DNA of 64,000 bases from the NCBI GenBank assembly GCA_000697475.1, contig JNEU01000851.1, positions 51,096-115,095 on the forward strand, given 5' to 3'. Shown here in pieces: positions 1 to 64,000 of the stretch (the stretch's first letter is position 1; the number at the start of each line of letters is the position of its first letter). Position numbers and translations under genes: made by a program. The notes beneath the pieces were generated by a model, which saw nothing but the letters and a program-made list of their open reading frames with translations, did not search any database and had not been told where the DNA came from. This stretch comes from Lichtheimia corymbifera B2541 (Eukaryota > Mucoromycota > Mucoromycetes > Mucorales > Lichtheimiaceae).

Positions 1-481
1 TTTCAGCACGCATCATCAAGAAACGGGCAAATTTGTGACACAGGATACGTTCCAAATCATCAGCCTGCTTGACCTTGATGCTGATACGAACGGAATTCAC
101 GGATGGCTCAATAAACACCTTTTCATTTTCGTTTCGACTGATGGTAAGAGGGTTCAGCAAGACCTCCTTGGATTTCCTATCGTGATATCAGCTATATTGA
201 ATACCACACGAACACGAGAAATACTATACCCAGATTCAACTTCGGGAGTGTTATGTCGTTCTGCAATCTCAGATGAAAAGTTATCGAGACACAATGCTGC
301 TGTCAATGAGGATCGGACGGCGGTGAGATATGGACGTAGCGTATTCGACTATGTGAAGGACCGTGTTGTAATACAGATGGAGCAAAAAAGATGACCGATA
401 GTTTGAAAAGAGAATGTTGAGCATTGGACCATTGAGTGAATTGGAAAGAGAGAGAAAGAGTTGGGTGTATCGACATACCAT
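1..481 (-). CDS. ARPC4: Arp2/3 complex subunit 4 (ARPC4/Arc20), 5' part
   Basis: Small core subunit of the actin-nucleating Arp2/3 complex, which builds branched actin at endocytic patches. Exons on the minus strand are 481-479, 348-230 and 176-1, and the gene runs off the window start. The visible ~99 residues match the family closely: RPYLTAV near the N-terminus, then [26 protein letters not shown] and [13 protein letters not shown]. The full family protein is about 168 residues, so the C-terminal ~40% is missing only because the window ends. The first exon holds just the ATG, followed by a perfect GTATGT donor and a 130-nt intron; joining at 348 gives a good M-S-N-T-L-R-P-Y start. The gene is divergent from the secreted repeat protein beginning at 1015. 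Identity is certain; the lone-ATG exon is the least sure part. Confidence 0.9.
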
Positions 482-1014
482 GTTGCTTTTTAGTTTTGGG
501 GGGAGATGGGTTGTCCAAGACTAACGTGCACGACGACGACTTGAGAAAGCGGACCATTACAATTGTCCAAGCAAACTCGCTGAGTTCACAAAGTAGCAGC
601 TTCCCGCGTAAACGCGAATGAAATGATCGATTGGATGGGATGTTCCCCAACCCCTTGACAACAACCACCCCCTCTCTTTTTGAGCATGCTACGCAACTCT
701 TTGATGATGATACAACATTGGTTCATATTACATGCTTTGCTTGTTTTATTCTCGACATGACGGGAATTTTTGCAAACTGGTCTCTTTCTTGGAATGAGAA
801 CTTTCTTTTACAACATTGACACATTTTTCTGCTGTCAAATCCTTTTTAAAAGACGTCCATGGCTGGTTCGTAAAGAAATTCCCTTTGACTCGCATTCTCG
901 GTCATTCACTGGTTTAAATACTACGAGCTGCATTGACATCTTCCCGAATATCACAACACTACTACTGTCCTTCACTCTCTTTTTTCTACCACCACCACTA
1001 CTACTACTATCATC
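482..1014. other. Divergent intergenic region ARPC4 / repeat-protein gene
   Basis: Shared 5' region of the two divergent genes. The 50 bases before the plus-strand start are pyrimidine-rich with short CCA/CTA runs. I see no convincing TATA box and no coding exon. Confidence 0.5.
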
Positions 1015-2022
1015 ATGCGTTTCACTTTGACTGCCGTTGCCACTGTTGCATTGGCTTCTTGGGCTTCTGCTCAACCCATGGATCTTTACCCTGCTTCTGT
1101 TAGTGCTGTGCGCCAATCCGCTTCAGCTGCATCAGCATCATCCATGTTCCATCAAGCATCAGCATCCGCTTCAGCCATGCACTCCAATGATAAGCGTGGC
1201 ATTGTTGATTTCTTTGGTAACCTCTTCAATCCCGAACCTGAAAGCGTAGCAGCAAGCTCTGCTGCGCCATCTGTCCAATCTTCTGCTGCTGCTGCTCAAT
1301 CCTCAGCTGCTCCTTCTATGTACAAGATGCCAAAGTCTGCCTCAGTTGCTTCCGTTAGCGTTGCTGCACCATCATCTGCAGCATCCGCTTCTTTTGAAAA
1401 GCGTCAGGCACCCTCTTCAGCTTCAGCTTCAGTTTCTGCTGCTGCTTCATCTGCTGCTGCTTCATCCTCAGCTCTTTACAAGCGTCAAGAATCCGCTTCT
1501 GCTTCAGCTTCTGTTGCTGCCTCATCTGCTGCTGCTTCCTCTTCAGCTCTTTACAAGCGTCAAGCATCTGCTTCAGCTGCTTCTGCTAGCTCAATGGCTG
1601 CACCATCCTCTGCTGCTGCTTCATCCTCAGCTCTTTACAAGCGTCAAGAATCAGCTTCCGCTGCTTCCGCTAGCTCAATGGCTGCACCATCCTCTGCTGC
1701 TGCTTCCTCTTCAGCCCTTTACAAGCGTCAAGAATCCGCTTCGGCTTCAGCTTCTGCTGCTGCCTCATCTGCTGCTGCACCATCCTCTGCTGCTGCTTCC
1801 TCTTCAGCTCTTTACAAGCGTCAAGAATCTGCCTCAGCTGCTTCCGCTAGCTCAATGGCTGCACCATCCTCTGCTGCTGCTTCATCTTCAGCTCTTTACA
1901 AGCGTGCAGCATCTGCTAGCTCTGTTGCTGCACCTGCCTCTTCTTCAGCAGCTTTCAAGGTTCATGCATCTGGCAGCTCAATGGCCCGTGCTTCCGCATC
2001 CGTTGCTCACAACAACTATTAA
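1015..2022 (+). CDS. Secreted Ser/Ala-rich repeat precursor with dibasic (Kex2-type) sites
   Basis: Intronless, 335 residues. Residues 1-19 form a signal peptide (MRFTLTAVATVALASWASA) with a plausible cut after ASA. The mature part is almost only Ser and Ala, interrupted by eight Lys-Arg pairs at about 60-61, 129-130, 156-157, 181-182, 209-210, 237-238, 268-269 and 296-297. Six of them sit in the identical context SALYKR, and most of the following segments start QESAS or QASAS. Cleavage after each KR would release peptides of about 25-31 residues with N-terminal Gln (possible pyroglutamate) plus one distinct 69-residue segment starting GIVDFFGNLF. This is the architecture of fungal Kex2-processed repeat proteins (KEPs) and pheromone precursors. 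Homology to a named family is not visible. Alternatively it is a cell-wall or hydrophobic-surface protein in which the KR pairs are simply part of the repeat. It is followed by AT-rich sequence consistent with a 3' UTR. Confidence 0.8.
   Translation: MRFTLTAVATVALASWASAQPMDLYPASVSAVRQSASAASASSMFHQASASASAMHSNDKRGIVDFFGNLFNPEPESVAASSAAPSVQSSAAAAQSSAAPSMYKMPKSASVASVSVAAPSSAASASFEKRQAPSSASASVSAAASSAAASSSALYKRQESASASASVAASSAAASSSALYKRQASASAASASSMAAPSSAAASSSALYKRQESASAASASSMAAPSSAAASSSALYKRQESASASASAAASSAAAPSSAAASSSALYKRQESASAASASSMAAPSSAAASSSALYKRAASASSVAAPASSSAAFKVHASGSSMARASASVAHNNY
1427..1905 (+). repeat. Imperfect ~75-93 bp coding tandem repeat
   Basis: Six tandem units inside the secreted precursor, each ending in codons for SSALYKR and starting with CAA-GAA or CAA-GCA. 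Units differ by short insertions of Ala/Ser codons and by synonymous changes (TCA/TCT/TCC), so the protein repeat is better conserved than the DNA. Such arrays expand and contract by slippage or unequal exchange. Confidence 0.8.
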
Positions 2023-2205
2023 AGAAGACTGCCATACCCACTCTCTTCTATTAATTAAAACATAGCTTTTTCTTTTTCTTACATAGCAATATCATTGCCA
2101 TGCCTTTTTCTTTTACACATTGCACCTTTTAAAAATTCTTTCACAACACACACACTTTCACACAACTTTGTATATTTCGCAACGTAAAGCTTTCTTGATC
2201 TTCTT

Positions 2206-3060
2206 TCATTTAGCGTCAAAGTTTGTTTCAATAAAATTCGTATCAGGATATCTAATCTATCAATGTGAGATGACGATCACAATGGCCGTGCATATAAAGC
2301 ATATACGGAACTTACGTGTTGAATCAGTGGATCAATATGAAAAGGAGTCGTGTCATCATAAAGCCGACAATACACAATTTCTTTGTCTGGATTGATAATG
2401 AAAATGGCCCTGAGAATGATTTTAGTTGCATGGCTCAATCATGCCATTGGGTAGCCTTTTTACCTTTTAGAGCATCCATGTTCTTTGTCCAAGGTGCCGA
2501 GATGGTTACAAAACAATCGTACATTGTCTGAGACTGTATACATCCCATGATGAGTTTGGTTTCAAAAACAATGATCCACGCACTTACCGAGGGGAAATCC
2601 AAGGGGTTGTGGTAATAATCGCGCAAAGGCACGATGGGTCATGGTGGTATCTGTGGATAATGCAAGTGGCACAGCCTCAAGAGCAAGGAATTGTGCTGCA
2701 TAATTTCTTATCGATCATGTTGGCGTCATATATATCAACTCTTCACATTTTACGCGCTTACTGGATATCAGTTATGTCTTGGATCGCTTGTGGTGTACTA
2801 ATAAAGTAATGCGTCAGCGAAGGAGTTGGAGCATGTTGTCGTTGTGTTACATACAAGTCGTTTCTATAACAAAACAACACAAGGTGCCTTGCATGATTAA
2901 GCAGTTTGGATATACTCAAGTCGGTAAAGCTGTCGTTGTGTTGCATATAGCTCTTGAGGGTCATGTCATGGATTGTATTTTTGGTGATCAGTCGTCGTCG
3001 TATTGGTTCGGGTTCATCGACATCTTCTCGAAGACGTTTGTTGCATGTAGCAAAGAGCAT
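2206..3060 (-). CDS. Peroxiredoxin (AhpC/TSA)-fold protein lacking the peroxidatic Cys
   Basis: Six exons (3060-2855, 2797-2762, 2706-2588, 2533-2464, 2409-2316, 2256-2206) with consensus splice sites give 191 residues, the usual peroxiredoxin size. Order of recognisable blocks: residues 60-70 HLVLFCYRNDFT, matching the strand before the active site; 84-110 with LSTDTTMTHRAF, matching the family's 'SVDS..H..W' region; 118-124 FPLVSDN; 145-153 AIFIINPDK, matching the 'R.LFIIDP.G' strand. The position where the family carries its catalytic 'T-x-x-C' or 'TPGC' motif reads F-T-P-Q, so no peroxidatic Cys is present, and no resolving 'VCPA' Cys either. Family assignment rests on these blocks. Loss of peroxidase activity is inferred. 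The intact reading frame across five introns argues against a pseudogene. A longer upstream ATG (3279) exists but adds low-quality sequence. Confidence 0.62.
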
Positions 3061-3670
3061 GTTTTTGTAATGGATGGATGCGGATATGGGGTTTGTGGGT
3101 AAAAAAAAGGGAAAGAAAGAGAGAGGGTGAAAAAAGAAACAAAAGCGGCCTAGCCATGTTTTTTTTTTCTCATGCATAACGCTCTTTTTTTCTTGGGATG
3201 CATACGACCTTCTCACACACTCTCTCTCACACACAGCCCACATCACTCCTACCGCTCTTGTTTTTTCGCACGGACCCATTTCTATTTACCATTACCTTCA
3301 GTGTGTTCCATCATCCGTGTGCATTGTTGGTTTGCGGTGTTTGCCCATTTTGGATAGAAATCCCGATTGATTTTTTTCAGCCACTTGACAAAGCTTCCAG
3401 CTTTCCGTGCATTAAATACTCCCACTCATTCAAGGTGGTGAAAGGTCTCATTCACGTCGTGCGATGTATCACAATAACTTTATATTCGCGATCACCATGC
3501 ACATCAAAGCATTACGTGTACGTAATCATAAAAGCCTCACTTTCTAATCACCACAAGCAGCCAGCAATTGCATTGAATGATATAATTACTCTCGACAAGG
3601 TAATGTATTCTAATGATGTGGATGCCATTTACTATATTAACTATTACAGTTCTAATTACAGTACTTGGAA
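3061..3670. other. Intergenic region between the peroxiredoxin-like gene and AVL9
   Basis: 5' region of the minus-strand peroxiredoxin-like gene, then about 400 bases upstream of the AVL9 stop. It holds CT-rich and CACA-rich stretches. A 162-codon plus-strand ORF (3198-3686) has low-complexity His/Ser/Phe composition and no recognisable domain, so I do not call it. Confidence 0.4.
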
Positions 3671-6571
3671 TCATGTCGTCCCTTGATGCTTTTTGTTACT
3701 TGATGATTCATTGCCAGCCTTGACTACAGCACGGGATGAAGGAAACATGGCGCCTACATCAACAAAAGCCGAGCTGTCGTCATCACTCGTATGCCCAGAA
3801 GAAGCGGGTCCACCCATTGCTGCTGGTCGATTACTCGTGGTATTGCTATCAGACTGAGAACTGGAAGCCTAAATTACGTAATGAGCATCATCGTGTTTCC
3901 ATAGCAACGTAGTTACTATAATATATACCTCCATTGCTTGAGATATCTCACGCTGCTTTCGGTTCAAGAAGGATGAAAAATTGGAGAATAAACGACCCGC
4001 TTGTTGTCCTGCAGTTTCAGCGTGTTGCTGTTGTTGCTGTGATGGGCTCTCCATAAAGGATGACCATCGTCGACTTTCAGCCATGGATCGTTGACCTAGA
4101 TTTCACATGTCATTAACCATTTTCTTCCCCCGCCTATTTATGCGTGTAACCTACTTTGGCCGTCATTGGTAGTAAACTCGGCTGTGTCAGCTGAAGAACG
4201 CCTGGGAGAGTCACCATCTTGTATACCTCGCTCGAATTCATTCCAAAAGTTATCCATGCCCTTGAACAGCTTTGACCTTCCAGATGAGAACGCTTTTGCA
4301 CCGCCCGACATCGCACGGGATAACGTTTGTCGTAAAGGAGCCAAGTTTTGTTTCAATTGCAATTCTCGGAAACGACTAAAAAGTCTTGGTTAGGCGCCAA
4401 TTGCTAATATGATCTTTGTATACCGCTTACTTTGACAAGGTGTTTTGAATATCGACGATTGAAATGTTGCCCATGCCAGGATGCCTAACGCGGTGATTAG
4501 CTATGTATGCGTATATGGCATCCCAAAACAACTTTACCCTGGTTCCACAATCTCGTATATCTCATGATCAGTATATTTGTTCCATAAAGCAAAGTTGTTT
4601 GTCTCGCGCCATGCCATTAGCCATCGCGTGCTATAATCAACCAAGTAGTTGCGTTCTATGTCCCCGTGGTTAGTGCTGATGAAACCATAACCCCGAGATG
4701 ATTGAACTTACGGCTGTCATCATCAGGCATCACTTCTTCGTGAGATGCATCTTCTGCATTTTCCATATTCGGTATTAAGTTGGCGTCCTGAGCGTGCTTC
4801 ATGCTGGATAAGAGCGATAGAATATACTCTTCGAATCGTGCCCTTAGATAGTCATCCGATCCAAGATATGTGTTTTGTACCGGTCTGCTTGGTTCTACCA
4901 GAAACCATAGAGATATTAGTATTAAGCCTAGAGCAGCATTGTCTCAATGGATATTACCTTTGTCGTCCCAGGTATCGTTTACAACGCGAACAATTTTTTC
5001 CATCCACCTGCGATCCGCCAATGTAGGGCTTACAAGGCTCTCGAGCTTGTGATTGTAAAATTCTATAGTGCCTGATTCGACCTTAACCAAAACGATTGTA
5101 AGAAGAAAGCCATAATGAGCACACGGTGTATACTAACATTGACAAGAACATCGATATGAGCGTCGCTTTTCTGGTGGAAGAAGATCTGATTTGTCGTGCC
5201 AACCACATATGCGTGTGTCTTTTCAGATGACAGGATATCAATTTGCTGTAACGGAAGATAAGGCTGAAAAAAGGATCCCTGCATGATACTATGTGAATTG
5301 ATGCATTCACCACCTCTCTCTCTCTCTCTTATAAATACCTTTTCAAAAAGCCTCAATGGTAATCCCATAAATCGTAAAAGGCTCTCCTTGTCACCATTGC
5401 TCAATTCTTTGGGCTCCGTTGTTCGCAGGAACTGTGATGTGGTATCAAGATCGGGTTCCCCTGAATCCTGCAATGACCTTAGCAATCCTATCTCCCATCC
5501 AAACGTCAGAAAGGTGCCGCCTACAACCCATTGGACTATACTCACCAGGTACCAATGATATAAGAGAATATTCAAACGTGCACAGGTTTTCAACCGGGTA
5601 ACCATAAAAGAGCATCTAATGAATATATATAAGGATCTCATCATCATTACCCGCTTGCCATATACATACTCTCTTTTCCAGCAGCAACAATTTCAGTAAT
5701 ACGAGTGTCTTGCTTTTAAACTTGTGCACCAGTTCTCGTAGCGATGTCCCCATGTATAACGTAGAATCATCTATCCGCCCACGGTATGTCATTTTCAAAT
5801 TGTTATACAGGTTCTAAGGAAAAGGGGATCAATATATGCCATCCATCGTTGTCGTTTGAACTTACGTGTAAAATCCCAAGTTGCGTGAAATCTCGTTGAT
5901 TAAACCATGCCGATGTAATGACCGCCAACTTTTGTCGTAATGGGCCAAAAATAGGCTTGAAAGGGCATACCAAGATTAGAAACATATATATACCCATCAC
6001 GAGATCTTTTTTAGGCCTACCTGACGTGCCAATACAACCACTGCCTTTTGAACAATTGATCGGGTCATATCCGGGGTCTTGACTTGTAAATCCTAATATT
6101 GATCCCCATGTAAGGTCCCTATCCTTCTCAAATCGTTTCCCTAAAAGCAACTTACTTTGGTGGCTATCTGTCGATTGCATGAAATACCAAACAGCGTTGA
6201 CGAAGCGACAGGCCATCCGGGAACAGGTGGTAAATGGAAATAGGCAAAATCCTCGTCCTTTTGGTGTGCCCCGTCTATACTCACATAGGTAGGTGAGCTT
6301 TTTTGAAACAAGACGTGCATATATATCAAACCTTACCAGGTAACGCAAGAAAAGGCAAAAAGCTCCATTCTTCTGGCAATTCAAGCTTTTGTAGTGAATC
6401 CTGCTGGCTGGTTCCCTCATGATTGTATTGCGGTAAAGGCGGTACGCAGAATTCCACGATTGGACCATAAGCATGATGAAAGCCGACCACGAGTAAAGCA
6501 GCAATGAGCGAATCGTCGACCTCGTTTGTTGAATCGGTCGTAGGAGAAGGTTGTTGTTGCTGTTGCTGCAT
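3671..6571 (-). CDS. AVL9: AVL9-like DENN-domain protein
   Basis: Fifteen exons: 6571-6337, 6274-6156, 6092-6021, 5955-5866, 5813-5670, 5615-5546, 5487-5339, 5278-5138, 5081-4958, 4894-4712, 4655-4538, 4484-4431, 4375-4155, 4095-3929, 3868-3671; 694 residues. Avl9/DENND6-type proteins act in late secretory and exocytic traffic and have a tripartite DENN fold that engages Rab GTPases. Diagnostic blocks: LLVVGFHHAYGPIVEF and LPEEWSFLPFLALPDG near the N-terminus, FAYFHLPP and TLFGISCNRQI, then LRELVHKFKSKTLVLLKLLL, and QPYLPLQQIDIL plus VVGTTNQIFFHQK in the middle. The C-terminus is a variable, Ser/Gln-rich tail. The start was placed at a Met followed by poly-Gln (MQQQQQQ), because an upstream in-frame ATG lies in Leu/Phe-rich sequence unlike the family. 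Confidence 0.92.
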
Positions 6572-7224
6572 TGGAAGAAAAAGATAGCAGAGCAGGAAAA
6601 AGAGTACAAGACAATGACGCCCGATGCTGGCTTTTCGCCACAATCATCCCCCCACTTTATGCAGCAATTTTCCTTGTCCACCAATGCTTCGGGTTCAGCA
6701 ATGGATCATCCATTGTGGTGTTTATATCCAAGGTTGCCACTCTATGATAACGTAGTTACATCAACATCCTAATAAAACAATATGTCTTGAGACGAACATG
6801 GCAATAACCGAATTAAACTAGAGAATGATATCATACATAGGCGTGAAACAAATCATCTTTTGGATGATGACCCGCTACAAAATCAATTGATCTTTGAATG
6901 GTGTGTCCTTGGCGGTATTCTTCTTTGTAAGTTCTTGCTATCAGGTCCATTTATCTTCCACCACCACAACAACAGCAGGATAACCCTGCTGATCATCTTC
7001 TGGTATACTATCTAATACATCTCCTCTTATGTAATCATATTTGGGGAGCTGTATTGCAAATTGACATAGGTCGATGATAGTGTGTCTTTAGTCGGAAGAG
7101 ATAACGTTTCTCTCCAAATTATAGCATTGCTCTTTGTTCGAGTATGTGTGATCCACATCTTGCACATCATATGCGCTAATAGTACGATATCCTTCTAAAT
7201 AAAGTGTTGGACCGCATCTTCATT
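6572..7224. other. AVL9 upstream region
   Basis: About 650 bases of AT-rich sequence between the AVL9 start and the first repeat module. No coding exon, RNA gene or clear promoter element was recognised. Confidence 0.4.
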
Positions 7225-8250
7225 CAGTGAAACGTCGAAGCATAGCACATGGTAGTATGGGTGTTTATAAAGTAAAGATGACAAAAGAAAAGAATTGAAA
7301 GTTGAATAAGATACGGATGAATTGTATACTAAGGGTCAACAGATCTAACTATGTCATTGTATTCTTGGCTGCTGCATGCATCGTCTTGAGTACTCCAATA
7401 TCAACCATGGCTGTAAAACACCTTTCGTCAAAGATATAAGCCCCTTCGCCAATTCCATCTAATCCATCGTGTATCCTCGGTCGTATCCACATGTATGATC
7501 CATTCTTCTTGCTGACGACGCGCCAGGTAACCAAAGCAACATCCCAGATTTCTTTCTCGCTTGATTGCATCTATCATCATAGCTATTGCAAGTTCAATAC
7601 TGCTGCACATCCTTTTCCATCCGGCTGTTGATCATCCTTTTTCTTGGTCACTTTCCATCGCAGCTCAACCAGGTGAAGATTGCTTGTATTGAGGCGTACT
7701 TGATATGGCATCGTCCAGAGGAGTTCGTATGTATTGAAAGCAAGTTGTCTCTGTACAGTTGTTATCTGCTGTTCACGCGAAAGAGGCTTCAGGGCAAGTT
7801 ACTGCAAGTAAAGAATGCTGTTTAAGATAATCAATTGTGCCAGAGGAGTGTGCAAGAGCGAGTGCTGTACTAGAGTACAAGGTTGTGAACGCTGTTTGAG
7901 ACAATGGAGAATAGACAATGCTAATAGCAACTGCTAGAATGAGGCTGTTACGATTGGTTGTGGCAGAAGAGTGTACAAGGGAACGTGCAGTGTCAAGGAG
8001 TGCGGGTGTTCTGTAGTGGGGTGCATACGCCATGCAGTTGCCATTCAGTCAAAGACAATAGGATCAAGAAAGTTGTAGGAGTGACATGATGGGTTGGAGC
8101 AGGACAATCGATCGCAGGCGGTAATTGTACTTGAATGGGGCAACAGTTGTGAATGGAAAAAGAGGCAAGAAGTTGGGAGTGGGAAGAGGTGGAAATTAAA
8201 TCTGTCAGGCAGTCAGACATACCCATATACACTGATATCAATGCATGATA
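7225..8250 (-). repeat. Dispersed composite repeat module, copy A
   Basis: Colinear with about 62830-64000 (copy C, same orientation); the part from about 7740 is also present inverted at about 10625-11120 (copy B). Shared landmarks include 'cacatggtagt' followed by a short A-rich tract, 'ggctgctgcatgca', 'ggaatagtgtgcaagagcgag'-like and 'cagcgttcacaaccttg'-like segments. Identity by eye is roughly 70-85% with many small indels. Reading frames are not conserved between copies, so the module is probably non-coding or long decayed. Confidence 0.7.
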
Positions 8251-8880
8251 TTGAGATTGCCTGTATCGAACCTCAAACTTTCACACAATATGCTCCAGGA
8301 CATGCTGAACAACTTTGTATTAATAAACAACCCATACTTCATTTGAAAATTTCGAAAGGGAGAGCATAATGTGGGGTTTATTATAGTGGGCGGAAATTGG
8401 GAAAGCGCCGGATTTATGAAAAAGTCAGTTAGTATGTAGTTTCTTGGGATTCCCCATCTCACACTTGAAACTTGGTCAGGCGGTACTCTCGCACATGCTG
8501 ATCAATTCCATTCATTTAAAAATCGCATGGTTCATTATGAACATTTTGAATGCCGGCCAGCCCAAATTTAGGGAAAAATAGGGTCGGCGCTCCTGTTCCT
8601 CGAGATTGCCCACCTCGAACCTGAAACTTTCACACAACACCCTTTCGACCACGCCGAGCAATTTCGTTCCCATAAAGACCCCAGAGTTCATTATGAAAAA
8701 CTTGAATGTGGGAGAGACGATGAATAGATGGTAACATAAATAGGGCGTACGGCCGTGCGCGCCGATATTGCCCATGGCGACCTCGAAACTTGGTCAGGAG
8801 GTGCTCTCGGTCATGCTGATCAACGTCGTTCTCATAAAGCCTCTACACATCATTATGGAAATTTCGAGAAACAGGCACCT
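8245..8880 (+). repeat. Array of four diverged ~110 bp repeat units (forward)
   Basis: Four units at about 8245-8365, 8440-8560, 8600-8715 and 8770-8880. Each has the order 'gaacctgaaacttt/tggtca', then 'catgctgatcaa' or 'acgccgagcaa', then 'cataaa', then 'ttcattatgaa' and 'ttgaatg'. They are separated by unrelated spacers of about 40-80 bp. The same unit recurs inverted at 9100-9190, 10170-10640 and 12545-12625, and directly at the window end (63970-64000). Confidence 0.65.
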
Positions 8881-9087
8881 TTATGTTTTTACATATGCTG
8901 TAAGTGTGATGCTATATGGAGAGTGGTGTTTGTTCATTGTCAAATAGCTTGACCCTGATAGAGCGGAAGATGCACAGGGACATGCTTGTGTAACACAACT
9001 CATTTGCATAATACTTCACAATAAACAAAGACCACTTGTCATATAGCATCACGCTTACAGCATATGTAAAAACATAAAGGTGCCTGT
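8871..9087. repeat. Near-perfect inverted repeat (47-bp arms)
   Basis: Arms 8871-8917 and 9041-9087 are reverse complements with a single mismatch, and they begin and end with ACAGGCACC / GGTGCCTGT. The 123-base centre keeps weaker inverted similarity. The arms are far more alike than the surrounding repeats. They could be a MITE-like element, the tip of the larger inverted duplication, or a hairpin in RNA. Confidence 0.75.
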
Positions 9088-9091
9088 ATCT

Positions 9092-9811
9092 CTAAACTTT
9101 ACAATGAACCGTGGGGTCTTCAATCGAACAAAGTTGCTCGCCGGGGTGAAGCGCACCTTGGGTGCAAGTTTCACGATCGTCGTGGCCATTCTCAGATTCA
9201 CCCAATGTCACTACCAGCCAAAGTTGAAAAAAAAATTCAAGTTGCCAAATACGTGACAACAAAAGTGAGTTAGCAACTGTAGCTCTTCCTCTTACCGACA
9301 ATGTGCGCTGGCTATGTTGATTACATGCTGTGGTGAAGTTCTGCAGCAGTTGTTCCAGAAAGTCTTGCAGCTGTTGTGTTGAAGATGCCAAAGGGTATCC
9401 AAGATATGTCACTGCTGATGGGCTCTGTCGATCATGTGGTGCTGGCATGTCATAGGCCCTCAGTACTTCACACCAATGGTCATGTGTAACGCCGGAAAGA
9501 CTGATGGCTTGAGTCTTATGACGGTTGAATCGAGCATTCGAGGCAAGTTGGTAGCAAGCAACATGAAATAACAAACGTTCGAAGTTCGTTGGATCCTTCA
9601 GGAAAACCATCACATCGTCAGCATATGCCAAAACTTTGATAGGATTGAGCTGTGCAGATGGAGCGGAAGACCAAGGTTGGAAGCCTTGAAAATTGGTGTC
9701 GCCAACAATAGCACGTAAGAATGGTTCCAGAGCCAAATTGAACAATATTGGTGAAAGAGGATCACTGCGATTGAGTGGAATAAAAATGAGAACGAGACAA
9801 TGATAAGTCAA
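9092..9811 (-). pseudogene. Non-LTR (LINE-type) reverse transcriptase fragment
   Basis: The 239-codon minus-strand frame carries the central palm blocks of LINE-like reverse transcriptases: DPLSPILFNLALEPFLRAI, then VLAYADDVMVF with the catalytic A-D-D, and later TYLGYPLAS and LSVRGRATVANSLLLSRIW. The N-terminal fingers, endonuclease and C-terminal domains are missing. The last ~40 codons lie in an unrelated ~110-bp repeat unit, so the element was broken and then fused to the repeat. It cannot be an active element on its own. It lies between the two inverted arms of the repeat island. Confidence 0.85.
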
Positions 9812-10169
9812 GTGAGACTGAAAGATGTCCTTTATTCAATGAAAGTGTTCACTCTTTTATATCTAAATGATTGATCCTGCTATAACCTGATTCTCCCACG
9901 CCTTCACACCATGATTACTAACGATGATGGTATTCTCGATATGCCCATAATCTTACGTACGTGTCTGTGCCAATGTACCTGACAGCCATATAGGATAAGA
10001 TTCATGCGTGGGAGAATGTAGGTGTGACAAACATGAGATGATAGGAGAATTAAATGACAGCTGTGGGAACCAACATATGATGATTGAGCTGTGTCTACGA
10101 CATTCGGGATGGCCAATATCGGCGGCCGCGGTCCGTCCATCTTATGTATGTTCCCGTCCATACATTTGG

Positions 10170-10640
10170 ACTCTGCCATTCAAAATCTTCATAATGAAGT
10201 GTAGCATCTTTATGAGGACGAAATTGCTCGTCGCGGTCGAAAAAACTTGCATGAAATTTTCAGGCTCATGATGGGTGATCTCGGGCTTAGGGAGCGTCGA
10301 CCTTACTTTTGCCTACATTTGGGGCCGCCCACATTCAAAATCTTTATAGTGAAGCCTGCGGTTTTTAAATGAATGGAAGTGATCAGCATGAGCCAGCGAA
10401 CCTTCTGACCAAGTTTCAAGTTCAAAGGGGGCAATCCCAAGATAATACATACTGTATCGATAAATGATAAATCTGGCGCGTACCCCATTTCCGACCGCCT
10501 ATAGTAAACCTCACATTACACCCTCCCATTCAAAATTTTCAAATGAAATGTGTGTTCTTCATTAATACAAAATTGATCAGCATGACCAAGAGCATCTTGT
10601 GTGAAAGTTTGAGGTTCGAGAGAGGCAATCAAGGTCATGG
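10170..10640 (-). repeat. Array of three diverged ~110 bp repeat units (inverted)
   Basis: Units at about 10170-10275, 10310-10430 and 10520-10640 are reverse complements of the units at 8245-8880, with the order 'ttcaaaa(t)tctt', 'gtgta-ttctt', 'ttgatcagcatgacc' and 'aaagtttgaggttcgag'. Together with the forward units they frame the reverse-transcriptase fragment. Confidence 0.65.
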
Positions 10641-11150
10641 ATTAATTATAGCGTGCATGGATTTGTACTGCAGTGCCTGCCTATGTTAATTTCCACCTCT
10701 TCCACTCCCAGTCTTATTACCTCTTCCTCCCATTCTCAACTACTACCCCATTCAAGTACAACTACCACCTGCGAACGATCGTCCTGCTTCAAACCATCAT
10801 GTCAATCCTACAACTGCTTTATTCCGAAAGTCTTTGACTGAATGACAACTTCATGGCGTGTACGCAGCCTACTACAACACCCGCGTTTCCCTTGCACAAT
10901 CCTCTACCACAGCTAACCGTAGCAGCGTTCATTCCAGCAGGTGCAATCAGCGAGATATTTAAATCCATTGTCTCAAACAGCGTTCACAGCCTTGTCAGTC
11001 TACTACAACACACGCTCTTGCACTCTCCTCTACACGACCAAAGGTGCCAGCTGTGCTACTCCATTATTAGCATCGTGCCTTGCAGGTTTTTCCACGTGGA
11101 CAACAGCAGATAGAAGCAGCTTTATTTATACGTAGCAACTTGTTCTAATA
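10625..11150 (+). repeat. Dispersed composite repeat module, copy B (inverted relative to A)
   Basis: Contains the reverse complement of copy A and copy C landmarks: 'gtcatggattaattatagcg' near 10635 (matching 63945-63965 inverted), 'caaacagcgttcacag', and the ending 'agcagctttattta'. It directly follows the last repeat unit, as copy A directly precedes its units, so module and unit array travel together as one composite element. Confidence 0.7.
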
Positions 11151-11180
11151 TTGGATTTTGCTTAAATATGGCGCTTGTTC

Positions 11181-11335
11181 TTTTTCACTTTGGCGTTACA
11201 CGAATTTCCATGTTGCGTTGGGGGGTTTTCAACTTGGCGGCCTTTGATTTTCACTTGGCGTCATGTAATTTTCATGTTGGCGCTGCTGCATTTAATGCAT
11301 GGCGCTACCAGGTTTTCATATTGGCGTCACTATAT
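11181..11335 (+). repeat. Degenerate 22-bp tandem array (TTTTCANNTTGGCG core)
   Basis: Seven cores start near 11182, 11204, 11226, 11248, 11269, 11291 and 11313, a 21-23 bp period. The 14-base core TTTTCANNTTGGCG is kept while the following ~8 bases vary freely. Conserved core plus free spacer is unlike simple slippage repeats and suggests a bound motif or the worn end of a transposable element. The core partly resembles an E2F-type site (TTTSGCG). Confidence 0.7.
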
Positions 11336-11493
11336 CAATCAGATCTATCTTCATATTCGATATAGCATAGCTAGCAACATGGAATTTGTAGCTATAGCAT
11401 TAAAGGATCTTGAATCATGAATGCCAAGAAATCCATTATTGTACTATGCACCGAAGAATATATAGATAAAAGGAAGTTGATCTCATCATTGAA

Positions 11494-12228
11494 ATGTCTA
11501 TTCACAAAATGCTCACTACTTTCACACCACAATTGCGCTTGCATGAGACAAATACCGAGATGCTTGACATTATGTACGAGTCACCGCTCCCGTTTGATGG
11601 CGATGACAATGACAAAATAGAGGAGGCCGAAATGATGGAAGAAGTAATTGAAGCACCAGATCCATTTCATGTTGTCGTTACAGATGTGGATATGGGCAAT
11701 GAGAGTATCCGGTCTTTGGTTTCAATGTAACTGTCAAAATCAGTAACGTGCACAGTATTTACAAAGAGCGTGATACAGCATGAAGTACCTGTAGTCGGAA
11801 ATGAAGTTCATTCTCAGCATGCCTGTGTTAATGAGAATACAGGCCAGATGACCCAGGTTGCAGATGCCCATGATGGGGTGATAGCGAAAAAAGGAGAGGA
11901 CGACCACGGGAAAACATCCTGCCAAAGAGATCAAGAATCCAAGAGGTAATTAACAGCAATTGCTTTATATCGGTAGCTGTATTATCTAACACATTTCATT
12001 TGGCATTTGACATAGGCCCTAATAAGCGTTATACCGATATGTTCATTATACAACCCATTGACACGATCCAGAATGTGACTTTAAACTGTGCTGAAGCAGC
12101 GCGTCAATTACGTGGTCTCACTTGGTTGCTTTTTATTTGTAGAGACAACGATTACCCATCACGATGAGGATTATAATGAGATTGGTGCCAGTGAAGCGAC
12201 TCAAGAATTCTTCCACTTAGCTAGCTTA
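11494..12228 (+). pseudogene. Decayed HTH/transposase-like gene
   Basis: Reading starts with 78 codons rich in Glu/Asp (LPFDGDDNDKIEEAEMMEE). It stops at 11728-11730 and continues open in the same frame to about 11950. After a gap with intron-like borders a second segment (12016-12111) reads NKRYTDMFIIQPIDTIQ then AEAARQL. This resembles the 'KRYT..Q....F......A.AA..L' helix-turn-helix start of transposase-type proteins common in Mucoromycota. A third segment ends near 12228. Exon phases do not join without a stop, which supports decay. Family assignment is tentative. Confidence 0.35.
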
Positions 12229-13040
12229 TGACTATTATTTAGCAGGTCTGTTATAAAGATAATTTATTTTATGCAGCCGAATCCAAGCTTTAAAGATCCT
12301 TGTTGCAGCAAATTTGTGATATGGTTTTCAGGGTGGTTGTGGGAGGGGGGAGGAGGTGGATATAAAGTTATATGTAAAGCATTGGTGATGCCGTATGTCC
12401 ATGGCTGATTACAAAGTTTACGTATACTGGCTTGTCAAAATCATCCTGCGACTTGTCAACTATACAGACGTGTGTGTATCTTACCCAAGACCATGATCGA
12501 ACCGGAATGCTCGTGCTCCCATCATCCCCTTCAGCTTAGGTCACACATCACTCGATAAAGCCCCTGTGTCTCGGAACTTTCATAGTCAAGTGTAGTGCCG
12601 TGATGAGAATAAAACTGCTCTGCATGCTTGGGAGATAACAGTGATACGTTTCCTATGGTGTCGGCTCACTTTGATTCCCCAGCTGCTTATGATGCCTTGA
12701 ACGAGCGTAATGATTTGTGCAATATGCACGGTGAGTAGAAACTGAGAAGCACTCGTTGTATCCAACCAAGTTAACAACATAGGATATGCAACCATAGCTA
12801 CATCGGATAATCTTAAAATCAAATCGTGCCAACTGTATTCACAATAAAAAAACATCTATTATACAAAGGGACCCTTGCTGCTAAACATTGCCGCCTCGAA
12901 TGTGGTGAATATGAGTAAAGTAGCCGAACTATTATAAAGCTTGATTAGTAGTTTGTAAAGGCATCTAGGCTTGCAATGAGACTATCACACACAAAAGCCA
13001 GGGTGTAATTTTCTCTAAGCCATAACAGCTAGTCCAGCAA
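12229..13040. other. Repeat-island spacer
   Basis: No gene recognised. It contains one further ~110 bp unit, inverted, at about 12545-12625 ('ctcggaactttcat', 'gatgagaataaaactgctc'). Minus-strand ORF 12586-12855 has no recognisable domain. Confidence 0.4.
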
Positions 13041-13052
13041 AGTCAACATCAA

Positions 13053-13128
13053 CATGGCATCTCACCACGAAAACGTCTCATCTGCCAGAATGCAGCTTAC
13101 TCTGTAAAGTACATGGCATCTCACCATA
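13053..13128 (+). repeat. Short direct duplication
   Basis: 'acatggcatctcaccac/ata' occurs at about 13053 and 13110, 57 bp apart. The second copy is the start of a 121-codon ORF (13113-13478) whose product I do not recognise. Confidence 0.5.
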
Positions 13129-13279
13129 ATACAAACATTTTGGCTGCTGAACAAACACATGGTATACGCGGGCGAGCATTGCCACGGGTTCCTAACTGTT
13201 GCGCAGAGAAAGAGAAACTGCACGCAGTACAGCTGCGGTGGGAAAAATATGCGGAGCTGCAAAGCTCTAACTCACTTCT

Positions 13280-13690
13280 ATCGTATCACATTTTAGCTGC
13301 TGACACCTTTAAGACCCAAGCGGATTGGAGTGCCATGATGGATGATTACCTTTGCTATTTGCACCACGTTTCATGCGCCATGTTTCCTCGCCTGGATGGT
13401 AGACCATGGGACCGAATCCAACTTTTGCAGATGCATAAGGGTGATAGCTACATTGAAAGGAATTTAATATCTATGTGATCGATCACGAAACATGTATTAT
13501 GTATGGTTTACCTCATCGCAAGAGTCCATTACAAAATGAAGCGTGAGAACAATGAATGCTATAGATTATCACAGAGGTCAGTACATGTCTCAGCTCCTCA
13601 GCTTGCAAATGGCTATTCACCATGATGGTACTCACATCAATTTGGGCTTTGAAGGTATCAGCAATCAAAAAGTGAAGTGATAGAAGAAAG
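13280..13690. repeat. Imperfect inverted repeat (~80-bp arms)
   Basis: 13280-13355 and 13605-13690 are diverged reverse complements (roughly 70-75% by eye). Translated, both arms read [IL]-A-D-T-F-K-[TA]-Q: ILAADTFKTQADWSAMM on plus and FLIADTFKAQIDVSTIM on minus. The protein-level match suggests that both arms derive from one old coding sequence copied in opposite directions. Confidence 0.5.
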
Positions 13691-14040
13691 AAATGTGTGG
13701 GAGAAAAATGGGCGACAACATCTTTGTTTATATCTGCATAGTGGGCGTGTGAATTGATAAATTGGGTAAAGAAGCGCCTCAAACAGGATTAAATCTGGCT
13801 CTCTAACATAAGAGCTTTGGAATGATGATAAATCGGCTATTGGCATTATCAAATCAAGGCCCTTGACGATATCGCCCATCACCCGTTGACTATAATTTAA
13901 CGGTAAGCGCAATTTCCATCACGAACGAGACCTTGTGTGGTCAGTGGGGGGGGGGCGTGTTGATGCATTCGAGAACCTGGATTGTTGTCATCCAATTCGG
14001 GCAATTCAATGCCCTCGTGTCAACCTCTCTTTTCTTCAAT

Positions 14041-17000
14041 ATGCAGCTTATCCCGGTCCAAACTATATCCCAACTTGATCTCGAAACTGTTCACAATCGA
14101 ACCATTCTCTGCACTGCACGCGTCGCATGTCGCCATGGCATCCCCAAGCTCTTTATTGCAGACGACTCCTCGAATATTAAAGCCTTTGCAGTTGCTAATG
14201 ACAACAGTGGCATTTCTCAGGTCAGCACCAGTACAACTCCCCTCACGATCTTGTCTTTACGATTGCTCACTCAACCTCCTCACCAAACCCGCTCTCACAG
14301 CTAGGCGAATGGACATTGCCAACACCAACTGAACAGATCTACGTGTGCCAAACCGAGTGTTGTATGGTATTTGCGCGAACACGCGATGGTGGCGTGTGGC
14401 GGATACGCGTGACCTGCGAGCCATACGAGTAGGTGTCGTGTTGATGGAGCAACCTATGTTATCCTTCTTTACTAATATCTTTACGTAGTCATGTTGCGAA
14501 GCGTCCAAGGATACAAGATTGTGAGCAAATATACAAGCATGTAAGCTATATAAGTGAGAGAGGATCATTCATACATTAATATTGGTTTATATAGCATGAT
14601 TATCTAGTACCGGTACATCCATCTCCAACGGGCTTATTCTACGGGTTGAACGCGGATGGAGCAATATGTCATTGCAAGGAATCGGATCTTGGGATGCCTT
14701 CGGTGGTGGGCATGCATAAAGCACGTTCATGTGTAACAACATCAATCCTCGGTAAGTTTGAGATGGTGAAATTGCTCAAAAGCTACTCTTCCTCACCGCG
14801 TAACAAATAGTTGATCCCACTCAGCTATCAGAATCCTTCTTGAAGCATCTAGGTCTACCAAAGTGAGTGCGACAGATTTCAATTAGACCCAAAACTTACA
14901 AGTTTGTGCAGAGATTGCCTTACATTGCTCTTTGGACATGAGAATGGTGACTTGACAGGCAGCACGATACAAGGACAAGAGATTCAATTTGCAACTTTAC
15001 CTGTGAGTATATGATGATATGTGCCAGATCCATTATCCTCTTAACGCTTTAGCTTAGGAAGAACCCATTTCTGCCATTTATCTTTTACATTTGATCAATG
15101 ATGCGGTTTACGACGCTATGGTTGTGCTTGGGTAAGCTGGGGGAAAAAAGAGGTATCGGTTATGCATGTCATCTCATTTCTCAACATAGGTGTTATGGAA
15201 CAGTCCAGTTATACCTTGAAACCAGTGATGGACGCTTGATCTTTAAGGAATTCCTTATCCCAGCCCCTGTGCTTGCATCTTGCTCGGTTTTTGTAAGTGG
15301 AGGTTATTACGGCGTATGGATATTATACTTATACTGCTATAGGAACGATCCCTATTAGTCAGCCTGAAGAACCAAGTCCATTTTATCGAATTCACTTTTA
15401 CCGGTCAACAAGAACTAGACAACATTGTGCTGAAATCGATTCGGCTGAATACGTTGCAAGATATTACGCATATTCATGACATTCATCACGAGGCTTCAAC
15501 CTACCAGCTATTACTCGTCAAAGACAATTCTCAATTGATACATGCATCATGTGACTTTGGGTAAGCGATCATCACATGTCGTCATTTCTTTTTAACGTGA
15601 GTGCTCACAAAGTGTCAAGGGCAAGAATAGAGGCCAAGCAAGATCCTGAGCTTCTTGAGCAGACGATTTCAAACATCTTGAATGAGCTTTCCGATTATGA
15701 AAAGGCCAAAAAGGAAATGGATAGTCATGTTGACGTGAGCATATGATAGACCAGTGAAGGTTTATGAGTTAACTGAGGAATGCATAGCTTTTAAATGAGA
15801 GACTGATTGCTATGAATCGGATCATCTACGGCTTACAGCGGATCAAGGGACAAAAAACGAGGTTACAGCTCGAGACGGATGATGATTCTTCGCCATTCCA
15901 ATGCGACTTGCAGCCAATTATTGTACCACATTCGAGGCGACTTTTTATGAAATCAGCAGCCTGCTTACGACTGCGTGTTCGTGCATTGGTCCCGATGGAT
16001 TGGTCTCAATGGAGTTGTAAGCCATGCTTGGACCGTTTTACCGTGAGAGAATGCCTTCTAAATGAATGGTTTTATAGTGCACGTCAATATGTGCCATCAA
16101 CGCACATTGCTGCGGCAAGTGACTACACCATGCACCCAGGAGCAAGATTCAGTGGATGGATCCACCTTGACTGTACCTCTGGCAGGACTCACGGATCATC
16201 ACGTGTGGTAAGTACATGCACGCTATTTATTTTACAATGACTCACAGTCATTATTTTTACTTTTAGGGAGCAGGATATTCCTGTGGATATTGCATCTCTT
16301 TGTTTACCGCTTTCAGTATCCATGCACTTATCAACGCATCTTAACCTTTCGGTCCCTCCAATTCACAATGCGCATGAATCATCACAAGCGGACTCTCAAT
16401 CGAATCAGGGTAAAATGGATACATCACGTTCTAAATCGCTAAAATCTAAAAAGGTATTCCACACATAGAGATGACCAAGCAGTTTACGTTTCCTTTGTCA
16501 GATTTTGATTTGGATGACTTGCATTTCATATCGCCATGCACCGATGCTGCGTTCAAGATGCTAAAAAGGTCTGGCATCCCTGGTGCGACTGCTCGTCTTT
16601 GCGAAGAACAAGCTATTCGAAAAACACTTGACAACTGCAATCAATACCCATTAGCACGGCTGGAGGTGAGTGATCATCAAAGCTATGCCATTACCGAATC
16701 GTTAACATTTCCATCTAGGCCCCGTCTTTTGAAAAGCCAACGATGGATAAATACGAGTCAGCATCCTTACGTTTCCTCGTAAAGCCTCGCAATGGTAGCA
16801 CGGTCGATGAAACTTGCAACCGTATTCTAGAGACCTTTTTGAGTGAAGCGCGATCAAGGTATTGCATATGTTTGCGTGTTGTCATCATCAATGCAGCAAT
16901 GCTTATCTCATGCATTAGGAATGAGCTTGACAAGATCATGGATACCCCACAGCAAGCCTTCTTTACTCTTCTATCCTACCCTGAATATCCAGTCAGCTTA

Positions 17001-17408
17001 AGTCTTTCAAGTGGTATGATTATTTGGATTTTTGAAGGGCAAAACACTCATAGGTCAAAATAGATTCTTCACCGCCGATATCCGTCACGATCCACATCCA
17101 TTGTCTGAACCCGGTTGTCATGCTCAAGGTCGAATCATCGTTATTGGCCCGATCTCGTGAATTTATGGTTGACAACGAGGATACAGGTAAAAAGGGACAT
17201 GATAAATCTCAGAGACGTCTTATTAAGTATCCTTTTAGATGCCCTACTCGATCGAGCCCAACACGCTTTCGTGATAGCAGCCCAGGATCTCGAAGAAAAA
17301 TTCCGTGTCGATTATCCTCAGCATGAATTCTGGAACTCGCTTAAAACGACAATGATACAGCTACGCAAGATATATAATAATGCTATCCTTGGAACGCTTT
17401 GCTTGTAA
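14041..17408 (+). CDS. Putative FAAP100 (Fanconi anaemia core-complex subunit) homologue
   Basis: Eighteen exons: 14041-14220, 14301-14428, 14489-14520, 14608-14751, 14811-14862, 14912-15002, 15058-15131, 15190-15292, 15343-15560, 15620-15734, 15788-16016, 16078-16207, 16267-16409, 16469-16665, 16719-16858, 16919-17013, 17064-17186, 17239-17408; 787 residues. FAAP100 with FANCB and FANCL forms the catalytic module that monoubiquitinates FANCD2-FANCI at DNA crosslinks; human FAAP100 is 881 residues. From memory of the family, colinear matches are: EEPISAIYLLHL with DAMVVLG (~210-234) to 'EEPV..' and 'DCLVAFG'; EFLIPAPVLASCSVF (~255-268) to 'EYCLPGPVLCAACG'; a coiled coil at ~345-400; VMLKVESSLLARSREF (~707-722) to 'VEIQVESSSLADICRAH'; and a helical C-terminus ending in a short TLCL. 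The N-terminal third would be the beta-propeller. FANCB shares the architecture and is the main alternative. The start is chosen at the first good Met; an in-frame upstream extension exists. Confidence 0.55.
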
Positions 17409-17893
17409 TTACATACTGCTACACATAATAAAGAGTATAATGTCCACCTCTCCACCAGCGAATCATAAGCGAACCTTAGACACAATGATGTCCACCTCCT
17501 ATTGCATGCACTTTATTGATTGTTGTGAAGGAGATGCATAGCTATATTTGCTGTGACCCGGTGACTGGTCTCTTTGTTCATAGATATCACTAATCATCTG
17601 ACCATTGCCAGCAATAGCATCCCTGTACCACTTTTGAACCCATAAAGCAGGATTTTATCGATTATCGTCACTCAGATTGCCATCATCGAGTGCATATAGC
17701 ATTATGTCACAGGGGTCGGCAGGTGTACCTACACCAGCCAATAGATCCATCTCGGGCTTTGACCTACTTTGTCCCATTCCAACTAATCCAGTTTTCTGGG
17801 ACACCAACCGTGTGAGAGAGGACTGCTGCGACATTATAAAAGCGCATCACCCCATCTTTTCAGTCATATGTCATTCTTTTCGCTCCCAAGAAG
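17409..17893. other. Intergenic region
   Basis: 3' flank of the FAAP100-like gene and 5' flank of the zinc-knuckle candidate. Contains a TATAAAA at 17835-17841, 53 bases before the candidate ATG. No other gene seen. Confidence 0.4.
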
Positions 17894-18147
17894 ATGCCAC
17901 ACCCAAAACCTGTCTACTGTTACAACTGCGGTTCCAGTAAGCACATCAGCGTCTTCATAGCCCATTTCTTATAGTAACATGTATTTTTCATGCACGTATA
18001 GCAGCCCACACAAAAGACGTGTGTGTAAATATCTTCTACTTAACAGCAACTTTTGTTATCGAGCAGTTGTAGCTAATGAGCTGAATTCATTCTCTTATCT
18101 AGCCCGAGTGGGTGTACAAATTCATTGTTGGCGGAAAGAGGGGGTGA
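17894..18147 (+). CDS. Candidate CCHC zinc-knuckle microprotein
   Basis: ATG at 17894 starts MPHPKPVYCYNCGS. A consensus donor after 17936 and an acceptor before 18002 join this to TAHTKDVC, which completes a perfect CX2CX4HX4C zinc knuckle (C-YN-C-GSTA-H-TKDV-C) only after splicing. Reading on gives a stop at 18072 (37 residues). A second consensus intron (18025-18102) would instead end in PEWVYKFIVGGKRG at 18147. A TATA box (17835-17841) lies at the right distance. Retroviral/LTR Gag, CNBP-like and small fungal RNA-binding proteins use this knuckle. Which end is real, and whether it is expressed, cannot be settled by eye. Confidence 0.4.
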
Positions 18148-18398
18148 GAGAGGATCAGCTTGCCACTAATATTGACGACACTCTCGTTATAGAATACTCA
18201 AGAAGCCAGGCCCATATTAAGAAGACAAAGGCATCGATTTGGTCACAATGGAAAATCATGTATAGCTGTTACATTGTTTGAAGGGATCATTGTTGCTATG
18301 ATAAGGTTACTTTTTGACGACAAATACAAGCATCATATGTGGAAAGGATGTCGATAATGGTGTTGTGGAGTTATGTAATGATGATAATGTGTGTATGT

Positions 18399-21300
18399 TT
18401 ACTCTTGGTAGGGTTCAAGCTAAGAGAAAAACAAAGCATGTTAACCATGGTATCAATATAAGAGTAGTACTACATACCATCAATGAAAGTGTCTTGCTCG
18501 AATTAGCGTCTTGATCACGGTAAATGCCGACCAAACTTTCTGCCTTTTCGTATAGCGTGTTTTTCAGCGAAATGACAATGAACTGGAAGTCCTCACTTGC
18601 ATGCTCTCTAATGTAAGAAGCGACGGTGACAACATTGGTATTGTCGAGAGCAGCATCCACCTCATCCAAGACGAAAAAGGGTGATGGTTGGTAACTAAAA
18701 GATAAAGCCCACATGATTAGCCCCTTTTCCCTCCTGATGCACTAGATCCAGCGTTACCTGTGAATGGCAAATAATAAAGCCAAAGCGGCAATACTCTTTT
18801 CACCACCTGAAAGCTGATCCATATCTCGGAATTTCTTCATGGGAGGCATTGCATGGTATCGAATGCCTTCAAGGTAAGGCTCTTCCGAATCATCAAGACT
18901 GAGATAAGCTGTACCACCGTGAGGGAAGGTCTCACTTGTGGTAAGCGCCTTGTATACACGATCGATCCTTCCTGAAATGTGGCTATAAGCATCATAGAAT
19001 AGCTTATAACTAAAGAAGAGATATTAGCGTTGTTGTCATTGATACAATAAAAGAGGAGAAAGCTTTACCGCTTTTGTTTGACATTGCTGAATTCTTGTTT
19101 TGCTCGCTTGGCGTCTCTTCTTGCATCATCGAATTGATCCTCTGCTTCCTTCAGTCGCTGTTCAACGCCTTCCAAACGATCAATAGCCTTCATGTTGGGT
19201 GCCATTTCATCAATCTCCTCAGCCCGACGCTTAAGCTCATCCTTGAATTCCCCATCACGAGCAGAGCTGCCATTCTCCTTCAGGTTCTCATCAAGCGAAT
19301 CATAATTGACTTCAACCATCCAGTCAGTGGATCGTATAGAGAGTTGCGATGGTGGCTCATCATCCACATCCATGGCACTCGAAGATTGTGTCTACAATAG
19401 GCCACTGTTAAAAAATACATTCCAATAGGGTGTGTAGTATTATACGTACGCTGGTACCAAGGCTGCTACTGCCCAAGTTATCATCCATGATGACATCGTC
19501 CATGCTTCCTCGTAAAAGTGGCAATTCAATATCCTCCAATTTGCATTTACGGAAAATAGCCACTCGTTCAGCATGCACCTTTTCCATCTCGGTCTCCACT
19601 TGGGACATCTCCTTCAAGTAACTTTGAACGTCTCGACCCTTGGCTTCCAATTTGGCACGCAGCTGATCAACGGCTTCTTGCTTTTCATCCTCCAAGACTG
19701 TTTGCTCTTGTAGCTCTGCGTTGGATGTTGCAAGGTCTTCATTCATTTGTCGCATACGTTCGGTAGCTTGGCTGATTTGGGTTTGTAGATCCGCCAACGT
19801 CTTTGTATCCTCATTGTACATCGTTTCCAGCTTTGAAAGACGTTCTGCTAGCTCTGATAACTGTCCTCGCTCAAATGATAGCTGTGTCTCCAATCTGGAA
19901 CGCTGAGCTGCGAATTGTGCTCGTTGCTCGATCACCTCTTCAGGAATACCATAGCGCATGGATTCATATTCTCGAATGTTGGAGACACCAATGCGGCCGC
20001 AAAACTCGGCAAATATCTCATCTTCAATGGTGGCAAATGCTGATTTCATCTCTTCAATCGATGCTGCTAATGAATCCAATTTCGCCTTGGCCTAATATCA
20101 TATCCCATTTAGCATTCGTGACAATTTACTGCACCGAGGTTTCCCTTACCTGATCATAGGGTGCTTGGGCGCTGACCAATTGTTCTTCCACATAACGCAT
20201 CTCGTTGCGCACATCCTGTAACTTTTGCTCCGCAGTGGTCTATTACATCATAGGTGAATAACGTGCTTATTGGTTTGCAGTAGAAGGGCAATACTTACAA
20301 TTTCTTCCCGAAGGACACTGAGTTGACCTTCAAGCTCGGCACAGTCATTCTTTGCGGCTTCTTCAGCACTGCCCATTCTTCTTTGCTTGTTGAGGTCGTT
20401 CAATTCACCAAGAAGCTTATCTCGTGTGCGAGTCAAGCCTACCGATTGATCCTTTTTAGTTACCTGGTCCCACACATTCCAATGCAACAAAAACCAACCT
20501 TCGATATCACTTTCTTGCCAACGTGTTGCGGCCTGATTCGTACTATGACCACCAGTAATAAGACCACTTCGATGAATCACTGTGCCATCCACAGTGACAG
20601 CTATATAACACCGGTGAGTTAGTTACATGTTGTCATTGATGAGATGCCTTTCTGCTCACCCTTGACGTCCTCGTTTTTCTCATAGCAGATTTGCTTTGCG
20701 ATTTGGACAGTATCACATACGATGGTGCTACCACAGGCATATTGGAGAACAGTCTCGAACTTTTTGTCACTCTTCACCACATCAACAGCAAGACGAGCAC
20801 CACGGGTATAGTTTCTGAAACGATCATTGATCATAGGCACTTGAATCGAATTGAGCGGAAGGAAGGTGGCAGTACCAACACGTTGATCACGCATATACTA
20901 ATATCACGACCATTAATAGGCATGCCCAATCACAAAAGAAGCATAGCAATTTACCTGGATACATTCAATGGCCGTTCGCTGATCCTCGACTACAATGGAA
21001 TCCATGTTGCGACCAAGCACAGTAGCAACAGCAACATCATATCTTCTTTGAGTAGGACGGCAAAGATCAACAAGCTTTCCATGAACGCCTAATAATCACA
21101 CGTGTTGGTTGAGCCATATCCTAGAGGATATATTCATGCGTCGTAATACCTGGGAAGATTTGCTTCATCATATTCAAGCATTCTTTGAACCGTGTTTCTT
21201 TCTCAGATTCCCGCTGTTCTGCTTTGGCTTGCATCAATCGGTTGAGCGTCTCTTGAAGCTTCTCATTCAACTGGATTTCACGTTGACTAAACATAGCGGT

Positions 21301-23177
21301 GAATAAATGATCGTTCCCCCCATCCCTTGCTGCAAAACTTACTGGGTAGTCTTTCGTTCCTCTTCCAATGCAACCAAATCCTTTTTACGACTCTTGAGCT
21401 GCTTGTCCAATCCCTCAGCTTCGTCAACAAGCGCTTGACCATCCAATACTAATTGACGCTCGTCTTCCAAAAGCTGCGACTTTCTGACTTGGAATTCCTC
21501 GGTTTTGGATGTGATGCGTTTGACGTTTTCCAACTCCATCTTGTGTTGACGTTGCAATTGCTCAAGTTGCTGCTCCTCAGTAACAGCGCGAATGCTGACT
21601 TGTTGTTTACTATACACACACACAAATGTTGTCAGATGAAGGTGTTCCCCTTTTCCCCCTAAATTCCGACCTTTCTACTTACAGTTGTTCATATTGCTCC
21701 ACTTGCTCAGCGGTTAAAACAGGGCCTTTGACCAAACCACTCTCAGGAAGAGAAGCTAATAATGAAGGAATGTCAGTCCACTATAAGCGAACCTGCATGA
21801 ATTTAATATGTACCTTCGTATTCTTCTGAAGACTTGTTCAACTTGACAAGGCTTTGTTCGAGATTTGCCACTTCCTGTGCCTGTTTCATACTAAGTATAT
21901 ACGTCAATGACGATAAATCCTGCAAGCTTACCTGTTGGTCATGCTCATGCTTGATGCGGTCTCCATTTTGCTTAGTTTGCTCAAGACGCTTTTCAAGGTG
22001 GCTGACTTGTTCTTGAATGCTGATCAAATTAGGACGCTAGATGGATATGCATACTCAATATCCTGGATCCCCATAATATATGTATTGCCTTGTACTACTT
22101 ACATGCTCTTCCAATTCCTTTTTCAACTTTTTAATTTGTAATTCTCTCCGAGTCTTTTCACGGTGGATCAAAGCCTGCTCCTTGCGTGTTGCCTTAAATT
22201 GTTCCTCCAATCGCAACTAGATCATGTGCTTTGTATGAGCACCTTGTATCACCATTTCATGTATATATGTCTACCTGATCCCCAGTCGCACCGTCAGTAT
22301 CGATCTTTCGATTGCTTGCTTGCTTTTCCAATTCTTGTGATCGTTGCTCAATATGATAAAGCTTCCACAAGAGATACTTGACAGCCACTTGACGACGTTC
22401 ACGCACCAGACTCTCAAACTTTTCAGCTTCCTGCTTTTGCTCCTTGTACTGCTTGACTTCGCTAGTGACACCACGTTTCTTGTTGAAGGCGTGAGCGCTG
22501 TCTTCGATAGCACGATCCTGAATCTTTTTCAATCGATCATATTCCTCCTTGTATTCCCAAGATCTTTCATTACAATGTCAGTGACACACTACTCGACAAA
22601 GGAAAATCAAGCATCCCTTACCCACTGATTTGTTCAATCAATTTTGTAAGATCCTTGGCGCTTTGACTGGCTACCGACTCCACGTCGCCTTGAAACACCA
22701 AAAAGTTCTTGGCCTTGATGAGGATGTTTTCCTTTTGCAATGCTGTATTGTACTCGGCAAAGGTGACCTGACGATCATTGATGCGATATTCGGATTGCCC
22801 AGAGTGTTGGACCGTACGCTTGAAACGGATCTCTTGCCCACGTGCGTTCTCGTATACAAGGACAACATGGGCTCGTCTTGCTGCCATAGCACGTGAATCC
22901 GTTTGCATAGCCGTGGGACGATAAATCATATCCTTCAAGCTTTGAGATCGTAAGTGCTGCGAATTGACACCGAGAACAAACGAGATGGCATCCATAAGAT
23001 TCGATTTGCCTATGCCACATGGGAAGTGTGTGTCAGAGAACGAACGAGAAGCAAGTATTGTTGTTTACCTGATCCATTGGGACCAATGACACTCGTGAAC
23101 TTGTGGAAAGGACCAATGACCTGGTGGCCTTTGTATGATTTGAAATTGTCGACTTCCAGGCGTACTAGCTTTCCCAT
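18399..23177 (-). CDS. SMC1: Cohesin subunit SMC1
   Basis: Nineteen exons (23177-23069, 23009-22622, 22563-22275, 22216-22103, 22036-21932, 21880-21814, 21755-21683, 21609-21343, 21286-21150, 21088-20955, 20897-20660, 20600-20499, 20438-20299, 20239-20150, 20091-19450, 19391-19069, 19009-18758, 18694-18478, 18419-18399) give 1235 residues; human SMC1A has 1233. ATPase of the cohesin ring, which holds sister chromatids together and shapes chromatin in the nucleus. Visible: N-terminal [18 protein letters not shown], Walker A GPNGSGKS split by intron 1, two long coiled coils, a hinge around [36 protein letters not shown], the ABC signature LSGGEKS and Walker [13 protein letters not shown]. The last exon is only 21 bases (LEPYQE and stop). 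All key motifs are intact. Confidence 0.95.
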
Positions 23178-23220
23178 GGCACACACGTCGTCGATATCAG
23201 GAACTGCGGAGGAGAAGGAA

Positions 23221-23252
23221 ACGCGTTGACAACGCGAGCCGAAAATCGCGTT
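23221..23252. promoter_or_regulatory. MCB-like cluster upstream of SMC1
   Basis: A palindromic ACGCGT (23221-23226) with two further CGCG cores at about 23232-23236 and 23247-23250, within 45-75 bases of the SMC1 start codon. In yeasts ACGCGT (MluI cell-cycle box) is bound by MBF and drives G1/S genes, cohesin among them. Function here is inferred from position and motif. Confidence 0.5.
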
Positions 23253-23515
23253 CATTTGCTCCATTAGCGGTATCAGAAAAAGTCCATTTGACCCTCTTGC
23301 TGGCTGCCCACATTCGTCCTCTCTGCCCTCCACTGACATATGTACATGTATCTCCCTATTACAATATGTAAACATGATGATTCTTTTATTCGAGATAAAG
23401 ATATTTTGACAACACAAATGATTGATTGCAAGATCGAGCTAAAATCACGTGACATGGGAGGCATAAAAATCTTCGCTCGATCAATTTATGCAGGCTTCTT
23501 TCCACTACACCGCCA

Positions 23516-26560
<3,045 letters not shown>

Positions 26561-26858
26561 TCAAGGAATGTCATCTGACTATGTTCTCATATAGAATAAT
26601 AAAACAACTGATTGGATCAGAAGGATGATGGGGATTTACCCTATTTGGAGCGTAAGAATGTTGGGGATGTCATTGGTTAAATCATTACGGCCCAAGATGT
26701 GAGTGTATCAAGTATGCATTCATGGATAATAGCGTACATGTGGGTGGGTGGAGCGTGTGAGAATATCTGGATTCATGACAACTAGAAATAAGAGAGCATC
26801 ATTTCCCTCCCTCTTTCTACTCGTTTCTTTTCTTTCAAATACACTTTTTTCTTGAATC

Positions 26859-28000
26859 ATGACCGAAAGTCAACATCAACAATCGAATTATGGCGTGCTA
26901 TTGAATAAGCCAAATGATCTTCAAGTCGTTGAGATCCCCGTACCTACTCCAAAAGCTGGTGAAGCTCAAGTCAAAGTGATGGCGACGGGTATTTGTGGTT
27001 CTGATGTACATCTATGGAAACATGGTAGCATTGGTATCTTTTCAATGACGGAGCCTTTATTGCTGGGACACGAAAGTGCAGGTGTGGTCACTGCTGTGGG
27101 ACCCGGTGTTACAGAATTAAACGTAGGAGATCGTGTGGCCATTGAAGCGTAAGTAGTATATAGTTTCCAGAAAATATATGCAGAACCCATTGATTTATCT
27201 GATGTATGACATGTAGAGGCATCCCATGTTCCCGATGTGACCAATGCATGCAAGGTCGATATCATTTATGTCCTGATGTTGTATTCAAGTCGACACCACC
27301 GCATGATGGACTATTGGCACAATACATTTGCCATCCTACGCGTTGGCTACACAAGATCCCGGACTCGATTTCATACCAAGAAGGTGCACTCTTGGAACCC
27401 CTGAGTGTTGCCATATCTGCTATCGAGCGTGTAGGTGTTTCATTTGGTCGATCCTTGTTGATTACGGGATGTGGTCCTATTGGATTAATGGTACTTGCCG
27501 TAGCAAGGGCCATTGGCGTAAGTCCGATCATTGTCACTGACGTACAGCCAGGCCGCCTTGCTTATGCTGAAAGAATGGGTGCCGATTACACATACCAAGT
27601 CAACCCACGTTTAGCCGATGTTGACATTGCTCGTGATATACGTGCCCTTGTTCATCAAGAAGGAGGTGTGGATTATTCACTCGAGTGCACAGGGATTGAA
27701 TCCTCTTTTCGAGCTGCCATCATGGCTACCAAGGATGCAGGCACCTGTTGCCTTGTGGGCGTAGGCAAGAATGATCAAACGCTACCCGTCAATAATTTTG
27801 CCATGCGTGAAGTGGATATCAAAGGGCTTTTCCGTTACCATCACACCTACCCACGTGCTATTGCCCTTATGGCTAGTGGCAAATTGGATGTCAAGCATTT
27901 GATCACACACCAATATGCATTCATGGATGCAGTCAAAGCCTTCGAGACAGCAGCCGATTATTCTACAGGAGCTATCAAGGTTCAAATTATCAATGAATAA
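26859..28000 (+). CDS. Zinc-dependent polyol (sorbitol/xylitol) dehydrogenase
   Basis: Two exons, 26859-27148 and 27217-28000, 357 residues, the standard length for medium-chain sorbitol/xylitol dehydrogenases. Oxidises a polyol to the ketose with NAD+ (sorbitol to fructose or xylitol to xylulose). Catalytic zinc ligands lie in ICGSDVHLW and LGHESAGVV. The structural-zinc Cys cluster is complete (CSRCDQCMQGRYHLC). The nucleotide site is ITGCGPIGLMVLAVARAIG followed by the acidic VTDVQPGRLAYAERMG, typical of NAD(H) preference. Substrate cannot be fixed from sequence. A pyrimidine-rich leader precedes the ATG. Confidence 0.92.
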
Positions 28001-28208
28001 TAATAAAAAAAGGAGTATGCACTAGGCGCAGCAGTAATCACAGGAATGTAATTGCCTTTTTACATAAACGATAAACAGAAATAGAACATGTTTATTCTAA
28101 GTGTGTATCCTTTTGTCAACAAGGTGCAGTAATGGTATCGGTTCTAATGCGAATGGAGTGGAGGTCGGCTTTTTTTTTTTCTTTGTCTATGTGCTACAAC
28201 ATGAAATC

Positions 28209-29821
28209 TTATAATGGCGAAGTTCCTGCTGACATGACGGCATCAAGGTTGGGAGGTGTTGCTACTAATGTCGATGATAATTCTGCAGCCCCACGAGCAG
28301 CACTACTCAGCATATGCGCCGCTGTTGATCTAGTTGGGTTATTGTTGTTATTGTTGTTGTTGGCAGTGGTATGATCCGTAGATGGAACGGGAACACCATG
28401 CTGATGCTGATGGCTGTCATTTGTATCTTCTCCTTCTTCGTGTGATGGTTCAGGTTCAACATTGGTAGTCGTTGGATGAAGTTCTTCACCGCCAATATCA
28501 CTTGGATGGACATCGTCATCATCATCATCAGTATAATCAGCTTCATGGTCATGGTCATGGTCATGTTTCTCCTTGTCTTGATTTTCACCCATAATCTCCA
28601 CCAAGTCTCGTACTTCGATAGCAACACTGGCTTCAAGATCAGAATAGCTGCGGCATATAGGACATGAAAAACCAGGATAGTTTTGAAATAAAAGTGGTCG
28701 TAAGCACTTGAAATGGAAAATGTGGGAACAGGGTGAAATAAACAATGCTTGCAAAGGAGCGATGGCATAGAGACAGATACAGCATTCTTGGATTTGATCT
28801 CCAGTAGGTTGTGGTGCTGGTGCAAGAGGTGATCCTTGCCCCGTTGTAGCTGTTGCCGTATTCTCAATCCCTTGTCTCAGATCCTTATCCTTGTCTTCAT
28901 CACGTGATGGTTGTTCTTGTGGTGTTGGGCCAACGGTTGTTATTAAATGCTGTCGTAATTGTTGGAATGCGGCACGACTGAAAGGCTGAGATACAGTGGG
29001 CGGTTCACGATTCAGTTCCACGCGCATACGCACAGCACGAAACATGGTTTCAATGCCACCTTGATAATCCACACCCAATTGAATCAAATCACCATCCTTG
29101 ATCTCCTGAGGAGCACTGGGCACACCAGCAGGCGAGAGTCGGGCTCTATTCACGAATGTACCACTTGAAGAACCCACATCCCTTATATAGACCTATTACA
29201 TAGACACACCTTAATACTTGAACTTGCTGTTGTCTCCCACTCTTTTTCGCCCCCCCTTACCTTGTTAACTTCTTCAGTCCAAAGTTCTGCATGGTTACGG
29301 CTTACAACCTTGCTCTTGAACGAAAGTCGATCATCGGCAATGTTTCGATCGCTGTATCGGCCAATTTTGAAAACGACACCAGGTGGAATCGTACGTTCAA
29401 TAATATCAAAGACAAAGCAACGGCTACCAATCCCCAAGTTGGGCACCATACGAATATTTGTCCCATTGCTATCGTTGTTGCTGCCACGACTCTGAGTGCG
29501 ATTGGGAGGATCGGAAGCTGGGAGGGAATTAGAAGATGAGTTGGCAGAAGACATTATGGCATTGGGTTGTGTCTGTAGTTGTGAAGAAGGAGGAGGAGGA
29601 CAATCATGCTGCTGTTGTTGCTGTTGTTGTTGTTGGTCTTGTTGTTGTGATGCTGGTGAAGAGGGTACAGAAAGAGAACGTCGTCGAGCTCGTCTTATGC
29701 TTCTGAAACCACGACTAAGAAGAGCTGGTGAAGATGGACCAGAAGATACTGCGGGTGATGCTGAAGATGCTGGTGGTGTTGACGGAGAGTTATTAAGCGA
29801 GAAACTTCGAAAGCGTGGCAT
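28209..29821 (-). CDS. FHA-RING E3 ubiquitin ligase (Dma1/Dma2 type)
   Basis: Two exons, 29821-29261 and 29192-28209, 514 residues. The N-terminal ~120 residues are Ser/Pro/Gln-rich. An FHA domain follows (about 135-240): FKIGRYSDRN, SRNHAELW and DVGSSSGTFVNRARLS carry the phosphothreonine-binding R, S and N. The intron splits the FHA domain. A RING finger (about 330-375) reads CCICLYAIAPLQALFISPC then HIFHFKC and CPICR. The tail is acidic and His-rich. In yeasts Dma proteins act in spindle-position and septation checkpoints by ubiquitinating phosphorylated partners; CHFR is the animal analogue. The gene is divergent from the Ppn2-like gene. Confidence 0.9.
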
Positions 29822-30504
29822 GGATCGTCTTTTTGTGTGTAAAATATATAAAGAACAAAGGCGAAGGAAAAGAAAAAAAGAAAGGCACACAGACACAAGG
29901 GCTTTAGAAACGACCCTTTGAATTAGAAACATAACCAATGGTTGCTGAAATGCTGTATAAATGGGCTGTAATATCCCAAATACCTTGATGGTTTCTTGTC
30001 TTTTGGTGTTAGCGCACAATGAAGTCTACCCTGGTTACACATACAATGCTAGCAGCGCCCATTGTGTATCTGTTACACATAGACTCAACTATATGGGGTG
30101 ATGATGATTGATTGACAGGCTGTTGTGTGTGGCGGCGCGGCGATGCGGTTACCAGGCGACTGAAACAACACAACATGATCTCATAGCAAGCGTAAAAAGG
30201 CACGTGAGTGGTGTTGGGTTATCATATAATAATGCACGATGCCAATCACTATCTATAAACAAATGCGGTATTTGCTGTAGGACAAGCAGGACATGCAGCC
30301 ACTCTTGTTTTTGTTGTTGTCGCTGCTGTGTTACTTGCCAAAGAGTCCCTGCTGTTGTTTCTGTCGCATCCACGACATGATGGAAACCAAACATACACAT
30401 ATTAACTCCGTGGCTTTTGAGCATAGATAAAGGGATAAACCATTCCATCTTTGCCACTTTTTCTCGCATCTCTTCTCTTTTCTCTTCTATATCAAGACGT
30501 TGTG
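29822..30504. other. Divergent promoter region
   Basis: 683 bases between the FHA-RING and phosphatase genes. It holds TG-rich and GTT/GCT-rich stretches on plus. ORFs on both strands (to 130 codons) are low complexity, so no gene is called. Confidence 0.4.
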
Positions 30505-31800
30505 ATGGCTGATCAACCACAAGCAATGCGCGATTCTGCAAACCTGGAAGCAGCAGCCCCTGTTACCCCGGCAAAGACTTCTTCGGGTATCTTACCTTCA
30601 GTGCCACGAAAGATATTTTGGCTTTGGATTGCCTTGGGTATCATTCTAGTAGCGGCTGTTGTTGGTACCGTACTAGGTGTTGTTCTTTCAAGAACGAACA
30701 GTATCAAGCCAGTACAATTGCAAGATCATCCCGCCGACAGCGACGATCCTACCATCAGCATTGAAAACATTGGCGATTTTCATGCATTATCTCAATTTGC
30801 CAATCTCACAGCAATGAAAGTCATTCATGACGATCCACGTTTCGAACCTAATAACAAGAGCCGTATTTTCGTTGTTGGTGATGTGCATGGCTCCCTTCCA
30901 GAACTCAATGCCCTTGTGGAAAAGCTCAAATACGATTACGACCGTGGTGATCGTTTGATTTTGGCGGGTGATCTTGTGGACAAAGGCCCTGATAGTATAG
31001 GTGTGATTCGACGCGCAAAACAACTCAGAGCTTGGTGTGTTCGTGGCAACCATGACGATAAAGTCGTACGCTTAGCCACGTATCATCGGCAGGGTGCTAG
31101 TTTTGGTGGTACAGGTGATGCGAATATCCCGGAAGGTGCTGTACATGATCCTCTAGCAAACGACAACCATCACATTGCCATTGCAAGGTATGTCCTCTAC
31201 TATACATTGGTAGTTTGGCGATGCATTCGACAACGTGAGGCGCAATATAAGAGTCATGCGTACATGTATCGTGCATACCGCTACTACTGCTGTTTTATTA
31301 TACATGTAATATTTATATATAACTTTTGTTTTCTTTTGCATGAACGATTTAGCAACATGACCGATGACGATTATAGCTATTTGGCAAGTTGTCCTATGAT
31401 CCTTGCTGTGCCAGCCATTGAAAGTTTATTTGTGCATGCAGGCGTGCATCCTAACCGGCCATTAGACAAGCAAGAGCCTTTTTATATCATGAACATGCGA
31501 TCATTGACTGCCACCGGTGATCCTGTAAAGAAATCATCAGAGGGCATAGTTCCATGGAGTGATGTTTGGAATTCAGTACAAGGCAACAATACGAGCAAAG
31601 ATGCTGCTCAATCCACTGCAACAAGCCCATATCGGAAGGTCTATTACGGTCATGCAGCCTCACGTGGTCTGGAGCTGAAAAACTACACTTTTGGTGTCGA
31701 CACAGGATGCGTCTATGGCGGCAAGCTCACTGCATTAGAGATCAAAACTGGAGATTTGACCCAAGTGCCTTGTAAAATGTATTATTACGATAGCAAATGA
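30505..31800 (+). CDS. Ppn2-like metallophosphatase (vacuolar endopolyphosphatase type)
   Basis: Two exons, 30505-31187 and 31353-31800, 376 residues. A short cytosolic N-terminus (~35 residues) is followed by one membrane segment (about 36-60: FWLWIALGIILVAAVVGTVLG), then a lumenal calcineurin-like domain. The PPP-superfamily metal-binding signatures are all present: GDVHG, GDLVDKGPD and GNHDD, with later GYGHA-type YYGHA and HAGVHP. The same layout is known from yeast Ppn2, a zinc-dependent endopolyphosphatase delivered to the vacuole. The start at MADQPQ is preferred to a Met 18 codons upstream, because it gives the usual charged cytosolic tail. The 165-nt intron has no stop and is a multiple of three, so unspliced transcripts stay open. 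Confidence 0.85.
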   Translation: MADQPQAMRDSANLEAAAPVTPAKTSSGILPSVPRKIFWLWIALGIILVAAVVGTVLGVVLSRTNSIKPVQLQDHPADSDDPTISIENIGDFHALSQFANLTAMKVIHDDPRFEPNNKSRIFVVGDVHGSLPELNALVEKLKYDYDRGDRLILAGDLVDKGPDSIGVIRRAKQLRAWCVRGNHDDKVVRLATYHRQGASFGGTGDANIPEGAVHDPLANDNHHIAIARYVLYYTLVVWRCIRQREAQYKSHAYMYRAYRYYCCFIIHVIFIYNFCFLLHERFSNMTDDDYSYLASCPMILAVPAIESLFVHAGVHPNRPLDKQEPFYIMNMRSLTATGDPVKKSSEGIVPWSDVWNSVQGNNTSKDAAQSTATSPYRKVYYGHAASRGLELKNYTFGVDTGCVYGGKLTALEIKTGDLTQVPCKMYYYDSK

Positions 31801-32025
31801 TGATGACTGAACTATACCAACATATCTATTACTATTTAAAAGTGGACCGATCATAATAACCCCCACTCTGAGTATTCATTTCCGTGTATGTAGCTACTGC
31901 GTTGTTGTTGTATGTTTGGTGCTGATGGCATCCATTGAGAAAAAATCAGCCGAGTGATAATAAAAAGAAGAATGTTCATGCATCTGCATGGTTCGATGAC
32001 TTCTTTTTCCCCTCTACATTAGTTG

Positions 32026-34064
32026 ATGCGGTTTTTGATTCTATTCCTGCTACTTGCATCCGCGTTAGGTAAGCATGACTGGAATAATATTATTACCGCC
32101 ATCCCTTTCCCCCCCTTTATTTTACCAGTTTAGCGGAAGGTTTCTTTTTTCATTTAACCTTGCCACACGCTTTTTTCGTATGCAATTGCATTAGTGTATG
32201 CATCACCGGATACTTCCGCACCCCATCCCGTTACATACCAAGTTGTAATCAATACACCGGATCGTGAATCGGAAATTGTAGGTGTAGCTGTGGGTCAGGA
32301 GGTATATGAATTGGCACCCGATCCTACGGTTCCCATGCTGTATACTGGCATTGGCCCATCCTCCAGCACCTATCGATATGTCATTCTGGATAAAAATGAC
32401 AACAGCATCGTGCATTTTGAACCATTCGAAAGACCTGCTATAGAACATGCCAACAGCACATTTTACGAGACATATGGCCGACCATGGAACAAGTTGGATC
32501 TGCCAGAACTTCCACAATTATACAAGTTTGAACCAAAAGACCCTGCCGCATCTCCGCTTTATGAAGATGGAACCATCATCACGCTGCATTTTAATGTTGA
32601 TGAAGAGCAAACGCAGAGTATGCATGAAAACAAATATGACAAAAAATCCGCCAAGGTGAATGGTACCATGACCTACATATCGTAAGGGACACATCCAACA
32701 GCCAGGGTCCTTTTTTTCTCACTCACATGATACTTTTAGCTATAATAACGTACAGCAATTCCATAATGTGGAGCTCAAGGTGGGTGGTCATTCAAGCAGA
32801 CGTTGGGCAAAAGTGCCATACAAGATCAAGATCCCACACAAGAGTGCACCTGAGGGTCTTTATAGACGTTGGTCATTCAAGCTAAGATCGGAAGCAACCG
32901 ATCCAACAATGATGCGTGAAATGCTCTACAATGATTTGCTAAAGTCCACTGGTATTCTGGCTGCACGTGGTGTCTATGCTCGGTAAGTAGTGGTAGTAGT
33001 ATCCCAACCCATGATTGCATATCATCTCATGAAAAACCAATAGCATGTATATCAATAATCGTCCAGCTGGTCTCTTTTTGTTAGTGGATGATAGTGGATC
33101 CACGAGGTGAGTCTTAATAGCAATGCAACAACGATGACATGGATGCCAACATGTATGTAGCTTTATCAAGGAAACCATTCATCAAGGTGAAAGCAATGTC
33201 ACTCTGGGTGATCTTATTCAAGGAGATGCAGGCAAAGGCGCTTATGCTGCCAACCTCGGATTTATTGGCGATACTGCCGAAGCTTATGATGACAAGGTGT
33301 ACAAGGTCAAAAAGGCGAAATCACCCGAGCAAAAGGAAGCAGCCATGCAGCCCTTGATTGAATTCATGCAATTTATTGACAACTATGATCCCGAGGATGC
33401 TCCAGAGAATGAAGCCATGTTACTCGAACAATGGAAGCCTTATATTGATGCCAAGCAATTTATCCGACAAATGGCTCTGGAATGGATTGGCGGTAATTGG
33501 GATGCTGTGCAGTACTCAGGCAACAATTATGCCATGTATCATCATCCCACCACCGGCCAATATATAACCATCCCCATGGATTTCGATTATACCTTTGGCA
33601 ATGGGCTGGAAGAAGATCAGCGTAATCTCATGACAGGCGAGTGGCCAGAATTCACAGCAGGTCGCAAGACACATTCCTTCTTGTGGGAACGTATCAAAGC
33701 CATTCCTCAATTTGTCAAAATGTACCAGGATACATTACGTGACATTAATACACATGTATCCAATCCTCAAACCATGTTCAAGCGCATTGATGGTTTGGCT
33801 TACATGTTGCAAAGAGACGTTGTATGGGATCGATCGTTGGAACGCTTTAGCGAAGGCTTAACACGACCATGGTCAGCTGAGGATTTCCTTGGATCATTGG
33901 AACATGGCTCAGGACAACAAGACGAGCAAATTGGTCTCAAAGAATGGATCAGTGGCAAGAGCGAAAGTATTATGAATATGCAAGATCTCTCCCCCTCCGG
34001 TCCTGATGGTGGCCTTGGTGTAGGCTTTTACCCTTTCAAAGAAGAAGATCTCCAAAGAGCATAA
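32026..34064 (+). CDS. CotH-family spore-coat/kinase-fold protein
   Basis: Five exons (32026-32068, 32195-32681, 32740-32982, 33044-33106, 33161-34064), 579 residues. The signal peptide MRFLILFLLLASALVYA is split by intron 1. The CotH domain is evident: KVGGHSSRRWAKVPYKIKI, WSFKLRSEATDPTMMREML, then FLLVDD, QMALEWIGGNWDAVQYSGNN and PMDFDYTFGNG, which supply the kinase-like Lys, Asn and Asp-x-Asp positions. CotH proteins occur in bacterial spores and, expanded, in Mucorales, where some members sit on the spore surface and act as host ligands. This copy ends in a charged tail (KEEDLQRA) with no hydrophobic GPI signal, so it is more likely secreted or a plain kinase-type member. Which CotH subgroup it belongs to cannot be told by eye. 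Confidence 0.9.
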
Positions 34065-34373
34065 GAATAAACATACTCTCACACACTCGTTATTTTACGT
34101 ACACACCATTTCTCTTGCCGAGAAATGATGGTTACTCAATATCCGTTGCATTCGAATAAATTCATTCGCCAGCGCAGTGCTGAGTTTACCATAGACCAAG
34201 TTCGTAATTGAATCATGCAAGGGCATTGTTTCCCAATCCATGATATAGATAAAAGATTAGCAAATGACGGATAGGCATTGCTGGATACAGCATAGCGTAT
34301 GATCGTTTACTACGTGGTCATTGTTACACTTTTACGTCGTCGCTTGTTCATGACAATGGGCTCCGACTACAGA

Positions 34374-34382
34374 TATATATAT
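34374..34382 (+). promoter_or_regulatory. TATA-type element
   Basis: TATATATAT run 57 bases before the ATG of the AhpD-like gene, followed by a CT-rich leader. The preceding ~300 bases (34065-34373) hold the CotH 3' flank and nothing else recognised. Confidence 0.5.
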
Positions 34383-34438
34383 CGCATTTCAAACGTGTTC
34401 CTCTTTCATTAGACCTCTTCTTTTTCTTTATTCAAATC

Positions 34439-35314
34439 ATGTCACTAGCTAAACCTTTGGCCAAGATACAAGCACTCTATACTCCATCCAATGGATCCAT
34501 CACCAACCAGATATGGTATGTCCTTGCGGTAAGTATCTCATGTGGCTCATTTCTCGAGTCGAGATCGCTGATCAGGCATGGGTCCATGTCTTTAGGCAGT
34601 TGTCATGACATCGTTGAACCGGTCTCAAGATATTCCTCAAGTATATGAAGCAGTGGAAAAGACGGTTTATGCGGATGACAAGGATAAGCAAGATACTGAA
34701 AAGAGCAAGGTGCTACTTCGAATGCGTGAAGGCATTTTCAAGTCCTTTGTGATTATTGGATACCCAAAGGTAAGGAAGGGTTCAGGATGCATGGATCCTT
34801 TGCCGGCTAACATGGGATGGATAGATCATCAATTCGCTTCAAGCTCTCAATACAGCAGTATCATCCCAAGTGCTATCCAAAATGCCGTCAACACCGATTA
34901 GGTAAGCGTGTGACATTTCACAAGAGTATCGAAAATCCTCATCATGATCCCTCTTCCTTCTATAGAACCGAATCATCATGGAACGATATTATCAAGCAGC
35001 GTGAACGTGGTCAACATTTGTTTGATACGATCTATGAGCGTCATTCAAAAAAGGTCCAAGAAAACATGTATACGGCCTATCCGGATCTTGGACAAGCAGC
35101 CATTCATCAACTCTATGGACCCGTTTTAGCCGAATCAAGTGTGATTACTGCCAAGGAAACAAGCTTAATCATGGTGGCTGGATTGATGTTACAAGACGTG
35201 CCTGCACAATTAAAAGGACATCGATATGGAGCACTTCATCATGGTGCCACGCAGCAAGATTTGGAACGTTTGGAGATCATGGTGGATATCATTGCAAGGC
35301 ATTACAATGTCTAA
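34439..35314 (+). CDS. AhpD-like / carboxymuconolactone decarboxylase-fold protein
   Basis: Four exons (34439-34528, 34596-34769, 34825-34901, 34966-35314), 229 residues, all helical. Blocks typical of fungal AhpD-like proteins: REGIFKSFVIIGYPKIINSL, then YGPVLAESSVITAKETSLIMVAGLM and LKGHRYGALHHGATQQDLERL. The last segment matches the 'H..GA...G.....' region of CMD/AhpD proteins, though the redox C-x-x-C of true AhpD is absent. Exact reaction unknown; homologues are often annotated only as AhpD-like. Exon 3 was chosen because only this frame restores the GYPK-I-I-N-S-L continuity. Confidence 0.75.
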
Positions 35315-36057
35315 AGTGTAGTAGCAGTAGATTTGTCTTAGAGTTATTGTTGTATATCATGTATCATAATATTACGTTCTGGCGTGTTTGAATATCCTTT
35401 TTTTTTCTTTCTTTCCTGAGGACATGATGGAGAATCAAGATCATCACAACAAATAACTACTACATGATGTTATGCCGTCGTCGTCAGCATATGAGCAGTA
35501 TATACACAGAGTAGCATGTGAGAAAGGAGCAATCCAATCAAAAACAAGCATCTGCCGCAGAGATAAAGCTCGATCATCGCCGTCGTGAATGTCGTGGTTG
35601 CACGCAAAACAAACCACGCATGCATATGCCGCGCATTTTGCTTTGCTTCTTTTTTTCCTTTCAAAATCATTAGACGTGTTGGCAAGTGCAACGATAGACA
35701 AACAAATAAACAAAAAGCAGCCCATCTGATCATTCGTTCAATCCATGATATGTAGCCATCAGCCGCTCTCAACAAATACAACGCACGTCGTCGTCGATAT
35801 TATTCGCAATTCGGGCGTAATCCATCAGTTAGGCGTTATTATTGTAATTTTCTACAAATCCAATGCATGCGGTAGATCCATTATTCGGACATAGTAGTTT
35901 TAAGGTGGATTGGCAGCATCTTCATAGAGTTAATCGATTTGCCTTTTAATTCTCGCTGACAATGGGGTTGCTGGAGCTACTACACGTGACCATGGAAACG
36001 CTCTTTATGGAAGGCTCTCAGTTGTAGTATTGCTTTCCACCACCACTTGGTAACCCA
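35315..36057. other. Intergenic region
   Basis: About 740 bases. Minus-strand ORFs 35444-35725 and 35470-35781 overlap in different frames, are Cys/Leu-rich without a domain and show no splice-consistent extension, so no gene is called. Confidence 0.4.
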
Positions 36058-36506
36058 ATGTCCGCCACCATCGCACAGGAGCTCATGAACGCTCGCAATC
36101 AAGATGACTTGGATCGCATAGAGCGTGAACAAACGCAATGGTAGTTACAGATACTCAAGGAACGTATATAGAGATAATGACGTGTTCTGAACGATAGTTT
36201 AAAGACGTGCAAGAGCACACAGCAGCAGCTGCAAGCATTCAACGACTTTAGCAAAGCACGATACCAGAACATTAACAAGCACTTTGAGACGCACACAGCC
36301 ATGTTGAAAGAGATGAAACGTGATATGGATAGCGTGTTTAAAAAGTTAAGGTATGAAAAGCAAAAGGATGTGGTTTTATAGATGTAATAATAGGACATAT
36401 CATTTTATATAGGAAGATCAAGCATCAATTAGAGCTAAAGTATCCTAATGAGATGGAACAAGTGAAGAAGAGATACCCTCCACCTATTGTACAAGAAGAT
36501 GATTGA
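36058..36506 (+). CDS. KXD1: KxDL-motif protein (KXD1-like, BORC/BLOC-1-related)
   Basis: Three exons (36058-36140, 36198-36350, 36413-36506), 109 residues. The helical protein contains LKEMKRDMDSVFKKLRKIK, the KxDL hallmark region (family 'VDMKKDLDSIFRRIR'). KXD1 is a small coiled-coil subunit shared by BLOC-1-related complexes that position endosomes and lysosomes; fungal homologues act in endosomal maturation. The first exon (MSATIAQELMNARNQDDLDR) matches nothing specific but joins in phase. Its stop lies 150 bases before the adenylosuccinate lyase start. Confidence 0.75.
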
Positions 36507-36656
36507 GAGAATAAAATCATGCAATTGACACCCGAGGTGATAGTAGATCCAAGCCACGAAGATCTTGTTTTTTATGTCAGTTCATCCGCTCCATTGGATT
36601 TGGAGGACCATCCCCCGCATTCACACTCTCTCGTACTTTTTTCTTCTTTAACAACC

Positions 36657-38290
36657 ATGTCGCACGATAAGTATCAGTCGCCGTTGACTTCGCGTTATGC
36701 CTCCAAGGAGATGGCTTACAACTTCTCCGAAGACAAGCGTTATTCTACTTGGCGTAAACTCTGGCTCAACCTCGCTATCGCTGAACAACGCCTCGGTCTC
36801 ACCGACATTACCGACAAGGCCATTGAGGAAATGCGCGCCAACATTGACAACATTGACTATGAAGTTGCTGCTGCCGAAGAAAAGAAGCGTCGTCACGACG
36901 TTATGGCTCACGTCCATGCCTTTGGTCAAGTGGCTCCTGCTGCAGCTGGTATCATTCACTTGGGTGCTACTTCTTGCTATGTCACTGGTAGGACAATGAT
37001 AACGAGAGACACACATACACAAAAAGAGTGGGATGATTTATAGAGTGTATTTGTTAGACAATGGTGATTTGATCATTTTACGCGATGCATATGACATTGT
37101 CATCAGAAAGTTGGTGCACGTGATTGATATCTTGAGCCAGTTTGCAAAGACCTATCGCGACTTGCCTACCCTTGGTTTCACCCATTTCCAACCTGCTCAA
37201 CTTGTCACTGTTGGCAAGCGTGCTACATTGTGGATCCAAGAACTCTTGTGGGATTTGCGTAACTTTGAACGTGCTCGCAACGACCTTAAACTCCGCGGTG
37301 TCAAGGGTACCACTGGTACTCAAGCTTCTTTTATGGCTCTTTTCAATGGTGATCATGACAAGGTATATACTTTACATAAATCCATAAATCCTTATGATGT
37401 CTTTAATTGACATGCTTGCTTTAGATCGAACAATTGGATCAACTTGTGATCGAGCTCTCTGGATTCAAGGAAGCCTATCCCGTCTGTGGTCAAACTTATT
37501 CCCGCAAGATCGACATTGATGTCCTTCATCCTTTGTCTGGCTTTGGTGCTACTGCTCACAAGATGGCCACTGATATCCGCCTTTTGGCCAACTTGAAGGA
37601 AATTGAGGAGCCTTTTGAAAAGGATCAAATTGGTAGCTCTGCTATGGCTTACAAGCGTAACCCTATGCGTTCGGAACGTGCTTGCTCTCTTTCTCGTCAC
37701 TTGATGATGCTTGTCAACGATGCCCTTCAAACTAGCGCTGTCCAATGGCTCGAACGTACTCTTGATGATAGTGCCATCCGTCGTATTTCGCTTCCTGAAG
37801 CTTTCCTCACCACCGATATCTTGTTGACTTTGCTTCAAAACATTTGTGAAGGCATGGTGGTCTATCCCAAGGTCATTGAACGCCGTATCAAGCAAGAGTT
37901 GCCTTTCATGGCCACTGAAAACATCATCATGGCTATGGTCAAGAAGGGTGGTGATCGTCAAGAATGCCACGAGCAAATCCGTGTCTTGTCTCACGAGGCT
38001 GCTCACGTCGTCAAAATGGAAGGTGGCGAAAACGATCTCATTGAACGTATCAAAAAGACCGAGTACTTTAAGCCAATCTGGGATGAGGTATGTCTATACT
38101 ACCCATGCTCATGAACATGCCTACTAACTACTATCGATCTATATAGCTTCCCAAGCTTTTGGATCCTTCCACCTTCATTGGTCGTGCTCCTGAACAGGTT
38201 GACAACTTTATCACCAAGCACGTTGAGCCAGCCCTTGCTCCCTATAGCGATGTTCTCAAGGAACGTACCAAGGCTGAACTCTCTGTTTAA
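36657..38290 (+). CDS. ADE13: Adenylosuccinate lyase
   Basis: Four exons (36657-36987, 37058-37362, 37425-38087, 38147-38290), 480 residues (yeast Ade13 has 482). Catalyses two fumarate-releasing steps of purine synthesis (SAICAR to AICAR and adenylosuccinate to AMP) in the cytosol as a homotetramer. Family landmarks: [19 protein letters not shown] at the start, [11 protein letters not shown] and [14 protein letters not shown] (substrate loop), [11 protein letters not shown] with the catalytic His, and the flexible signature loop [15 protein letters not shown] carrying the catalytic Ser. Codon use is noticeably optimised (GCT, ACT, AAG), suggesting high expression. Convergent with Ubp6, with 130 bases between stops. 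Confidence 0.96.
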
Positions 38291-38420
38291 ACCAGTAGAT
38301 ATCAACGCATTCTCTTTCTCTCTCTTTTCCTCACCACCAACACCACCATTCATCTCATGTTGTTTAAAATAAATGCATTTTTGTTGAAATTTGTAAATGT
38401 GTAGGCATAAAAAGGCGCAA

Positions 38421-40632
38421 TTACTCCAAGCGTTTTGCTCTATATAACACAATGTAGGCGGTATGCCAATCACCTATCCCATGATAATGGTTAATTCCCT
38501 TCTATACACACCTTGTTTCCATAATTCTCCCTTACCTCCACCATCCAAACGTTCAATATCAGCGTCCTTGACTACTGAGACCTTGTCATCATCAAACTTG
38601 TGCCATTCATCTATGCCAAGAATTAGAGACACATTACCCTCCTCTTTTGGTTGCATCGACACTTACTGTCAGCTTTTTTGACCCATGCAATGTAGTGACC
38701 TGAATCAGCCGATCGACCCACGTGCGTCAAGACAGCACACAATTCGTATTGTCCAGTAGGATTGCCACCAACGTCTTTGAGGAGCTCTGGATCAATGAAT
38801 TGGGACCAATCCACTTTTTCTTCATCCGTGTCCATAGCTGAAGGTGATGCTGATGATGATGTGCCCTTTGTCTCCAAATCAATCTTGCGGCGTTTCTCTT
38901 CGCGACGTTTGGCTTCTCTCTTATCCTCGATATCCTTGAGTTTGGATCTGGCTTTGCTGTACTTGGATTGTAATTCGGGTGTGCACAATTCAGTAGCGTC
39001 AAATTGAAGAGGGAATTTCACTTTGCGCAAAATCTTGGCGCGAATACGTTGCTCAGGTTTCCAAAAGAATCGAATGAATTGCACAGGCAAATATTGTGGC
39101 AGGCGACTCACGCGAGAGACACGTTCGTATTTGGCAGTACGATCCAATGTGGCCGAATTCTTTTCAATCTCTTCCGTAAGCGACTACAAAATCCTGTCAG
39201 TGACCTTGTTCTCAAGGGATGATCCTCTTTCTTTTATACTCACTTCTTTGATACCATTGACCATGTAATTGGTTGCTATGAGAGAAAAAAAACACATCAG
39301 TATCGTTTACTTTTGGTGGTATTGCTGCCACACTTACTTCCAGAGATATGACAACCCAATTTGGAAAAGGGTTCACTGGTCACTACCTTCTCCTCTTCTG
39401 GCGCTTCAACGCATTTGAGCCTATATATGCGAGTCAACGATGCATGATGTGTCCGCTACTACTACTACTACTACTACTACTACCCTTACTTACTCTGATG
39501 TCATTTGACCTGTCATGTATTGCTCGATAAAGTTCTGCCCCGTCTTCTCATCCTGGGGTAACTTGGCCTTGAGTACAGAAACCATTTCACTCCAGCATTC
39601 TTCAGCATCTTGCTGCATGGGGATACCGCCTTGACCGGTTTGCGAGAATTGAGGGAATACTTGACGCAACATCTAATATCTAATGATCAATACAGACCTT
39701 GACCCTTTAATTCTTGTTGTTATCATTTACCTGCCAAAACACGAGGGGAGGAAATCCATCACCAGCCTTGTTCAATTCCTTAAAGAGATCACGCAAACTG
39801 GCTGTAAGATTGCCACGGTTATCCACACCCGAAATGCTGCCTTGATAGCTATAGCACATCATCCATAATGAATATAATGTATCCAGCGACATCCCCCAGC
39901 TAAATACCTACCTATTCAAATCAGCTTGAAGTTCAGGCATGGCGCGAAGGCATTGAAGTGTTGAATTCTAATGATAGATGGAGCATATGAGTGAGAAGAA
40001 AAAAGTACAGGCACACACACACATAAAGATCCTATACATACCATGTAGCATGTGTTGCCAAGATTCTCCAGACCAGCAGGGATCTCGAGCTATACAATGT
40101 ATAAATGAGACATGAACGTGTGTATCGAAACCACCCCCATCATCCTTACCGCTTCAGCGACTTGAGCATCTGTCATATCTTCCAAGAACTGTGTAGGCTT
40201 CTCTGGGGGTTTGGGCAATTCACCAGCGGTACCCATCATCATAAACGTATGACCCTTTAAGCAGGTTAATACCCTCGTTCCCTTGACTGGATCATACAAC
40301 AGCAACTTACGTCCTTCAAGCCCAACTTGTTAAGATCAGTTGTTTCCTAAAAGCAACTCGTCATTAGCAACGGGTCTCGCTTCTCTCGCTCTCTCCCTCC
40401 ATTCCGTTACCTTGAGCATACCGCCCTTGATCATGATTTTTTGTCGTTCAGGAGGAACACCTGTTTGAGAATAGATCTGCGTCTTGAACACCTCGGGGCT
40501 TTCATCGGTGTCTACGCGCACAAGGTCAACCACACAAGAAACCGGCATCGAATCGCGCCATGGGAACTTACCAAGCTCCAAGTTTTCAAACTTTTTGCCA
40601 CTCCACTTTACGTTTACGTTGACAATGGGCAT
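38421..40632 (-). CDS. UBP6: Proteasome-associated deubiquitinase Ubp6/USP14
   Basis: Twelve exons (40632-40411, 40346-40311, 40254-40150, 40089-40042, 39967-39912, 39848-39731, 39672-39494, 39420-39338, 39275-39244, 39183-38667, 38610-38536, 38473-38421), 507 residues (yeast Ubp6 499). The N-terminal ubiquitin-like domain (~1-75: VNVKWSGKKFENLEL) docks on the proteasome base. The catalytic domain starts with GLENLGNTCYM, holding the active Cys near residue 135. The His box is VGRSADSGHYIAWVKK, then EWHKFDDDKVSVV and GGDWHTAYIVLY. A Lys/Arg/Glu-rich insert (~360-415) precedes the His box. Removes ubiquitin from proteasome-bound substrates. Confidence 0.95.
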
Positions 40633-41183
40633 GGTTGGTTGGTTGGTTGGTGGTGGTTAGAGTAGAGGTAAAAAAAGGGGGCGAGTGGAGAAGGAGTTGG
40701 TGGTGGAGGTTGCCGCGTCATTTTAGATAATATGCCGCCGCTCGCAGCAGCGCGAACACGAATCCATTGGTGGACGGTGTTTTCCTCTTCTCCATCCATA
40801 TGTCAAGCTGTCAATGCAGCCAAAAAAAAACACTCATAGATAGTCCACATTACAACTTGCATACCAAATTCCATTAATAAACAATTTGAGTATAAGCTGC
40901 CATATGACAGGTATTTAATCAATGGATGGAACTTTTCATCGTGATTATTACAATCTTCTACGTTCGTATGAGATGGGATGTGTAGTGGTGGTGAATAAAA
41001 GCTGGGAAGAAAGAGGATATGTGCAATTGAAAGAAAAAGAAAGTGTGTATATGTGATGACCCCAAATAGGGGATAGAGAAAGAGAACGATCATGTTTTTG
41101 TGGGTTGCCTAGTAATAAGAAGCATGTAGATAACAAAGAAAGAACAATAAAAGAGAAATGTGCTTAAAATAGTGTACACTTGC
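40633..41183. other. Ubp6 upstream region
   Basis: About 550 bases between Ubp6 and the stop of the zinc-finger gene. The first 80 bases are rich in GGTT repeats on plus (CCAACC on the gene strand). No gene seen. Confidence 0.4.
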
Positions 41184-42410
41184 TCATGGCTTGGTGCAAT
41201 GAGGCTGTTCAGCATAATTAAGAACAACACCAACGAATTCATCCAAAATCCTTGTCTGTTCAACATATCGTACTGCTGGCATGGGTTGATGATGATGGCG
41301 ATGATCCATGGAAGCACTGGTAGTAGTTGTAGGCGTTGTTGCAGCTGCTGCTGCTGCAGGATGTTCGGAATATGTGGCGTTGGGTGTAAACGACAAGAGT
41401 GAATGCATTGATGGTAAAGTGTCCGTGGACATGTTTTGTGAAAGCAACTCCTCATCATCATCTGTGGTGGTGGTGGTGCTAGTGGGTGATGGTGCCTTGT
41501 ACGAATCATTACTAGCGATACTGCTTGCTGTGCTGGCACTGCTCACACGGCGTTCACTACGCCAACTAGGGGATAAATGCGGCATAGTAGGTGACGTGGG
41601 TGAATCCAAAGACGAGGAGGCGCGATAAAAGGATGGACGTTGTAGATCAATGGAAGGTAGCTCAATCTTTTGTTGAGGAGCACTATAGAATGGTAGGTCG
41701 CTTGCGTGTTGGTGATGGTGGTGATAATGATGCATGCGGCGTCCACGACGTGGAAGTACAAGTTGAGGTTGATGATAATGCTGTTCCTGACGAGAAACGG
41801 TGGTGGTAGTGGTGCTGGCAGCATCGGGAGTTTCAGCTCTTTGCTCCAACATCATGCGACGTCCTAACCGGCGAGCAATCTCGTCACGTACAAATTGTTG
41901 CTTTTCAGCTGAATCATGCTCTCCAAACTTTTGACGTGCAAGACGATAGACACGACATCGAAGATCGTTTTGCCGGTTCTTTTCTCGATTTTCTGCACGC
42001 CACTTGCGCATCCTTAAATACAAGCGTGAGAATCCGGGTATTGATGATGATGGTGGTAATAGGATTCCTTACCTTTCTGTGGTCTCTTCTTTTGATACCA
42101 CTTTTTTTGCATGCCCCTTCCATCGCTTTTGATCACGACTGCGGACATAAGGTATGTTGTGAATGTTGGGATTCTCCATGTGACGCTTACTAAATAATGA
42201 AAGAGTCGTCAGTCATCGCCACCATTTTTTTGAAGGATGGTTATCCACTTACAGATTGGACCGTGTGGCAAACACTAAAGATCATAAAGGTACAACTCCG
42301 TTAGTAAGATGAATAAGAAATCGATAGGGAACAAGGGAAAGCTTACTCTTTGGGCATTGGGTACATGCAAAAATGCGTGCAGAGGAAGCGGGTTCAAGAG
42401 GTACAGTCAT
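41184..42410 (-). CDS. C2H2 zinc finger / DUF3020-domain regulator
   Basis: Four exons (42410-42347, 42274-42253, 42189-42073, 42012-41184), 343 residues. One C2H2 finger is assembled across three exons (CTQCPKMFATRSNLKRH, then H five residues on). It is followed by RWKGHAKK and a DUF3020 block: MRKWRAENREKNRQNDLRCR, VYRLARQKFGEHDSAEKQQF and RDEIARRLGRRM. The rest is disordered, rich in His, Ser, Thr and Ala homopolymers. The finger plus DUF3020 layout is shared by fungal transcription factors; target genes are unknown. The 22-nt exon 2 is unusually small, but the finger only forms when it is included. An A/T-rich TATTTATA lies on the gene strand about 105 bases upstream (42513-42522). Confidence 0.85.
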
Positions 42411-44437
42411 TGTGATAAAGAAAGAAAGAAAAATGAAAAGAGGCAGTGAAAGAAAGAGTGCAATAAAAAGGGAAGTAAATTTTTTCATCTATCCATTTTA
42501 TCACTGATGTGGTTATAAATACTCAAGTGACAAGTGGTAAATGATCTCTCGTTCTCACTCTCGTGCCCTGCAGCAGAAGCAGAAGCAGCAGCAGCAGCAT
42601 ACACAAACAGAGCAAGTTTTTCATAGGCACAATCATGCATTGTCATATATGGCATGGATTCGACACAAGAATCCTACTTGTCTTTCATTCTTTTGCTTTC
42701 TTCTCTCTCTCCAACATTGTTCATTTTGGCGGGAAACACTCCTTCTTTCATGGTAGATGATTATGCGCATACTCTACACCCAAACCCCCTTGCGTTTCCG
42801 GTGAAAAGTGTGTGCACATGGACGTGGTGTGCACAATCCATGTAGAAGGGGATCATGATAATGGGGTAGAAATGGAAATCACAAAACCCCCTTGGCCCCC
42901 CTTTCATGTTTTCTTTAGAGAGAGAGAGTAAAAAAAAAACGATGAAATATGGTTGTTTGGATTCCTCGCCTCCCACCCCCCAAAACCCGATAACACCCTT
43001 TTTTTTACACCTTTTGCCGTTAGCCCGTCCCCGTAGCACCTATTCACTCTTTCTCTCTCACTCCCCCAAAAGCCACTCTTGAATGTCACTATACAAGTGA
43101 TCCCTGTGTAATTTGGGCCGGATTGCAATTTTTATTTATGTATGCCGCACTTCTCTGTTTATCTCTTGTTTATACCTTGACACATAACACGCATTCTATC
43201 ACATTTAACATGGACCACATCATCGTGAGCATCGATTGTGCTTCCATTAATAGCGTGTCCATGGGATAGTAAGATGTGAGGGATGATCGTCGTGAGAATG
43301 ACATTACTACTACTACCACTGCTGGCAGGGTATCATAGGCTGGATAATACACGTCAGCAGCAGCAGCAGCAGCAACCACAACAACATTCCATGGAATAAC
43401 ACACATACGTAAATTAAAAAGCAAAAGGTATGGACCTGCAGCCATCACCAAATCACCAACAATGATGACTTTTGTTGTGTTTATGTTGTGATGTAGGAGC
43501 GTGTGCCTCATGCTCATTTGTCATCTCTACAAATAAATACCATACTTCTACTACAACAATGCCTCATTTGCCGTGTTCTCATTATCAGGATGAGGGTCAG
43601 GTGGCTGTTGATGCTATTGTTAAGACATAGTTCACATTGTAGAACCCACTACAGGTTGCATGTAGGTTCCATTCGGAAGGAGTCGGGATAGATTAAAAGT
43701 AACTTGTCACTCTTTATGCATAATCATCATCAAATTACTTTTTGAAAAATGATAAAAATGATGTTTGTTGCAGTGGCGATCAACACACACACATATACAC
43801 AATCCTAACATGCATATGCACCCGTGATTTATAATACTTGCACCAGCTGATGATAAACAAAGCAAATACCAATTACTGAATGCGTCCCACAACAAGGTCT
43901 CAAGCCTCATCCTTCCTTTTGCCTCATTCGTTGATCCTACAACAACGTATGTGGTGTGCTGTGTTAGCATCAGCTGATTTCGTTTCTGATATTGGTTTGC
44001 AGCATCATGTTGTTGTTGTTGTTGTTGCCACACACTCTCTCTCACTGTGTGTGTCATTCTCTCTATCCGGGAAAAATTACCCTTTGTTGCTGTAACAAAT
44101 AAGAAACATGGTTTGTTTGATATATGCAGCACCGTTCCACCAGTTATAATCCCGCTACTGCGAAGCGTCATGGTAAGGGGGTCATTTCATTCCAACCAAA
44201 ACGAACCACACGATCCATTGGAAACGTTTTTGAGGATGCATAACCTGCAACATGTACTTGCATTAGTGCTATATAAGCTTGGCAAATGCAGGATGCAACA
44301 AGCAGCAGCAGTAGTAGTAGTAGTAAGAAGACGCTGCTGCTGCATCATCCTTGGGCTAATCAACAGCCATCGACAAGGGGAGAGAAATTGGAACGCCAAG
44401 GGAGTATGCATTTATTCATGTGCTGTTACATTGTAGA
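42411..44437. other. 2-kb region without recognised genes
   Basis: Contains CAG/CAA trinucleotide tracts near 42575 and 43360, a GTT tract near 44010, AGT/CAG tracts near 44305 and homopolymer A/C runs near 42930-43020. ORFs up to 154 codons on both strands are low complexity and mutually overlapping. Possible long 5' regulatory region or non-coding transcript; nothing specific can be supported. Confidence 0.4.
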
Positions 44438-45248
44438 TTAACCATACATCATATCTCTAGCTTCTTCTTCTTCTTCTTGCTTGACTTTTTCTTCCGTTTC
44501 CACCTCGAATCGACACAATGGGCATGTATTGTGTAATTGCAACCATGGCACCAGACATTCTCGATCAAAATAATGGCCACTGAACCAATCATCACTCATC
44601 AGTCTACATCCACATAGATTGAAATGGAGTCGTATATTTACCATGGCATCTTGGTCACTGGTTGATCGGATGTCTTTAGATTATCCTTGCAAATGATGCA
44701 TGTCTCTTCACTATATATAAATACATTGTTATGATCGACCTTCTTCATGCCATTAGACCACGTTTTTTGTACCTATCCAATTGATCTGCCTTGATTCCAG
44801 GGAGTGATCGAATAAAGCGTTCAGATGCAGGAGGTGGGCCCTTTGCTTGGCTTTGAGATTCTTCCAATAATTGGGATACCAAGTTATCCAAAAACTGCTC
44901 TTGATCATGGTTACCCACTGCTTGCATTTGCTCTCTAAACTGACTCAGAAAACTATTCAACACCCCATAAGTACTTGTACACTCTCTTGAATGGATAAGG
45001 TTTTTTACTTTGCTGTTTGTAACAATTGCTGCAAGTTTTGTGCGGGATCGACACGACGACGGCTGTTGCTGTTGTCACCGTTGCCACGTAATGGAGCAGG
45101 TGTCATGAAGTCGTCCAGGTCCACATTACGAGTCTCTCGAAGGGATCGATTGTTGTTGACGGCAATATTCAGGTCCTCTGCAAGAAAAGAGTTGGCATAA
45201 AAGGCGTACAAATTCAACAAAGGAGCACCTACCAAAATAGCTGGCCAT
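44438..45248 (-). CDS. RING-H2 E3 ubiquitin ligase (RNF126/PJA-like)
   Basis: Five exons (45248-45233, 45177-45009, 44952-44773, 44710-44642, 44579-44438), 191 residues. An N-terminal disordered region is followed by FLDNLVSQLLEESQ, then ERFIRSLPGIKADQLD, the short helix that usually precedes the RING in this family. The RING-H2 (about 123-165) reads CIICKDN, then [25 protein letters not shown], with all eight zinc ligands in C3H2C3 order; intron 4 cuts it between the Cys and Gly of CGH. The acidic tail is VETEEKVKQEEEEEARD. The N-terminal C4 zinc ribbon of RNF126/115 is missing, so the start is simpler than in animals. Exon 1 (16 nt, MASYF) is inferred from phase. Confidence 0.85.
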
Positions 45249-46294
45249 GATATAGATAAAAAAAAGATGACTCCACTCGCTTGATTCGCTTGACGGGACA
45301 ATCTTAATGCATACGCAATCCAAAGTGACACGCACGTGCCTGAAATAGCACACAATGACACGCAAGTGCCTATTGCTTATATTGGTAGTTGGGAGCTATA
45401 GCTTCATATTATCAAATAAATTGGTTCAACTGTTTGAGAAGATAGCCTATATCTCGATATGATGGATTTCTAACTATGGAATGGAACGTTCAAGGACGAG
45501 AGAGCTGTTTTATACGGCATACACTCGAAATCTCAAATATCACGTGGATCGCTAGTAGCTGGCTGTTTTCAAGGTGACACATAAAGTACGTTGATGGTTA
45601 CCAAACATGCTTGATGTAAAGGTTGTTTCAGTGGCTAATACGCAATTGAGTAAGGTAGAATGTGCATCTAATTGTTGCACTGGCAACAACGAGTACAGTA
45701 ATCCGCTGAACCTAACCTATTTGATACCCAATCAAATGATGATTTACTCCCTCTAGCCAAGTTTTACAGATACCGCTCGCCTGCCCAATAATGTTCAAGT
45801 AGCAATCCACCACCTCCACGATGAGGCATAGTAACAGGGTGCTTTTGTGTGTATGCATGAGAGGAATGTATTAAATAGTGACACGTGGTAGAATGTAAAG
45901 TTGAGCATTTCAATGATAAAAGAACGGATATGGCCATCCCAATTGCAGTTAAGACTTTTTGGCTGACATGATGTCTCACGGCAATACGGAAGATACCGAC
46001 TATAATATAATTTCATTTGCATCATGAGCCATTACTACTACTACTACTTTATTTTATAGGAAAAAGTATGCCATGGTCAAAAAGATCAGGCTATCTCGAT
46101 CCATATCTCGTAATGGCATTGCAAGAGCGGATAGAGTCGATCAATGGATGATCGTCAAAGCTTGTGAAACAATGGGCGATCGTTTTGCTGGGTAGACAAA
46201 GGGCACTAAATCTGGTTCAGGTCATCCCTTAACCTTTTCTGTTCTTTTACTTATTGTCCCCCTCCTCCTCCCTCCTTTCGACCCATTCCACACA
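45249..46294. other. Intergenic region
   Basis: About 1 kb between divergent genes. It has a short CTA tract near 46030 and a C/T-rich leader (46250-46290) before the glycosyltransferase. Small ORFs lack domains; nothing else seen. Confidence 0.4.
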
Positions 46295-47833
46295 ATGAAC
46301 AAGCCATCTATAGCTGCATTCTGTTCAAGGAAAGCTATATCCATATTCATCACAGGCTTGATTGCGCTATCTCTTTTATTCCTCTATTCGGCGTCGATCC
46401 GGGATTCCTCAAATCAACTCTGGAGTGCAACAAGTCTATCGACAGACAATAGCCATCCACCATCATCATGCATCGCCGATTCCGGCCAACAGCATCGTGC
46501 CAAGGTGGATAAATACACTTGGGACCAGTGTCTGGACAACAGCCCCGAAGCACCAGCTTACTACTTATCCATTGTCATTGTCACTCGTATGGATGATTAT
46601 GCCGGGTAAACGATATATAAAAAGTAGCGTGTAATATGAGATGCTAACCTATCATCTTGTAGCAATCAACATCATCGTTTCCAAAACTTCATTGATAGTG
46701 CATACCTACTTGCCGAGCGTACACAAACCAAGATGGAATTGCTAGTGGTCGAGTGGAATCCTCCTGATGATCGAAGACGTGTATTGGATTCTTTTGTAAG
46801 TAGTGGGACTTTATGCATTGGGACACACACAAGGTCTGACATTTTCCCCCCTTGATGTAGAGATTCCGCCGATCACAGTATTTGACATATCGCATCATCA
46901 CCGTTCCTCCTGGTATCCATCAAGCACTTCCTAACCGAGGAAACTCACCTTTGCACGAATTCGAAGGAAAGAATGTTGGTATTCGGTTTGCGCGTGGTGA
47001 ATTCATCGTCTGTACAAACCAAGGTTAGTTAGTTCATTGATGGAGGGAGCCATTGGCAAAACGGAAATTGCATTTGAGCTAAAAAGTTACACTTGGATAG
47101 ATGATATCTGGTCCCATAATTTCCATAATGCCGTCAAATCAAGAGCTTTTGAAAAGAATGTAATCTACCTTCAACATCAAGACCATCATAATATGTAAGT
47201 CCATGTAATGAGGATTGCGAGCCATTGACAACCAACCACTCTCTCTCCCTTCTTTTAGTCATGACAACTTGCCTCCATCCATTGTTAATCTTCCAGCATT
47301 TGCCGATGATGATACATTATACAACGCATGTCGTCTTGGTGACCAAGATTGGGGCAATTACAAGCTGCCAGCACCTTTGAATTTAACGACAAGCAACATC
47401 CTCGATACAGCTGATCAAGCCGGTGACTTTACGATGGCACACCGTGATACCTGGAAGGTGCCTCGAGGATATCGTGAACAGGGTGGAGTCGCTTGGTAAG
47501 GACTTGAGTGCGGAGGAGGAGGAGGTGACAAATGAGAATGGATGACTGATTGGCAACAACAGGATGGATATTGAATTTATTTGCACTGCGGCATGGACGT
47601 TTGATATCCCGGTGGTATGGGAAGCGCGAGGCTTCACGTGCCATCAAGACCATCCCAACATTTGGGAATTCAACACTGATCAGCATAATGACAACAAGGA
47701 TATTGATATGGGCGAGATCATGCGTAAAGAAAAAGTCTATATGAATCAAGAAGGCCAATGGGGTCTGCAGCAATTGGACATTTGGAACTATAACTTAGAA
47801 TGCATCGAGTTTCATGGTGGCCTTTGCTGGTAA
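46295..47833 (+). CDS. Type II membrane glycosyltransferase-like protein
   Basis: Six exons (46295-46605, 46663-46795, 46861-47023, 47101-47194, 47259-47495, 47563-47833), 402 residues. One N-terminal anchor (about 17-32: ISIFITGLIALSLLFLYSA) is followed by a lumenal domain, typical of Golgi glycosyltransferases. YYLSIVIVTRMDDYAG then MELLVVEWNPPDDR resemble the nucleotide-sugar strand of family 2-like GT-A enzymes; KNVGIRFARGEFIVCTNQDDIW includes an Asp-Asp that may bind the metal. GDFTMAHRDTWKVPRGY and EQGGVAWMDIEFICTAAWT resemble the acceptor half of such enzymes. Donor and acceptor unknown. Homologues are widespread in fungi as uncharacterised proteins. Confidence 0.75.
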
Positions 47834-49138
47834 ATAAAAACGCTTGCATTTTTAAAACACCTACTGCATAAATGAATACAAGTGAGAAAAAAAAATAAAG
47901 CTCATTGCTACACACAACGATCTCAGATGTACTCTATTTTCCGATTTGCCCAATATGCCAACGTTACGTGTGTGTGGGGATAATGTCTCACGTTATCAAC
48001 GGTTACACAAAGACACGCATGGGGATGATGTGCTGCTGCTGCTATTGCTGCTTGCTGTTATGCTCTTATAGTAACTCCCAAATACACTTTCTCCACATGG
48101 GAACAATCCAGAAATCTGGCTATTGACATTTTGGCATGTTTTTTAAAGAAAAGGATCGCTTTTTTTTTCTTTGAGCGGCTGGGTGTATAGGGAGTGAGTG
48201 CATGTTGTGACCGACGTGGTTTTCCTTTGGTTCCAACTTTCCCAAACATTATGATCCTTTACTTCTACATATGGATGACACACACGACCGTTTGGTTCAC
48301 ACGGCCTTTAACGGTGCGCTTGATTAGGCTTCTCGATATTCCCGGGAGAAGCTCCCCAAATGGCAGTGCCTCCGGCCACAAAAATGATCTCCGCACACAT
48401 GGACAAATCCAACCATGCCATCCACCATGCTCGAATACATAGACATAGGGGAAAAAGTAGTAGTGTGCATTACAATAAAAGATGAACCCGAAAAAAGACA
48501 TATATGCCATATTGGTTGGTTATAGGATACCATGAAAAGTGATTTGATGACTAGGTACACAAAAAAGCAAAAGCAAACGCCTCCTCAATTACGCTTTGTA
48601 AATGGATCAAGGCACAAACAGACACTTTTTTGGGTACCAAGTGATACAAAGAAGTGATCAGGTAAGCGGGTACTCCCATATACCCTTTGTGGTACTCGCG
48701 AGAAAACCAGTGGTATCCGAAAAATCTCAAGGGCGTCATCTGTCACTGACCTTTGATTATCTTTGGTTAAGCGTATCCTAAGAAACCACTGTTTACTTTT
48801 GACAAGCTTTAATGTACACACACGCACTATGCAATTGTTTTTTCTTGGATTTCTCTCAATGCATACCAGATGATGACGAGAGCGCGCAGTATTCCCACCA
48901 TCTGTGCTGGTTGTCATCCATATATGGGAGGATGCGGCTCATTGTGGGTGGGCACGGATCCAATCAAGCACAGAACAACGAGTTGCTCATAGCCCCGCGA
49001 TGACCAAAATTGGGACATGAAAAAAAACACCAGCAAGATGAGGACATGTAACATTCATTGTGTGTATATAAATACAGCGATTTTCACTCTTTTCATTTTC
49101 TTTCCCCTCATACTATCCATCTTTTTCATCTTCATCTA
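47834..49138. other. Intergenic region
   Basis: About 1.3 kb. Short AT-rich 3' flank, then mixed sequence with a few GA-rich runs. ORFs are short and without domains. Ends in the promoter of the acetate-transporter gene. Confidence 0.4.
49065..49074 (+). promoter_or_regulatory. TATA box of the acetate transporter gene
   Basis: TATATAAATA, 65 bases upstream of the ATG and followed by a strongly CT-rich leader. One of the clearest TATA boxes in the window, consistent with an inducible gene. Confidence 0.65.
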
Positions 49139-49889
49139 ATGGCAACATCAGAGCATCAAGATATTGAATCCAAGGTCGTTGCTACTACTGCTCCTCCACC
49201 TCCTCCTCCGGTGACCATGAGCAATCCAACCATTGCCAACCCTGGTCCTCTTGGTCTCAGCTCCTTTGCTTTGACCACATTCGTGCTTTCCTTACATAAT
49301 GCTAGCGCTGGTATGCCACATGGTTCTCCTAGCAACGTTGTTGTTGGCCTTGCATTCTTTTATGGTGGTCTAGTACAGGTAAGCTCTAAGAAGATAGACT
49401 TTGTTGTTGTTGATCTTGAATTTTAATCATGAATTGAAATCTGTACGATGACGATAGCTTCTCGCCGGTATGTGGGAGTTCCGTACAGGCAATACCTTTG
49501 GTGCTACAGCCTTTTCGAGTTATGGTGGCTTCTGGTTATCGTATGCCATCATGTTCATTCCCGGTGCTAATATCCAAGCAGCTTACGCTGATTATCCTGG
49601 CATGCTTGAACACTCATTGGGTATCTACTTGACATCGTGGGCTATCTTTACTGCCTTGCTTTTGATTGCTTGCCACCGTTCTACGGTTGGTTTGGTGACC
49701 TTGTTCTTTTCTCTTACCATCACATTCATCCTGTTGGCAGCCGCTGACTTTAACAACAGTGCTACCACCAAAGTAGCTGGAGGTGCTTTTGGTGTTATCA
49801 CTGCTATCATCGCTTGGTATAATGCATTGGCTGGCTTATTGACCAAGGAATCCTCCTATTTTACCTTGCCAGTCGGTCACTTGTCGTAA
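49139..49889 (+). CDS. GPR1/FUN34/YaaH acetate transporter
   Basis: Two exons, 49139-49378 and 49458-49889, 223 residues, six predicted membrane helices. The family signature near the first helix is present ([19 protein letters not shown], the N-P-x-G motif), as is the second conserved block [23 protein letters not shown]. Members carry acetate, succinate or ammonium-coupled acetate across the plasma membrane (yeast Ady2/Ato, Yarrowia Gpr1). The N-terminus has a Pro-rich stretch (PPPPPPP). The intron falls just after helix two. Substrate is inferred from family only. Confidence 0.93.
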
Positions 49890-51342
49890 ACGAGAAGCAG
49901 TTACCCACCCATTTTCTGTTTTTTCCTTCTTCTTTTTCTTTTTACTCCTTATAGCATTGTTGTATCCACCTTTTTTCTATATCATAATGATCGCTTTTCT
50001 ACTTGTATCTTACCCCAACCCCCCTGTTGTGTTCAACAACTTAATAAGCGCAAGTATTTTCTTAAACTATTGTGTGAGTAATCCTTTGTGTAATGGTGAT
50101 CCGAACAAATGTTTCTTTGGACCACAATACGAAATACAACGACAACAAGCGGGCTAAGACGGATGTAGTCAACCCGTCATGCGTGACACGATAGAGACAA
50201 AAATGGATGTATCGGCTGCATAGCACAAGAAAATCAGGTACATTCTTAGCAATGTTGGTAGCACCTGAATATTTCTTTGCATTTCTTTGCCAAACGGGCT
50301 TGTGTGTACTACCTATTGTGGTCTATTTTTCGGCGCAAATCTGCTCGTAATCATCCCTAAATGGCGGCAACATTCCGATTCGTAAGAAGGCTTACGTTCT
50401 CCTCCTTTGACCTTGTGTACTGTTTTCTACCACCATCATGTGGTCAATTCAACATTGGATGATAATAGAAAAAAGAGAAGGGAAAAAAAAACTTCTCAAC
50501 ATTGGAATGCACTGGCCAAATGTAAAGTTACACTGCAGGGTCGTTAGGGTGGATCACTCTCAGTGTATCCCTTTACCTAGCTTTAACAACAATTCCGCCA
50601 TCAGTGTTATCCTTTGTCTATTTCTGCCTATCTCCCACCCCCTCGAAACACGTGTAATGTCGAAAAGTCAAGAGTAGTAAAAGTAGACACTTGCTGATCG
50701 CCCCTGCAGCAGCCCAAAGAATCCTGATATAACGACAATCAACAAGCAGTAATAGTAAGTGGATCATCTCTCTCCCTTCTTTAGGGCCCCCACCTCCCTG
50801 AATTGGGTCTAGACACACTAACAAGAGACACGACAAACATCAGTTCTGGTAGATGATGAAAATTGATCCGACGATTAAAGGCGGTTGGCACCGGCATCTT
50901 GCCTAAAATGGAAGCATCCTCCACCACCACTTGTATCATGGCCATCATTTGATCCATGATTGATGTATTATTGATAACTGGGTTTACGTCAAGCGTGTGT
51001 CAAGCGTGAAAAAGAAGAAAAAAGACGATGTATGAAGATTCTAGAAACAATTGGCTGAAAGGATACTGAAAGAAGTCAAGGTTGCACAATGGCAGATTGT
51101 ATTCATGCAAAAAGGTAAGGATGATGAGTTACAGGTACAATACTATGCTATATACAAGCTCGGGAATATTGGTATAATGATCATGGGTTTTAGACCTGGG
51201 CAACTTTTTGGGGCTGTCATGCTTTGGTTTCAGGTTGAAATGTACGCGCGAGCGAGCGAGCACACAAACAATTCTTTGTTTCTTTTCATTTTACCACCAC
51301 CTTCTTTCTTTTACCCCAACGCCCTCCTCGTCCCACAGCAAA
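49890..51342. other. Intergenic region
   Basis: About 1.45 kb with a pyrimidine-rich 3' flank (49915-49990). Otherwise no domain-bearing ORF, RNA gene or repeat was recognised. The last 40 bases have a CAG that could be an acceptor for an unseen 5' UTR intron of the next gene. Confidence 0.35.
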
Positions 51343-51948
51343 ATGAGCTTCACAAGTTACAGTCGATATGAAGAACACGATGGCGATGGCAATTCCTATT
51401 CACACAGCAGCATTGTGGTTCATGAATTGACGGATGGGGAAACCAATGCCCTTCTTGCCAATGAACACGTCAGCACTCCCGGTCTATCACCGAGCATGTT
51501 ACAAGCTCCTCAGCCTGATTATGAGATTGAAAGCGGTACATCAGACGCAGAATACGATAGCGACTTTATCTTTACCGATGATGATGACGATAGCGATGAC
51601 TGGGACATGGATCATTGGTTTCCTTCACTGTTTCGCAAGTCGATTATTGAATATCTGGAGGAGGACGACGAAGATGCTGTGATGCTGGACCATCCATTTG
51701 ATATCCTATCCTCGAATGAAGTGGCCGAGATTGAAGAAGCCCATGATGACAAGGACGATGAACAACTATTAAGGTCGGAAGGACAAAGTACAACAACTAC
51801 ATCATCCTCATCCCCGCGTAAACGATCCAAGCATAGACATCATCGTCATAAGAGGAACCATCATCACCATGATCACGACGACGACGACAATGAACAAGAA
51901 CCAACCGATGATACACCCGTTCCAGTAGTTGTCCACATTGTGATGTAG
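51343..51948 (+). CDS. Acidic, low-complexity protein of unknown function
   Basis: Single open frame of 201 residues from MSFTSYSRYEEHDGDG. I recognise no domain. Composition is extreme: runs of Asp around 84-93 and Asp/Glu through the middle, one possible ordered patch (WDMDHWFPSLFRKSIIEYL), then a basic PRKRSKHRHHRHKR followed by a His-Asp mixture. The basic cluster could be a nuclear localisation signal. The frame is longer than expected by chance in this AT/GC context and codon use fits neighbours. Confidence 0.6.
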   Translation: MSFTSYSRYEEHDGDGNSYSHSSIVVHELTDGETNALLANEHVSTPGLSPSMLQAPQPDYEIESGTSDAEYDSDFIFTDDDDDSDDWDMDHWFPSLFRKSIIEYLEEDDEDAVMLDHPFDILSSNEVAEIEEAHDDKDDEQLLRSEGQSTTTTSSSSPRKRSKHRHHRHKRNHHHHDHDDDDNEQEPTDDTPVPVVVHIVM

Positions 51949-52947
51949 GATATAATAAACGCTTAGTGTCACGTATACACGTAAACGGTGCATGATATGA
52001 TGATGATGGCGTGTGAGTGGATGGGTACACAAGCACACATGCATACACACACACACAGACATTTTACTAAGGTTGTATATATCACTTTTTTCCTCTTGTC
52101 TCCTTTGTTTTATTCGTGAGTGGAAGCTTCTTATGATTCTTTTCTGGGCTACTGGACTGCAGGGTGAGGAATTCGTTTTTTATATAGAAACACAAGGAGC
52201 AAAGCAAAGAGAATGAATATGGTGGGTGGTGGTGGTGGTAGTTGTAAATAGATAGGAGGAGTTCAAGTCTATGGGCTTTGTGTGGAGTTGCAAGTGGAGT
52301 GTTACGGATGGAGAGGTACAGGCTCAATAAAGTCAAAGGTGCATGTGGAAAAGTGTCAATGGTGTGAGCGCTTAAAGATCGACCGCATACAGGGCTGTCA
52401 AGCGATATTCTAAAAATACAAAAAGTTTTATTCTAACAAGAGCATCAGGGCAGAAAAGAATGAAGGAGGTTGCCACAAAAAGAACTGCAAAAGTTATCTC
52501 TACACGAGTTTTTGGATCGCTCATGAATGCTCTGCCCTATTAATAGCAGAGTGTGTGTCACCAACTCCGAATTAGACACCTATCACACACAGGATGATCG
52601 CTTTGTGTGTCATGACAATGAACCAGAGCGCTACGACGGGAGAAAGGGTCGAGCCTTTACACACTTTCGACCCTTTATTGCTGTTGTTACCATGCGGATC
52701 GACGGACATTTTCTTCATAAACACATGGTCGATCTTCCTCTTTTTGATGTTCCGAGAAAAGAAACAATGGGCTCTCTACCTACTATGCCGCTCACTCCTC
52801 TTAAAATATAAATACGCAAAAGACATCATCCTGGCCATTTTTTTATTATCATCATCATTCTCTTTCTCTCTCTTTCTTCTTTCATTTTTCATTCCACCTT
52901 CTTTTCATTCTTCTTTCTCCTCCGTAGTACCAGCAATCGCTTTGTCG
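51949..52947. other. Intergenic region with TATA box
   Basis: About 1 kb. CA-rich microsatellite near 52030-52060, GGT tract near 52220-52240, and a TATAAATA at 52807-52814 about 135 bases before the next ATG, followed by a long CT-rich leader. No coding exon seen. Confidence 0.45.
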
Positions 52948-53277
52948 ATGTTTCAGTATTTGGTGGATATGGCGTTAAAGCAGCAGCACCAGCAGTCAAC
53001 AAAAGACGACGACCCTCATTCTCATCATCAGCATGATTCGAATCCGCGTTGCTGCAGCTGCTGCCGCCAAACTACCTCGTCCACCACGCCATTGTCCACT
53101 CGACGCGCATCCATCAAAACCACTTCCACGGTCACTTTGCAAGTCAACAACAACAACAATGACGACTGGCACACCGATAAGCCTTGTTGGTCCTTCAAAG
53201 ACGATTATGTCTCATTCCCAAGCTTGGATCGATTTGACATGATCGATTCAACTACGGCTGATGATCATCATCATTAA
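52948..53277 (+). CDS. Small His/Ser/Thr-rich protein of unknown function
   Basis: 109 residues from MFQYLVDMALKQQ. Contains a Cys cluster (CCSCC at about 34-38), a poly-Asn stretch and a C-terminal block WSFKDDYVSFPSLDRFDM that looks ordered and could be a conserved interaction motif. The frame is open further upstream (to 52594), but the sequence there is the CT-rich leader. TATA and leader upstream support a real gene. Function unknown. Confidence 0.5.
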   Translation: MFQYLVDMALKQQHQQSTKDDDPHSHHQHDSNPRCCSCCRQTTSSTTPLSTRRASIKTTSTVTLQVNNNNNDDWHTDKPCWSFKDDYVSFPSLDRFDMIDSTTADDHHH

Positions 53278-54553
53278 GCCTTGTATATTTCTCTTTCATC
53301 GCCAGCATCATCCTGTCAGCTATTTGCTACTACTGCTACTACTACAACTACTACAACTCAAAGCTGCTACTACTACAACAACAACATGGCTCTTTTCTCT
53401 TCCTGGCAAACCTTGAATGATGAATGATTCCACCCCGTTCCTTTTGAATTTGATGGCGACGATCCCTTTCCTCTCGTTTATTTCTCTATCTCTCTCTTTG
53501 TGTGTCTCTTTATATTTTCGTTCTCGTTTTGTAACCCAACCTCCCCTTTCATCCCTTTCTCTGTGTCTTATGTCATTTTTACACTTCTTGTCGGTCTCTT
53601 CTATCATATGTCGAAAGAGAATTCCTATGCCCTTTTTTTTTCTTTTCTGTCGTTCCAACAAAAAAAACCTGACAGTGAATAAACATTACCCGGAAAAAAA
53701 CCAAATACCAAACATATATATATAATGCAAGATCATGTCGTGGCAGAAAAGTTTAATGAATTTGAGTAACAGGGCCACAGTGCATATAAGCACGCACACA
53801 CACACGGTTTGTGTAACTTGCTGTCACAAGATAAGCAAATTCCATGTGCGGTGTGGTGGGAGACACCTCATCATCCAACAAAAAGAAGATGTAAAGCAAC
53901 GACGTCTTTGTATACATTCCTACAACAATGAGCAGCCCTCTGTCAAAACAATGATACCATCAGCTGATATATATTATACAAACATGCACGTTACGCATGT
54001 TCCCATGATGTAGGTGCGATCCCCTTGTGCCATGTACCATATACAGAGCGCAAACTTGCAGGTGTTGTGCTACCTGTAGTCTGCGGGGACCAAGTGGGTT
54101 GCACATGTGACTCGACAAAACAGGTGATCACCATCTGGGCAAATGCATTATATGTCAATGAAGGTTGTTTTTTGTGCTTAAAAAACATTTGTAAGGATCA
54201 TCATACAAAAAGAAACATAATGTAACTGGAACCGTAGATAAGAGAAAAAAAACTAAACAGGCAGGAATGCTTGCTTCTGGAGCAAACAAAAAGAATTATA
54301 AAGGACAAGTTGCAGTTCCAAAGGAACGATGGGGTGGTCCAGCCTGTTCATCATGCGTTGATAAGAAACTAGGATATGGGATGTGATGGGGTTGGGTAAA
54401 TAAAAAAGCGAGGGTATATCTTGTTGAAATAAAAAAAAGAGGCTGCTTTTGTGTGTGTGTGTGTGGAATGATTGGGTTTGATGTTTTGTGATGGATAATA
54501 AAAAAAGGATGGTGAAGGTGGCTGCTCATGAGTGTGTGGGTGGTGGGTTGCTT
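53278..54553. other. Intergenic region between convergent genes
   Basis: About 1.3 kb. Plus-strand CTA/CAA tracts (53325-53385), extended CT-rich stretch (53460-53660) and CA microsatellite near 53795. The last 250 bases are the kinase 3' flank. ORFs here are translations of the low-complexity tracts. Confidence 0.4.
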
Positions 54554-56345
54554 CTATGCAGGTGGCAGGACATGATTGATGAAACGAGCTGTTTCACCAA
54601 TGCTGGCACATTTCAGCAGTCGATTTTGCACATGCGCGTCAATCTCCGCCAACACCTCCTTGGCTGTGGGACGAGTCTGTGGAGCTTCATCCAAGAGCCA
54701 TGCCACAAGACCACGCATGTACATGGTGGGATAGCTGTAGGTAAATGTAGGGCTGGGTTCACTGAGGATGGAAGCAAACAATTCAATCTCATCCTTGATA
54801 AGATAATGAGGTGGCACGCGATCCATCATTTCAATCACGGTAATGCCGAGGGACCACATGTCGATCTTTTCGTCGTAATATTCCTCTCGAATCACTTCAG
54901 GTGCCATCCATTTGCTGGTGCCAAGACGTTCTCGGTTGCGTCGGTTGGTACGAGTAGCCAATCCAAAATCAGCTGTTATCATAACACAATGTGTGTGTGT
55001 GTGTGTGCGTGTGAGTCATGGTGGTTGTTGGAATTCTAGGTGGTACCAAACTTACCAAGCTTGACCTCGCCATTCCAACCCAGCAACAAGTTTTCGCATT
55101 TAATATCACGATGAATGAATCCTTTGCCATGCAAATAAACCAGTGCCTTGAGTGTCTCGCAGGTAATATAAATGGCATATTCTTCAGGAATGCCTCGCTG
55201 ACAAAGCACAGCAAACACAGAGCACCGTTGAAGATCCATGGCCATCCAAACATCATCACGCCAGAGTGACACTTCGCGGAGTCGAATCAAGTTGCTATGG
55301 CCGGAAGCCATGATCCGAAGCTCACGTACAATAGCTGATCGGTATTCACGATCGGGATCGAGCCGACATCTTTTAATAGCCAACAAGAGGTTCTTTTTGT
55401 ACCGATGACCAGCACGTACCACCGATCCATTGACTCTATAAAGATGATCATGTGTGATGTGTGAGTGGTGTGATAGTTACGATAACGACAAGAGGATGTG
55501 TGTGTGTGTGCGTGTGTATATGTCGGATATTGGAATATAAGCTTTAAGGTTTCTTTTTCCTTTTCCTTACCCTGTGCCTATTTCCTTGAAGTTGCCGTAC
55601 TTGTTGCGTGGATCAAGAGAAGAGACCTGCACTTTGGGCAACGCTTTACGGATTCTCCGCTCAAATTCATTTTCGGTACGAGCAAGAGGCGGTAATTGAG
55701 GAATCTCGGAATGTGGGCCGACAGACAACCAAGGCTTTTTAGAAATGTGCTTTCCTGGTGTATAAGGACGCAAGCTATATGTCTTTGCAGCAGATGCCAT
55801 GGGCTCAGGCTTCAAAAAGGCATTACCAAGGATATTAGGAATCTCGTAGAATCCAGGTGGACGCCACACCTCCTTCAGTGCAAAACAAAAAATAAAAATT
55901 TAGCCATGTGATGAACAAAAACAACAACAACAACGTTTACCTTGCCAATACCTCCTTGAGAAGAGGTAATCGATTTGCTGGATGCGTCCAAGAATGAACC
56001 ACGTCGCAAGCAACCAGTGGATCGACGCTTCATCGTCATGTCAATAGTCATCATGTCGGATGGCTTTCGCATAGCTGCAGCCGATGCAGATCGTGCACGT
56101 TGGTTGGTAGTCGTGGTGGTAAGCGATTTGCTCTTTCTCAAGTTGCTAAATGAGGATCGTTTGTTTCCAAGCATGCCAGGCGATCGCTAATCAATCAATC
56201 AATCCATTGCATTAGAATAAAAAAGAAGAAGAACCATGTTATCTATGGGTAGGTAGGTACGTACCCTATGGTTTTCTTTTGATTGTAGCATTGCTTTCGT
56301 ATCAGCTTGCTGTTGTTGAGAATAAGCTGGCATACAATGGAGCAT
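54554..56345 (-). CDS. STE20/PAK-like serine/threonine protein kinase
   Basis: Five exons (56345-56265, 56186-55941, 55872-55571, 55435-55056, 54972-54554), 475 residues. The N-terminal ~200 residues are disordered and basic ([22 protein letters not shown]). [13 protein letters not shown] and a linker follow. The kinase domain (about 205-465) is complete: glycine loop EIGTGVNGSV split by intron 3, LLLAIKRC with the ATP-binding Lys, the RELRIM glutamate, [30 protein letters not shown] and [11 protein letters not shown]. '[11 protein letters not shown]' and '[10 protein letters not shown]' place it with STE20/PAK kinases. No clear CRIB (Cdc42-binding) motif is present, so it is not a classical PAK. 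Confidence 0.9.
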
Positions 56346-56842
56346 CTTGAATACAGCAGGGTGTGTGAGATTTGTATAGCAACGTCAACAAGATGGATAA
56401 AAAAATGAAAAAGAAGTCAGAAAATCTCAAATGCAACAAAGAAATGGGGGAGACAAGTTATATATGTATGCATCGGGCTGAGATGAGAAGAACAGGTGAC
56501 CTATTTTGTGGTTATAAGCCGCCGCATACATGGTTCGCATTTATGTGAGTAACACCCGGTAGTGCATTTCACTCGTTACTTTTTTACTTGCCGACGCTCT
56601 TTTGGTGTGCTGGAGACTATTATACAAGAGCTTTGCTCGCATTGATGGCTTATGGATGATTCCATGCATATATACCCATTCTCATATAATATATGCCACC
56701 CACCATGTACGTATACAACAACAACAACAACAACTAAGTTGCTACTCTTTCACCCCCTTTCCCCTCCCGTCTCAAGTTCCATAGTAGTGAGAACCTTAAT
56801 GTGTTGTACAACATGTTCACATTTGTGTATTTCGTGATACTA
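56346..56842. other. Kinase upstream region
   Basis: About 500 bases between the kinase start and the stop of the next minus-strand gene. CAA tract near 56720 and a C/T-rich run near 56750. No gene seen. Confidence 0.4.
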
Positions 56843-57270
56843 CTAAATATCGTTCAAATCTCGCTTGACAGGGGCTCGAGGGAATGGATGCAGTTTGGGT
56901 ACTGTGTGTCCAAAGACGGATTCATCGCGGTGAGCAGGAGGAGAGCTATCTTGCCAACGGGTGTCTTTGCTTGTATTGTCGTCTTTGCTTTGCTGGTGTT
57001 TGAGCATTTCTTCGGTATCACCTTGCTCTTCCATCAGATTGCTTGTGTCAACTGTTCCATAGGCTGTGGTGTGAAGTTCGGGATGCTCACGAGCGTCTTT
57101 GGAATGATCCCAGGCATCTTCACCGCCATGAGCTGGATGATGTGGTGGTTGCCATGGTGCTGGAAAAATACAGTGAATATATAAATTGGGAGTGTTATCC
57201 GTGAATCCTATTTACCATTTCGATTGGGTGGACTTGCCGTATAATCTGCTTGCATATTTGCATGCGACAT
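56843..57270 (-). CDS. Small hydrophilic protein of unknown function
   Basis: Two exons, 57270-57216 and 57159-56843, 123 residues starting MSHANMQADYTASPPNRN. The protein is rich in Asp, His, Ser and Lys with a few recognisable words (PELHTTAYGTVDTSN, QDSSPPAHRDESVFGH) and has no domain I know. The intron has a consensus donor (GTAAAT) and CAG acceptor, and joining restores one open frame, which supports reality over the antisense hydrophobic ORF (56801-57184). Confidence 0.6.
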
Positions 57271-57425
57271 GATTCCAAGAGAGAAGAGTGGAAAAAAAGC
57301 ACTATTCATGCATACGTCAACCTGAATCCGATTTTTCATTTTCCCCCAACACACACATTCACCCACTCACACGCACGACACATAATAAACCCCTGCTATA
57401 TCCATTTTCAGATAGATCCGACGGT

Positions 57426-58059
57426 TTATTTCTTAAAGAAGCCTTTCATCTTGTTCATAACACCGCCTTGACTATCATTGCCTTGTTCCTTCTTGACATC
57501 CTCCAGGCTGTTTTGAATCTCGGCAATCGTTTGCATATCAAGTTGAATTCCAGCAGCCTGCATTTCTTGTGCCAACTTTTGAACGGATGCCTTGATCTAC
57601 ATGAACATGATGATGAATGTTTATCCTTTTCCTTCCCCCCCCCAACAAATCCCCATGCATATATATAAACGTACCTCAGGATCATTCATGATTTTCATCA
57701 TCTAAAAAAAGTCCATTCTTGAGATAAACAAGACAATGCACACTATACCCTGTCTCTGTCCTTCTTACCTCTGAAAAACCAGGCTGCTTTCCTTGAACAT
57801 CAATACCCTTCTTCTGTAAAAGCATAGTAAACTCGGCAAGTTGCTCCATCACTTTGGGGTTGGCACCGATCTTTTGCATGACAGGGTGGGACGATGCTGA
57901 CTGGAATGGATCAGAAGCCGAAGCAGCAAAACGCGAACTAGCATGGAAGCTGGCTGCCATCAATCGAGGACGATATGCCTGCATGCGGGTTGCTGCTGTC
58001 AAGGCGCCATGACGTACACTGGCACGTTGCAAGAGTGTTGTGGAGACTCGCGTGAACAT
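57426..58059 (-). CDS. Mitochondrial small protein of unknown function
   Basis: Three exons (58059-57769, 57701-57675, 57596-57426), 162 residues. The N-terminus (MFTRVSTTLLQRASVRHGAL, Arg-rich without acidic residues to about position 45) is a good mitochondrial presequence, with FHASSRFAASA as a likely cleavage area. The mature part is helical: KVMEQLAEFTMLLQKKGIDV, then MMKIMNDPEIKASVQKLAQE and IAEIQNSLEDVKKEQ. 'MKIMNDPEI' resembles the tail of STI1/heat-shock-binding repeats, suggesting chaperone association, but I would not name it. The 27-nt exon 2 is inferred from phase and the STI1-like continuity. Confidence 0.75.
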
Positions 58060-58276
58060 GGATAAAGAAAGAGACAAGTGGATGGGATGGCTGAGTATCA
58101 AAAACAAGCATGGCTCTACTACCTTCCTCACACGTGACTTTAACGACTGACCAGGGTGAGTGAGGGACGAGTGAAAAATGCAAAGGGGGTGGTGAGTGGT
58201 TGTCTTTATTCTAACGGTTGAGGTAGATAGGGCTATAGGAAGTAGTGTTGTTGTATCATGGTAATGGATTTGTATA

Positions 58277-60030
58277 TTATAATATAGCGACATAGTTTCC
58301 TAGAATATACTTATTAGACACACACAGTGATATACAAAATAAATATGCATGAAAGAAATGACTTACCTGGAAAGATGCCTGTTGCTCCTGTTCTGCATAA
58401 TTTTCCTGTCCACCAATCATTTTGATCCTCTGTGCGTTGAATCACTTCAATCTTGTCATCCTTTTGGAAACATAAATCGCCTTCAGTGTGGGAATCATAA
58501 TCATAAAGTGCCATCACATAGAGTGCATTGTTGTTGTTGCTGCGTGGTGCTGGTACAGGAGTGGGTGGCGAATTAGGTGTATAGGATGGTGCTGCTGCTG
58601 CTGCTGCAGGTGGTTGATATGAGTGATGATAATCAGCTGATGGTGCCATTGTCTTTTCTTGTGGGAAACCATTCTCTGTTTGTGCTGCTGCATATGCTTC
58701 TTCTTCCTTTCGCAAAGCCGCACGCTCTTTAAGGGTCAATTTGGAACTATTGGCACCACCCGATACTAAACCACGACAAACATGTCAACCCTTTCTTGAC
58801 GTTTTATATATCCGCGCTCTCCCTTACATACCTTTGAGCCATGCCTTGCCTCCAGATTTTAATAGATCCAAGCTCTCCATTTCCATTTGCATATCTCGTT
58901 GAGACTTGTGCCAGTTGTATCCATCTTGTAATGACATTGCGTGTGTAACAAAATGATTCACGTTGGCATTCACCAATTCATAGCAACGAGCATAAATCAT
59001 GCCATAAATCTTGCACTGCATGTTGTAAAAGTGCTCCAGTAAAGGCTCGATAAGCATGGCTTTGAGATGGAAGAAACGTGGTAATTCGGCTTTGAGCATG
59101 TCGTTGAGATAATTGTAGTCCTCGGTTGCCTTTTCTAACGATTGTTCCACCTAATGGCATGACGCTTTAGCATTTCCCCCAATCCAATAGATGCATGACT
59201 TTGTTACCTACCTTGTACAATTGTTTTTCTTCGTTGAATGATCGTTCAGTTTTGGCTTTGAGCTTGTTTGAGGAAGCCCTGTGTCGATCGTAATCAATCA
59301 TTTTGTGGTTTCTCTTGGTGATAGTCTTTTGAATCGTCTTTATGATTTCCTTCAACTCGAGCATGGGACGCACCACGGTCTGATCAAGGAGATCCTGTTT
59401 TTTGCATCTATCTATTAGCCCATCTGGAGTCTGTTGCCACGTGCATGAACATGTCACTTGCCAATTCAGGTAAAACCTCGTCTCGGCAATAGGCCATTGC
59501 CGCTTCAGCATCATTGGCCGCTTGTACTGCTGCTGCTGGTGTCTGTTGCACACGTTTCTGAATACCTCCTTGCTCGATACCAAGATGTGTGTCGTAGATA
59601 ACTGTCAAAAAGGATGCCATCTTCGCCTGATGACCCAGTAAAGCTAAGCATGCAAAGAAACAAGGTTTAAACTCCATCCTCTCTTTATCACTCACTCTCG
59701 CAGTCTGCCCTTGTTTTACCTGCAATTGCATCGCGAAATGCTTGGATATCTTTTTGAAACTGGTCCACAATCTTTGTCAGGTCCGTAAATCGTTTCTCTT
59801 GGGCCATGAATTCGGTATCTCGGGTCACTATAGCAATTGAAGTGAGTCATGTAAATAGAATAAAGTGTCTTGTCGTATATACCTTCAGCTTTCTTTGACA
59901 TAATCTGGTGAGGTAAACGGCTCACCGCCTTTTGAAAACCCTATCCGTGTTTCGTGTGTGCTGCTTTAGCCCTGGGTTGACATTGCAATTCATAATGAAA
60001 TGAGAAGTCATTGTCTACCTTCCAACTCAT
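58277..60030 (-). CDS. BAR-SH3 protein (Hob1/Rvs167, amphiphysin-like)
   Basis: Eight exons (60030-60019, 59940-59883, 59827-59720, 59643-59458, 59411-59212, 59150-58832, 58765-58367, 58299-58277), 434 residues. N-BAR domain (~1-270): MSWKGFQKAVSRLPHQI amphipathic helix, RFTDLTKIVDQFQKDIQAFRDAI and ITKRNHKMIDYDRHR. A Pro/Ala/Gln-rich linker follows, then an SH3 domain (about 370-434) with ALYDYDSHTEGDLCFQKDD, DDWWTG-type NDWWTGKL and GIFPGNYV. Bends membrane at endocytic sites and links it to actin. The 12-nt exon 1 encodes only MSWK, matching the M-S-W start conserved in the family. The last intron splits the final GNYV of the SH3. Confidence 0.93.
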
Positions 60031-60528
60031 TGGGAATAGTGTTGGGTAGAAAAGTATAGAAAGAGAGAAGAAAAAGAACGTGTGGGTGGGTGGGTGCGTG
60101 AGTGTGTATGTGTGCCGTTCTACAAGATGCCCTCCGACAAGAGAAAAAACAGGGCGGCGCGAGTTGAGTTGTCGGGAAAACAAGTTGTTACTGCTGAGCA
60201 AATGAAAAAGAATACACGATTATTCCGCTGACACACATTGGCCTTCTGTGTTGATAATAGCAACTGGTCTGTGTGTATGGTTTTAGTTGCATAGGGTATA
60301 GTACGTGTTGTGATTGATTATGTTATCTTTGAATTGCTCCTCAATGCGACTACAGGAACCTTGTATACTCGGCTGTTTCTTTTCCGAATGAACCAATCGG
60401 TCTCTTTCTTTCCACCCCCCTTCCTCCCACTCCCTCCCATTACGGCCCGTCGTAAGGGTAACCACTATCATTCCAGAAAAAAGTAAACCCAGCCACGCAT
60501 CGTGTAACACGAGAGACAATAAGCCATT
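60031..60528. other. Intergenic region
   Basis: About 500 bases, the 5' region of the BAR-SH3 gene and the 3' flank of Mrh4. CACCCA/GTGTG-rich near 60080-60110. No gene seen. Confidence 0.4.
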
Positions 60529-62022
60529 TTATGATAATACGGATCCTTCACGAATGGACCTTCTAATTCTATCCGCCATCATTTTATCTTTACGGCCTAT
60601 TAAGGATGTCGCCTTGCCTGTTCTTCCGGCTCTTGCAGTACGACCCACTCGATGCAAATAATCCACCACGGATGAAGGAAAGTCATAGAGAACCACATGA
60701 TCCACAAAGGTTGTATCAATGCCACGTGAAGCGATGTCTGTGCTGATAAGAACATTGTCACCTGGTGACCCACTACCATCCTGGCAAGCAAATCGGTTTA
60801 GAATCTCGCTACGTTCTGCATCCTTGTGTAAGGCGAGTACAGGCATATCCTTGGATCCAAGCCAATCATGTAATAACTGAGCCGACTTGCGTGTGTTGCA
60901 AAAGACGAGTGTCTTATCATCCTTGATATTCCTTTTGAGCACATCCAGCAGTGCCAGCTGCCGATTCCCATTAAAGCGTGCCAGGTCAATAAATGATTGC
61001 TTCAAATTGGGCAATGCGCGATGCAGTGAGGGTGTTGTTAACTTTAAGAGTCGTTCTCCAAATAACGTATCCAAGGTTCGATGTACTGAACGAGGTAATG
61101 TTGCTGAGACAATGATGCATTGTGCTGTACCCACACGATCAAGAATAAAGCGTACGTCGTCACCCCAACCAGCATCAAAGAGAGAATCCGCTTCATCCAC
61201 CACCAAATGACGTGTATCAGCCAAGGATAAAGTACCATCACGTACGAGACTGCACAAGGTTGTTGGTGTTGCTACCAATACATCCACAGGTTGTTCAAGT
61301 TGTTCTGCCAATCGTCGTCTCTTGACTTTGCTATCGACACCCAATGCCCTGAACTTGGTCACATGTGCCAATGATTTCGCCGTTTGCACTACTTGCTTCA
61401 CGAGCTCACGTGTTGGTACGAGTACAATTGCTCGAGGATGATCCAATCGACGACGCTGTTTCTTTTCATCTTGCTTCAATCGATCAATCACTGGCAACAA
61501 ATAGGCCAACGTCTTTCCAGATCCAGTTTCTGCTGCCACAAGCACATTTCGATGCTGCTCTGGTTTTAACAAGGGAGGAATAGCCAATGCTTGAATCTCA
61601 CTCGGCCTAGCATCCGGTACATGCTTCAAATGGCCTTGACGCACTGCATCTATCACACCAGCTTGGAGTCCAAGATCATCAAAGGTCTGTGTCGCCAACC
61701 TTGCTGATAACTGGGATACGGTCTCTTGTTGCTGATTCGTTGCTGTTCCAGGAATGGCTTCCAATCGTCGAGCTACTGGAATGTACGGTGCCCTTGAAGA
61801 CTTTGGCTTGCTTTCCTTGAGTTTGGCTCGTAGCACATTGCGTCGTTCTCGTCCATTCAATCCATCAGGTCGCAAGTGTTTACTCAAACTCGAATAGTTG
61901 GGCTTCCGTAGCTGTGATCGTTTCGAGGCGACGCATGCTGTTGTTGAGAATAAGCGATGTTGCTGTAACTGCGATTCAAGACCGATCTGAAAAGCTGTGC
62001 TCGAGAAGAATTTTTTCAACAT
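60529..62022 (-). CDS. MRH4: Mitochondrial DEAD-box RNA helicase Mrh4
   Basis: Intronless, 497 residues, unusual in this intron-rich window. Mitochondrial presequence at the start (MLKKFFSSTAFQIGLESQL, then HRLFSTTACVASKRSQLRK). Helicase motifs in order: I AAETGSGKT, Ia LVPTRELVKQV, II VVDEADSLFD, III SATLP, IV TLVFCNTRKSAQ, V STDIASRGID and VI YLHRVGRTARAG. Yeast Mrh4 works in assembly of the mitochondrial large ribosomal subunit. The Q motif is weak, as in that family. Start Met is the only one before the presequence. Confidence 0.9.
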   Translation of the reverse strand: MLKKFFSSTAFQIGLESQLQQHRLFSTTACVASKRSQLRKPNYSSLSKHLRPDGLNGRERRNVLRAKLKESKPKSSRAPYIPVARRLEAIPGTATNQQQETVSQLSARLATQTFDDLGLQAGVIDAVRQGHLKHVPDARPSEIQALAIPPLLKPEQHRNVLVAAETGSGKTLAYLLPVIDRLKQDEKKQRRRLDHPRAIVLVPTRELVKQVVQTAKSLAHVTKFRALGVDSKVKRRRLAEQLEQPVDVLVATPTTLCSLVRDGTLSLADTRHLVVDEADSLFDAGWGDDVRFILDRVGTAQCIIVSATLPRSVHRTLDTLFGERLLKLTTPSLHRALPNLKQSFIDLARFNGNRQLALLDVLKRNIKDDKTLVFCNTRKSAQLLHDWLGSKDMPVLALHKDAERSEILNRFACQDGSGSPGDNVLISTDIASRGIDTTFVDHVVLYDFPSSVVDYLHRVGRTARAGRTGKATSLIGRKDKMMADRIRRSIREGSVLS

Positions 62023-62825
62023 GTGTTATGTGTCAAGCGCTGTTGTTGCTATTTGCACCATGTCAATGCACCCTCTCCATTTTAGTCTCAGACCTATCAC
62101 AAAGAGTCGTCATACCTACTATTAGCTCTAGATGCATTAAAGCCTTGATCTTTGAATCGAATAATAAAACCAAGATGATCCATTCATGTCGAGTATACAT
62201 TCGAAAAAAAGGATGGGGGATGAACTTTGTGCTACTTTTTGAATATCATGTTAAAGACGCCATCATGCCGATCGCAGAACGTGCCATCAATCAAATAATC
62301 CTACTTTGCATGTGCATGATGAGAGGTAGTAGCTCAATGTAATATATGCAAGACTATGTGAATGTTAAATCTCGTTTTATAGTATAATTTAAAAATACAA
62401 GATGATCCATTTAAAAGCAAAGCATATTACTACTGCTAACAAAAAAGGAGCATGTATGTGGTGGATCCAATGAGCGAAGGCTTCAAATATCTGTATGTGG
62501 GAGTGCGATGGTGCACGACAACATCCTTTTATTGTGCATGGCTGGTGAGCGTGTAAATTTCTATGTTCTCGCAGAAGAGAAAGAATGATAAAATACTTGT
62601 TGGGGATGATGCATGAATTGATAAATTGGGGCGGATACATTCGTCAGCGATGGGTCCGGTTTGTCGATAACAAAGAGCACCGTGATAGTTGTCCATGCAT
62701 GTACTCGATAATGACGATGGTTGATATCCATACCCAAAAGGTATTCTTGTTCAAGACGCTTTAGATCACAATGGCTTATTGGATTTCCACCTCTCCAAGG
62801 ACCATTGGCTGGTTGAAGAGTGAGT
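62023..62825. other. Intergenic region before the terminal repeat
   Basis: Mrh4 5' region, then about 500 bases without a gene. The segment 62560-62632 shares 'tgaattgataaattgggg'-like sequence with 13743-13766, suggesting a small dispersed repeat. ORF 62389-62640 (minus) lies over it. Confidence 0.4.
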
Positions 62826-62829
62826 ATCG

Positions 62830-64000
62830 AAAAGTCGAAGAATAGGACATGGTAGTGTGGATGTTTAAGTAAACAGGGTAAGGGAACAGCATCGCCAAAT
62901 AAGAAGGTGTGAGTGAATCATATATAGAGTCAACGGGTGTCATCGTGTCACTGTATTGTTGGTTGCTGCCGTCATACTCATCTTTCATCCATGGTTGCAA
63001 AATAGCTGCTGCATGCATTGAATCGAGTGCTCCAATACCGTCCACGGCTATACAACACCTTTCGCCAACTCCATCCCATCCACCATCATCCTCAGCCGTA
63101 TCCACGTGATATGATCCCATCCTTCCTGGTGACAACTTGCCAAGTACCCAAAGCAACATTCCATGGCCTCTCATTGCTGTACTTGATTGCATCCATTTAT
63201 TGTAACCATGCTGCTGGTATGTTCCCTTTTCCATCCCTTTGTTCATCAATCACTGGCTTGATCATTTTCTACAACAGCTCGACCAGTTTAAGAATGCGTC
63301 TCTTGCTTGATGGTTGATATGGCAACATCCAAACTAAATGGGCCAAGGGATCCAACTCGGTCAATATAGCCAATTCCTTCCATCCCATACACCAAAGCAA
63401 TATCCAGATTCATAGGAACTCGTATGTATTGATAACAAGTTGCTGCACGTAAATAAAGCTGCTTCTATATGATGGCTATCTGCTGTTCACGTAGAGGAGG
63501 CTGTAATACAAGTTACTGCAAGTAAAGAATGCTGTTTAAGATAATCGATTGAAGGCTTTGCGAATAGCAGAGGAGTGTGCAAGAGCGAGTGCTGTACTAG
63601 AGTAACAAGGTTGTGAACGCTGTTTGAGACAGTGGAGTATAGTCATTGCTAATAGCAACTGCTGGAATGAATACTGTTATACTCGGTCGTCGTAGAGGAG
63701 TGCACAAGAGAACGTGCAGTGTCAAGAAACGAGGATGTTGTAGTGGGGTACACACGCCATGGACTTGCCATTAAACCAAAGGCTTTTAGATCAATACAGC
63801 TGCAGGATTGACATGATGGGTCGAAGCAGGACAATCGTTTGCAGGTAGTAACTGTACTTGAATGGGGCAACAGTTGAGAATGGGAGGGGGAAGAGACAAG
63901 GAGTGGAAGAAGTGGGAAATTTAAAGAGGGCAGGCACTGCCATGCACGCTATAATTAATCCATGACCTTGATTGCCTCTCTCGAACCTCAAACTTGCACA
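62830..64000 (-). repeat. Dispersed composite repeat module, copy C
   Basis: Colinear with copy A at 7225-8250 and inverted relative to copy B. The end of the window (63970-64000, 'gattgcctctctcgaacctc') is the start of a ~110 bp repeat unit, as after copy A, so the unit array should continue beyond the window. Short ORFs over it are not conserved with the other copies. Confidence 0.7.

Follow-up and report, generated by a model that had tools for sequence, protein, structure and literature searches.

A putative divergent FAAP100 homologue in Lichtheimia corymbifera, a fungus that also encodes FANCL, FANCD2 and FANCI

We analysed a window of 64,000 nucleotides from the genome of Lichtheimia corymbifera B2541, in which an 18-exon gene on the forward strand encodes a FAAP100-like protein. 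Independent splicing of the locus gave one continuous frame that opens with the ATG at 14041 and closes with a TAA whose last base is 17408, with GT...AG introns of 49–92 bases, and bore out the 18 exons over 14041–17408 proposed by a first-pass annotation of this DNA. With exon 14 beginning at 16502, the splice also reproduced the 787-residue product of that annotation, which is however 11 residues short. The use of an acceptor at 16468 (exon 14 as 16469–16665 versus 16502–16665) yields a product of 798 amino acids, which carries the residues EMTKQFTFPLS at the start of exon 14, present in the Lichtheimia ornata protein and absent from the earlier model. When the genome was searched with the L. 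ornata protein, its residues 557–628 matched 16465–16680 of the window. The gene has the following parts:

14041..17408, + strand: FAAP100-like gene, 18 exons, 798 aa (spliced; 92%-identical full-length homologue in L. ornata)
14041-14220, 14301-14428, 14489-14540, 14595-14751, 14811-14862, 14912-15002, 15058-15131, 15190-15292, 15343-15560, + strand: exons 1–9
15620-15734, 15788-16016, 16078-16207, 16267-16409, 16469-16665, 16719-16858, 16919-17013, 17064-17186, 17239-17408, + strand: exons 10–18
16469..16501, + strand: 33 bases absent from the earlier model, encoding the 11 residues shared with L. ornata (L. ornata protein and acceptor 16468)

A protein database search returned four relatives, from L. 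ornata, L. hyalospora, L. ramosa and Fennellomyces sp., all annotated as hypothetical. The L. ornata homologue is 798 aa long with 92% identity at 100% query coverage, and the Fennellomyces homologue is 40% identical. The 18-exon gene is a real gene, because the L. ornata protein matches it at this identity over the full query and its genome matches fall at this locus. No second copy was seen in the whole 35-Mb genome, as all 16 exon-by-exon matches of the L. ornata protein map to 14041–17408. The deposited L. hyalospora and L. ramosa proteins are shorter gene models; these two and the Fennellomyces model are without the N-terminal part, and the last also diverges at its C-terminus. The truncated or divergent models of these three relatives are probably gene-prediction errors, and such faulty models could conceal a FAAP100-like family from proteome-based surveys. 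Searching the database again, now with the fungal alignment as query, brought up no relatives beyond the same four Mucorales proteins, and the alignment used below is thus five members deep (the window protein and four relatives, from two Mucorales genera). The protein also contains KRPR, a short nuclear-localisation-like motif shared with L. ornata (residues 107–110; 14499–14510, + strand), which is weak evidence when taken alone. Elsewhere in the window, inspection by eye picked out an SMC1 gene with cohesin ATPase ends (18415–23438, − strand), which faces the FAAP100-like gene tail to tail at a distance of about 1 kb, a piece of a LINE-type reverse transcriptase (9092–9835, − strand; SDPLSPILFNLALEPFL ... 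AYADDVMVFL), and a gene resembling spore-coat CotH (32158–34064, + strand).

Curated family models and conventional searches did not place the protein. No Pfam family was found in the window protein, and the nine Pfam families matched by the five members of the fungal alignment did not include PF15146 (FANCAA), for which they stayed below the curated cut-off; as a control, three of three amniote FAAP100 proteins matched this model at 593–695 bits. The part of FAAP100 described by PF15146 is the C-terminal half alone, starting at residue 450, and the miss is partly explained by the strongest similarity between the fungal proteins and FAAP100 preceding this region. A six-frame search of the genome also gave no PF15146 match, which is uninformative because the spliced fungal protein itself falls short of the model. 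Since the PF15146 cut-off was tried and not reached, we refer to the protein as FAAP100-like, or as a divergent variant, and not as a filed member of the family. Sequence searches of the PDB, with the single sequence or with the profile, gave chance matches only. A search with human FAAP100 gave no fungus among the 120 listed of 206 matches, all species-named listed entries being amniote, and no intermediate or reciprocal match.

Similarity to FAAP100 emerged from profile-profile comparison. The FAAP100 profile was built from 24 amniote proteins, a spread chosen from the 120 listed of 206 database matches, and the same 24 were reused in the 28-row alignment. Comparison of four fungal proteins with this profile by hhalign gave P = 2.6e-4 at an hhalign probability of 42%, aligning fungal residues 218–535 with FAAP100 276–606 and placing EEPISAI opposite EEPVIFI and PAPVLAS opposite PGPVLCA. 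The motif strings quoted by the first-pass annotation are present in the protein. The positions that matter for the comparison are the following:

14994..15402, + strand: strongest FAAP100 match, residues 218–299 (EEPISAIYLL ... VVLGCYG ... FLIPAPVLASCSV); hhalign, with alignment start 218 equivalent to FAAP100 276
16010..16015, + strand: Trp465-Ser466, aligned by hhalign with FAAP100 Trp541-Thr542
16119..16333, + strand: second match, residues 481–532, in the region of the FAAP100 beta-sandwich; hhalign P 0.0042 against 548–603

With the window protein included, the hhalign score was 43.2 (probability 39.5%), a value reached by none of 300 shuffled alignments (maximum 29.4 in 150 column shuffles and 33.7 in 150 block shuffles) and above the 19.4 of the reversed alignment. 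None of 51 decoys taken from reading frames of the window reached P 0.004, these being shorter single sequences and not a matched control. When the two families were cut into seven segment pairs, the diagonal cell scored highest in five of the seven rows, the last two rows being the exceptions. The strongest pair was fungal 234–299 with FAAP100 305–374 (P 3e-5), followed by fungal 481–532 with FAAP100 548–603 (an off-diagonal cell in the same row giving P 0.01); P values for the other five diagonal segments ran from 0.04 to 0.2, which is weak, and the C-terminal segment was outscored by two other cells in its row. When nine overlapping segments were compared with FAAP100 in full, three of them fell off the diagonal. 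The similarity is significant and colinear in these terms, and of the whole-length colinear match claimed earlier, the two strongest segments stand while the remainder is weak. Bias from the coiled coil was considered as a source of the match and rejected, because the best segment lies at the end of the propeller. Single-sequence comparisons were weak (P 0.1, 0.022, 0.021, 0.18 and 0.004 for the five fungal proteins), and a joint MAFFT alignment, with fungal-FAAP100 identity of 16–20%, gave a marginal excess of shared invariant columns (31 versus 21.5 ± 3.9 in 24 shuffles, one of which reached 31) and set the N- and C-terminal motifs in a different register from the matches made by eye; we give the column count no weight and draw no residue-level conclusions for these motifs. 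Trp465 is shared by all five fungal proteins; at the position of T542, the four relatives have S, S, N and Y. In FAAP100, T542P is a disease missense variant described as breaking the FANCB-FANCL-FAAP100 subcomplex and abolishing FANCD2 monoubiquitination (PMC12126235).

The structure was predicted with AF2 from the fungal alignment alone, giving a model of poor confidence (pLDDT 37, pTM 0.25), and from an alignment with FAAP100 rows added, giving a better fit (pLDDT 51) that is circular with respect to FAAP100. The secondary structure of the fungal-only model begins with a propeller, followed by a long helix, a mixed region, an alpha/beta region and finally three C-terminal helices, with no clear beta-sandwich at this pLDDT of 37; the order is partly seen in the circular model, in which blocks within 171–310 reach pLDDT 68–86. 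The predicted elements are placed as follows:

14101..15555, + strand: predicted beta-propeller, residues about 21–350 (strands 21–115 and 224–350 in the fungal-only AF2 model, pLDDT 37 overall)
15645..15874, + strand: predicted long helix or coiled coil, residues 361–419 (continuous helix in both AF2 models; sequence match weak, P 0.037)
16758..17399, + strand: predicted alpha/beta region and three C-terminal helices, residues about 637–796, including VVMLKVESSLLARSRE (both AF2 models; sequence match weak, P 0.13)

A Foldseek search of the PDB with the fungal-only model placed human FAAP100 (7kzp_P) first with E = 3.1e-4, the sole match below 0.001 among the 50 rows listed.

Other components of the Fanconi pathway were found in the same genome. 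A complete FANCL gene of five exons encodes 396 aa on contig C212 (135951-137367, − strand), and the spliced protein matches FANCL_d1 (ELF) at 40.2 bits against a cut-off of 23.8, with UBC-like domain 3 and the RING above their Pfam cut-offs and d2 just below. The ELF domain is the part of FANCL that is held by the scaffold, and FANCL with this domain occurs in the same organism as the FAAP100-like protein. FANCD2 was recovered as nine pieces on contig C372 covering profile positions 172–1405, eight of the nine above the cut-off, and the exon at C372:85812-85988 reads VIRKQLS, identical to human around lysine 561 (position counted along the 1451-residue chain), which we take to be the ubiquitinated lysine. 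FANCI was represented by two S4-domain pieces on contig C335. A genome lacking FANCL and FANCD2, which the first-pass annotation had named as an outcome that would tell against it, is not what was found. Human FANCB as query found nothing in the genome, in a weak search with no positive control for such a distance, and the FANCB-FAAP100-FANCL module proposed by that annotation is to this extent unsupported, as is the loss in Dikarya that it suggested. Models of FANCA, FANCE and FANCM-MHF gave no match in a six-frame search of the genome, a search that can miss split exons; this silence is not evidence of absence, because the same search missed FANCL_d1, which the spliced FANCL protein does contain.

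From the sequence profiles and the predicted models, the gene product is probably a remote homologue of FAAP100. The earlier identification as FAAP100-like holds in part, in that the profile match survives its controls and FAAP100 has the best Foldseek E-value in the PDB; the signals are nevertheless remote, the model is of low confidence and the protein lies below the PF15146 cut-off. We assign a probability of roughly 0.7 to the fuller reading, in which this divergent fungal homologue also serves as a scaffold subunit of the FANCL ligase, as judged from sequence. Under this reading, the FAAP100-like protein would hold FANCL through its ELF domain, orient it on FANCD2-FANCI, and stabilise and stimulate it as an E3 ligase, and FANCL would monoubiquitinate FANCD2 (and FANCI) at DNA interstrand crosslinks. 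Binding to FANCL, pairing with a FANCB-like partner and a role in crosslink repair would be expected of the protein by analogy, and the gene may have been inherited vertically from the animal-fungal ancestor.

We consider it unlikely that the gene encodes an unrelated fungal protein with a beta-propeller and a coiled coil, for example a nucleoporin-, Elongator-, DDB1- or UTP-type protein, whose likeness to FAAP100 would reflect common architecture. The fold searches speak to this in both directions. Although FAAP100 is the only Foldseek match below 0.001, its lead over the runner-up, an Elongator propeller at E 1.4e-3, is narrow, and Elongator, DDB1, nuclear-pore and UTP propellers occupy the lower ranks; by Foldseek probability, a DDB1 complex (row 5, 1.00) and a nuclear-pore chain (row 7, 0.99) exceed FAAP100 (0.95, TM 0.12), and by VIA Z of the fungal-only model, FAAP100 is tied with two plain propellers (9.8, 9.7). 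The extent of the match differs: in VIA, FAAP100 spans residues 165–736 of the fungal-only model and 165–745 of the model with FAAP100 rows, whereas none of the other 49 rows in either list reaches beyond residue 352. Curated family models leave the protein unidentified, but its profile match to FAAP100 beats all 300 shuffles, is colinear by segments and is best at the propeller end. A clearly better match to an unrelated propeller family, which the first-pass annotation had named as the outcome that would tell against it, did not appear, and two propellers only tie by VIA Z.

It is quite improbable that the protein is a true FAAP100 homologue that has left crosslink repair for another scaffold role in the fungus. 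Function is unreadable from the sequence, and the human query recovered no FANCB, both of which leave room for such a role; the same genome keeps the ELF domain of FANCL and the ubiquitination-site motif of FANCD2, and the protein is conserved in relatives, which argues for a retained role. It is very improbable that the relationship is to FANCB, or to an ancestor shared by FANCB and FAAP100, and not to FAAP100 itself, since the fungal profile gave P = 0.001 against a single FAAP100 sequence and P = 0.73 against the single human FANCB sequence in hhalign, and the FANCB chain 7kzp_B is absent from the 50 Foldseek rows listed for the fungal-only model, in which 7kzp_P comes first. This test of FANCB is a blunt one, as the FAAP100 alignment itself gives no signal with FANCB (P 0.52).

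The divergent FAAP100 homologue favoured here would bear on a disputed question of origin. A 2025 disease paper describes FAAP100 as an orphan whose homologues can be recognised in vertebrates only, suggests an origin by sequence shuffling, and also mentions FANCAA-like fragments in a few invertebrate, plant and prokaryote proteins (PMC12126235). Sponges are described as having proteins of the core complex and a pathway that is relatively complete (PMC11061109), so that the restriction to vertebrates is disputed in print. Barua and others (2024) surveyed 183 fungal proteomes and proposed a minimal fungal Fanconi pathway (PMC11061109). The main text of that survey reports no fungal FAAP100, which it mentions twice (Table 1 and the introduction), the distribution in its Figure 2 and supplements aside; none is reported in the available text of PMC10085685, PMC4132730 and PMC2730050, and literature searches of openly accessible papers, at the level of listings and text passages, showed no such report. 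The abstract of the survey (PMC11061109) counts five of eight core proteins as found, with C, F and G missing, so that by our subtraction FANCB would be counted as present in some fungi, which speaks against a fungal ligase free of FANCB. We think it rather unlikely, for our part, that an ancestral FAAP100-FANCL ligase predates fungi and animals, that Mucorales keep it in a single-scaffold form that pairs with itself through the coiled coil, and that FANCB is a later duplicate. If the FAAP100-like protein is what we propose, FAAP100 would have arisen before the animal-fungal split; this would suggest that the "minimal" fungal Fanconi pathway runs on a scaffolded ligase and not on FANCL alone, and the fungus would be a small and genetically tractable setting in which to ask why FANCL needs a scaffold.

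Compared with human FAAP100 (7kzp chain P), the protein is alike in its colinear profile match (218–535 with 276–606), its length (798 versus 881), its domain order as predicted at low confidence, with the coiled coil in the place published for the human complex (PMC7467173) but no clear beta-sandwich, and the narrow first rank of FAAP100 among its PDB fold matches by E-value; it differs in lying below PF15146 detection, in its identity of only 16–20%, in that T542 is not conserved, and in that the FANCB partner was not found. In the published account of the human complex, FAAP100 and FANCB have the same domain order, an intermolecular coiled coil between FANCB and FAAP100 links the lobes, and FANCL is placed together with the propellers of the two proteins (PMC7467173). 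The predicted order also resembles that of FANCB (7kzp chain B), from which the fungal protein differs in giving no sequence signal and no place among the 50 listed Foldseek rows. With the WD40 propellers (Utp21, DDB1, nuclear-pore and Elongator), it shares a propeller fold over residues about 160–350, whereas no listed propeller row passes residue 352. The system as a whole resembles the minimal fungal pathway in the occurrence of FANCL, FANCD2 and FANCI in early-diverging fungi, and it differs from that model, which names FANCL and FANCJ as the core proteins (PMC11061109), in the FAAP100-like protein encoded here.
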